A DNA stretch of 37,162 nucleotides. It comes from a virus. This document shows positions 1-37,162 of this stretch, one piece after another (the first letter of the stretch is position 1; each line of letters starts with the position of its first letter). Made by a program: the position numbers and the translations under genes. The notes beneath the pieces were generated by a model. The model had not been told where the DNA came from. It was given only the letters and a program-made list of their open reading frames with translations, and did not search any database. Where the stretch lies: positions 1-37,162 of the IMG/VR virus record IMGVR_UViG_3300027762_000019. One strand, 5' to 3'.

Positions 1-90
1 CCATGAGCAAAGAGCCCAACCGATAGATACACCAAGTAGTATCAGCAGACTAGCGAAAATCCAAGCTACTACCACCGCGCCGCCGTTCAT
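1..90 (-). CDS. Small membrane protein, partial (copy of the 36965-37078 gene)
   Basis: The first 30 codons of the small one-helix membrane protein, cut by the left end of the window. The complete gene is at 36965-37078. The single repeat difference (base 48) changes CTG to TTG, both leucine, so the protein is unchanged. The start is preceded by GGTGAAACA, a usable ribosome binding site, and lies 10 bases after the stop of the HTH gene at 101. Confidence 0.6.
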   Translation of the reverse strand, partial: MNGGAVVVAWIFASLLILLGVSIGWALCSW

Positions 91-174
91 TGTTTCACCG
101 TTATTTGTCTTGATCTTTCCCATAGAGCTCCAAAAGTCTCTGCTGAAAGTGCAGAGATGGTCTACACTCGTTAT
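1..174. repeat. Terminal direct repeat, left copy (circular-map overlap)
   Basis: Identical to 36989-37162 except at base 48 (G here, A at 37036). Reading through the junction restores a complete small membrane-protein gene and an intact operon, so this is best explained as the overlap of a circular or circularly permuted genome. The difference is a synonymous leucine codon. A genuine short terminal repeat is the alternative. Confidence 0.9.
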
Positions 175-280
175 TAACCCAACGATAGATTGTTTTTTTA
201 GCAACTTTTAACACCCTCGACAAGTGAGCAACGTCCCTTGTCTTTAAAACACTTTTAACAAGCACCGATGTATCAATCAT
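101..280 (-). CDS. Small helix-turn-helix DNA-binding protein
   Basis: 59 residues. Residues about 15-45 look like a helix-turn-helix: a DVAHLSRVL helix, a turn at KVAKK, and a recognition helix TIYRWVNNE, in the Cro/transposase-HTH style. I chose the ATG at 280 because it overlaps the stop of the upstream gene (ATGATTGA), which suggests translational coupling; a longer frame to 343 would lie inside that gene. It is part of the leftward early operon and is followed across the circular junction by a membrane peptide. Probably a phage regulator. The class of HTH is inferred from pattern only. Confidence 0.6.
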   Translation of the reverse strand: MIDTSVLVKSVLKTRDVAHLSRVLKVAKKTIYRWVNNECRPSLHFQQRLLELYGKDQDK

Positions 281-668
281 TGAGCCACCCAACATACACC
301 TGAGAGATACCAGCATCGGAAGCTGTGGTCTTTGCTCTTTCAATTGATTTTACATCCCCAAACAGGCTTTTGATCGGCATATCAGGGATGCCGAATATAA
401 ACTTGTCGTAATCCGGTATCCTATCGAGTGAAACATACATACTCCAGCCTAGATCTTTAACGTCCGCTTTTGTGATTTCTGAAACAACAATCTCACCGTC
501 ACCCTTAAGTAAAACCTTCTTTATCACGGTTTTTCCATAAATTGCATTAAAAAGCGTATTACTACTTTGCGCATATCCTTCTTTTCCCCTGCTGCCACAA
601 TGCTGGCATGGGTATTTGTTTGCACAAATGTCACAGAAATAAACGTGGTTTCTCTCGATATCCTGCAT
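273..668 (-). CDS. Hypothetical protein with N-terminal zinc-binding cysteines
   Basis: 131 residues. Near the N-terminus is a pair of CxxC knuckles (CDIC, then CQHC), a likely zinc site; the rest looks like a mixed alpha/beta globular domain with no family I recognise. The frame is open up to 758, but the ATG at 668 has a GGAG site six bases upstream and avoids a large overlap with the preceding gene. Its stop overlaps the start of the HTH gene downstream. Function unknown; early-operon position suggests a host-takeover or regulatory role, which is inference. Confidence 0.6.
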   Translation of the reverse strand: MQDIERNHVYFCDICANKYPCQHCGSRGKEGYAQSSNTLFNAIYGKTVIKKVLLKGDGEIVVSEITKADVKDLGWSMYVSLDRIPDYDKFIFGIPDMPIKSLFGDVKSIERAKTTASDAGISQVYVGWLND

Positions 669-723
669 GTTTAACTCCATACTATGGGTGTTTATACATG
701 CGTAATACGATTTGATACTTATG

Positions 724-933
724 TCAATAGCCATTTTTGCAAAATGGGCAGACTTCAAGGAAGGTTAACTGCATGCGCAGCTGCCTACCGCACTGTGGAC
801 AATGGAAAGTATCGGTTTTATCATCATATGCTTGATGTTTTGGCTTTTTATTCTTGAGAATTTCACAAAGAAACGTTGTGACAATGACAGAAAACACAAA
901 TGATAGGACTAGCGCAATTTCAGTTTTAGACAT
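724..933 (-). CDS. Membrane-anchored zinc-ribbon protein
   Basis: 69 residues. Residues about 6-25 form one hydrophobic transmembrane segment, followed by a basic KNKKPK stretch and a C-terminal zinc ribbon with CPQC and CPFC about 20 residues apart. By the positive-inside rule the ribbon should face the cytoplasm. The ATG at 933 has GAGG eight bases upstream and lies inside the end of the 35-residue membrane peptide before it, so the two are probably coupled. Function unknown. Confidence 0.6.
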   Translation of the reverse strand: MSKTEIALVLSFVFSVIVTTFLCEILKNKKPKHQAYDDKTDTFHCPQCGRQLRMQLTFLEVCPFCKNGY

Positions 934-1016
934 CTCAGCGCCTCGCTTAGTAGAATTACAGGAACAATCATAAATGCCGTTGAAAATGCTGCCATCAAAA
1001 TAAATGCTCGTCTCAT
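909..1016 (-). CDS. 35-residue membrane peptide
   Basis: Residues about 4-24 are strongly hydrophobic and the ends are basic, so this is a one-helix membrane peptide. Supported by an ATGA overlap with the stop of the upstream zinc ribbon, an AGAAGA sequence upstream of the start, and a 25-base overlap into the next gene. No family recognised; it could be a superinfection-exclusion or holin-type peptide, but nothing specific shows this. Confidence 0.5.
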   Translation of the reverse strand: MRRAFILMAAFSTAFMIVPVILLSEALRCLKLKLR

Positions 1017-1219
1017 TTTATCTTCTTTCGTCTTAGTAAGTATGGATGTTCGGGATCAAACTGCGCCAGTGCTTTTGGAAAACTGAGCGCGTAGTTTTTC
1101 TCTAGCCCATAGTCGCATTTGACGCAAGACAATTTGTGATAATTTGAACCCCTGATAACATGTTTTACTTCTTCGGATCCACACTTCGGACAAAGGTAGG
1201 TAAGGCTCTCACGCTTCAT
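1013..1219 (-). CDS. Small zinc-ribbon protein
   Basis: 68 residues. A zinc ribbon is clear: CPKCGSEEV near residue 10 and CVKCDYG about 25 residues later. The C-terminal tail is basic (RRKKIK). The ATG at 1219 has AGGGAAG upstream and forms an ATGA overlap with the stop of the preceding peptide. This fold often binds nucleic acid or acts as a protein adaptor; no specific role can be read here. Confidence 0.6.
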   Translation of the reverse strand: MKRESLTYLCPKCGSEEVKHVIRGSNYHKLSCVKCDYGLEKNYALSFPKALAQFDPEHPYLLRRKKIK

Positions 1220-1323
1220 TTTTTCTTCCCTAAAAAGTATAGGAATACCGCCGTTAATAGCGCACCCCAGGCAATACCGTTTGCCATGCCGAAAGCATAC
1301 CAATAAAGGTTATAACTGTCCAT
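1216..1323 (-). CDS. 35-residue membrane peptide
   Basis: The sequence has an aromatic N-terminus (SYNLYWYAFG), a hydrophobic helix at residues about 12-30 and a basic end (GKKK). Good gene evidence: AAAGGA ribosome binding site six bases before the ATG, 14-base overlap with the MazG-like gene upstream, and an ATGA overlap with the zinc-ribbon gene downstream. The C-terminal lysines suggest N-out, C-in topology. Function unknown. Confidence 0.6.
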   Translation of the reverse strand: MDSYNLYWYAFGMANGIAWGALLTAVFLYFLGKKK

Positions 1324-1594
1324 TTTGAATCCTTTCTTTGGCTCTACATAGCTTTTCTATAGTGATTTTATCTATAGTTTCACTATCGAGGATTATACAT
1401 AGCTGCTCTATCATTATTTTGACATCGGCGACTTCCGCGCACAAGTCCTGGTATCTGTCTCCTCTTTTCCCACGCCTGAAATGATTGATTGCGGCAATGA
1501 GCTCTGCGCATTCTTCTTGTGTCTGATTAAGTTGTTCCCATATGTCACGCGATGCCAGTTTTCCGATTATTTTACTCTTTTCAGCAGATTCCAT
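1310..1594 (-). CDS. MazG-like nucleotide pyrophosphohydrolase
   Basis: 94 residues. It carries the helical metal-binding pattern of the MazG/dUTPase-like superfamily: EECAEL near residue 27 and EVADV about 30 residues later (ExxE ... ExxD). Family members hydrolyse (d)NTPs to monophosphate and pyrophosphate; phage versions may clean nucleotide pools or lower alarmone levels. The frame extends to 1636, but the ATG at 1594 has a well placed GGAGA and no good site precedes the upstream one. Substrate cannot be told from sequence. Confidence 0.7.
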   Translation of the reverse strand: MESAEKSKIIGKLASRDIWEQLNQTQEECAELIAAINHFRRGKRGDRYQDLCAEVADVKIMIEQLCIILDSETIDKITIEKLCRAKERIQNGQL

Positions 1595-1706
1595 TGCAAT
1601 TCTCCAACAGCTGGTATATTCCGGTTTGGTGGTCATGTGTCATCACTCAGACGCAGAGAGGTAAGAAACCCAATTTAAATTCAATCACTTATCAGACCAC
1701 TTTTTT

Positions 1707-1901
1707 TCACGCTCTAATCTCAAAATCATGGTCATATCTTTGATGCCCGATCTTTCCGCACTTTGAACATTCATACTGAGCCCACCTTCTTCCCACTAAA
1801 ACCAATGATTTTGAGTAATACCAGTGGTGAAAGCAGCATTTTTGATGAATTCTACTTAATCTCTTTTTTAAAACTTGCCCAATAAAATAGACTATTTGCA
1901 T
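1707..1901 (-). CDS. Small Cys/His zinc-binding protein
   Basis: 64 residues. It has CCFHHW in the middle and CSKCGKIGH towards the C-terminus, a likely treble-clef or ribbon zinc site like that of small phage proteins of the DUF1660 type (weak resemblance). The ATG at 1901 has AAAGGGAAAGG directly upstream. It is the first gene of the leftward early operon; the palindrome TGTATATACA lies about 30 bases ahead of it. Confidence 0.5.
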   Translation of the reverse strand: MQIVYFIGQVLKKRLSRIHQKCCFHHWYYSKSLVLVGRRWAQYECSKCGKIGHQRYDHDFEIRA

Positions 1902-1930
1902 CCTTTCCCTTTCGTAATTTGATGTAAAAC

Positions 1931-1940
1931 TGTATATACA
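1931..1940. promoter_or_regulatory. Palindromic operator candidate TGTATATACA
   Basis: A perfect 10-base palindrome in the gap between the divergent genes starting at 1901 (minus) and 1999 (plus). The same 10-mer occurs at 6670-6679 before another early minus-strand gene, and a near copy at 6065-6074. On the minus strand it overlaps a possible -10 (TATATA) 16 bases after TTGAAA, so binding there would block that promoter. Confidence 0.4.
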
Positions 1941-1998
1941 ATATTTTATCACAATTTCAAATGAGTTTCTCTTGAGAGATATAATTGAAAGGTTGATT

Positions 1999-2397
1999 AT
2001 GCTCGAAATCAGTAAGGGTTTAGCGAAAAGCCAAGCCGAAGAACAAAAGAACCTTCTTGATACAATCTTAGATGGAGCTCAAAAGGCAGCACAAGTCGTG
2101 CAGAACATAAAGTCTATCTCTACCGGGTCGGATCCCAAAGCCACCGAACCCTTATATAAACCAGTGAAGGAGCCAGAAGCGATGATAAATAAACCGCAAA
2201 TGCCAAGTTTTCTGCAAAAGCCCACAATCTCAAAGAATGAGCCTATGCTTGGTATTTTTGAAGCAATCAGCAAAATAAGGAGCAAAGTTGATGCTTTGTT
2301 TGAGATTGAAGTAATAGGGAAGGCAGATGCTCATGAAATAGCCAAAGATTTGTATGAATTGCATATGGCTGTTTATCAGAGCATCGAAAAAAAATAA
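1999..2397 (+). CDS. Hypothetical helical protein
   Basis: 132 residues. Residues 1-45 look helical and Ala/Lys/Gln-rich, a Pro/Lys-rich linker follows, and a second helical segment is at about 85-125. No family recognised. The ATG at 1999 has AAAGG upstream; a TTG at 1972 opens the same frame but lacks a good site. The only plus-strand gene in the first 3 kb; a terminator hairpin overlaps its stop. Confidence 0.5.
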   Translation: MLEISKGLAKSQAEEQKNLLDTILDGAQKAAQVVQNIKSISTGSDPKATEPLYKPVKEPEAMINKPQMPSFLQKPTISKNEPMLGIFEAISKIRSKVDALFEIEVIGKADAHEIAKDLYELHMAVYQSIEKK

Positions 2398-2419
2398 CCC
2401 ATCATCCTTGATGGGTTAT
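2386..2419 (-). terminator. Rho-independent terminator for the 2456-3109 genes
   Basis: An 11-bp perfect stem (2394-2404 with 2409-2419) with a TCCT loop, followed on the minus strand by ATTTTTTTTC. It lies between convergent genes. On the plus strand no T-run follows, so it should mainly stop leftward transcripts of the paralogue pair. Confidence 0.8.
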
Positions 2420-2455
2420 CCGGCTAAGGAGTCTGTAGTGAAGGTATTCTCACCA

Positions 2456-2761
2456 CTATTTTGACTGGGATGCTCTTAAGATTTCAAGCAAAATCGCACT
2501 GTTTACTTGAACATTGCCTGAATCAGCTGCAGCCTTACTCAGCATGTAGCTCTGCGATACAGGGTCAATCGCGCTGGTAGCGCGCGCTTCCTCGATGTCA
2601 TACTCAGCCACTCGCTTGTCGAGCACTTGAGCGCATCTGCTGTGGATTGAGTTGTTGCCAGCCATGAGACTAACGAACGCCTGGTTCGATGCTCTGGCTT
2701 GCAGACCGATGTCGTTTGCAAACTGGTCGTTTATGAGTTGAAGTACACTTGTGTCAGCCAT
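2456..2761 (-). CDS. Hypothetical protein, paralogue A of a tandem pair
   Basis: 101 residues, predicted helical, no cysteine pairs or membrane segment. Closely related to the product of the next gene upstream (2801-3109): both share QARASNQAF, an MAG.NS.H.RCAQ stretch, DKR.AE, SAIDPVSQS, DSGNVQ and LLEILR. The ATG has AAGGAAAGG upstream. A strong terminator follows. The family is unknown to me. Confidence 0.65.
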   Translation of the reverse strand: MADTSVLQLINDQFANDIGLQARASNQAFVSLMAGNNSIHSRCAQVLDKRVAEYDIEEARATSAIDPVSQSYMLSKAAADSGNVQVNSAILLEILRASQSK

Positions 2762-2800
2762 GTTGAAATCCTTTCCTTGGAAGTTTAAAACGCGCGCTTA

Positions 2801-3109
2801 TTATTTTTTGGCTTGGACTTGCCGCAAAATCTCAAGAAGTTGTGCCGTTGCGATTTGGACGTTGCCGCTATCGCCGTTGCTCTTTGTGAGCCAGAAACTC
2901 TGCGATACTGGGTCAATTGCGCTTTGAGCTCTTGCTTTGTCCAAATCGAATTCAGCGATTCTCTTATCTATTGTCTGCGCGCATCTAGCATGTACGCTGT
3001 TGACGCCAGCCATGTTTGAAATAAATGCTTGGTTCGACGCTCTTGCCTGAACTAAGACATCATTTGCCAGCTGTTCGCAAACAAGGTCGTAAGTCGATTT
3101 CTCTGCCAT
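2801..3109 (-). CDS. Hypothetical protein, paralogue B of a tandem pair
   Basis: 102 residues, alignable end to end with the 101-residue product of 2456-2761 and more than half identical by eye, so the pair arose by tandem duplication. AAAGGGG precedes the ATG, and a good promoter (TTGACA, 17-base spacer, TAACAT) lies upstream. Both copies keep all blocks, so both are probably functional, perhaps as a hetero-oligomer. No function assigned. Confidence 0.65.
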   Translation of the reverse strand: MAEKSTYDLVCEQLANDVLVQARASNQAFISNMAGVNSVHARCAQTIDKRIAEFDLDKARAQSAIDPVSQSFWLTKSNGDSGNVQIATAQLLEILRQVQAKK

Positions 3110-3157
3110 GAGAACACCCCTTTGATTAGAAATTGTATTACATATCCTATGTACTTC

Positions 3158-3186
3158 ATGTTATTGTTTTCCTAATGTCATGTCAA
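3158..3186 (-). promoter_or_regulatory. Sigma-70-like promoter for the paralogue pair
   Basis: On the minus strand TTGACA (complement of 3181-3186) is separated by exactly 17 bases from TAACAT (3158-3163), with the first gene starting about 50 bases downstream at 3109. The -35 is perfect and the -10 matches four of six. I see no equally clear promoter for the divergent gene at 3199. Confidence 0.55.
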
Positions 3187-3198
3187 TAGGGGGGATTT

Positions 3199-3738
3199 AT
3201 GCCGGATTTCGGAAAACTGTACACTCGCGTTCCAAAAAGAGTTTATGCAAAACAGTGGACCCCATACAGCCAGCTGCCATATGTTGAGAATGTATTTTTG
3301 GACGTACCTGAACCGATTGCACCGCCAACCGCCTTCGGACCAGAAGATATCGTCAAGAACCAGGATGTATCGAACTACTTCCAAGCTGTTCCGAAAACAA
3401 TAAGAGTATGTATATCGGGGATAGTCACCCTTGGAAACGGTGAAAAAGCTACGGTTGAACCCCTGAACTACGTCCTTTACTCAGAAGTGAGCCAGGTGCC
3501 TATTGCTGTTATCTCAGCCGATGTTTTTAATGAGAGTTACACAACCAGGTTTGAATTGTGTCCGGTCTGCCTAGCCAAGTCCCAGGCTATCCGAGGCGGG
3601 GGAACCATTCCGACTTTCGAGGATTTAATAAAAGTCCTGGAAGCAGGTAAGTCGCTTACATTCGAGGACGGTACGGTGATCAAAACTTTTGCCGACTTGC
3701 AGGAATGGGCCACTAAACAGGGTGTTCAGCTTGGTTAG
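3199..3738 (+). CDS. Hypothetical protein
   Basis: 179 residues. N-terminal 60 residues are proline- and tyrosine-rich; a central beta-rich region (about 65-115) is followed by a CPVC pair and a C-terminal helical part with an LEAGKSLTFEDGTVIKT stretch. The ATG at 3199 sits behind AGGGGGG. It starts divergently from the paralogue pair and its stop overlaps that of the VWA gene by four bases. Family not recognised. Confidence 0.6.
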   Translation: MPDFGKLYTRVPKRVYAKQWTPYSQLPYVENVFLDVPEPIAPPTAFGPEDIVKNQDVSNYFQAVPKTIRVCISGIVTLGNGEKATVEPLNYVLYSEVSQVPIAVISADVFNESYTTRFELCPVCLAKSQAIRGGGTIPTFEDLIKVLEAGKSLTFEDGTVIKTFADLQEWATKQGVQLG

Positions 3739-4328
3739 TCGTTGATAGCGTTCAACAGCACTTCGGAAATTGTTAAATTTTCCATGGCGTCGAATGTTAC
3801 CGTATCAACTATGTCAAACTTGGCACCCTTGGCTGTCAAATCATCATCAAGAGACTTCAGCCAATCTCTCGCCAAAACGTCCTTACCGATCTGAATGAAG
3901 CTAACAGCAACTTCTTCATCTTTTTCAAGTCTTTTAGATGTATTAATAATGAGATCAGAAACAGAAACTTTATCATTCGGTTCACCGTCCGTAATTACAA
4001 GAATTGTAACAGGCTTTGCTTTTGATACGAAATAAGCATCAAATGCGTCTTTCAGAACGGAATATAGGTCAGTTGAACCCATAGGTTCGTTTTCTTTGAA
4101 GATTCTGCTAACACTATCGGGTGTTGTGTTTGGATACTTCTTGAAAGCACCAGAAAAAACATAAACGTCCAAGCCATCGGCGTCGAATTCCGCGCACTTT
4201 CGTGCCAATGCTTCTACACTCTCTTGCGCTGCTGCCCAACGTGATTTACCGTTCACATCGGCGGTACCCATAGAGCCAGATTTGTCCAAAATTAGTACAT
4301 AATCCCTACCAGCTAAAACATCGTTCAT
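3735..4328 (-). CDS. VWA-domain protein
   Basis: 197 residues, nearly all one von Willebrand factor A domain. The MIDAS metal site is complete: DKSGSMG near residue 15, the threonine in GSTDL near 85, and the aspartate in ITDGEP near 113. No signal peptide, so probably cytoplasmic. VWA domains bind partner proteins through a bound metal; single-domain bacterial versions are linked with AAA+ ATPases or Ter stress systems. AAGGAG precedes the ATG and a promoter candidate lies upstream. The partner is unknown; no AAA+ gene is adjacent. Confidence 0.8.
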   Translation of the reverse strand: MNDVLAGRDYVLILDKSGSMGTADVNGKSRWAAAQESVEALARKCAEFDADGLDVYVFSGAFKKYPNTTPDSVSRIFKENEPMGSTDLYSVLKDAFDAYFVSKAKPVTILVITDGEPNDKVSVSDLIINTSKRLEKDEEVAVSFIQIGKDVLARDWLKSLDDDLTAKGAKFDIVDTVTFDAMENLTISEVLLNAIND

Positions 4329-4363
4329 AAAACACTCCTTAGTTTTTATTCTAAAACTAACAT

Positions 4364-4392
4364 ATTACATTTTTTTTTCCAGTTGTCACCAA
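4364..4392 (-). promoter_or_regulatory. Promoter candidate for the VWA gene
   Basis: On the minus strand TTGGTG (4387-4392) is followed after 17 bases, including an A9 tract, by TGTAAT (4364-4369). The VWA start is about 36 bases downstream. The -10 matches five of six consensus bases. Confidence 0.4.
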
Positions 4393-4418
4393 TAAATGAC
4401 AGCATCCAAGGAATGCTG
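4384..4418. other. Two adjacent hairpins between the ERF and VWA genes
   Basis: TGTCA (4384-4388) pairs with TGACA (4397-4401), and CAGCAT (4400-4405) pairs with ATGCTG (4413-4418). Neither is followed by a T-run, so these are not classic terminators; they may be operators or mRNA-processing structures. The first overlaps the VWA -35 candidate. The whole 135-base gap holds nothing else I can name. Confidence 0.35.
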
Positions 4419-4463
4419 CCTAGAACCACGATAATTTTGAAGCTGATTAACCAAAAACTTACA

Positions 4464-5117
4464 TCATGGTTCGGATTGAATCAACTTCTGAATAGTCGTC
4501 CAGAAAGAATTTAACTTTGCTATGTCTGTTTCTGCCTTTGTTTTGTCTGTCAAATATTCCAAACTTTTACCAGTCTTTGCAACCCAATCAACATTTGGAG
4601 TGTTCAACACTCTGATGATTGCGTCCTTCAGAGCTCCTACTTGTCCATTGCCGTTTCCAGGTTCTTGTCTCTTGAAGTTTTGTGGAAGTGGCTGATTGGT
4701 GCTATCCGGATCCTTGCTATCATCTTCTGTGGGTATCAAGAAAGTCTGGAGCAGACATGTCTTTAATGCATAGCTTGCTGTTTTGCCAAGCCCTTTGTCG
4801 CCGTTTTCGATACACTCACCGCCAGTTATGCACGATACACTCGAGCCATCGATTGCCCAAAACGTGAAACGATACTTTGCGATATGGTGCAGACCACGAC
4901 CCTCGATAACTTCAGTGCTGTGCTCCAGGAGCTCTTGTGTCATAAAGACGCCATGAGCAGCGAACGCAGAGTGAAGCGCGTTAAAGACATCGTCTATGCC
5001 TCGATACTTAAACGAAAACTTGCCTACGCTGGTCTTGCCCTTGCTTACGCTGTCCACCTCGGCAAGGATTTTTGCCATTGATGAATAAATCATTGGTTTC
5101 TCTTGTTGTTCTGCCAT
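4464..5117 (-). CDS. erf: ERF-family single-strand annealing protein
   Basis: 217 residues. The N-terminal 145 residues match the ERF recombinase pattern: KYRGIDDVFNALHSAFAAHG at about 38-57, then GECIENGDKGLGKTASYA and the conserved exit LLQTFLIPTEDD. ERF proteins (P22 Erf is the type) form rings on single-stranded DNA and anneal complementary strands, supporting phage recombination and genome circularisation. The C-terminal 70 residues after a Gln/Gly-rich linker are variable. TAGGAG precedes the ATG. It follows the replication gene, a common grouping. Confidence 0.85.
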   Translation of the reverse strand: MAEQQEKPMIYSSMAKILAEVDSVSKGKTSVGKFSFKYRGIDDVFNALHSAFAAHGVFMTQELLEHSTEVIEGRGLHHIAKYRFTFWAIDGSSVSCITGGECIENGDKGLGKTASYALKTCLLQTFLIPTEDDSKDPDSTNQPLPQNFKRQEPGNGNGQVGALKDAIIRVLNTPNVDWVAKTGKSLEYLTDKTKAETDIAKLNSFWTTIQKLIQSEP

Positions 5118-5172
5118 TTTTCACGCTCCTATATCGTTGGTTAGTCTATTTTTATAGTACAACCATCGATAT

Positions 5173-6006
5173 TTAGCAAGTGCTGGTTTCTCGTTTTAAT
5201 CGTTCTGTTTCCCGATCCATAATTGCAAGCGCATCTGCCAAATCTTCCACCACTGTCGTTTCATCATGCTTTCCATGAAACTTCTTGATTTCTATGATAA
5301 ACTGACTTGGCATCCACCTCATCTTACCAAGCCCCCCACGATCAACGTAATGATCATACCAAGCCTTGATATGTTCCACTGTATAAACGTCCAACAGCGT
5401 TTGAGCTACCACCGTTATTTGCTCTTTATTCGGCCAAGGGAAGTTTTTGGTTTCTGGTGAGCCGTCCGGCTTAAACATTGCGCTTAGGTATCCAACCGTT
5501 TTCTTCAGATTAGAAGATTTATTACTTTTTGGAGATTTTTGTACAATACCTTTAGGTATTGTTTTTTCTTCCTGAGGGAGTTCTTTCTGAGGGAGATCGG
5601 TGTAGCTCTCTGCTACCCTCCCCGGTAGCTCTCTGCTACCCTCAGCAGAATTGGCGTACACCCATTCTTGGAAAACCTTGGGTGTTAAAGAATACAAATT
5701 TGATCGCTGGCGGTTATTTTCATCAAACCTGTTTACCCGAAGTATGTAGCCATTTAGACTTAGTTTTTTGATTACCCTGAAAACTGTATGCCGCGAAAGA
5801 CTGGTGAGCTCTGCAAACCTATCAACACTTATGTATCGTTGTGAGTGTTCAAAGTCTCTATAGTCTAATTCACTGCCAAGAGTGAGCATGACTAGCTTTT
5901 CATTTGCGGTTAGATTTTTGTTTTGTGATATCGCCTTGAGAAATCGACCACCGGCATATGGGTTTACTGGGAAATTATTTTGTGACGTAATACACTGATT
6001 TTCCAT
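5173..6006 (-). CDS. Replication initiator-like winged-helix protein (O-like)
   Basis: 277 residues. A winged-helix domain occupies about 30-110 (helix NEKLVMLTLGSEL, recognition helix SRHTVFRVIKKLSLNGYI, wing to YSLT). A repetitive Glu/Pro/Gln linker at about 130-155 is followed by a C-terminal domain with WPNKEQITVVAQTLLDVY and GKMRWMPSQFI. This layout fits phage O/DnaD-type initiators that bind the origin and recruit helicase. ATG at 6006 chosen for its AAGGAGA. Repeats inside the linker may be an embedded origin, as in lambda O. No helicase or polymerase is visible, so host enzymes are probably used. Confidence 0.65.
   Translation of the reverse strand: MENQCITSQNNFPVNPYAGGRFLKAISQNKNLTANEKLVMLTLGSELDYRDFEHSQRYISVDRFAELTSLSRHTVFRVIKKLSLNGYILRVNRFDENNRQRSNLYSLTPKVFQEWVYANSAEGSRELPGRVAESYTDLPQKELPQEEKTIPKGIVQKSPKSNKSSNLKKTVGYLSAMFKPDGSPETKNFPWPNKEQITVVAQTLLDVYTVEHIKAWYDHYVDRGGLGKMRWMPSQFIIEIKKFHGKHDETTVVEDLADALAIMDRETERLKRETSTC
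5543..5570 (+). other. Terminator-like hairpin inside the replication gene, antisense
   Basis: ACAATACC (5543-5550) pairs perfectly with GGTATTGT (5555-5562) across a TTTA loop and is followed on the plus strand by TTTTTTCTT. It resembles a rho-independent terminator but reads opposite to the gene that contains it. It could end an antisense transcript or be part of an origin structure. Confidence 0.35.
5572..5649. repeat. Repeat cluster inside the replication gene, candidate origin
   Basis: A perfect 19-base direct repeat GTAGCTCTCTGCTACCCTC at 5602-5620 and 5625-5643, each copy holding a GTAG/CTAC dyad. Before it are two copies of CTGAGGGAG (5572-5580, 5587-5595), and CCCTCAG after it is their inverse. 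In protein the copies give the ELPQ repeats and related residues of the linker. Iterons inside an initiator gene are known for lambda O; the assignment as origin is inference. Confidence 0.4.
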
Positions 6007-6064
6007 AAAATCTCCTTTTTGCACTTCTCAGGAGATTTTTTTGTGTTGCGAACAATTTTTTTTT

Positions 6065-6074
6065 TGTATATTCA
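6065..6074. promoter_or_regulatory. Near copy of the operator palindrome (TGTATATTCA)
   Basis: Differs at one base from TGTATATACA at 1931 and 6670. It lies about 60 bases ahead of the replication gene start, next to an A/T tract where a leftward promoter is expected. Nearby, GAATTCAA occurs twice (around 6081 and 6104), which could be further protein-binding half-sites. Confidence 0.3.
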
Positions 6075-6139
6075 ACACTGGAATTCAAGAGCTACTAACT
6101 CAAGAATTCAATCACTGAGAAGAGTGGTTTAGTGCATAT

Positions 6140-6172
6140 AAAAAGCATCTGGTTAAAATCAGGTGCTTTTTT
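6140..6172. terminator. Bidirectional rho-independent terminator
   Basis: A 12-bp stem (6140-6151 with 6160-6171, one G-T wobble) around an 8-base loop, with a T-run at 6167-6172 on the plus strand and one also on the minus strand. It separates the small winged-helix gene (stop at 6226) from the replication gene. The 6007-6225 gap otherwise holds the replication promoter region and no gene I can support. Confidence 0.7.
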
Positions 6173-6225
6173 ATTAACTACTCTTGAAAAACTCTGGGTA
6201 TTTTTAGACTACACAGTTTTACCCG

Positions 6226-6528
6226 TCAATCATTTATTTCACGGTAATACACTTTCTCTGTGCTTTCAGCATCTTGGAATATCTTTTCAGTCAATGACCA
6301 AATGTCTTTGCGCTTACCTCGGATGAACTTATGCTCAATCTGGATGTAACCGTATTCTACCAGATTATCACAGATTTTTTTCAGCATGGTGAAAGACATG
6401 CCTAAATAATTGTGCATATCAACAATTGAAGTTTTATCATTTGCCAAAATCGAGATAGCTACTATTTTCTCACCTTGATTTAGGCGACTTGTTTCCAGTA
6501 TGACCCTTAGCCTTTGTTTTACATTCAT
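6226..6528 (-). CDS. Small winged-helix DNA-binding protein
   Basis: 100 residues, almost entirely one winged helix: GEKIVAISIL, recognition region SFTMLKKICDNLVEYGYI, a wing and an ending WSLTEKIFQD. The order matches residues 40-125 of the replication protein downstream (NEK.V, GYI, SLT.K.FQ), so it looks like a detached copy of that DNA-binding domain. It may compete for the same sites as a repressor; this is inference. TAGGAG precedes the ATG, and its start lies inside the end of the ribbon-helix-helix gene. Confidence 0.65.
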   Translation of the reverse strand: MNVKQRLRVILETSRLNQGEKIVAISILANDKTSIVDMHNYLGMSFTMLKKICDNLVEYGYIQIEHKFIRGKRKDIWSLTEKIFQDAESTEKVYYREIND

Positions 6529-6649
6529 TTACTAAACTCCTAATATATTTGCGTATTGCATCAGATTTGTTGTCGACAAGTCGTCCAAAAGTTATCCAAT
6601 CTTTTTCGTCAATTCTGATTGAAGCTATGATATATGGTGGTTTTTTCAT
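6470..6649 (-). CDS. Ribbon-helix-helix-like regulator
   Basis: 59 residues. A short strand (IIASIRI) is followed by two helices (DEKDWITFGRLV, KSDAIRKYIRSLV), the Arc/CopG pattern, then a basic tail with GNKSPKSR. Such dimers bind short palindromes. The ATG at 6649 has TAGGAAAA upstream; the longer frame to 6835 crosses a divergent gene and is not used. TGTATATACA lies about 20 bases upstream, consistent with autoregulation. Overlaps the next gene by 59 bases. Confidence 0.55.
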   Translation of the reverse strand: MKKPPYIIASIRIDEKDWITFGRLVDNKSDAIRKYIRSLVNECKTKAKGHTGNKSPKSR

Positions 6650-6669
6650 ACACTTTTTCCTATAGATAT

Positions 6670-6679
6670 TGTATATACA
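6670..6679. promoter_or_regulatory. Palindromic operator candidate TGTATATACA
   Basis: Perfect palindrome in the 76-base gap between divergent genes at 6649 (minus) and 6726 (plus). A second GTATATA run lies at about 6688-6694. On the minus strand the site overlaps a possible -10 (TACAAT or TATACA). It matches the site at 1931-1940 exactly. Confidence 0.45.
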
Positions 6680-6725
6680 CAACTGAGTATATATATGTTT
6701 ACATTGAACTAATAAAGGATTTTTT

Positions 6726-6908
6726 ATGCATGAGCAAAATGATTTGAAACGTGAGAAACCGAAGTTTTTTGTCGTCAAGGAAGTAGAATTCTGCGCAGAA
6801 AATAATGGTGAATTGCGAGAATTTTTGGAAAACAATGAAACGGATACCTACCGGATAATCAAGGGATTTGAGATCTTCCCAAAAAAGAAAACTGTATATA
6901 GTTTCTGA
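6726..6908 (+). CDS. Hypothetical small charged protein
   Basis: 60 residues, rich in Lys and Glu, with a VVKEVEFCAENN stretch, probably one small alpha/beta domain. No family recognised. AAAGGA precedes the ATG. It is divergent from the ribbon-helix-helix gene and shares its control region. A structured segment (6966-7020) follows before the next plus-strand gene. Confidence 0.5.
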   Translation: MHEQNDLKREKPKFFVVKEVEFCAENNGELREFLENNETDTYRIIKGFEIFPKKKTVYSF

Positions 6909-6965
6909 GAAATTGTAATACGGTTTTTGTTGCATTCCCAAACAAAATAAGATACACAGAGATAG

Positions 6966-7020
6966 TTCCCCGGTAGTTACATGCACAAAAAATGCGGACT
7001 AACAAGATGGTGCCGGGGAA
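6966..7020 (+). ncRNA. Structured 5' leader candidate before the HTH gene
   Basis: TTCCCCGG (6966-6973) pairs perfectly with CCGGGGAA (7013-7020). Inside, GCA/TGC closes an A-rich loop, flanked by TAGT/ACTA. A ribosome binding site AGGAG follows within 10 bases and the HTH gene starts at 7039. There is no T-run, so it is not a terminator. It could be a cis-regulatory RNA or a protein-binding element; no known riboswitch class recognised. Confidence 0.35.
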
Positions 7021-7038
7021 TCCAATAGGAGTCTCGTT

Positions 7039-7257
7039 ATGGCAAGAAAGCGCGAAATTAAAGACCAATACATAACATATGTACATCCATCCGTTGGAAA
7101 GTTGCTTATAAAGCAAGGTGTGCTAAAATTTGGGTCATTACGACAACTTGCTCTAAGACTAGACATGTCAGTTGCGCATGTCTATAGGTTAGCGCGCAAT
7201 GAAAATAGGATGAAAATAACATGGTACAAAGACATACAAAAATTGTTGGATCAATAG
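7039..7257 (+). CDS. Helix-turn-helix regulator
   Basis: 72 residues. The central part FGSLRQLALRLDMSVAHVYRLARNE is a typical helix-turn-helix of the Cro/XRE or transposase type. AGGAG lies seven bases before the ATG. It overlaps the start of the collagen-like lipoprotein gene by 37 bases, so the two are co-transcribed and it may control the surface genes downstream. Confidence 0.65.
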   Translation: MARKREIKDQYITYVHPSVGKLLIKQGVLKFGSLRQLALRLDMSVAHVYRLARNENRMKITWYKDIQKLLDQ

Positions 7258-7667
7258 CCCTCATTGCTGCTCTTGGCTGTGGTCGCGGAGTTGAGAAGGT
7301 CGAAACCATCAAGGGTCCGAAAGGCGACAAAGGCGAGCAGGGACAAATGGGTCAGCAGGGGATGCCTGGGCAATCAGGCACCAATGGTGAGCCCGGAGTC
7401 AAAGGTGATAAAGGAGACAAGGGTGATAAAGGGGATCCACAACCGATTCCAACGGCGTATCCGAGCCCTATCGTAAATTTACCGCCGACGTTTCCATATC
7501 CACCAGTAATAGTGGTTTACCCACCTTGGCCAAACTGCCCAAGCGTGCAATGTCCCGATGGTTATGTGATTATCTGTGCTTGCTTGCAAAATCGTTGGCA
7601 GACAGTATCAGTGAACGTACATGATACTTACAAATATCAAATCAAGAACTATGGACCATGTTATTAA
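7221..7667 (+). CDS. Collagen-like lipoprotein
   Basis: 148 residues. Residues 1-20 form a lipoprotein signal peptide ending in a lipobox ALGC. From about residue 32 to 73 there are 14 or so Gly-X-Y triplets, including three GDK in a row, the pattern of a collagen triple helix. A Pro/Tyr-rich stretch and a Cys-containing C-terminal domain (NCPSVQCPDGY, CACLQ) follow. Expected as a membrane-anchored trimer on the host, perhaps altering the surface, or a virion protein. AGGA precedes the ATG. Collagen-like lipoproteins occur in several bacterial groups, including, as I recall, Bdellovibrio relatives. Confidence 0.8.
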   Translation: MVQRHTKIVGSIALIAALGCGRGVEKVETIKGPKGDKGEQGQMGQQGMPGQSGTNGEPGVKGDKGDKGDKGDPQPIPTAYPSPIVNLPPTFPYPPVIVVYPPWPNCPSVQCPDGYVIICACLQNRWQTVSVNVHDTYKYQIKNYGPCY

Positions 7668-7679
7668 GAGGAAGCTAAA

Positions 7680-8282
7680 ATGCCTATCAAAAAAAGCACT
7701 ATTTACTATTGGTTTTATCTCATTTTTATTACTCTCTTTTTTATCCTTGTTACCGGTTATTATGATATTACTCTCGCAGGAGAGGGACCAGGACCAGAAA
7801 AAAGCACTATCACTCAAGTCCCCAATGGCTACAAACTTGTCCCCATCGACGATGAATGCAAAAGAAAAGACCCCTGCGCCAGCGTTAAAGCAGAAAACGC
7901 CAAACTTAAAGCAGAAATCAAACGTCTCCAAAACGAAATCCGTGACTTCGAGTGTGAAGCGTGTCCAAAATGTCCCAAGCAAAAAACAGAGACAGTGTAC
8001 ATTGACAAAGTCAGGGAAGTGCCAGTTCAAAAGACCGTTGAAGTAGAAAAGCCCATGTTCAAAAGGAACGTAGTCAGACTGATTGGAGCTATCGGCCAGG
8101 ACGGTATCGATACCACGGCATCGCCTTCGGATCCATATGCTGAAGATGCTGCAGTTTACACCAACGGCCTTGGTGGAGTAGGTTACACTCGGTTCTTTGA
8201 TGATACATTCGGTATTGGTATTTTCGGCATGATGGGTGGTATCAACAAAACGATAGGCGCATCAGCAGAATTTGCCTTTTAA
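7680..8282 (+). CDS. Secreted coiled-coil protein with beta-rich C-terminus
   Basis: 200 residues. A hydrophobic N-terminal segment (about 9-30) ends at ITLAGEG, a plausible signal peptidase site or membrane anchor. Residues about 65-90 form a coiled coil (VKAENAKLKAEIKRLQNEI), then CEACPKCPK and a VEVEKP segment. The last 75 residues are Gly-rich, strand-forming and end in Phe, like outer-membrane barrel strands. It may bridge the envelope; a spanin-like role is possible but unproven. AGAGGA precedes the ATG. A 141-codon frame is open across the first half in another phase but lacks a good start. Confidence 0.6.
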   Translation: MPIKKSTIYYWFYLIFITLFFILVTGYYDITLAGEGPGPEKSTITQVPNGYKLVPIDDECKRKDPCASVKAENAKLKAEIKRLQNEIRDFECEACPKCPKQKTETVYIDKVREVPVQKTVEVEKPMFKRNVVRLIGAIGQDGIDTTASPSDPYAEDAAVYTNGLGGVGYTRFFDDTFGIGIFGMMGGINKTIGASAEFAF

Positions 8283-8791
8283 TGGAAGCTATACTACGAA
8301 TTGAGATGCCAGAGACTTGCGATAAATGCCCAATGTACTTGTGGACTGAATCAATTTGTGTGGCATTAAAAGATCCACAAAATGACTTATTTAAGTTTGA
8401 TATATTTAAAGGAAAACCAAAATATTGCCCATTGATAATGGCAGACAAAAGGGAAAATATGAGCAGTTTAAAACGCAAAATTGAGATATGCAGAATAATC
8501 GAAGATTTTCTTGCATCTTTCAGAGCAGAATTAGAGCAAATTGACGAGGATTTCCTCTTTAGATGTGAAAATGATGATGAAATCCACAGCAGATTATACT
8601 GTCTTAGGCATACAGTGCCAGTTGTCTTGCCAAAGGAAGAAGGTTTTAGTCTCGGCGATATCACTGAAACCCTTCCCGATGCCAATGAGTATAAACTTCG
8701 CTTCTTTGGTGATTTCTGCCTTGAAGGTGATGAGCTCAATAGGTTTTTTGATTATATAGACAGAGTTAAAAAAGAAGTCCAAGGTACATAA
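8282..8791 (+). CDS. Cysteine-motif protein (CxxCP ... KPxYCPL)
   Basis: 169 residues. The N-terminal 50 residues carry CDKCPMY, a single Cys (ICVAL) and KGKPKYCPLI, a module also found in two other proteins of this phage (36033-36215, 36379-36708). The four cysteines probably bind zinc. The rest is helical (about 60-85) then mixed, without a known fold. The start overlaps the previous stop by one base (TAATG), showing coupling to the secreted protein. Confidence 0.6.
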   Translation: MEAILRIEMPETCDKCPMYLWTESICVALKDPQNDLFKFDIFKGKPKYCPLIMADKRENMSSLKRKIEICRIIEDFLASFRAELEQIDEDFLFRCENDDEIHSRLYCLRHTVPVVLPKEEGFSLGDITETLPDANEYKLRFFGDFCLEGDELNRFFDYIDRVKKEVQGT

Positions 8792-8797
8792 CTTGAT

Positions 8798-8871
8798 AGT
8801 TCCGGCTTTCCCAATCTTCCCTATTCCCACCTGTTTTTTCACCAACATCGTAATTTCACCGAGCCGGAGCT
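8798..8871. other. Long-range inverted repeat between convergent genes
   Basis: AGTTCCGGCT (8798-8807) pairs with AGCCGGAGCT (8862-8871) at nine or ten of ten positions with a 54-base pyrimidine-rich loop. It spans almost all of the gap between the convergent genes ending at 8791 and 8870. There is no T-run after either arm. It may end transcription or protect 3' ends. Confidence 0.35.
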
Positions 8872-9130
8872 AATCTCGTTTTGATTGGCATTCCCAACAT
8901 TGCTTTTTCAGTGATTCAACTTCACGCTGCAGGTAATCCAGCATGGTAGCCTTTACGGCAACAATCTCTTTAACTTCAGCTAGTTCACTGACAAACTTTT
9001 CCATTTTATCGATCATTGTCTTTGTTGCTAGTTCCAGCTGCGCTTTAACGTTTGCCATGAGAAAATAGACAAGGGAGCCTATACCACCGGCCACAGCACA
9101 GACCAGAGCAATTATTGCTTGGTCACTCAC
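8870..9130 (-). CDS. One-helix membrane protein with coiled coil
   Basis: 86 residues. One transmembrane helix at about 5-24 is followed by a long amphipathic coiled coil (30-78) and a C-terminal CWEC. Topology resembles a short i-spanin or an anchored accessory lysis protein, but it is shorter than usual spanins and has no partner lipoprotein inside it. The start is GTG with GGGGG upstream. A strong leftward promoter (TTGAAA, 17, TACAAT) precedes it. Function uncertain. Confidence 0.6.
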   Translation of the reverse strand: MSDQAIIALVCAVAGGIGSLVYFLMANVKAQLELATKTMIDKMEKFVSELAEVKEIVAVKATMLDYLQREVESLKKQCWECQSKRD

Positions 9131-9168
9131 CCGCGTCCCCCTATCCCAATTTTTTTGACGATATTCAT

Positions 9169-9197
9169 ATTGTACCCGAGAAAGTTTCTCATTTCAA
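9169..9197 (-). promoter_or_regulatory. Strong sigma-70-like promoter
   Basis: TTGAAA (complement of 9192-9197), 17-base spacer, TACAAT (complement of 9169-9174), reading to the membrane coiled-coil gene at 9130. Both boxes are close to consensus. The spacer contains the palindrome at 9178-9190. Confidence 0.65.
9178..9190. promoter_or_regulatory. Operator-like palindrome in the promoter spacer
   Basis: GAGAAA-G-TTTCTC is a perfect 13-base dyad centred in the spacer of the leftward promoter at 9169-9197. A repressor bound here would block RNA polymerase. The divergent plus-strand gene at 9246 has its own TACAAT at 9210-9215, so one site could control both directions. Confidence 0.4.
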
Positions 9198-9245
9198 TGA
9201 ATCGCGTGGTACAATCATGACATACACAAAAAAGGGGGGATTTAT

Positions 9246-10115
9246 ATGAAATCACTATTGATTTTGGTTTTTGCAATGATTTGCGCGTGTTCCGCGCCGA
9301 TCGAGCAAAAGATGCGTTCAGGAGAAACCGGCCGAAGTTATGGGTATAAAAAGAGCTTTTTGCCAGAAAACAATTTCCATGAGACAAAGCGATATTATGC
9401 AGCTGGCGAAGTCACAGAGGATGATTTTAACCTGGCTATGGACGCCGCGATGGAAATATATGCACCAATATTTTCAAATTTGGGTTTAAATCTAACAATT
9501 CAGGGAGACTACCGCGACGAAACGGTCAATGCCTTTTGTAGCAGAGATGGGGAAGATGTAACTGTCCAAATGTTCGGTGGATTGGCAAAACAGCCGCAAA
9601 TGTCGCTTGAAGGCTTTGCACTTGTGATCTGCCATGAGCTTTTTCACGCAGTTGGGGGAATTCCTAAATATACAGGGAATGATTGGGCAAGCATTGAAGG
9701 ACAGGCAGATATGGGTGCTACTTCTGCTTGTGCTCGTAAAATGTTTGATCCAAGTAGCCCAATAAACTATCGTGCTTTAGAGCTCATGAAAAGAAAAAAC
9801 CCAAAACAGCCAGCAAACTGCGCCTCATACAAAGGCGCAGACAAGCAGGTGTGCGAACTATCGTTAATCGGCGGCCTATCTCTTGGCGCTGTTCTTGCAT
9901 CATTAAATGATGAACCGACACCAAAATACGAGACACCAAGCAAGGTAGTTGTCAAGAAAACCATGGAGGCTCATCCTCCCTCCCAGTGCAGGTTGGATAC
10001 CTACAAAGCAGGCGCTTTGTGCAATAAAACATGGAATGACTCAATAATTCCATCGACTAAAGCGCAAGACGCCGCTGTAAACTGCGAACGTCCAAAGTGC
10101 TGGTATAAAGCATAA
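9246..10115 (+). CDS. Lipoprotein with gluzincin-type zinc metalloprotease motif
   Basis: 289 residues. A lipoprotein signal peptide ends at MICAC near residue 15. The catalytic region is at about 130-160: CHELFHAVGG gives HExxH and, 17 residues on, IEGQAD gives the third ligand Glu, as in gluzincins. Many cysteines in the C-terminal third suggest disulfides and an exported location. I recall similar HELxH...EGQAD proteins from Bdellovibrio-like bacteria. It could modify the host envelope or help lysis. GGGGGG lies upstream of the ATG. Protease activity is predicted, not shown. Confidence 0.7.
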   Translation: MKSLLILVFAMICACSAPIEQKMRSGETGRSYGYKKSFLPENNFHETKRYYAAGEVTEDDFNLAMDAAMEIYAPIFSNLGLNLTIQGDYRDETVNAFCSRDGEDVTVQMFGGLAKQPQMSLEGFALVICHELFHAVGGIPKYTGNDWASIEGQADMGATSACARKMFDPSSPINYRALELMKRKNPKQPANCASYKGADKQVCELSLIGGLSLGAVLASLNDEPTPKYETPSKVVVKKTMEAHPPSQCRLDTYKAGALCNKTWNDSIIPSTKAQDAAVNCERPKCWYKA

Positions 10116-10135
10116 TTTTTTGTTATAAATTGCTT

Positions 10136-10197
10136 GCTGTTCTTTCTCTTGCGCAAGAGTGAATGGCGTAAAAACCATTCATAAGGGAAAGAACAGC
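10136..10197 (+). ncRNA. Three-way-junction-like structured element before the endonuclease gene
   Basis: Outer stem P1: GCTGTTCTTTC (10136-10146) pairs perfectly with GAAAGAACAGC (10187-10197). Inside are P2, the palindrome CTCTTGCGCAAGAG (10146-10159), and P3, TGAATGG (10060+100 to 10166) with CCATTCA (10075+100 to 10181), i.e. 10160-10166 with 10175-10181, loop CGTAAAAA. The endonuclease ATG is four bases after P1. It may control translation of the endonuclease or mark the mobile unit's boundary. No T-run follows. Confidence 0.5.
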
Positions 10198-10200
10198 GAC

Positions 10201-11016
10201 ATGCCTAGAAAACCAATCGACATCTCTGGAAAAAAGTTCAACAAATTAACAGCAATAGAATTCAATCATATAAAAGAAAAAAAACATTTTTGGCTTTTTA
10301 AATGTGATTGTGGAAAATTAATTATAGCAGAAAAATTGAATGTATTATATGGAAGCAAAAAATCATGTGGTTGTATTAATAATAAAATAGATATAACTGG
10401 ACAAAAATTTAACAGATTAACTGCTATCAAATTTAGTCATATGGATAAACATTGGTTTCAACATTGGTTGTTTAGGTGTGATTGTGGAACAGAAAAAATA
10501 ATTGGAATGCAGAATGTAATGCATGGAAAAACAATCTCATGTGGTTGCTATAACAAAGAAAAATCAACAACACATGGCTATACAAATCATCCATTGTTTA
10601 ATATTTGGAAAAAGATGATACAAAGGTGCCATGATAAAAATGATCGAACTTATAAAAGCTATGGAGCTAGGGGAATTAGTGTGTGCGATGAATGGAAAAA
10701 TTCATTTGATTCTTTCGCTAAAGATATGGGAACCAGACCAAGCAAAAAACATTCTATAGACAGAATAGATAATAATTTAGGTTATAGAAAAGATAACTGT
10801 AGATGGACTACTGGGCATGAACAATCAATAAACAGAAGAAATGTTATTTATGTAGAATATAACGGAGAAAGAAAAAGATTATTTGATTTATGTGAAGAAA
10901 TGGGAGTTGATAGAGTTAGGACATTCAAGAGAATAAATTATTATGGATGGACCACAGAAAAAGCTATCACTGAGCCACCAAGAAAAATTAAATCCCGCCG
11001 CAACCATCATAATTGA
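10201..11016 (+). CDS. Homing-type endonuclease with tandem Cys-motif repeats
   Basis: 271 residues. Two N-terminal repeats (about 5-55 and 60-115) each read D.[ST]G..FN[KR]LTAI ... CDCG ... SCGC, probable zinc-bound DNA-binding units. The next region (120-215) has HPLFNIWKKMIQRC, YKSYGARGISVCDEW and SIDRIDNNLGYRKDNCRW, the pattern of free-standing HNH-type phage endonucleases. The last 40 residues (LFDLCEEMGVDRVRTFKRI..YGW) resemble the helix-turn-helix found in homing enzymes. The gene is visibly more A/T-rich than its neighbours and overlaps the convergent gene, so it was probably acquired. Confidence 0.75.
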   Translation: MPRKPIDISGKKFNKLTAIEFNHIKEKKHFWLFKCDCGKLIIAEKLNVLYGSKKSCGCINNKIDITGQKFNRLTAIKFSHMDKHWFQHWLFRCDCGTEKIIGMQNVMHGKTISCGCYNKEKSTTHGYTNHPLFNIWKKMIQRCHDKNDRTYKSYGARGISVCDEWKNSFDSFAKDMGTRPSKKHSIDRIDNNLGYRKDNCRWTTGHEQSINRRNVIYVEYNGERKRLFDLCEEMGVDRVRTFKRINYYGWTTEKAITEPPRKIKSRRNHHN

Positions 11017-11350
11017 AGTAGCCTTTGCCCCACCATCTCACCGCATAATAATTCCTGTACGCTGCCAGCATAAACCAAGGTTTCTTGTAACCATCGCAAT
11101 CTATCTTTACAGTAGCAAGCATATGCTCCAAAAACTTTTTATCTGCTTTTTCTCTATCCCTTTCCGTTCTCCCGATATGATATAGGACATCATGAAGATT
11201 AGCCGAATCAAAAAACAGGTGCGATGAAGGCAATTCATGTAGCAATGGCGTCAATGGATCATTCTTACCACCTACGCCATTAGCTACAAGTTTTTTACAT
11301 ACAGGACAAACACCACCGAATTCTGCCATTTGCTCGGTTATGATGATCAT
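10988..11350 (-). CDS. DUF1353 / phospholipase A2-like protein
   Basis: 120 residues. The centre reads FDSANLHDVLYHIGRTERD..KADKKFLEHM, matching the DUF1353 pattern and recalling the HDxxY catalytic helix and ADxxF stretch of viral phospholipase A2 domains; YYAVRWWGKGYF near the end also fits DUF1353. A CPVC pair is near residue 15. If active, it would cut phospholipids during entry or lysis. It is the last late gene, starting by an ATGA overlap with the large ejection-protein gene. Its last 29 bases overlap the convergent endonuclease gene. Enzyme activity is inferred. Confidence 0.55.
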   Translation of the reverse strand: MIIITEQMAEFGGVCPVCKKLVANGVGGKNDPLTPLLHELPSSHLFFDSANLHDVLYHIGRTERDREKADKKFLEHMLATVKIDCDGYKKPWFMLAAYRNYYAVRWWGKGYFNYDGCGGI

Positions 11351-13608
11351 TTTTCACCCTTAAATTTTGCTATAGGAACCTTTACACCTAAGCCATGCGA
11401 TAAATGAACCCTAGCGAATCCATCGGTCAATTCACCATTTATCATGATAGCGGGATTTAAATTTTCCTGATCTAAAATGTGAGATATGTCCCTTCCATAT
11501 AATTTTCTAAATTCTTCTTTCCACTGGCTTTCTGGTATGTCGTTTAACCAGCCAAATTTTTTATTTTTAAAAGCGCTTTCTGGAAATAATTCATTCGGAT
11601 TCATTTCAACGGATTCTATATAAGACGCATCTTTTATGCCTCTGGACATACTTCTATTAGCCATTAAATTGTAATGATCGATAGCGTCCATTAAATCATC
11701 TGTTGAATAATCATCATCCCAATTGAATCGATTTTTAGTCTGTTGTTGTAACACAATCGGCGCTTTGTATTGTTTCCTAAGTTTTTCAAGTTGAAGTTTT
11801 CCAACGGTAGAAATTGTACCATCAGCTTCTTGAGCCATTAGCTTCTTGAATACTTCTAAGATTGGCCTTCCTTCTGTTAATTTGTCGTTTTTAAAAAACT
11901 TCATTATTGGCGGTTTTACTGAAGCTGGCTGTGGAACCCCCTCGCCATATTGAAACCCTGACTGTTCTTGCTCTTGTGGATCCAAACCAACCTTGTCCGA
12001 CCAGGTAACATTATCGATCATGTTGCCGATATCTGCTCCTAGTCCACCGTACCTTGGTGATTCAATCTTTTTTTTTTCGTCGTCCTCGAGCGCTTGCCTT
12101 ACCGCTTCAACATAGTTTGGATCTTTTTGGGACATAATGTAATGCTGCACGGCTAGTGATTGGGATCCACGCGACAAAGATTGAACCAACCCCGATGCAT
12201 ATGGACCCATCTTCCCTGGGTTAGTTCTGATCAGTGTTGACAAGGCATCAGCACCCATTCCGGCCACTTGATTGCCAAAACGCTCCATTCCCCTCTTTGC
12301 GCCAAGCGTTCCAGCACCTATCGCCAAGGATGTCAATGGATCCGTTCCAGAAAGTGCTGCAGCACCCACAGCCGATCCAAGAGCAATTGTATCGGTCAAA
12401 CCAAAGGTCATTTTATTACCAGCTTCTCTGGCTTGACGATTAATCAAAAAACCCTTAGCTGTGCTTGCGTTAGTATATATTCTGTTTGCGTCTTGTAATT
12501 CTTTTGCTAAAGAGGTTCCACCCACTTCTTGCGCGGCTTTTTCTGCAGATTGATTAATATAATCCTTGACAATTTCATATGCATCTCTTGCCATTTGTTC
12601 TTGTTGAGTTACAGCTTGATCTTTTGGTCTGTTGTAATTTGCTAATTTTCCAATTTTTAATTTTAAATTCTGTGCTTCATTAGCGGTTATGTATTCGCCT
12701 TTATGTAAAAAAGATTCCATTAAATTATTGTATAATGAAGTTTCTTTACCATGAATCGGATCACGCCAAAAATCACCTATTTTTTCATCAACAGCAGAAG
12801 CCATTTCGAGAGCATTAATATGTTTTTTGCCGGTACTATCAATGGTATTAAGAATTTCACCAATTTTTTTACCAGCCAAATTAAGTTGAATTTTGTTTTT
12901 TTCTGTCATAGCTGGCGTAGAAATTCCACCCTCGCCTATGATTCCAACATCTCTAGCCCACCTACCAACATTTTGTGCTTTTTCTGTTCCTGCTTTTTTA
13001 AGAGTACCCCTTTCTGCTCCTAAACCCTGGGTATAACGCCAATCAGCGAAGTCTCTAAGACCCTTTGCAATTGGCCTGCCAGCATAAGGCAATCCGGCAA
13101 CAACCGCCTCTACACCAGCACCCACGCCAGCGCCAACCTTTGCGCCTCCTTCTGCTTGTTCCATAAGTTTGCTTCTGTCTGTTTCTTCTGACTCACCAAC
13201 AGCTTGAACGCCGGAAAGAAGTCCACCTTCAAGTATGCGGCCAGCTGCGCCAACCAGTTTTCCACCGCCAGCTGCAAGCCTTCCGGTAGCACCCATGGGT
13301 GTAAACATGCCAGCAACAGCACCACCAACCTTAGAAGCACCATATAAAAGGGGATCGGCTTCTTGTGATTTTTTAAATCCCTTCCTTATCTCATTAACTG
13401 CTTGCTCATATGGCTTGCCAGTAACCAAAGAAATCGCCTTAGCTGCTGCCTCATCAGCAAAATCAAGAGCTACACCCTGAACAAAACCACGCGACCCAAT
13501 CTCTAAAGAGCTCGGACCTTCTGGCTTATTTTGATATGTTGTCCAAGGTGGTTGAGGGACATCAACAGTATCACTTGCGTATTCTTCCCAAGGTTTTTTT
13601 TCACTCAT
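11347..13608 (-). CDS. Large internal virion / DNA-ejection protein
   Basis: 753 residues. The N-terminal 200 residues and a segment at about 395-455 are rich in Gly/Ala with hydrophobic runs (VGAGVGAGVEAVVAG; LGSAVGAAALSG), typical of podovirus ejection proteins that enter the host membrane. A helical middle (250-390) and a separate C-terminal domain (about 640-753) with ELFPES, SQWKEEFRKLYGR and MINGELTDGFARVHLSHG follow. No transglycosylase motif seen. Start by ATGA overlap with the preceding gene. Role assigned from composition and position. Confidence 0.6.
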   Translation of the reverse strand: MSEKKPWEEYASDTVDVPQPPWTTYQNKPEGPSSLEIGSRGFVQGVALDFADEAAAKAISLVTGKPYEQAVNEIRKGFKKSQEADPLLYGASKVGGAVAGMFTPMGATGRLAAGGGKLVGAAGRILEGGLLSGVQAVGESEETDRSKLMEQAEGGAKVGAGVGAGVEAVVAGLPYAGRPIAKGLRDFADWRYTQGLGAERGTLKKAGTEKAQNVGRWARDVGIIGEGGISTPAMTEKNKIQLNLAGKKIGEILNTIDSTGKKHINALEMASAVDEKIGDFWRDPIHGKETSLYNNLMESFLHKGEYITANEAQNLKLKIGKLANYNRPKDQAVTQQEQMARDAYEIVKDYINQSAEKAAQEVGGTSLAKELQDANRIYTNASTAKGFLINRQAREAGNKMTFGLTDTIALGSAVGAAALSGTDPLTSLAIGAGTLGAKRGMERFGNQVAGMGADALSTLIRTNPGKMGPYASGLVQSLSRGSQSLAVQHYIMSQKDPNYVEAVRQALEDDEKKKIESPRYGGLGADIGNMIDNVTWSDKVGLDPQEQEQSGFQYGEGVPQPASVKPPIMKFFKNDKLTEGRPILEVFKKLMAQEADGTISTVGKLQLEKLRKQYKAPIVLQQQTKNRFNWDDDYSTDDLMDAIDHYNLMANRSMSRGIKDASYIESVEMNPNELFPESAFKNKKFGWLNDIPESQWKEEFRKLYGRDISHILDQENLNPAIMINGELTDGFARVHLSHGLGVKVPIAKFKGEK

Positions 13609-15185
13609 TTGGTTTTCCCTTTCCAGTTTTTAGGGTCTGCTGGATCGCCGCCAAGAAATTCATAACCTCCAACAACATCACCAACATTTGGAATGCCTAT
13701 TTTTTTCTTCGATTTATAGCCAGGAACAGAAGAGCTATATGCATTTTCAAGCGAATTTTCAATATTTGCTTTTATCGCGTTTAACTTGGCATAAGTATTA
13801 TCATTAGAACTAAAAATAGATGTCGCATCTCCAATTGTATCTTGAAGCTGTTTTCTGTCCGAGTCAGTCATAGCTCCTGGACCTTGAAGGGGAATTCTTA
13901 ATTGTCCCATAATAAACTGCTGTTCCGTCTCAATTTCCCTTGCTCTTTTAGACATAGGAACAACCGGACCTTCTTTTTTTATTGATATTATTTTATCAAT
14001 AGACCCAATCACGTTTTTTGCTGTTGTCTGGTTTTTTCTGATATCAACAGCTTCTTGCTTTGTTCGTGCCATGCCGACACCATCTATGTCTCTTTCAAGA
14101 ATGTCTTTTTCCTCTTTTTCCCTAGCTTTATCAGCCGCTAATTCACGCTGTGTTACATTCTTAATAATATCCTCGATATCATTTGCGGTTGTATTTTCAT
14201 CAACCATATCTGCATACTTTGGAAACATTTTTCTGAATCTATCAACAGAATTAACTGAAACCTTTGTTCCAGGCATTCGCCTGTCTGCCTCGTCTTGAGC
14301 CTTGCTAACATCGGCTTGCAATCGTTGTTTCTTTAAAGGCATTTCTGCTGCTTCATTAGATAGCTCTTTCTGTCTGTTTTGAAGCATAAGATTTCGATAA
14401 TCAGACTCTTGCAATGCTGCTTTTTGGCGCAATTCAGATTCAGCTTTTGCACCGTACATCTTAGCGATGCCGCCAATTTCAACAGCAGACATATTCGGGA
14501 TATCACCTTTCATATCTGCTGCTTCTTTCGGAAACATTGCACCAAAAGCATTCTGATAGCTGCGCGATATGTCGCTTGTTGGGTCATTTTGCGCGTTTGT
14601 TATGTCATAACCATGCATTTGCTGGAGCTCGTCAACACCCTCGGATCCCATCTTCTGTTTCATGAGATAGTCTTTGATTTTGGCTTGTCGAAGTCCCTCT
14701 TGTTCATCCACAGCGCCAGCCGCCGCCTTCTTCTGCCCTTGCCAGTATGCAGCATCAGCACCAGGACCGCCGCGAGCAGCAGAGTGAGCCATGAGCATTC
14801 TGTCCACATTATGGCCAGCATCTGCCCACTGGTTTTCATACTTCTGCTTTGCCAGCGCATCTTCAACACCCTTAGTGTCTGCTGCTTGAGCATACTTCTG
14901 CGCTAGATAGTCGCGGACATATGCACGCTGATTACGCTCCTCGGTGGATATATCTGCGCCGCCAGTCTCACTCACCATTTGCCAATCAATAGGATTTCTG
15001 TCAGTTGGCAAAATAGCATTTTGATCAAGCAGATATTCCTTTGGAGCAAGTGAAGGAGCAGTAAAAGTTGTTCCTTCCGGAATCTTGTCATAATCGAGAT
15101 AGTTTGTTCCTGGGTCTTTGTACATCCTCGGACTTACTTCTCTTGCAGATGATTTTTTTGTCTGGAATTTATCTAAAACAGCCAT
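13605..15185 (-). CDS. Internal virion / DNA-ejection protein
   Basis: 526 residues, mostly helical and charged, with long coiled-coil stretches rich in Lys, Glu, Gln and Ala (about 150-420). It fits the pilot or ejection proteins of short-tailed phages that form a channel across the periplasm. No catalytic motif seen. Its ATG directly follows the stop of the preceding gene and its stop overlaps the next start (ATGA). Position and composition are the only basis for the call. Confidence 0.55.
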   Translation of the reverse strand: MAVLDKFQTKKSSAREVSPRMYKDPGTNYLDYDKIPEGTTFTAPSLAPKEYLLDQNAILPTDRNPIDWQMVSETGGADISTEERNQRAYVRDYLAQKYAQAADTKGVEDALAKQKYENQWADAGHNVDRMLMAHSAARGGPGADAAYWQGQKKAAAGAVDEQEGLRQAKIKDYLMKQKMGSEGVDELQQMHGYDITNAQNDPTSDISRSYQNAFGAMFPKEAADMKGDIPNMSAVEIGGIAKMYGAKAESELRQKAALQESDYRNLMLQNRQKELSNEAAEMPLKKQRLQADVSKAQDEADRRMPGTKVSVNSVDRFRKMFPKYADMVDENTTANDIEDIIKNVTQRELAADKAREKEEKDILERDIDGVGMARTKQEAVDIRKNQTTAKNVIGSIDKIISIKKEGPVVPMSKRAREIETEQQFIMGQLRIPLQGPGAMTDSDRKQLQDTIGDATSIFSSNDNTYAKLNAIKANIENSLENAYSSSVPGYKSKKKIGIPNVGDVVGGYEFLGGDPADPKNWKGKTK

Positions 15186-16340
15186 TTAATACCCCCGGTA
15201 TGGTGTATAAGGTTCTTGTTCCTTGCGTTTTGTCACATAGTCTGTTGGTTCAGGCTGGTATTCCGGATAAGAGTAGCTTGGATCCGTTCCACCGCTGTCA
15301 GCACCAACATAGTCTTGTGCTGGCGTGCTTCTTGGCTGGTAAGTTGAGCCAGACCGTGAAGAAGCATTTGGATCGCCGCCGCTATCACCACCAAAGGAAC
15401 CCCAAGGGATACTCTTGAGCCCTTGCTCGGCAAGTCCAGCTGCTCCACCCCAAAGTCCGCTTTGCGCTTTTTTCGCGGTATCTTCTCTGTCACCATAGTA
15501 TTTCGCTGTTGCTTGACCTGCGCTTGACAGACCACCAGCCCTTGTCGCGCCAGCTGCAAACTGTGCTTGGGGATTAACAAACTTGTTTTGACGCTCTTGC
15601 TCCATTTTTGCTGTAGCGAGCCGATCATAAACACCCTGGGTTTTTCCCTGGTTTTGAATATCTGCGCGCAGCTGATTACCCACATTATATTGGCTTGTCT
15701 GTCCAAACTGTTGACTGTTGAATTTTGCAGCAGCATCCCTGGCAGCAGCTACCTGAGCTTGCTGGTTGAAGTCCTGCTGAGACATGTTACCAGCAAGAGA
15801 AGATGCCATGCCGCCTGCTTGCAGCGCTCTGTCTTGCGCCATACCAGCTACATCAAGGTCACGCTGTGCTTGGCGGTTTGCTCCGCTTTGCTGTGCTTGA
15901 AGCATCTGCATGAGAGTTAGGTTTGATCCACCCATTCCTCTGGCTTGCGCTCCTTGCATGATCGCAGCACGCTGAGACTGCTCCTTGGCAGATTCTTCGT
16001 TGGATATCCGGGCAAGGTTTGCTCTGTCTGCAGCATTCATGCCGCCGCCTTGCCGTAGTTCTTCAAGCGCAGACAGTTGAGCCAGCTGCGAGCCCTTTAG
16101 CCTGGGATCCAATGCGATATCGTTGTAAGCAGTAGGACCAACACGCTCCATTTGAGCCTGCTGCGCTGCGACATCGCCAGCTTCCATGGGTCCGGAATAC
16201 TCTACCGGCTGAAAGTCTGGAACCTGCAGACCACGGTATGCGTCACGGCCTTCTTGCAAGCCTTCTTCTGCTGCTCGTCTGTCTTTTTTTGGGTCATAAA
16301 AGAACCCAGAAAGAGGAGTTGAATCGAAAAAATTAGCCAT
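15186..16340 (-). CDS. Gln/Ala-rich internal virion protein
   Basis: 384 residues. Central 90-250 is Gln/Ala/Met/Arg-rich and helical (ARGMGGSNLTLMQMLQAQQS), like the small ejection proteins of P22-type phages; the C-terminus (300-384) is Gly/Ser/Pro/Tyr-rich and disordered. AAAGGAAC precedes the ATG. Third of four consecutive proteins of this character. No enzymatic signature. Confidence 0.55.
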   Translation of the reverse strand: MANFFDSTPLSGFFYDPKKDRRAAEEGLQEGRDAYRGLQVPDFQPVEYSGPMEAGDVAAQQAQMERVGPTAYNDIALDPRLKGSQLAQLSALEELRQGGGMNAADRANLARISNEESAKEQSQRAAIMQGAQARGMGGSNLTLMQMLQAQQSGANRQAQRDLDVAGMAQDRALQAGGMASSLAGNMSQQDFNQQAQVAAARDAAAKFNSQQFGQTSQYNVGNQLRADIQNQGKTQGVYDRLATAKMEQERQNKFVNPQAQFAAGATRAGGLSSAGQATAKYYGDREDTAKKAQSGLWGGAAGLAEQGLKSIPWGSFGGDSGGDPNASSRSGSTYQPRSTPAQDYVGADSGGTDPSYSYPEYQPEPTDYVTKRKEQEPYTPYRGY

Positions 16341-16352
16341 TTTTTTGTTCCT

Positions 16353-17459
16353 TTAACTGATTCGTTTTGTGAGCCAATCGCTTGTTTTTGTGAAACCCTT
16401 ATTGATCGGGTTATTCTGCATATAGTAGTACACGCCGCCTTGCGCTTCTTTTGAAAGCCTACCAGGTTCACTTCTTCTAATGGCGTCGTTGCTAAGACCG
16501 CCTGGCGTAGGTGTAAACATCATCCTATCCGGATCCGGCATCAACCACCTTTGTGCAAATCTTTCTTCGTCTGACATCTTATCGCTACCGCGTTCTGCAG
16601 GAGCAGGAGTCGGAGCAGGGACAACAGCAGGTGTTGTGTAGTTTCCGGCACCAGGACCAGGCTGGCCTGCTGCAATTTGTTGCTGCTTCTTTGTAGCCAA
16701 ATCACCGTATATTTTGTTGGTTTCACCAGCTTTGTCTCTTGCAAGCTGTGCAGCGTTTTCCCACTTTGCAGCATTCTCTTTGCCAGCAACAATTTGGTTT
16801 TGTACGCCAGTTTGTGACTTATTGAGCCAACCACCAATTTGACCCCATTTTTGCTGCGCGCCTTCGATTGCTTGGCGGCCAGGAGTGTTCATAGCAAGTG
16901 CTGTGCTCAATCTTTGTTCACCTGGCGTTCCCTTAAACTGGGAAGTAAGACCTTCTTCTGTCTTATTCAGCTTGAGATTACGCTCTAATTTGCTGGCAGC
17001 ATCCTGCGCAGGTTGAAAAGACGAAACGTCGGCATAACCATTAATCATGGTCCCACCGCCAAAGGTAGGCACTGGTTTGTTGAATGCTGCAGTTTGTCCA
17101 GGTGCTACCCCGGAAGTTGAGACATCATAGAGCCATGAGCCGCCAACACTTGGGTCATACTCTGGAACATTTGAAATTGCTGCGCCTTCTTTTTCAAAGT
17201 CGGACAACTTGGTAAGCGCTTCGCCGCCAAGCGTGTCTGTTCCTTTGGCTATCTCTTGCCCTGCCTGCGCGGATCTTTCCGGACCCTTGAGATACTCTTG
17301 GATGTTAGTAAAACCGGAGCCCGGACCCTCGGAACGTGGTGTTTGCGCTTGCTGCGCTCCACCGCCGCCAGCGTATCCACCGCCAATATATGATGTTCCA
17401 CCGCCAACGCTCCGAAACATGTTTTTCGTTTGTTCTTCTTCATCGTTTGCTATTGCCAT
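16353..17459 (-). CDS. Gly-rich virion-associated protein
   Basis: 368 residues. Residues 12-45 are Gly-rich (GGGTSYIGGGYAGGGGAQQ), 60-190 mixed, 190-270 helical and Lys/Gln-rich, and 265-300 a Pro/Ala linker (PAVVPAPTPAPAE). No known domain. GGGG lies before the ATG. Position between the tail genes and ejection proteins suggests a virion component. Confidence 0.5.
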   Translation of the reverse strand: MAIANDEEEQTKNMFRSVGGGTSYIGGGYAGGGGAQQAQTPRSEGPGSGFTNIQEYLKGPERSAQAGQEIAKGTDTLGGEALTKLSDFEKEGAAISNVPEYDPSVGGSWLYDVSTSGVAPGQTAAFNKPVPTFGGGTMINGYADVSSFQPAQDAASKLERNLKLNKTEEGLTSQFKGTPGEQRLSTALAMNTPGRQAIEGAQQKWGQIGGWLNKSQTGVQNQIVAGKENAAKWENAAQLARDKAGETNKIYGDLATKKQQQIAAGQPGPGAGNYTTPAVVPAPTPAPAERGSDKMSDEERFAQRWLMPDPDRMMFTPTPGGLSNDAIRRSEPGRLSKEAQGGVYYYMQNNPINKGFTKTSDWLTKRIS

Positions 17460-17462
17460 GTT

Positions 17463-17879
17463 TTACCCCGTGAAAATTGCGAGTGTTAAATCATATGTTG
17501 CTGTTGAAGTCGGCGTCAAACCAATCAGGTTTGTAAGTCTGAGCCCTTTTCTTGTGTCATACTCCCATTGTACCTGCACAGCAGCTGCCAAGACCACAGC
17601 TGTATTGTCTGTTCTGGCAATTCTGCCAACATGCAGAGAAATCGGCGGTTGTGGCAGATTCCAGGCAACAGAAGCATAGTCTGTAGCTGTTGGAACCCTG
17701 TTGAGAGTTACGACTTTGATGTCTGCTGCCATGTTTTGACGCAAAGTAACACCGCGATTCAGAGCCGTAAAAGTGCCGTCCATGAAGTTGTTCAAAGGGA
17801 TGAACAGCTTTGATATCCACTCTTTTTGCTCCAAAAAGTCCTCGACCAGAAGTCGTCTTATTTGTGGTAGTTCACTCAT
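17463..17879 (-). CDS. Short structural protein following the tail hub
   Basis: 138 residues. N-terminal helix (PQIRRLLVEDFLEQKEWISKLFIPLNNF), then a beta-rich body ending TYDLTLAIFTG. The ATG at 17879 overlaps the stop of the tail-hub gene (ATGA), preferred to a longer frame starting at 17900. The tight link to the hub suggests a small tail or hub accessory protein. No family recognised with confidence. Confidence 0.55.
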   Translation of the reverse strand: MSELPQIRRLLVEDFLEQKEWISKLFIPLNNFMDGTFTALNRGVTLRQNMAADIKVVTLNRVPTATDYASVAWNLPQPPISLHVGRIARTDNTAVVLAAAVQVQWEYDTRKGLRLTNLIGLTPTSTATYDLTLAIFTG

Positions 17880-20653
17880 GGTGTATTCCCCTGATGCCAA
17901 ATCTTCTCACTCAGGTTATTGCCGACAAGGCTGATTCCTTGGATAGCCCATGGTGAGAACGCGACCTCATGGTCAAAGCCCACAAAAATATAGCTGCAGC
18001 GCTGATGGATCCGGGGAACCATGACACGAACAGGCCTGCGCCTTAACACTCCACCCCATGGCGCGGATCCCCATGGAAAGTTTCCCCAAGGAGCAGCAAT
18101 TGAGCCGACTATCGTTTCAGACAGCACCGATGGACTTGAATCGGTGGAAAAGTTGACTTCAGCCGTACCGTAAAAGTCAGCCAAAAACATGAGCGCGATT
18201 TCTCGTACCTGCTTATTGATCCCAGGGTTTTGGAAGGTGGAAGGCACCCACTTCATTGACGTAGCTATGGGTGCGAGCAAAACTGCACTAGACAAAGTAA
18301 ACTGGCATTTATACGCTACATCTAGCGTGGTTGAACCAACAGTGGCTATTGTTCCCCATACGACAGAATTGCTTGGCGTGAAGGTAGCTGTCTTGGTGAT
18401 TTGACCTTGATCCGTGAAATCTATCGGCGTTCCAGCGATAGCCAAGTCATAGGTATCAGCCAATTTGAACACGTTAGCGCTCATTCTAATGACCCAATAT
18501 GTCCGAGCGCTGAGCCCAACAGGAAAATCACCTGTTGCTGTCATGGCTACTTTAGTTCCTGTCAAAAATCCGTTGGCGTTAAATGTAATTTCATTTGTTG
18601 TTTCGTTAAAACCACCGCCAGCACCCATGGCAACAGTGCGCGCAACAAAAGAAGGAAACTGCGCGATTATCTGACCAGCTGCGTAACTCGAAGCATTTGT
18701 GACTGTTATGGTCTTATTTGACACACCAGAGATGGTTTCAGTTTCGATGTAATCGGAATAGTCATAAACCGTCTTTGTCTTGCGCTCGGCATCCAAATAT
18801 TTGTCGTCGGGATCCCCAAGGTATATCAAATCATCGAAAGGATTTACGCCGCCGCAATTTTTGGCAAGCGTTCCCCTGGTCCAGTTATTCGTAATTGTGT
18901 TGTATCTATAGTATTGAGTCGGCCTTGTGTCCGTTGATGTCGTAGGAAGGTACAAATAATAAGCACGCTGGCTTTCAGAAGCAAAAGCGAAGGCGTGCTG
19001 ATATAAAACGCTTGGGTTAATCTGCAGCAAGTCCAAAAGATCGCCTTCGATTGGCCTACTCATGATCGTGACGCCAGTTTCAGAGATAGTCACCACGCCT
19101 TGCGTCGTTAAGGCAAAGATCATGTTGTTTAAAACGCAAGCGCTATCAGGAGCAATGCAGTTTGCTGTGGAATCGAGCAAAGTAACCTGAAAGTTTGTTG
19201 GATCCGTTCCCCATAGCCTGTAGACACCATCTTCTTTGAGAATAAAAAGACTGTCTCTTAGGGGAAGGATTCTCAGGATAGCGCTGTCTTTGCTACCGGC
19301 ATAAGCGCGAAACGACAAAGGGACACTTTCAGGCTCAAGCGATTTGGAGTATGCAAGACCATTCGGCGAAACATCGGCTGAAGATGTTTGAACAGCACCT
19401 GTTGTCGGTAGTGGGGGGATCCAAACACTTTCCCTTGAGCTCGTAACTGTAAAAGCAGCGCCGCCAACGGCATAAGAGCGGATCATAAACTTACCTGGCA
19501 GATCATCAGCGCCTGAAAGATAGGTCGCGTAGTAACTTTTTTGCTCTGAATTTATGAGCTCGACAAGAGACTGAATCGATAGCCTTGTATTGATCGGATC
19601 CGACTCGGCAATTGCTTTGTACCAGTTTGGGTCGTCTTTATCTTCGTCCAGAGTGTAAGCATCGCCGTTAATGGTTATTACATCGTTTACTGAAAGAGCA
19701 GCGATACTCGGGCAAGTGATTATTATAGCCTGCTGCTCTGCTATGTACGCATAAAACATGAATTCACGATAGTTTGCGATATCGTAGGCTTTTGGTGGTG
19801 GATAGTTTGCTGCAGCATCGCCTTGCTGCGACTCATTGGTGTAAAGCGCTGCACCGAGACGAAGAGCTTCAATTGTTAGGTCTGCTAAATTGGTGATCTT
19901 TCCAGCTGTGATTTGTGCTCCTGATGGGAACACTTCCAAAACTTGGCGATACTCCTCGCTTGGTGTCCCGTTAACCTGCTCTGTCCTATAAACTTGCAAA
20001 TAATGACTCGTTGTGATGCCGACAGGTATCCATATCTTCAGCAATGGATTACAATTTGATTCTGCAGTATAAACAACCCGTCCAGAAGGAGCGCTTTGAT
20101 AAGTATTGCCGTTTTCGTCTTTAAAACCCCAAACTGTGCGGTATGCCACGCTGTTACCTGATGTTAACCACAGAACGCTGTTTCCTGCTCCAATTGTTCC
20201 CAAGTCGAGCGCTTGGGGGATGCCGACGCGCACCGGAACACTGTCCCTATCGTCGAGCCTGTTCACTCCATTGTCCGAAGTAAGATAGAGATTTTGCTTG
20301 GCTTGACACGACCTTGTTTTCACTGTTGATGCCGGTGGATTAAACGACGCCGCATTAACTGCCCAACCAGTGCTTGGGTTAAGATAGTCCAGACTGTAGG
20401 TGGATCCGTTAAGGATTTGGGTTAAGATGGTATCATCGTAAAAAAACAGTCTTTCGGCTCTGTCTGCAGCGTTAGCAAAGTCGGCTCTGCCTGCAGCACT
20501 CGCTAAATATGTGAATCCTCTGCGCGGTTCTGCAATACTATCCCTGTCAATCACGATATTGTCAGCAACAGCAAGCGCGCCTTCTGGAACAGAGGAGAAG
20601 TCGTTCGGAAACGTGTAAAGTCCCCTGATCTTTGTCGATAGAGATTGTGTCAT
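17876..20653 (-). CDS. Tail hub / stabilization protein (P22 gp10-like role)
   Basis: 925 residues, beta-rich throughout. N-terminus TQSLSTKIRGLYTFPNDFSSVPEGALAVADNIV resembles podovirus hub proteins that list each tail contact, and WGNFPWGSAPWGG is near 880. A module at about 675-740 (NGFLTGTKVAMTATGDFPVGLS, AGTPIDFTD) is also present in the capsid-region protein at 26251-26850. The ATG at 20653 overlaps the adaptor stop (TAATG) and has GGAG upstream; a TTG at 20668 is the alternative. Likely binds under the adaptor ring and forms the nozzle. Confidence 0.65.
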   Translation of the reverse strand: MTQSLSTKIRGLYTFPNDFSSVPEGALAVADNIVIDRDSIAEPRRGFTYLASAAGRADFANAADRAERLFFYDDTILTQILNGSTYSLDYLNPSTGWAVNAASFNPPASTVKTRSCQAKQNLYLTSDNGVNRLDDRDSVPVRVGIPQALDLGTIGAGNSVLWLTSGNSVAYRTVWGFKDENGNTYQSAPSGRVVYTAESNCNPLLKIWIPVGITTSHYLQVYRTEQVNGTPSEEYRQVLEVFPSGAQITAGKITNLADLTIEALRLGAALYTNESQQGDAAANYPPPKAYDIANYREFMFYAYIAEQQAIIITCPSIAALSVNDVITINGDAYTLDEDKDDPNWYKAIAESDPINTRLSIQSLVELINSEQKSYYATYLSGADDLPGKFMIRSYAVGGAAFTVTSSRESVWIPPLPTTGAVQTSSADVSPNGLAYSKSLEPESVPLSFRAYAGSKDSAILRILPLRDSLFILKEDGVYRLWGTDPTNFQVTLLDSTANCIAPDSACVLNNMIFALTTQGVVTISETGVTIMSRPIEGDLLDLLQINPSVLYQHAFAFASESQRAYYLYLPTTSTDTRPTQYYRYNTITNNWTRGTLAKNCGGVNPFDDLIYLGDPDDKYLDAERKTKTVYDYSDYIETETISGVSNKTITVTNASSYAAGQIIAQFPSFVARTVAMGAGGGFNETTNEITFNANGFLTGTKVAMTATGDFPVGLSARTYWVIRMSANVFKLADTYDLAIAGTPIDFTDQGQITKTATFTPSNSVVWGTIATVGSTTLDVAYKCQFTLSSAVLLAPIATSMKWVPSTFQNPGINKQVREIALMFLADFYGTAEVNFSTDSSPSVLSETIVGSIAAPWGNFPWGSAPWGGVLRRRPVRVMVPRIHQRCSYIFVGFDHEVAFSPWAIQGISLVGNNLSEKIWHQGNTP

Positions 20654-21558
20654 TACCAGTTTCTCCAATCAGATTTGACCTTTTTAAGACCCCATTGATC
20701 CCTGGGAGTGATTAATTTTAATGCATTGCTGCCATATTCGGCCAGTTTGCTGCGCGCCTGGTCAAGCCCTGGTCCACCTGTTGCCTCGAGTAACTTCACA
20801 ACAGTTGTTTGCGCCAACAGTGGGAAGAATTCACTCATGATTTCAGGCAAAGGAGTGTAATTTGCAAGCGCTATCCAATCATACTTCTTTACAGCAAGTG
20901 TGTTTTCTCTGTTCACTGGCAAAGTGCCAAAACTGAGCACGTTTCCTGCAGAAATTTGCACTATTTCTGTGTCAATGCCGTAGGGAGTATGCGGAGTATT
21001 GTTGTTAATGAAGTCAACTTTCATGCCGGAAGCCCACGCGCTCGGATAAGTGCCAACAGTTACCGTTCCGTTAGGCTGGTCTACCGAGACAATCTGCGCG
21101 CAGTTGATGGTCTGCTCCAAAGTTGATGGTCTTTGAAAATACCGGATCCGGATTGTACCCTGCGAAGCACTAGGAGTCGGATACACAACAATATGATCAT
21201 TTTCAAAGTAAAATCCCCTTGGATACATGCCTGAAACAGTTGTTGCTGCAGCATTTGGGTCAAACGGCGTTAGAGTTATCACGTTTTGATTGATTATAAA
21301 CTGCACAACCGATGCCAGACCGCCAACAGCGCGTTCGGGTATGGCGTACATGGCTTGACCAGCTACCATTGCGTAATCAACAAATGTCTCATAATATTTT
21401 TCGCGTGCTGATAGTATCATCGGCACGATTGAAAGCCGGAGCTCCTCGTTTGCCAAGAGCAGAATGTTCTCAGCAGACAGCGACCCCTGGCTTGCATCAG
21501 GGAACATGCCGCGAACCCTGACTGATTTTATTAAGTCTAATGTGGTATAAGCGGACAT
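20653..21558 (-). CDS. Head-tail adaptor protein
   Basis: 301 residues. An N-terminal helical part (TLDLIKSVRVRGMFPD, ILLLANEELRLSIVPMILSAREKYYE) is followed by a beta domain (YPRGFYFENDHIVVYPTP, IRIRYFQRPSTL) and a C-terminal helix with KLLEATGGPGLDQARSKLAEY. This is the usual build of podovirus gp4/gp11-type adaptors that join portal and hub. The ATG at 21558 has AGAGGGG upstream. Placed directly before the hub gene. Confidence 0.65.
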   Translation of the reverse strand: MSAYTTLDLIKSVRVRGMFPDASQGSLSAENILLLANEELRLSIVPMILSAREKYYETFVDYAMVAGQAMYAIPERAVGGLASVVQFIINQNVITLTPFDPNAAATTVSGMYPRGFYFENDHIVVYPTPSASQGTIRIRYFQRPSTLEQTINCAQIVSVDQPNGTVTVGTYPSAWASGMKVDFINNNTPHTPYGIDTEIVQISAGNVLSFGTLPVNRENTLAVKKYDWIALANYTPLPEIMSEFFPLLAQTTVVKLLEATGGPGLDQARSKLAEYGSNALKLITPRDQWGLKKVKSDWRNW

Positions 21559-21569
21559 GTGAACCCCTC

Positions 21570-21881
21570 TTATCTGCAATAGCGGTTATATAGTTCTTCG
21601 ATCATCGCTTTTTCTTCGTCAGAAATGCCGCCGCCTTCTTCCATTGCTTCTTCCTTCGCTTCTTCAGCAGGAAATAGTTCTTCTTCCTTTTCTTCAACGC
21701 CTTCATGCCCTGCTGCTTTCATCAGGGATCCGAGTTTGTCCATCGGCTCAACCTTTGCAACAGTCATTTCTGCGACAACAGGTTTTTTGCTTAGTTTGCC
21801 TTTGTCCAGTGAATCAACTTCGCCAAGGAGCTCGGCAAGTGCTTTTGATTTTATGTCTTTTTGTTTGTCATTCAAGAACAT
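21570..21881 (-). CDS. Acidic hypothetical protein
   Basis: 103 residues; the second half is very acidic (EEKEEELFPAEEAKEEAMEE) and looks disordered, the first half Lys-rich and helical. AAAGGA precedes the ATG. It lies between the fibre and adaptor genes in the late block. No family recognised; possibly an assembly factor. Confidence 0.5.
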   Translation of the reverse strand: MFLNDKQKDIKSKALAELLGEVDSLDKGKLSKKPVVAEMTVAKVEPMDKLGSLMKAAGHEGVEEKEEELFPAEEAKEEAMEEGGGISDEEKAMIEELYNRYCR

Positions 21882-21991
21882 GTTTTATCCTTTCGTTTGT
21901 TTGTTTCGTTTTCTGCTACCCCCCGCCAGCCAAGCACCGCGAGGATTGCGAGGGAGAGGAGTGACAAAGTGAAGCTGTTTGATAACTTCAT
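21872..21991 (-). CDS. 39-residue membrane or signal-peptide protein
   Basis: An N-terminal hydrophobic helix (FTLSLLSLAILAVLGW, residues 7-22) is followed by a charged tail (ENETNKRKDK). It fills the gap after the fibre gene and overlaps the next gene by 10 bases. The ribosome binding site is weak (GGG nine bases before the ATG), so it depends on coupling if real. Could be a small holin-type peptide; not demonstrated. Confidence 0.35.
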   Translation of the reverse strand: MKLSNSFTLSLLSLAILAVLGWRGVAENETNKRKDKTCS

Positions 21992-21995
21992 GGCG

Positions 21996-24900
21996 TTATA
22001 CCCAATATGTCATTTGTAATGTAATTAACTTGGTTGATGCAGATGCCTGATAAACATACACATCCGAGTTAAATAGTGCGACTTGCACTGCTGATAGGAT
22101 TGTCCCTGTCCCTTCAGCAGTAGCTCCCATACCCGGTACTCCCCATTCATTGGTTCCCGTTGTAGAGAGCTTTGCGGGAGTAGGACATGCGGCAGGTATG
22201 CTAAACGAGATACTTGTTAGACCACTGGCTGCTGTGGTTGACTCAATTCTGGCCCAAAAATCAACTCTATTTCCTACCTTCACCCATTTATATTTTTTAG
22301 AGTCGATAGTACTCCAAGTTCCGCCGTTAATTGTTATGGTCCCTAAATCTCCTTCGGCCCCCTCCTCATAACTCTTGAGCAACCCCGCGCTAGTAGCCGT
22401 TGCAGCACCAAACCCCACAGCCGCTCCTGCCGAAGATTTTGTCGCTACCCAGTAAGCTTCAGAGGATGGCCAATCACCCGTCGGTGAATCATCATTCGAC
22501 ATGTAGACATATCGAGAGAACTCTACAATTGTAGTGTATGCAGTAGCACCAGCATACCAACCAACACCGGAACCTTGTAGCATCGAACCAGCAGCATTAA
22601 CAGAATTGACGATAGGTGTATTTCCAGAACCTATTTTTGCTCCATTAATTGGTTGCCATTGTCTGCCGTCCTTTGATGCCCATATTTGAATACGGTCAGT
22701 AACTTGTACAGGGGTCTGCCATGTTATAGTTTTAACCCGTCCAGCAGATAAAGCACCTCCCATTAGGCTCCCGCCGGGACCATAGACTGTAGTTGTACTG
22801 TCAGCATCCCAAGTGCCACCTACGCTCGCATACTCGACAACATTCTGCCCCAAGTTAACCGTGCCGCTACCTGCCAAGCTACTTATAGGCAGAGAAAATC
22901 TAACCGTCAGTCGGTCAGCCGTGGCCCAAGTCCAAGGCACTGTGTTAGTTATGGAGTTCGATGCGGAATTGGCTGCGAAGCGTACTGAGGTGGCATCATT
23001 GATTCTAACAGAGCCAGTAGCCTGCGTTCCGGCATCATTGTCAAATAGCCAAGCTACTCCGCACACACCTAATTTGGCCACATCTATAACAGAGCCATTT
23101 ATAGTATCGGAGTCGGGTAGAGTAATAGAGAAGGTTCCAGAGAAGGAGCTACTTGCTCCAGCGGTGAAAGCATAGTCGTATTCATAACTATCGCCTACCC
23201 TTCTTCTAGCAGCAGATAACGACCCATCTCCTACGGTAATTCCAGTTATACTTGGGGAACTAAGAGTAGTCCACGGACCAACCACCGCGCCTGTAACAAT
23301 GCTGCCCGGTCCTACTACGACGTCTGAGATTACAAGACCCACATCATCGGCCATGTTCACGCCAGTGCTTTTAAATACAAGTGCAAGAGCCGCTGTAGAT
23401 GCACTGTCAAAAGAAGTAGTAAACACCCCTTCAACCGCCGGGATGTCTGTTGTTACACAAGCATGAAGCACAGTCTGAGGGGATGCCGCTGCCGCAATAT
23501 AAACATCAAGGTTACCTGCTGCATAAGCGCCTACTAGCTTCTGTGACCACGTCACCTTAAGTTTCTTGTTCAGGTCAACGTCGTCAAGAGTGAATGGGTA
23601 GGATATGTAAGCATCTGTACTATCGGCACTTGCTACCGAGAGGATTTTGATACCTGTTCCAGTAGTGTATTCACGAGGCAATTCTGCTGCCGTAGTTGTT
23701 CTCGTGACTGTAAGTTTAGCTGCGTCAGATGTTGCCCAACCAGTGGTTGCGCTTTTCATGCTTGGATTTGTTATGTAGTTCTTTTCACCCTGTCCAGAGC
23801 CAGAGCCGACCTGTATTTCCACACCATTCGGATCGATAGTATAGAGGCTATTGTCACTCTTTGCATATGCTCTAAGCGTGCCAGCTGCAGCAGCTGCTGG
23901 AGTAGTCTCATGATTGAAGGCAGCAAAGTTGTTGATTATCTGCTCAGTCATAGTTTTATTGGTTAGTTCTTCAGAACCTGCAAGCGTGACGGCTGTTCCG
24001 GTTATCGCAGACGCAGGGTGCGAGTCAGCATCAGACCTACCTGTTAGCGCGTTATGGTCAACAGGGTTAAAACCTGACACAGAGACAAGCTGTGCAGCAG
24101 TACCGAGCAGATAGGTCGGAGTAGCTGCGACTTGTGTTGAGTAGGTTAAATTGCTATTTGTCCTGATGAAAGACCAGCGAATATATGGCAAGAATTCACT
24201 AAAAATCGTTTGAAGATTGCCAAGCGCTACGGTTCTAAAATCTTCAGACTGTGCTGCAGATAGTGTTGTGTAAATTTTCTGTCCTGTTAACCACAGCATC
24301 CTGTATGCCTGAGATTCGGTGTCAGCTGTAACAGGGACAAATATTGTATAGACGTTGAACCATCTATTGATATTAGTAATCTCTGTTAACGCTGTTCCTG
24401 TTATTGGATTCTCGTTATACAGTGGATTGCCTGACCCTGGTGTTCCAGTTACCAAATAAGGCAGAGCAGCGCCAGTCACGAATGTTGCGGCATTTGTGTC
24501 AAAATAAAGCTGTGTATAACCTTCAGCAGCAGCAAATGCCGCAATCGTACTGGGCAAGTCCTCATCATTTATAACTGCCTCATCAACATCAGGAGTCACC
24601 GCCGCAATAGTGTTTGTCAGTGCTTCGTAGGATGCGGTAACAGCAGAACCGCCGCTTCCACGATATGTTCCAACCACGTTGTGGAATTCTTTGTGTGCGG
24701 TATGCGGCATAAGTCCATGCACTTCTCTGATAGCAAACTTATATGCCGTGAAATAAATACAGTTTGCAACAAGGCACTTGTCAAAACCGGGAGAAACGGT
24801 TGTTGTCCATACCGATTCACCAGCGCCATTGATAGATAGCCAGTATTTGGTGTCAAGGGTGTCTGTGTGAGCAGTTGAAGTCCATGGCGATGTCAGAGAA

Positions 24901-26231
24901 AGTCTAACGCCAGTCACCCAGTAATAGATTGTGCCGCTCGAGTGAGTCAACGTGATAGTCTGAGCACCTGAGTTGTAGGCTACAACCACGTTAGCACAAT
25001 CTTCAAATCCTGTAGGCTCTGTCGTTGCAGTAACAGCTGCAGTAAGAGGAGCCACGCTTGCTGCTGTTGCAAAGTCTGCTGCTTTGGATCCACTATCCTT
25101 GAGCAGTTTCCCGGTGATTGTGTCAAACGCTGCAAAGTTACTGTCAACAGCAGATGCCGGACCCACAACCCTAGCAGTCAGCTGTGTTTGGATCGCACTT
25201 GTTACGCCGTTAACGTAGCCAATCTCTGCAGCTGTGGTTGTCGCAACAGAAACCACGCCAGAACCGTCAGACACAAGAGCTCTGCTTGCTGTAAGCGCTG
25301 CCATTTTAGAGAACGCAATCGCAGCAGACGCGCTAATCATTGCGTTTGTGATTGCAAGAGCCTTGATGGTCAATGCGGTAGTTTCGTCAGCTTTTATATC
25401 ACCAGTTGTATTTGTGTTAATTGGCACAGGAAGGTTAGAAGAATCGCCAACCAAAATATTATGCTGTGTAAGAGCAAGACCAGGCACGCTTGCCCACTCC
25501 AAATGACCAAGAGCCGACATAACTAACGCTTGACCAGAAATACCGTCAGCATCGGGAAGAATTAAATCGTAATCCTCTGATGGATCGCCTTTTATTGTTG
25601 TTTTAAAGGTCGTACCAACACTGAACCCTGTTTCTGATTTTACTTCTTGCGCTCCAAAGTCTGGAACAATTTTTGAGCCAACAATTGCAGCATCTGCCGC
25701 AACATCGGCGTCTTTTATGTTGCCAACAGTATCAACAGCAGTCCAAGGTATCGATGCGGCTGTAATATTGATTTTAGAGACATCAATTGCAGCTGTTGCC
25801 GAAATATTTACGTCCTTTATTTCTTGGATTGTGTTATCTGGCGCGTTTATTGCCTTGTTTGTAAGCACCTGCGCCGAAGATATGTCACAAAGTACGATAG
25901 CATCCCAAGTTAAAAAGTTTGCAGAGTTAGGTTTTAAAACCAAGTCTTTATCATTTGCTTCTGAGCGCCATGCCACAGCATCGGCGAAAGCTAGTCGCAG
26001 AACACCAGCTAGTGCTGGTGTAGCAGTTTTTGTTTTCAAATAGATCGCCGAGATACCGTAGGCAGCGCCTAAGTCTAGGTCCGACCCTGTTAGAGCCCAT
26101 GCACCACCGACTTTTGTCAGCATCCCGTCAGGAATTGCGATTAAAAAGTTAGATACCGCATCACCCCAAGCGACGTCGTCCGTCGCGGGGATTGTATAGG
26201 TAACGCCGTTATACACAATGTTAGTTGACAT
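21996..26231 (-). CDS. Tail fibre / receptor-binding protein
   Basis: 1411 residues, the largest gene. The N-terminal half has repeated short segments typical of trimeric fibres (IKDADVAADAAIVGSKIV, AMISASAAIAFSKMAALT, AEIGYVNGVTSAIQTQL). From about 812 a module starting NYITNPSMKSATTGW looks like a carbohydrate-binding-type jelly roll. The C-terminal 350 residues hold VGDSYEYDYAFTAG and an ending YKWVKVGNRVDFWARI ... LQMTYWV, typical of receptor-binding tips. Expected to attach by its N-terminus to the tail and to recognise the host surface. Ala/Thr/Ser-rich. No chaperone gene seen next to it. Confidence 0.75.
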   Translation of the reverse strand: MSTNIVYNGVTYTIPATDDVAWGDAVSNFLIAIPDGMLTKVGGAWALTGSDLDLGAAYGISAIYLKTKTATPALAGVLRLAFADAVAWRSEANDKDLVLKPNSANFLTWDAIVLCDISSAQVLTNKAINAPDNTIQEIKDVNISATAAIDVSKINITAASIPWTAVDTVGNIKDADVAADAAIVGSKIVPDFGAQEVKSETGFSVGTTFKTTIKGDPSEDYDLILPDADGISGQALVMSALGHLEWASVPGLALTQHNILVGDSSNLPVPINTNTTGDIKADETTALTIKALAITNAMISASAAIAFSKMAALTASRALVSDGSGVVSVATTTAAEIGYVNGVTSAIQTQLTARVVGPASAVDSNFAAFDTITGKLLKDSGSKAADFATAASVAPLTAAVTATTEPTGFEDCANVVVAYNSGAQTITLTHSSGTIYYWVTGVRLSLTSPWTSTAHTDTLDTKYWLSINGAGESVWTTTVSPGFDKCLVANCIYFTAYKFAIREVHGLMPHTAHKEFHNVVGTYRGSGGSAVTASYEALTNTIAAVTPDVDEAVINDEDLPSTIAAFAAAEGYTQLYFDTNAATFVTGAALPYLVTGTPGSGNPLYNENPITGTALTEITNINRWFNVYTIFVPVTADTESQAYRMLWLTGQKIYTTLSAAQSEDFRTVALGNLQTIFSEFLPYIRWSFIRTNSNLTYSTQVAATPTYLLGTAAQLVSVSGFNPVDHNALTGRSDADSHPASAITGTAVTLAGSEELTNKTMTEQIINNFAAFNHETTPAAAAAGTLRAYAKSDNSLYTIDPNGVEIQVGSGSGQGEKNYITNPSMKSATTGWATSDAAKLTVTRTTTAAELPREYTTGTGIKILSVASADSTDAYISYPFTLDDVDLNKKLKVTWSQKLVGAYAAGNLDVYIAAAASPQTVLHACVTTDIPAVEGVFTTSFDSASTAALALVFKSTGVNMADDVGLVISDVVVGPGSIVTGAVVGPWTTLSSPSITGITVGDGSLSAARRRVGDSYEYDYAFTAGASSSFSGTFSITLPDSDTINGSVIDVAKLGVCGVAWLFDNDAGTQATGSVRINDATSVRFAANSASNSITNTVPWTWATADRLTVRFSLPISSLAGSGTVNLGQNVVEYASVGGTWDADSTTTVYGPGGSLMGGALSAGRVKTITWQTPVQVTDRIQIWASKDGRQWQPINGAKIGSGNTPIVNSVNAAGSMLQGSGVGWYAGATAYTTIVEFSRYVYMSNDDSPTGDWPSSEAYWVATKSSAGAAVGFGAATATSAGLLKSYEEGAEGDLGTITINGGTWSTIDSKKYKWVKVGNRVDFWARIESTTAASGLTSISFSIPAACPTPAKLSTTGTNEWGVPGMGATAEGTGTILSAVQVALFNSDVYVYQASASTKLITLQMTYWV

Positions 26232-26250
26232 ATAAAATCCCCGCTTTGGG

Positions 26251-26850
26251 TTAATATTGTTTTCCGTACACTCTCGCCGTTACGGTCAAAGCGCCAGCTG
26301 GTACGGTTAATACCAATTGGAGATTTTTGTAAAACTTGTCGAGGATAGGAAGTAGCTTGACAGTACCAGCTGTAAAGTTACCGGATCCAACGCTAAGCGT
26401 TACATAGTTAGTACCATCGTTTGACGCATACAAATCAATTGCACAAGTACCAAGAGCAGCAGGAGTGATAGTTTGAGTGTCACCAACCCCACCAGCTGTC
26501 GTGATATCCACAGCAGTACCTGCAAAGGCATTCGCTGCAGAAGTTGCAAACTTGATTGTAGCAGCATCAACTTTGATGATGTAGTAAGTGCCAGCCGAAA
26601 GACCACCAGGAGCAGCACCAGAAGTGGTTGTTACAACTTTGAGCCCTGTAAGAAAACCATGAGCAGCGATTGTGACTGTGTTCGCTAAGACAGTTACATC
26701 CGTATCGGTAAATTCTTTTGCTGCAGGAGTAGCGTCAACACAAACAAGCTGAACGGATCCCTGATCAAAGTCGTCCATGTCGAATTCAACGGTGTCGTTA
26801 TAAGTAAAGGTTTCTGCGTTTATCAAAATATCATTTCGAGTAATTAACAT
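26251..26850 (-). CDS. Capsid-associated beta protein with a module shared with the tail hub
   Basis: 199 residues, beta-rich, Thr/Ala/Gly-rich. Residues about 51-125 hold HGFLTGLKVVTTTSGAAPGG, LSAGTYYIIKVDAATIKFA and GTAVDITTAGG, the same module as in the 925-residue hub. The last 60 residues form another beta unit (CAIDLYASNDGTNYVTLSVG). Probably a decoration or minor capsid protein, or a fibre-attachment protein since the fibre gene is next. The function is inferred from position. Confidence 0.5.
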   Translation of the reverse strand: MLITRNDILINAETFTYNDTVEFDMDDFDQGSVQLVCVDATPAAKEFTDTDVTVLANTVTIAAHGFLTGLKVVTTTSGAAPGGLSAGTYYIIKVDAATIKFATSAANAFAGTAVDITTAGGVGDTQTITPAALGTCAIDLYASNDGTNYVTLSVGSGNFTAGTVKLLPILDKFYKNLQLVLTVPAGALTVTARVYGKQY

Positions 26851-26859
26851 AAAACCCCC

Positions 26860-27408
26860 TTATAAACCCCGTGAATAGGTGATAGGAGCAGAGTTAGCAC
26901 CACCAGCACCACCAGCCATTGCAGCTGCAGAAAGACCGTAAGCATTAGCGTCCGAAGTCGCCATAGCGAACAGGTTTCCAACAACACCAGCTTGGTTAGC
27001 TGTTACAGTCACAACACCAAGAGCGCTTGTTGCACTAACATAAATGTTGAGTGTAGCAAGAGCATTGATACATGCAGCAAGAGCAGTTGCATCAGCTGTG
27101 GCATTTGCACCAATGTTAAACTGAGCGCCAGAAGCGCCAGAAGCCTTTGCTGTAATCGTTATTCCGCAAATTGTTACTGTGTCGTTAGCGTCAAGCTCTG
27201 CGTGAGTAATTGTGATTGTTCCAGAAGCACGAACAGCTGCAACAGTCGCCTTTTGAGCAATTACATTGCCGCTGATTGTTCCACTGGCTAACCGGCGAAA
27301 CAGTCTTTCAAGACGAATGCACTCGCCTCTTGGATCGGTTGACGAACGGACATAGTCGTTTAACTCTGCCCGGGATGCATTGACAGTAATATTCAATGAA
27401 GCTGTCAT
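26860..27408 (-). CDS. Minor capsid / decoration-like protein
   Basis: 182 residues. A short N-terminal part with RGECIRLERLFRRLASG precedes a beta domain at about 60-180 with SGTITITHAELDANDTVTI and ITAKASGASGAQFNIG, an Ala/Gly-rich fold common in phage surface proteins. AAGGAG precedes the ATG. It follows the capsid gene after a hairpin, the usual place for a decoration protein. No firm family. Confidence 0.5.
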   Translation of the reverse strand: MTASLNITVNASRAELNDYVRSSTDPRGECIRLERLFRRLASGTISGNVIAQKATVAAVRASGTITITHAELDANDTVTICGITITAKASGASGAQFNIGANATADATALAACINALATLNIYVSATSALGVVTVTANQAGVVGNLFAMATSDANAYGLSAAAMAGGAGGANSAPITYSRGL

Positions 27409-27424
27409 TAGTAAAATCTCCTTT

Positions 27425-27461
27425 CAAAGAGAAAAGGGGAGAAGGACATGCCTACTCCCCT
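27425..27461 (-). terminator. Hairpin after the major capsid gene
   Basis: On the minus strand AGGGGAG-T-AGG pairs with CCT-T-CTCCCCT (10 bp and one mismatch, loop CATGT, 27435-27461), followed by TTTTCTCTTT. It lies 13 bases after the capsid stop. Probably a partial terminator that lowers expression of later genes relative to capsid, or a 3'-end stabiliser. Confidence 0.65.
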
Positions 27462-27474
27462 AGATTGGAGTGAA

Positions 27475-28752
27475 TTAAGAGTTAACGATGCCAGTAAACT
27501 TCACAGCCATCGCGGGTCTGCTGAGAAGTACCGCGAATTCTGCACCTGCTCGGAGACTGTATCCAGCATAGCCGGGGATCTCCTGGAAGAATTCGTCAGT
27601 CTTTCCGGGACGTTGGAACGATAATTCTTTCGCGCCAACTCGAGACAAATACTTGGGTGGAAGCAAGAATGCTTCGCCTTCCTTAACGATGTTGTTCACC
27701 ATTACAGTGATCTTACCGTTAGGACCAGCGTAGCAGATTCCTTCGGCGCCAGTATCAGCTTCTTTAGAAGAATACGAGGAGTCGTACATTCTAAGAGCAG
27801 CCTGGTCACTGTTCAGGTTCTGGTAGGTAACAGCAGAAACGAGAAGAACCGCGTCGCTGTTTAGACCACCAACGGAAACTGCAAGAGCAGCACCAGAAAG
27901 AACCTTTGCCATGGTCAGCGAAGCGCTACCGCAAGCATAGGTTTGTCCTTGCCACAGAGGATAAACTGTTGGGTCGATACCGAAGTAGGTAGCGCCGCCA
28001 ACGATTTGCTTCTCAAGACCAACCATGTCGTTCTCATAAGCGCCTTTTGGAACAAAGAACACTGTGTAAGATGCTTTTGCAGTATCAATTGCTCCAGCAA
28101 GGTTTGCAGAAGCGCAAGTCATAGTGATTGTGCGAGTAGAAGCTACAACTTTGGTAACTGTGCAAGTTGTGTTGGTAGTATCTGCAATTTTAGTGATAGT
28201 GCCAGAGTTGTCTTGATATGCCTCAAGAACCGCGCCTACTGCTCCACCCCAAATGCCTGCAGACCACTGTGCTTGGGTGATAACAACAGTCTGAACAGCT
28301 GTTGCTGCAGAAGTTGTAGAAGCTGTTCCCCAACCAGTTGTAGACTTGCCGTACAACATAGAAATTTCGAGGTATCGAGCAAGAGAATCAAACATTACGC
28401 GTGCTCTCAGGGTCGATTCCGTCAGAAAAGTTTGCTTGGAATTGGCCATTCTGTTTGCAACAGATTCAGAAATCTGTGTAAGCAAAATGATTGGAGCAGC
28501 ATCAACTTCAATCTCGTCATATGCCGCTGCAGAAGCGCTATTCAAAGCGAAAACAGAACCGTCACCATAAGTCACGCCATTTTCATGACTCAGCTGAACA
28601 GGTACCAAATATTTACGGCCTTCTTTTGTCGCCTCCGTAATTTCTGGAATTAACTTCATTAAAACGGCGTTTTCGGGGAGCAAAGTTTGACTTTTGTCCT
28701 GGATATATTTGAACTGTGTATTTAAACTTGTGAGTGTATTTTCACCAGCCAT
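27475..28752 (-). CDS. Major capsid protein
   Basis: 425 residues. Assigned from position after the scaffold gene and from composition: N-terminal helical segment (TSLNTQFKYIQDKSQTLLPENA), an extended E-loop-like region, a beta-rich insertion at about 150-235 (ITKIADTTNTTCTVTKV), and a C-terminal part with PGYAGYSLRAGAEFAVLL. The fold is likely HK97. The ATG at 28752 has AAAGG upstream; the frame runs to 28800 without a better start. A hairpin follows the stop. Confidence 0.75.
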   Translation of the reverse strand: MAGENTLTSLNTQFKYIQDKSQTLLPENAVLMKLIPEITEATKEGRKYLVPVQLSHENGVTYGDGSVFALNSASAAAYDEIEVDAAPIILLTQISESVANRMANSKQTFLTESTLRARVMFDSLARYLEISMLYGKSTTGWGTASTTSAATAVQTVVITQAQWSAGIWGGAVGAVLEAYQDNSGTITKIADTTNTTCTVTKVVASTRTITMTCASANLAGAIDTAKASYTVFFVPKGAYENDMVGLEKQIVGGATYFGIDPTVYPLWQGQTYACGSASLTMAKVLSGAALAVSVGGLNSDAVLLVSAVTYQNLNSDQAALRMYDSSYSSKEADTGAEGICYAGPNGKITVMVNNIVKEGEAFLLPPKYLSRVGAKELSFQRPGKTDEFFQEIPGYAGYSLRAGAEFAVLLSRPAMAVKFTGIVNS

Positions 28753-28907
28753 GATATTAAACCTTTCATAAATTTTTTTTGATAATATTTTACGGCACAA
28801 AACTAATTTGGGTTTTGCTCATTCTGGCTTGTCGCTAGGTTGTCCCGAAGGGAGCCATATGCGAGGCTATTGAATTGCTTATCCTCTACTACATATGGTT
28901 AATATGG
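28753..28907 (-). promoter_or_regulatory. Leader region of the capsid gene
   Basis: 155 bases between scaffold and capsid, the longest gap in the late block. It contains two tandem copies of ATATGGTTA (about 28893-28910), a small hairpin TCCC-GAA-GGGA near 28842-28851, and an AT-rich stretch (minus strand TAAAATATTATC) that could be a -10. I suggest a promoter or RNA-processing site to raise capsid output. No ORF with a good start is present. Confidence 0.35.
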
Positions 28908-29810
28908 TTAACGGCTCATCAAACTTTTCATGACATCGCGCTCCCAGTCTTTTCCTGACAGCTTTTTGACAGGCTCATTCTTTTGCATTCCCTTACCAGG
29001 AACGAAAGTATGACCCTCTTTTGGCGTGGTAGTCTTTAGGCGCTTCAAGTCCGAAGTGCGGATCTTCTTCGCAGCATCATCACCGAGCATTTTTAGCAGC
29101 GTGTCACCGTCAACGGTACCAAGGAGCTCCTTGATATCTTCCATGTAGTCCGCACGAACGGCGTCAATGTACTCGATTGGATCCCGATCAACACCAGAGT
29201 CAATGTCGACCTTCATGTACTCGGCTATTCTTCTGACGGTTCCTGTAGTTCTAGGCAGTCCGCTAGAAGCAAGAGCCTTGCTGATTTTCTGATCATACTC
29301 GTTTCGATAATGTTCATGTTCCCTAAGTCGCTGCTGCTCAGATTCTGACTTTGCTCGTTCCGCTTCTTGCGCTTCCAGTATCTCAAGACGCCGTTCCTTC
29401 TCTCTTTGAGCCTTTTCATGTGGCGACATTTGTTCATCCTGCAGTTGCTCCCAAATGTAATCCTCGGCGACTTTGCGAAAGTTTATGCCAAGACTTTTAT
29501 CAGCAAGCACGCTCTTGGGATTTTCCCTAAGACGCTTCATGAAATCGTCTGCCTCTTTTTTCATCTTCGCCGCTTCTTGCCACGTTTCAGTAGCAGCTGC
29601 GCCTTTTTGTGCATACTCATGGTATTTGGTTTCATCAACGTCGATTTCACGACCTTTAATCTTTAGCTTTTTGTACGCTGCTGCTGCTGCCTTCTCTGCT
29701 TTCTGCTCCGCTTCTGGCGTTTCTGTTGGTTCTGCGAAAGCAGGATTAATGCCAGGTGGAACGGATCCACCTGTTGACTCTGGTGCTGTGCTTGTTGCAT
29801 CTGTTTCCAT
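28908..29810 (-). CDS. Scaffolding protein
   Basis: 300 residues, highly charged and helical: acidic Thr/Pro N-terminus, coiled coil at about 80-180 (EKAQREKERRLEILEAQEAERAK), and a basic C-terminus with DWERDVMKSLMSR. Charge, coiled coil and position between portal and capsid fit an assembly scaffold, whose basic C-terminus usually binds capsid protein. GGAGTATAA lies before the ATG, immediately after the portal stop. Confidence 0.7.
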   Translation of the reverse strand: METDATSTAPESTGGSVPPGINPAFAEPTETPEAEQKAEKAAAAAYKKLKIKGREIDVDETKYHEYAQKGAAATETWQEAAKMKKEADDFMKRLRENPKSVLADKSLGINFRKVAEDYIWEQLQDEQMSPHEKAQREKERRLEILEAQEAERAKSESEQQRLREHEHYRNEYDQKISKALASSGLPRTTGTVRRIAEYMKVDIDSGVDRDPIEYIDAVRADYMEDIKELLGTVDGDTLLKMLGDDAAKKIRTSDLKRLKTTTPKEGHTFVPGKGMQKNEPVKKLSGKDWERDVMKSLMSR

Positions 29811-31865
29811 TTATACTCCTTGCATCTGTTGATATGCGTTCTGGGTGTTTTGATCTGCGTTAGGTGGTAGACCAGGCATCCTTGGCGGTTTTGCTTCGCC
29901 AGCTGCTTGTTCCATGGGGGAAGCAGGGTTAGCCATTTGACCCATGCCTTGCTGCTGTTGTTGCGGCATCGGTTGTGGCATCGGCATCATAGGCATCGGC
30001 ATCGGTTGTTCACCCATCATTGCAAGCAAAGCAGGGTTTACTTGCTGCAGCTGCATGTTCAAGTTAATATGCTCCTGTATATGCTCAAGAGTCATAGTGA
30101 TAAGCTGTGCATCCTTCCTGGCATCAGGATTTGCAAGTATTGCTCTGTGCTCGAGAACATGCATTTTGTGATCGTCAATGATAAGAGCAATTGGCATCTT
30201 ATGATCGCGCAAGTCCTCGTTCTCTGCCTTGACCAGAAGGATTTCACTCATTTCAGATTCGTAAAGCGGATCAAGGTTTCCGGTAGCAACAACGGTGATA
30301 TATTCCCTCGCGTTTCGGATTAATCCAGTATTGAGCAAATTGTTGGCGATTTCCATCTTTCCAGCGTGCGTCTTAGACAAGGCACTTGTCTGCTCGACAA
30401 CAACCCGGTCAATTCTCGCCAAATCTTTGCCGATATAAGTTTTTTGGATAGGTCTGTTGAATTTACCAGCAATGATTGCCTGTTTTTCTGTGGTAACAAA
30501 GTCCTGCAGAGTATGCAGCAAGCCAGTGCCGAGCCCTTCTTGTAGCTGGTTGTAACTATTTTGCATACCAGACATGAAGGTGATTGCCTGCGATGCCACA
30601 AATGCCAGAGATGTACCTGATTTAAGGTTTTCTGGTGTTTCACCGCGATTTACCGCACTGACACCAGACAGGGTTTCCATGACTGCTTCCAGTCTTTGGA
30701 TAAATGCAAAAACTTCTTGTGGAGTTGATAAAAGTTCAAGCACTTCTGGCTTAACAACCGATTCAATCAGGTTCAAACCGCCAGCCATTTGGTATTTTTC
30801 AACCTGGTTACCTGGCGGCGACCAGAAGTTTTGCATACCAGCTGCCAGCTGATTGCTACAAATGACAGAATACAGCTTGTCAACCATTTGCTGGATGCCA
30901 AGAAGGTCAAAAGCTACGGTATAACCGAATGGGGATCCAAGAAGGTTAGCAGCGCAGATTCGATAGATTGGCATCGCTTTGAACGCAAGCGGACCATCAA
31001 ACAGCACCGTACCGTCCTGCAAGAATACCGTGAACCTACCATCGGGAACGGACGGCGTTTTCTTGTGGATGAATTCATAGACATCAATGAGCTCGGTGTG
31101 CTTTGTTCCAACACCAGCTGCAGGAATGATCTTTGTGGGATCCACATAGCGTTTGCCGCTTGTTATGTCTGTCGATATGTTTAGGATTTCTTCGGATACT
31201 TGTGGATACTTGACGGCTAGGTCGAACCTGTTCTTCACATCATGGCAGATATACCAGCTACAATCGTTTGTTGTCTCGGTTGTGTCCCTGATAACGTCAA
31301 ATGGTGTATAAGTTTTGAACACAACGTCACCATCATTTGCTACTTGACCCATCTCGTCAACAGCATACTCGTTGCCTGCTTTTGCATCCCAGTCAATTCT
31401 GACATAAGATTCACCGAATATCAGACAGGTTTCAACGGCATCTCGGATATATTTTTCAAGCTGGCGCTCTTTCATATAGTAATCAACAATACCGTCACCC
31501 AAGTATGCCTGGGATAGGGATTCGCTATCACTGTTTGTTGCTCGGCACTTGAGTGCTGGCCTTTGCTGTGTTGTGAGCACCAACAAATGAGTCATTAGGT
31601 TTCTGAAGTGGTTCACCTTGATCGAGGCTACTTCGCCTTCAGAACCAGATGCTCGGATCCGGCCAATTGCAAAGATACCAAAGCCTGACAATGCGGTATC
31701 TTCGACCAGACCGTAATAACTGTAAAAGGAGCGACGCCATAGGTCTACAAGCGCACTTGATGTCAGATATGAGTAGTATTCGGATACCCTACCCGAAAGT
31801 CTGTCGCCAATTTCATCAATCGGCACTGCTGCGAAATATTCTCTGTCATTTACATAATCTACCAT
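29811..31865 (-). CDS. Portal protein
   Basis: 684 residues, the size class of P22-type and other podovirus portals. N-terminal helices (GDRLSGRVSEYYSYLTSSALVDLWRRSF), an LTTQQRPALKCRATNSDS stretch and GIVDYYMKERQLEKYIRDAVE are characteristic; the middle has LLGIQQMVDKLYSVICSNQLA and ENLKSGTSLAFVASQ. The C-terminal 60 residues are Gln/Met/Pro-rich and disordered. Forms the dodecameric DNA gate at one vertex and the terminase dock. Starts eight bases after the large terminase gene. Confidence 0.85.
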   Translation of the reverse strand: MVDYVNDREYFAAVPIDEIGDRLSGRVSEYYSYLTSSALVDLWRRSFYSYYGLVEDTALSGFGIFAIGRIRASGSEGEVASIKVNHFRNLMTHLLVLTTQQRPALKCRATNSDSESLSQAYLGDGIVDYYMKERQLEKYIRDAVETCLIFGESYVRIDWDAKAGNEYAVDEMGQVANDGDVVFKTYTPFDVIRDTTETTNDCSWYICHDVKNRFDLAVKYPQVSEEILNISTDITSGKRYVDPTKIIPAAGVGTKHTELIDVYEFIHKKTPSVPDGRFTVFLQDGTVLFDGPLAFKAMPIYRICAANLLGSPFGYTVAFDLLGIQQMVDKLYSVICSNQLAAGMQNFWSPPGNQVEKYQMAGGLNLIESVVKPEVLELLSTPQEVFAFIQRLEAVMETLSGVSAVNRGETPENLKSGTSLAFVASQAITFMSGMQNSYNQLQEGLGTGLLHTLQDFVTTEKQAIIAGKFNRPIQKTYIGKDLARIDRVVVEQTSALSKTHAGKMEIANNLLNTGLIRNAREYITVVATGNLDPLYESEMSEILLVKAENEDLRDHKMPIALIIDDHKMHVLEHRAILANPDARKDAQLITMTLEHIQEHINLNMQLQQVNPALLAMMGEQPMPMPMMPMPQPMPQQQQQGMGQMANPASPMEQAAGEAKPPRMPGLPPNADQNTQNAYQQMQGV

Positions 31866-31872
31866 GTGATCT

Positions 31873-33288
31873 TTACCTTACTGTAAAAAGAGAACGGAAT
31901 GCGTCCGCGCTCTTGGTTCTTCTTGGATTGCTAGTGTCAATATAGTGTGTATGAGGGGAAGCGCCGTTGTAAAGAGGAAACGGATTGCTTTTTACTGAAT
32001 GCCGGAGCCCATACGCTAACGCCATGAATGCGTCCATATGTCCCATGGTGCTATTTCTGTCTAGGTCTGTTCTTTGCTTATTGAAGGTACCGCTGCGTAG
32101 TGTTCGGATGAGTAGCTTACACTTTGGTGATATTTCGACTTCACACCTGGCAAGAACCACGCGCACCTGATTGACTGTGGTTTCGAGCTCATCTTTCCTC
32201 GGCAATGCGACCGGATAGTTATGCTGCTGCATGAAATCCACCCGAAGCTGGCCATCGCTATCCACATACCGCGCCACAAACTTGTACTTGGATCCGTCCA
32301 CATGTTCTGATTCCATGGTTTTCGCACCTGCAACCATAACTGCAGAGCCGGTGTCGGGATCGTATGCTCTCTCATCAAGAACCATGACCTTCGCACGCTG
32401 AAAGTCATACGCCATAAGAAGGAATACTGATTTGTCTCTAACTCCACCGACATCACCGCCTATCCACAGATTGCAATACTCTGGTAACACACACTCCATG
32501 ACATGGATCTTTTCATCAAATTCAGGAGCCAGTATTATAGTTGAATCTCTTATCTGTTCACACAGATATTCACGTTTGAAGTCTACTGTGTGTTCACCAC
32601 CGCACATTTTCACACAAGAATCGTATTGCTCTTTACTAAGCTTCTTGTTGTCGTGAATTGTGAATTTAAAGAACGCTTCAGATGCTTCCGCTTCTGGCAC
32701 TGTCTCAATTGCAAAAGGATGATCCGGAATCTTTGGGAGTGTTGTTAGGTATATGATTTGAGCATGTTTACTATGAGTAAGAGCAGGACCGAGGTCAGAG
32801 CGAAGAAAATCAAGGTAACTATCGGGGTCACTCTCAACAATTTCTTCGATGTAAACCTTATGTAAAGTCTTCCCGCGCTCCGAACCGGACGTAGTATCAA
32901 AACCGCCAAGTTTAAGCTCAGAACCGTTACTAAAATACCAAGTATCTTCCGATTTGACAGGTCGGACAAGTCCATCCGGGCAATCCCTCATAATTAGTTT
33001 CATGCGTGGTCGAACAATAGCGCGTGTCTGCTTGATTGTAGGTCCAATTATCATCACCACAATATCGGGATTCCTGAGACAATCTTCTGTTGCCAGTATC
33101 GTACCGAGCACCGACTTACCAAACTGCCTAGCGCACAGTACGACGACGATTTGAACGTCACGCCGCATTTTCCTGATTGTGTGATATATTATTTCTTGCT
33201 GCTGCCATAACTTGTATTGCAGATCGCCAGCTTGCCAAAGGTATGCTGCTGCTTGCTGTTGTGTAATATTCGCAGCATTATTCCGCAT
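31873..33288 (-). CDS. terL: Terminase large subunit
   Basis: 471 residues. ATPase: Walker A CARQFGKSV at about 51-59 and Walker B-like KVYIEEIVE at about 145 (Glu-Glu in place of the usual Asp-Glu), with a TTLPKIPDHP coupling segment near 185. Nuclease: RNase H-like acidic motifs GGDVGG near 273, DSDG near 343, and GHMDAFMALAYGLR near 425. It pumps and cuts DNA at the portal. The ATG at 33288 overlaps the small-subunit gene by 11 bases. Motif order and length fit a complete enzyme. Confidence 0.9.
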   Translation of the reverse strand: MRNNAANITQQQAAAYLWQAGDLQYKLWQQQEIIYHTIRKMRRDVQIVVVLCARQFGKSVLGTILATEDCLRNPDIVVMIIGPTIKQTRAIVRPRMKLIMRDCPDGLVRPVKSEDTWYFSNGSELKLGGFDTTSGSERGKTLHKVYIEEIVESDPDSYLDFLRSDLGPALTHSKHAQIIYLTTLPKIPDHPFAIETVPEAEASEAFFKFTIHDNKKLSKEQYDSCVKMCGGEHTVDFKREYLCEQIRDSTIILAPEFDEKIHVMECVLPEYCNLWIGGDVGGVRDKSVFLLMAYDFQRAKVMVLDERAYDPDTGSAVMVAGAKTMESEHVDGSKYKFVARYVDSDGQLRVDFMQQHNYPVALPRKDELETTVNQVRVVLARCEVEISPKCKLLIRTLRSGTFNKQRTDLDRNSTMGHMDAFMALAYGLRHSVKSNPFPLYNGASPHTHYIDTSNPRRTKSADAFRSLFTVR

Positions 33289-33592
33289 CGCCTCTCGCTA
33301 CTTTGATAAGATCGGTTAGCGATATATTTACAGGAGTCGGTGCTTCAGGGATATCGCCTGTCAGAGTTACCTCTCTCTCCTTCAACTTAGGATGAGTATA
33401 TTCCATTAGTCTGAACAGTATTCTTGATCTATCTTTGTCGTCAAAGTCGCCTGTTTTATACAATTCCACAAGTTTTTCGATTATGTTAAAACCAGCATTG
33501 TCTAACTCATCTTTTAGTGCGAGGGAAACGCGATTGATTGAGCCTTTCGGCCTTCCCATTCCTCTCGCGCCATCTTTCTTTTTGACAGACAT
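33278..33592 (-). CDS. terS: Terminase small subunit
   Basis: 104 residues. A basic N-terminus (KKKDGARGMGRPKGSINR) followed by a helical core (VSLALKDELDNAGFNIIEKLVELYK, RILFRLMEYTHPKLKERE) and a C-terminal tail resemble small terminases that recognise DNA and form a ring. It overlaps the large-subunit start by 11 bases. AGGGG precedes the ATG. Assignment rests mostly on position. Confidence 0.7.
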   Translation of the reverse strand: MSVKKKDGARGMGRPKGSINRVSLALKDELDNAGFNIIEKLVELYKTGDFDDKDRSRILFRLMEYTHPKLKEREVTLTGDIPEAPTPVNISLTDLIKVARGDAE

Positions 33593-33610
33593 TTTTCCCC
33601 TACTTAATTG

Positions 33611-33883
33611 CTATCTTTTAAGCGTTAAAGCAGTCTTTAGTGAATTCAAAGAATGCTCCAAATTGGTAATTCTTGCGTCAAACTTTTGTTCATTTGTTTG
33701 CTGCGCGGAATGCCAGCGCTTGAATTGATACGATATTAAACACACAGCTACGATTGCAAAATCTACAAACGTAGTGTGCGGCATAACTGTTGCTTTAAGC
33801 ACAGAGAAAATAAGCGCCACATTTGTTAAGGAGACGACGCCATGCTCATCTGTGATACGCAGTTTAAACAGTTTGTTCGTCAA
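33611..33883 (-). CDS. Membrane protein with coiled coil, holin candidate
   Basis: 90 residues from a TTG start at 33883. One hydrophobic segment at about 18-34 (TNVALIFSVLKATV) and a stronger one at about 40-58 (FVDFAIVAVCLISYQF), then a basic KRW and a C-terminal coiled coil (ARITNLEHSLNSLKTAL). GGGGGAAA precedes the TTG; a longer ATG frame from 33988 lies wholly within the neighbouring gene. Two hydrophobic segments and position next to terminase make it a holin candidate, with no endolysin partner seen. Confidence 0.45.
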   Translation of the reverse strand: MTNKLFKLRITDEHGVVSLTNVALIFSVLKATVMPHTTFVDFAIVAVCLISYQFKRWHSAQQTNEQKFDARITNLEHSLNSLKTALTLKR

Positions 33884-34112
33884 GTTTCCCCCAGTATCGA
33901 CCCACTTCCATGCGGAATCTTTCGGTGATAATTGGCTTGGTATCCGGCTGTGAAATCTCTGTCGATAGAACGTTAAATTCTTCGTCAACAGTCAGTTTCA
34001 CATAAGCCCAACCGCCTTGAACGCGCATCACCGTAAACGCAGGTATTACTTTTGTCGGTTTGTCTATCTTCACTTTTGCGCCGCCGCCTTGCTTAAACTC
34101 CATCCTGGACAT
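33864..34112 (-). CDS. Hypothetical beta-rich protein
   Basis: 82 residues: a Gly/Lys-rich N-terminus (MEFKQGGGAKVKIDKP), a beta segment (IPAFTVMRVQGGWAYVKLTVDEEF) and a C-terminal part ending YWGKLDEQTV. Start at 34112 has GAGG upstream; a longer frame to 34220 is not preferred. Overlaps its neighbours by 20 bases on both sides. Function unknown. Confidence 0.5.
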   Translation of the reverse strand: MSRMEFKQGGGAKVKIDKPTKVIPAFTVMRVQGGWAYVKLTVDEEFNVLSTEISQPDTKPIITERFRMEVGRYWGKLDEQTV

Positions 34113-34362
34113 CAACCACCTCGACTTCTTCCTTCGGTTCTTCAACCGGATCCGGAACCACTTCAAGTTTCGGCTCTGCTTCTTTTTCTTTCGCTTCTTC
34201 AGCATTAGCGAGCACTTCAAGAATGCCTACGCTTTCAAAGAGAATCTGAGAATGAGCGCCAGTATATAATCCACTGAGCAACAGCTGAGAGATGCCGCGC
34301 AGCACTTTGCTCAACTTTGGTTTTGGTGTTTCTTCAACTTTGGTGTTTTCTTGCTCTGACAT
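34093..34362 (-). CDS. Acidic hypothetical protein with central hydrophobic helix
   Basis: 89 residues. A central semi-hydrophobic stretch (VLRGISQLLLSGLYTGAHSQILF, about 20-43) is followed by a disordered, Glu/Pro/Lys-rich tail. Start at 34362 chosen for GAGG. Near the head of the late block, before terminase. Not recognised. Confidence 0.5.
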   Translation of the reverse strand: MSEQENTKVEETPKPKLSKVLRGISQLLLSGLYTGAHSQILFESVGILEVLANAEEAKEKEAEPKLEVVPDPVEEPKEEVEVVDVQDGV

Positions 34363-34407
34363 TAGATACCTCATGACATTTATGTATAGACATTTTCATA
34401 TTAAGTT

Positions 34408-34737
34408 CTATATACACTTATTGTCAATGAAATCAATAATGTAATTCTCGATATTAAAATCAGGTTCTTCTTCAATAATGGTTAACTCTGTTCTAATGCT
34501 GTGATTAAAAAGATCTATTTCGGCCTTATTGTTTCTGTTATACGACTCCTTGCGCATTTGCTGGTCAACTTTTATGTGGGATCCGGTGCGGTTTGGTGAG
34601 CCATGATAGAAGAAATTGCAAAATTCTGCCAGGAACCTGAGCTCCTCATCAGATAGCTGAGACAAGTAATCAAAGTCCATAGCCCACATGGTTTTTAGAC
34701 GTACTGACTTGCAGCATGTAAGTGCTTTCTTGTCCAA
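34408..34737 (-). CDS. Hypothetical protein, first gene of the late block
   Basis: 109 residues, with YLSQLSDEELRFLAEFCNFFYHG near 25-47 and an acidic C-terminus. The frame begins at TTG 34737 with GAGG seven bases upstream; an internal ATG would give about 93 residues. An extended -10 promoter lies 30 bases upstream. Position in front of terminase suggests a packaging accessory. No family recognised. Confidence 0.5.
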   Translation of the reverse strand: MDKKALTCCKSVRLKTMWAMDFDYLSQLSDEELRFLAEFCNFFYHGSPNRTGSHIKVDQQMRKESYNRNNKAEIDLFNHSIRTELTIIEEEPDFNIENYIIDFIDNKCI

Positions 34738-34765
34738 TGACTATCCTCACGTTATTGTTAAATAC

Positions 34766-34774
34766 ATTATATCA
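34766..34774 (-). promoter_or_regulatory. Extended -10 promoter of the late block
   Basis: On the minus strand TG-A-TATAAT is a consensus extended -10 with no clear -35, which such promoters do not require. It lies about 30 bases before the TTG start at 34737 and between divergent genes, so it is the best candidate for the late promoter. Confidence 0.55.
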
Positions 34775-34798
34775 CCCACCGAATGAAAAGGCATAGTT

Positions 34799-35035
34799 AT
34801 GAAAGATGCAAGAGAATATTGGATTTCAGGTGTTTGTCCGTATTGCGACAAAACCCTGAGTTTATTTACAGATAATCCCGGTATTACGATGATTTACCAA
34901 TGTTTGGAATGCCATCGGGGTTTAACGGTCATAGGTCAGCCCTTGAACAAAGTCATTATCGAAGCAGGAACCCCAAAGCAAAGTTTCGGTGAAATGATGC
35001 CAATGCCCAACGAAAGGGGACGATTCGATGCTTAA
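34799..35035 (+). CDS. Zinc-ribbon protein
   Basis: 78 residues. A zinc ribbon is formed by CPYC near residue 13 and CLEC near 35; the C-terminal half is flexible (EMMPMPNERGRFDA). AAAGG precedes the ATG. Its stop overlaps the HNH gene start by eight bases, so it is the first gene of the HNH-RuvC operon. Possibly a DNA-binding partner of those nucleases. Confidence 0.6.
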   Translation: MKDAREYWISGVCPYCDKTLSLFTDNPGITMIYQCLECHRGLTVIGQPLNKVIIEAGTPKQSFGEMMPMPNERGRFDA

Positions 35036-35396
35036 CCGTATCAAATTTGCGTTTCAAGGCAGAAGTAAGGAGTGGGTTAACGTCCGTAAGATCCACTTAG
35101 ACTGGTTTCCGGCGTGCGCCGCCTGCAGCAGCAGAGAAAAGCTAGAAGTGCACCATATCGTGCCATTTAACATTAACCCGGAATTGGAATTGTGCGGTGA
35201 TAACCTAATCACGCTTTGCGCTCATTGTCACCTTGTGATAGGACATTTAAGAGACTATAAAATCTATAATGATAACGTCACTAGAGACGCAAAAGAATGG
35301 CAAGCCAAGCGGATGCTGGCATATTCAAGGAGTAAGTATGGGAATAAAGCTAATAGGGATCGACCCGGGGAAAAGCGGAGTGATAGCCGAGATTGA
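35028..35396 (+). CDS. HNH endonuclease
   Basis: 122 residues. CAAC near 32, LEVHHIVPFN near 42, and LITLCAHCH near 64 give the complete Cys4-HNH arrangement (two CxxC, catalytic His-His, Asn and final His). Phage HNH proteins encoded near terminase often nick DNA and assist packaging. Starts inside the zinc-ribbon gene by an eight-base overlap and overlaps the RuvC-like gene by 59 bases. No introns or repeats next to it, so it is probably a phage core gene, not a homing enzyme. Confidence 0.85.
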   Translation: MLNRIKFAFQGRSKEWVNVRKIHLDWFPACAACSSREKLEVHHIVPFNINPELELCGDNLITLCAHCHLVIGHLRDYKIYNDNVTRDAKEWQAKRMLAYSRSKYGNKANRDRPGEKRSDSRD

Positions 35397-35874
35397 TGTG
35401 GAAGAAAAGCTGTGCAGGTGGATGCCGCTTCCATTCCGAGAAGATACAGTATTAGATACTTACGCAATCAAAACGCTGTTCAACTTAAATGAAGCACACT
35501 ATATCTATGTTGAAAAAGTCCATGGCATGGCAGTTTGGGGAGTCGCCAATAATTTCGCATTTGGCTACTACTATGGGCAAGTTAGATGCTTTCTGGAACC
35601 CTGGCCATACGAATTGATTGGACCCAAAGGCTGGCAGAAGAAAATAAATGGCTGTCCTCGAGCGGGAAAAGCCAAAGAGATGTCAGCTGCAAGTTTCAGA
35701 AGGATGAACCCTAACCATGGGCAAGTTAAAAAGAAAGACGAAGGCATGATTGATGCCTTTTTCATCGCATATTTTGCAGGACTAACTAATCATATAGTTA
35801 TGCCAAAGGATTTCACTTTTCTTCGAGTTGATGATTTTGTGGATCCAATGAAACAGGAATCAATTGATCGATAA
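35338..35874 (+). CDS. RuvC-like Holliday-junction resolvase
   Basis: 178 residues. KLIGIDPGKSGV at about 4-15 holds the first catalytic Asp, YVEKVHG near 60 the catalytic Glu, and KKKDEGMIDAFFIAYF near 140 the final acidic pair, the RNase H/RuvC pattern. It would resolve branched DNA before packaging. The ATG at 35338 has AAGGAG upstream; a longer frame starting 35269 lies in the HNH gene. Its last 62 bases overlap the convergent gene ending at 35813. Confidence 0.8.
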   Translation: MGIKLIGIDPGKSGVIAEIDVEEKLCRWMPLPFREDTVLDTYAIKTLFNLNEAHYIYVEKVHGMAVWGVANNFAFGYYYGQVRCFLEPWPYELIGPKGWQKKINGCPRAGKAKEMSAASFRRMNPNHGQVKKKDEGMIDAFFIAYFAGLTNHIVMPKDFTFLRVDDFVDPMKQESIDR

Positions 35875-36040
35875 CTTCACGCCAGCCATGAGTTGATTCG
35901 GCATTCATGTTTATAGCATTGCCATAACAGTCCCAAACATTCCAATTTTCATCCATGTACATCCAATAAGGTAAAGAAATATTTCGATTTCTAACCTTCT
36001 TACCTTGCACCATTAGCACTAGCGCTTCACCCTTAGTCAT
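35813..36040 (-). CDS. DUF2829-like small protein (Tad2-like candidate)
   Basis: 75 residues. MTKGEALVLMVQGKKVRNR, WMYMD and GWREVID follow the layout of DUF2829 (GEALxxLxxGKKVxR ... W ... DWEV). DUF2829 includes Tad2, which sequesters the Thoeris signal. The match is partial: the central WNGKG segment of classical members is absent, so it could be a related fold with another role. ATG at 36040 has GGGGAAG upstream and an eight-base overlap with the preceding stop. Its 3' end runs 62 bases under the resolvase gene. Confidence 0.4.
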   Translation of the reverse strand: MTKGEALVLMVQGKKVRNRNISLPYWMYMDENWNVWDCYGNAINMNAESTHGWREVIDQLIPVSLDPQNHQLEEK

Positions 36041-36215
36041 TTCGATCTTCCCCATGCGGACCATATGTAACATCTATCAACGGACACCACTCCGGCATGA
36101 CCATATAATCATTAAGACCCTTATCCATCGCTTGGCAAAAAGACAACCAAAAGTTGAACATTGGACAATCGAGACAATGTAACTCTTTCATGTCGAATTC
36201 GTGCTTCATTCTCAT
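36033..36215 (-). CDS. Cysteine-motif protein (CxxCPM ... PEWCPL)
   Basis: 60 residues made up almost entirely of the CLDCPMF ... FCQAM ... MPEWCPLID module that also occurs in proteins at 8282-8791 and 36379-36708. Four cysteines in this spacing suggest a small zinc-bound fold. The ATG at 36215 overlaps the previous stop (TAATG); a GTG at 36227 is possible. Part of the coupled early operon. Confidence 0.6.
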   Translation of the reverse strand: MRMKHEFDMKELHCLDCPMFNFWLSFCQAMDKGLNDYMVMPEWCPLIDVTYGPHGEDRND

Positions 36216-36382
36216 TATTTGACCCACTCTTCAAGCCCTATGTTCAGGCTTTTGCCCACTGCGACCACTTCATTTGCTTCATTAATGGTTATAGCCCTAT
36301 CATGTTCCTGTAGAGACATAAGCCAGTCTATTCTTTCTTCAATTCTCTTAAGTCGTTCTTCAAGATTCGTGATTGTCATCAT
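36215..36382 (-). CDS. 55-residue coiled-coil protein
   Basis: Residues 1-30 form an amphipathic helix (NLEERLKRIEERIDWLMSLQ), the rest a short alpha/beta tail ending GLEEWVK. ATGA overlap with the upstream stop and TAATG overlap with the downstream start place it firmly in the operon. Function unknown; a small oligomerisation or adaptor protein is likely. Confidence 0.6.
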   Translation of the reverse strand: MMTITNLEERLKRIEERIDWLMSLQEHDRAITINEANEVVAVGKSLNIGLEEWVK

Positions 36383-36708
36383 TTATCCCAACCGTTATCA
36401 TCAAGCGCAATACGCAAACTTTTATCAACGTCAAAATCATTACCAAGAATTTTACTTATCTCTTTTGGGTTAGCCGAATAATACTTTAATATTTGTCTCG
36501 CAACTTCAGCTACTTCCATCGCTCTTTCGTCCAATGGAGTAATCGTTACGTCATTTAATGTTTGTTGCACTTCTACAAGCGGACACCACTTTGGTCTATC
36601 TTCGATATTCCCATGGCATTTTTGCTTAATAAAATTGCAGTAATTTCCGCTTTCATCCAAGCACAAACAATAAAAATATTTGTCCATTTCAATGATGAAT
36701 TTTGTCAT
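36379..36708 (-). CDS. Cysteine-motif protein (CxC ... RPKWCPL) with helical tail
   Basis: 109 residues. The N-terminal 45 carry CLCLDESGNYCNFIKQKC and RPKWCPLVEV, the same module type as in proteins at 8282 and 36033. The tail has ERAMEVAEVARQILKYYSAN, a helix, and ends DNGWDK. The start overlaps the preceding stop (TAATG). No known function. Confidence 0.6.
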   Translation of the reverse strand: MTKFIIEMDKYFYCLCLDESGNYCNFIKQKCHGNIEDRPKWCPLVEVQQTLNDVTITPLDERAMEVAEVARQILKYYSANPKEISKILGNDFDVDKSLRIALDDNGWDK

Positions 36709-36968
36709 TAACCGCCGCCTTGATGATTCATCGACCTATCGCAAGGATTCCTTGGAGCAAGACCAACCGACTCTGAACCATCGTAGCATAGCGGAAAAAA
36801 CACCCAGTTTTCACTCCAAGCCGTAAATGGAACACCCTCTGTGCCACCATAACCACTATCAAACACCTTATTAAGCTGTTCTTCGCTGATAGTACAAGCA
36901 ATTATGGTTTCACCTGCTGGCAAAACATAATGTATTTCTCTTTTCCAAGTAGTGTTCTGATCAATCAT
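36708..36968 (-). CDS. Hypothetical protein
   Basis: 86 residues. Contains EIHYVLPAGETIIACTI, WVFFPLCYDG and a Gly-rich end. No family recognised. The ATG at 36968 overlaps the stop of the membrane peptide upstream (ATGA); a GTG at 36977 is an alternative. Between two coupled genes of the early operon. Confidence 0.55.
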   Translation of the reverse strand: MIDQNTTWKREIHYVLPAGETIIACTISEEQLNKVFDSGYGGTEGVPFTAWSENWVFFPLCYDGSESVGLAPRNPCDRSMNHQGGG

Positions 36969-37078
36969 ACTTCGCACCCAAATTTAAGCCATGAGCAAAG
37001 AGCCCAACCGATAGATACACCAAGTAGTATCAGCAAACTAGCGAAAATCCAAGCTACTACCACCGCGCCGCCGTTCAT
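36965..37078 (-). CDS. 37-residue membrane peptide
   Basis: Residues 5-29 form one hydrophobic helix (VVVAWIFASLLILLGVSIGW) with a short Cys/Lys end. GGTGAAACA precedes the ATG, and the stop overlaps the next start (ATGA). Most of the gene lies in the terminal repeat; only this copy is complete. It follows the HTH gene across the circular junction. Third tiny membrane peptide of this operon; role unknown. Confidence 0.6.
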   Translation of the reverse strand: MNGGAVVVAWIFASLLILLGVSIGWALCSWLKFGCEV

Positions 37079-37162
37079 TGTTTCACCGTTATTTGTCTTG
37101 ATCTTTCCCATAGAGCTCCAAAAGTCTCTGCTGAAAGTGCAGAGATGGTCTACACTCGTTAT
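36989..37162. repeat. Terminal direct repeat, right copy
   Basis: Second copy of bases 1-174, differing only at 37036. It holds most of the 37-residue membrane-protein gene and the 3' part of the HTH gene that is complete at 101-280. Removing one copy gives a unit of 36,988 bp. Confidence 0.9.
37089..37162 (-). CDS. HTH protein, 3' part in the right repeat copy
   Basis: The last 24 codons and stop of the small HTH protein, cut by the right end of the window. Identical to 101-174, where the gene is complete (101-280). It is not a second gene but the repeat overlap. Confidence 0.6.
   Translation of the reverse strand, partial: NECRPSLHFQQRLLELYGKDQDK

What the first reader, a model, noticed from the sequence alone, without database searches (positions are those of the whole stretch)
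10136..10197. Three-way-junction-like structure directly before a homing-type endonuclease
An 11-bp perfect outer stem encloses a perfect 14-base palindrome and a 7-bp hairpin, in 62 bases, ending four bases before the endonuclease ATG. No clear ribosome binding site lies outside the fold. T4 homing endonucleases are known to be held off by hairpins that hide the start; this could be such a switch, or the boundary mark of a mobile unit. The gene is AT-rich and sits at the junction of convergent genes, as expected for an insertion.
Basis: partly seen in the sequence, partly recalled or inferred. Interest (0 to 1): 0.6.

Follow-up and report, generated by a model that had tools for sequence, protein, structure and literature searches.

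The report
Conserved RNA lock before phage endonuclease
Just in front of a selfish DNA-cutting gene in this phage lies an RNA hairpin that hides the gene's ribosome-binding site; the same hairpin, with matching paired mutations and nearly identical unpaired letters, sits before the related gene in a distant phage and was not found in relatives lacking the gene, so it is probably a real on/off control.

Summary
The structure is real and supported by comparison, but it is probably not a three-way junction. All arms are present as described. The predicted RNA ground state is one long hairpin: 15-17 bp outer stem, 8-nt one-sided bulge GCGCAAGA, 7-8 bp inner stem, 8-nt loop CGUAAAAA (-32.7 kcal/mol, z -5.2; the three-way form is 9 kcal/mol worse). 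Its 3' arm holds the only ribosome-binding-site-like sequence of the HNH gene. A distant relative, IMGVR_UViG_3300047200_000206, carries the same element directly before an HNH gene 51% identical in protein: same bulge, loop differing in one base, every pair kept, four pairs changed on both sides, three pairs deleted together. There a perfect AAGGAGG is buried in the stem. Five relatives with the left-neighbour gene but no HNH there lack the element, including the window's closest relative (terminase 95%). It is not in Rfam nor at about 160 more distant HNH loci. Best reading: a cis-acting translational lock travelling with a free-standing HNH endonuclease, working like the T4 I-TevI and Aeh1 mobE hairpins. 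It differs in having no recognisable internal sigma70 promoter and two conserved unpaired segments, suggesting release by a trans-acting factor or processing. It rests on two sequences and no experiment.

The parts
9246..10115 (+). Upstream gene: M48-like metallopeptidase-type protein, probably co-transcribed with the HNH gene (no terminator-like site between them)
   Evidence: Pfam M48, E 0.003, below cut-off; homologues in six relatives; promoter-like site 9186-9215 and no terminator hit in the gap
10134..10150 (+). 5' arm of outer stem; pairs with and hides the RBS-like sequence
   Evidence: the counterpart in G007 keeps every pair
10151..10158 (+). Conserved 8-nt one-sided bulge GCGCAAGA (with the preceding CUU it forms the palindrome CUUGCGCAAG)
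   Evidence: identical in L032; same geometry (bulge 8 nt on 5' side, 0 on 3' side) in both
10160..10181 (+). Inner hairpin: 7 bp with 8-nt loop CGUAAAAA (CGUAAUAA in G007)
   Evidence: three of seven pairs changed on both sides between the two phages
10183..10197 (+). 3' arm of outer stem, containing the RBS-like AAGGGA (10183-10188)
   Evidence: probability unpaired about 0 across the arm; in G007 the perfect AAGGAGG (L032:1698-1704) lies in this arm, 9 nt before TTG
10201..11016 (+). HNH endonuclease, 271 aa, with two tandem N-terminal zinc-ribbon-like repeats (G007 relative has one)
   Evidence: phrog_374 HNH endonuclease E 4.7e-82; 51% identical to the G007 gene
10988..11350 (-). Convergent neighbour; its native C-terminus overlaps the last 29 bases of the HNH gene
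   Evidence: C-terminus matches the G008 relative

Best explanation
The element is a cis-acting RNA lock in the leader of a free-standing HNH homing-type endonuclease gene. On transcripts entering from the upstream gene it folds into a long bulged hairpin that buries the ribosome-binding site, so the endonuclease is hardly translated. It belongs to the mobile gene unit rather than to the phage site. Shown here: the structure is conserved by compensatory changes, its 3' arm carries the RBS-like sequence, and it occurs with the gene and was not found without it. Inferred: translation is actually repressed. Also inferred: the conserved bulge (GCGCAAGA) and loop (CGUAAWAA) serve to release or reinforce the lock, most likely by binding a trans-acting factor (perhaps the endonuclease itself or a phage or host RNA-binding protein), otherwise by RNA processing.
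For: Fold -32.7 kcal/mol, z -5.2; RBS-like AAGGGA essentially always paired. Homologous element before the 51%-identical HNH gene in G007: model match E 4.5e-10. All pairs kept, 4 changed on both sides, 3 pairs deleted on both arms together; sliding the partners drops pairing to 40-68%. Unpaired positions 15/16 identical, against 42% at third codon positions of the HNH genes and 28% in the upstream genes. In G007 a perfect AAGGAGG is inside the stem. Element and HNH gene both absent at this site in five relatives that keep the upstream gene, including G001, whose terminase is 95% identical, while G007 (74%) has both. Precedents: I-TevI, segB, Aeh1 mobE (PMC2988022; PMC3014915).
Against: Only two sequences support the covariation; the shuffle control reaches the observed value in 26 of 500 because two sequences give little room. 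The window's RBS is a modest AAGGGA with a long 13-nt gap (from its last G) to the ATG. No internal promoter or other release mechanism identified. Most other HNH genes of the wider family lack any such hairpin. No expression data.
Confidence: 0.75

Rival explanations
1. Full T4 I-TevI-type switch: a phage-specific promoter inside the hairpin makes short late transcripts that lack the 5' arm and are translated freely.
For: Same logic in T4 and Aeh1 homing genes (PMC2988022). Four other HNH leaders found here (L048, L060, L093, L149) have RBS hairpins with sigma70-like promoters starting past all or part of the 5' arm.
Against: No sigma70-like promoter inside the element in the window or G007. 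The conserved bulge and loop do not resemble a promoter, and the motifs do not recur elsewhere in the window.
Confidence: 0.15
2. RNA-processing site: the long bulged hairpin is cut by RNase III or another nuclease in the bicistronic transcript, protecting the upstream mRNA and freeing the HNH RBS.
For: Long duplex with an asymmetric bulge between two genes; no terminator-like site between them. Processing sites of this shape are known in T7 (own knowledge).
Against: RNase III substrates do not usually conserve bulge and loop letters (own knowledge); the pairing covers the RBS precisely in both phages.
Confidence: 0.15
3. Relic of an intrinsic terminator of the upstream gene, or a bidirectional terminator between convergent genes.
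For: Position 21 nt after the upstream stop codon; relatives G004 and G008 have hairpin-plus-T-run sequences after this gene (read by eye).
Against: No T run follows the stem on either strand and the terminator scan does not report it; another gene junction in this phage has an ordinary short stem with T run (2394-2419). Terminators do not conserve bulge and loop.
Confidence: 0.04
4. DNA-level element: palindromic operator or target-like site of the endonuclease (autorepression as in I-TevI), with the RNA hairpin incidental.
For: CTTGCGCAAG is a perfect palindrome, identical in both phages; I-TevI autorepresses through an operator (PMC2988022).
Against: The inner hairpin and outer stem co-vary as pairs, which a duplex-DNA site would not need.
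Confidence: 0.1

Closest known systems
RBS-sequestering hairpins of T4 I-TevI/II/III, T4 segB and Aeh1 mobE
   Same: Homing endonuclease gene; stable hairpin just before the start codon burying the RBS on read-through transcripts; mobE is also a free-standing HNH gene (PMC2988022, PMC3014915).
   Different: Not a T4-like phage by family matches; no recognisable promoter inside the hairpin; two conserved unpaired segments (8-nt bulge, 8-nt loop); no sequence match in Rfam.
seg43(25) leader hairpin of Aeromonas phage 25
   Same: Very stable hairpin immediately upstream of a free-standing homing gene.
   Different: There the RBS lies outside the hairpin (PMC2988022); here it is inside.
Phage translational operators bound by protein (T4 gene 43 and gene 32 leaders)
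   Same: Leader RNA with conserved loop letters at or near the RBS (PMC3014915).
   Different: No known binding protein here; the regulated gene is a selfish endonuclease.
phrog_374-type HNH endonucleases of phages
   Same: Protein family membership is strong.
   Different: This element was not found at about 160 other loci of the family.

Membership tests
T4/Aeh1-type RBS-hairpin control of homing endonucleases | Downstream gene is a homing-type endonuclease | tested here: met
   phrog_374 HNH endonuclease, E 4.7e-82; homing activity itself not testable
T4/Aeh1-type RBS-hairpin control of homing endonucleases | Stable RNA hairpin that buries the RBS | tested here: met
   conserved pairing
T4/Aeh1-type RBS-hairpin control of homing endonucleases | Promoter placed so that short transcripts lack the 5' arm | tested here: inconclusive
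   no sigma70-like promoter inside the element in either phage; phage-specific promoters unknown
T4/Aeh1-type RBS-hairpin control of homing endonucleases | Translation repressed on long transcripts | not testable with these tools
   needs expression experiments
Intrinsic terminator | G+C-rich stem followed by a T run | tested here: not met
   no T run after the stem on either strand
Known Rfam RNA family | Covariance-model match at the gathering score | tested here: not met
Terminal repeat of a mobile unit | Related copy at the other end of the unit | tested here: not met
   no second copy of the 5' half in the window within 3 mismatches; no second model match at another place
Mobile HNH unit including its leader | Leader present with the gene and absent without it | tested here: met
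   the sites without the gene hold other sequence, so they are not clean empty sites

The most novel reading that the evidence does not exclude
The element is a new regulatory RNA class: a switchable leader in which a conserved bulge and loop (possibly joined by a short GCG:CGU pseudoknot, or through the palindrome CUUGCGCAAG competing with the RBS for the 5' arm) bind a specific protein or ligand and so turn a selfish endonuclease on at a chosen moment, for example through autoregulation by the HNH protein.
Probability: 0.3. Interest if true: 0.75.

Novelty: new variant of a known kind. Interest (0 to 1): 0.52.

Why it matters
Hairpin control of homing endonucleases is documented in the reviews read here for T4-like phages, with release by an internal promoter. 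Here is a covarying example in an apparently unrelated phage lineage, with conserved unpaired letters that point to a different, factor-dependent release. That makes the question of how selfish endonucleases time their expression testable on a 62-nt leader. It also suggests that the lock travels with the gene.

Tried and rejected
Other copies of the element: window, arm pattern in viral contigs (none), bulge-loop pattern in viral contigs (G007 plus two chance hits in coding DNA), similarity in phage records (short chance matches; the Citrobacter phage Chris1 hit lies inside a structural operon), covariance model over about 170 HNH and related loci (nothing credible), 369 genomes of the class of one HNH-bearing genome (nothing; the phage's host is unknown, so this says little). 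Direct scans with the upstream protein and the 753-aa protein found no relatives in viral contigs; the virion protein and terminase did. Terminator reading rejected. T4 gene 25/38-type enhancing hairpin rejected: no RBS lies before the stem. MAFFT alone misaligned the two elements; the alignment was remade through a covariance model. An N-terminal extension of the HNH protein starting inside the element (GTG 10159; TTG 1666 in L032) was judged unlikely: no RBS precedes either codon.

Full report
OBSERVATION. Perfect 11-bp inverted repeats with span up to 70 occur by chance about 0.55 times per shuffled window, and the window has two others, so the arms alone prove nothing. The full fold is far less ordinary: -32.7 kcal/mol for 10120-10210, z -5.2, no shuffle as stable. 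Among 41 gene leaders of the window it has the lowest energy and lowest z (-5.3; next -4.5). The predicted structure is one long hairpin: an outer stem of 15-17 pairs, an 8-nt bulge GCGCAAGA on the 5' side only, an inner stem of 7-8 pairs, and an 8-nt loop CGUAAAAA. The three-way junction, with the palindrome folded on itself, scores -23.5. In G007 the corresponding values for the isolated element are -24.6 and at best -19.2. The DNA model agrees with the long hairpin.

SURROUNDINGS. The gene at 10201-11016 matches phrog_374 HNH endonucleases (E 4.7e-82) and is 30% GC in a 44% GC window. Upstream lies a metallopeptidase-like gene (weak Pfam M48 match) with a promoter-like site at 9186-9215. 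The scan reports no terminator between the two genes and no sigma70-like promoter in the gap. The convergent neighbour's native C-terminus overlaps the HNH end by 29 bases. The other genes include Erf-like annealing protein, O-like replication protein, terminase and internal virion protein families.

RELATIVES. Scans with the 930-aa virion protein and the terminase found ten further related contigs. In G007 (IMGVR_UViG_3300047200_000206) the homologous upstream gene is followed, 16 bases after its stop, by GCTGTCCTTCTTGCGCAAGACTGATGGCGTAATAACTATCAGAAGGAGGACAGC, then ACAC and a TTG-started HNH gene, 51% identical to the window's protein. A model made from the window element alone finds it at E 4.5e-10. 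All 41 comparable cells form standard pairs. Four pairs changed on both sides (one outer, three inner), one changed to G-U, and three pairs were deleted from both arms together. Sliding the partners by 1-3 columns drops pairing to 40-68% with no two-sided change. The bulge is identical and the loop differs in one base; 15 of 16 aligned unpaired positions are identical, against 42% at third codon positions of the HNH genes and 28% in the upstream genes. Conservation is thus concentrated on the element, and in the stems it acts on pairing rather than on letters.

THE ELEMENT GOES WITH THE GENE. Relatives G001, G002, G004, G008 and G009 have the upstream gene but no HNH gene beside it (G009 has only a distant fragment elsewhere) and no element (a match of E 0.74 in G002 is at noise level and elsewhere). 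G001 is the window's closest relative (95% in terminase, 82% in the virion protein), while G007 is more distant (74%) yet has both. The sites without the gene hold other sequence: a small gene, a terminator-like hairpin, or a nuclease-like gene (read by eye). The locus is therefore a variable spot and not a clean empty site. Whether HNH plus leader moved in independently or was lost in G001 cannot be told.

RBS. In G007 a perfect AAGGAGG, 9 nt before the start, lies wholly inside the 3' arm. In the window the aligned AAGGGA is equally buried, with probability unpaired near zero. No other RBS-like sequence precedes the start. The gap of 13 nt from the last G to the ATG is long, so basal translation may be weak even when open.

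MECHANISM. Most likely a translational lock on read-through transcripts from the upstream gene. How it opens is unresolved. The T4 solution, a promoter inside the hairpin, has no sigma70-like counterpart in either phage, though a phage-specific promoter cannot be excluded. The conserved bulge and loop suggest a bound factor or a tertiary contact. Bulge GCG and loop CGU could form a three-pair pseudoknot, and CUUGCGCAAG lets the 5' arm choose between the bulge's AAG and the RBS's AAG. These last two are hypotheses from reading the sequence; the letters concerned are the same in both phages, so covariation cannot test them.

COMPARISON. The reviews PMC2988022 and PMC3014915 describe RBS-burying hairpins for I-TevI/II/III, T4 segB and Aeh1 mobE, with internal late promoters. 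The present element works like these on the evidence of structure and position. Full membership is not claimed because the promoter feature was not found. It matches no Rfam family and was not found at about 160 other HNH loci.

WIDER SURVEY. Leaders of 158 related HNH genes fold somewhat better than 425 control leaders (z < -3 in 7.0% against 2.4%; Mann-Whitney p 0.008). RBS burial with z < -1.5 occurs in 8 of 112 against 10 of 425 (Fisher p 0.03), but a stricter cut is not significant. The G007 leader itself is among the 8. Four HNH leaders (L048, L060, L093, L149) combine an RBS-burying hairpin with a sigma70-like promoter whose transcripts would lack all or part of the 5' arm and fold weakly, the I-TevI layout. 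Promoters of this kind are about as frequent in hairpin-bearing controls (7 of 27 against 5 of 18), so this is a lead only.

LIMITS.

Noticed in passing
L149:2923-3010; L048:2914-2998; L093:2914-2998; L060:2920-3005: Four HNH leaders from other phages or prophages show an RBS-burying hairpin with a sigma70-like promoter placed so that its transcripts lack all or part of the 5' arm, the T4 I-TevI layout; such promoters are not more frequent than in hairpin-bearing control genes.
   Followed up: partly
window 5118-5192 (-), leader of the Erf-like gene 4464-5117: Second strongest leader fold of the window (-20.3 kcal/mol, z about -4.3 to -4.5).
   Followed up: no
window 10201-10555: The HNH protein has two tandem N-terminal zinc-ribbon-like repeats (residues about 7-58 and 63-116) where the G007 relative has one.
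   Followed up: no
window 9246-10115 and homologues L018-L023: The spot after the metallopeptidase-like gene differs among relatives (small gene, terminator-like hairpin, nuclease-like gene, HNH unit): a variable spot.
   Followed up: partly
L032:1649-1654: Just before the element G007 has a second anti-RBS stretch, CCTCCT, that could also pair with the buried AAGGAGG.
   Followed up: no
window 2394-2419: Ordinary intrinsic terminator for the minus strand (perfect stem followed by a T run).
   Followed up: no
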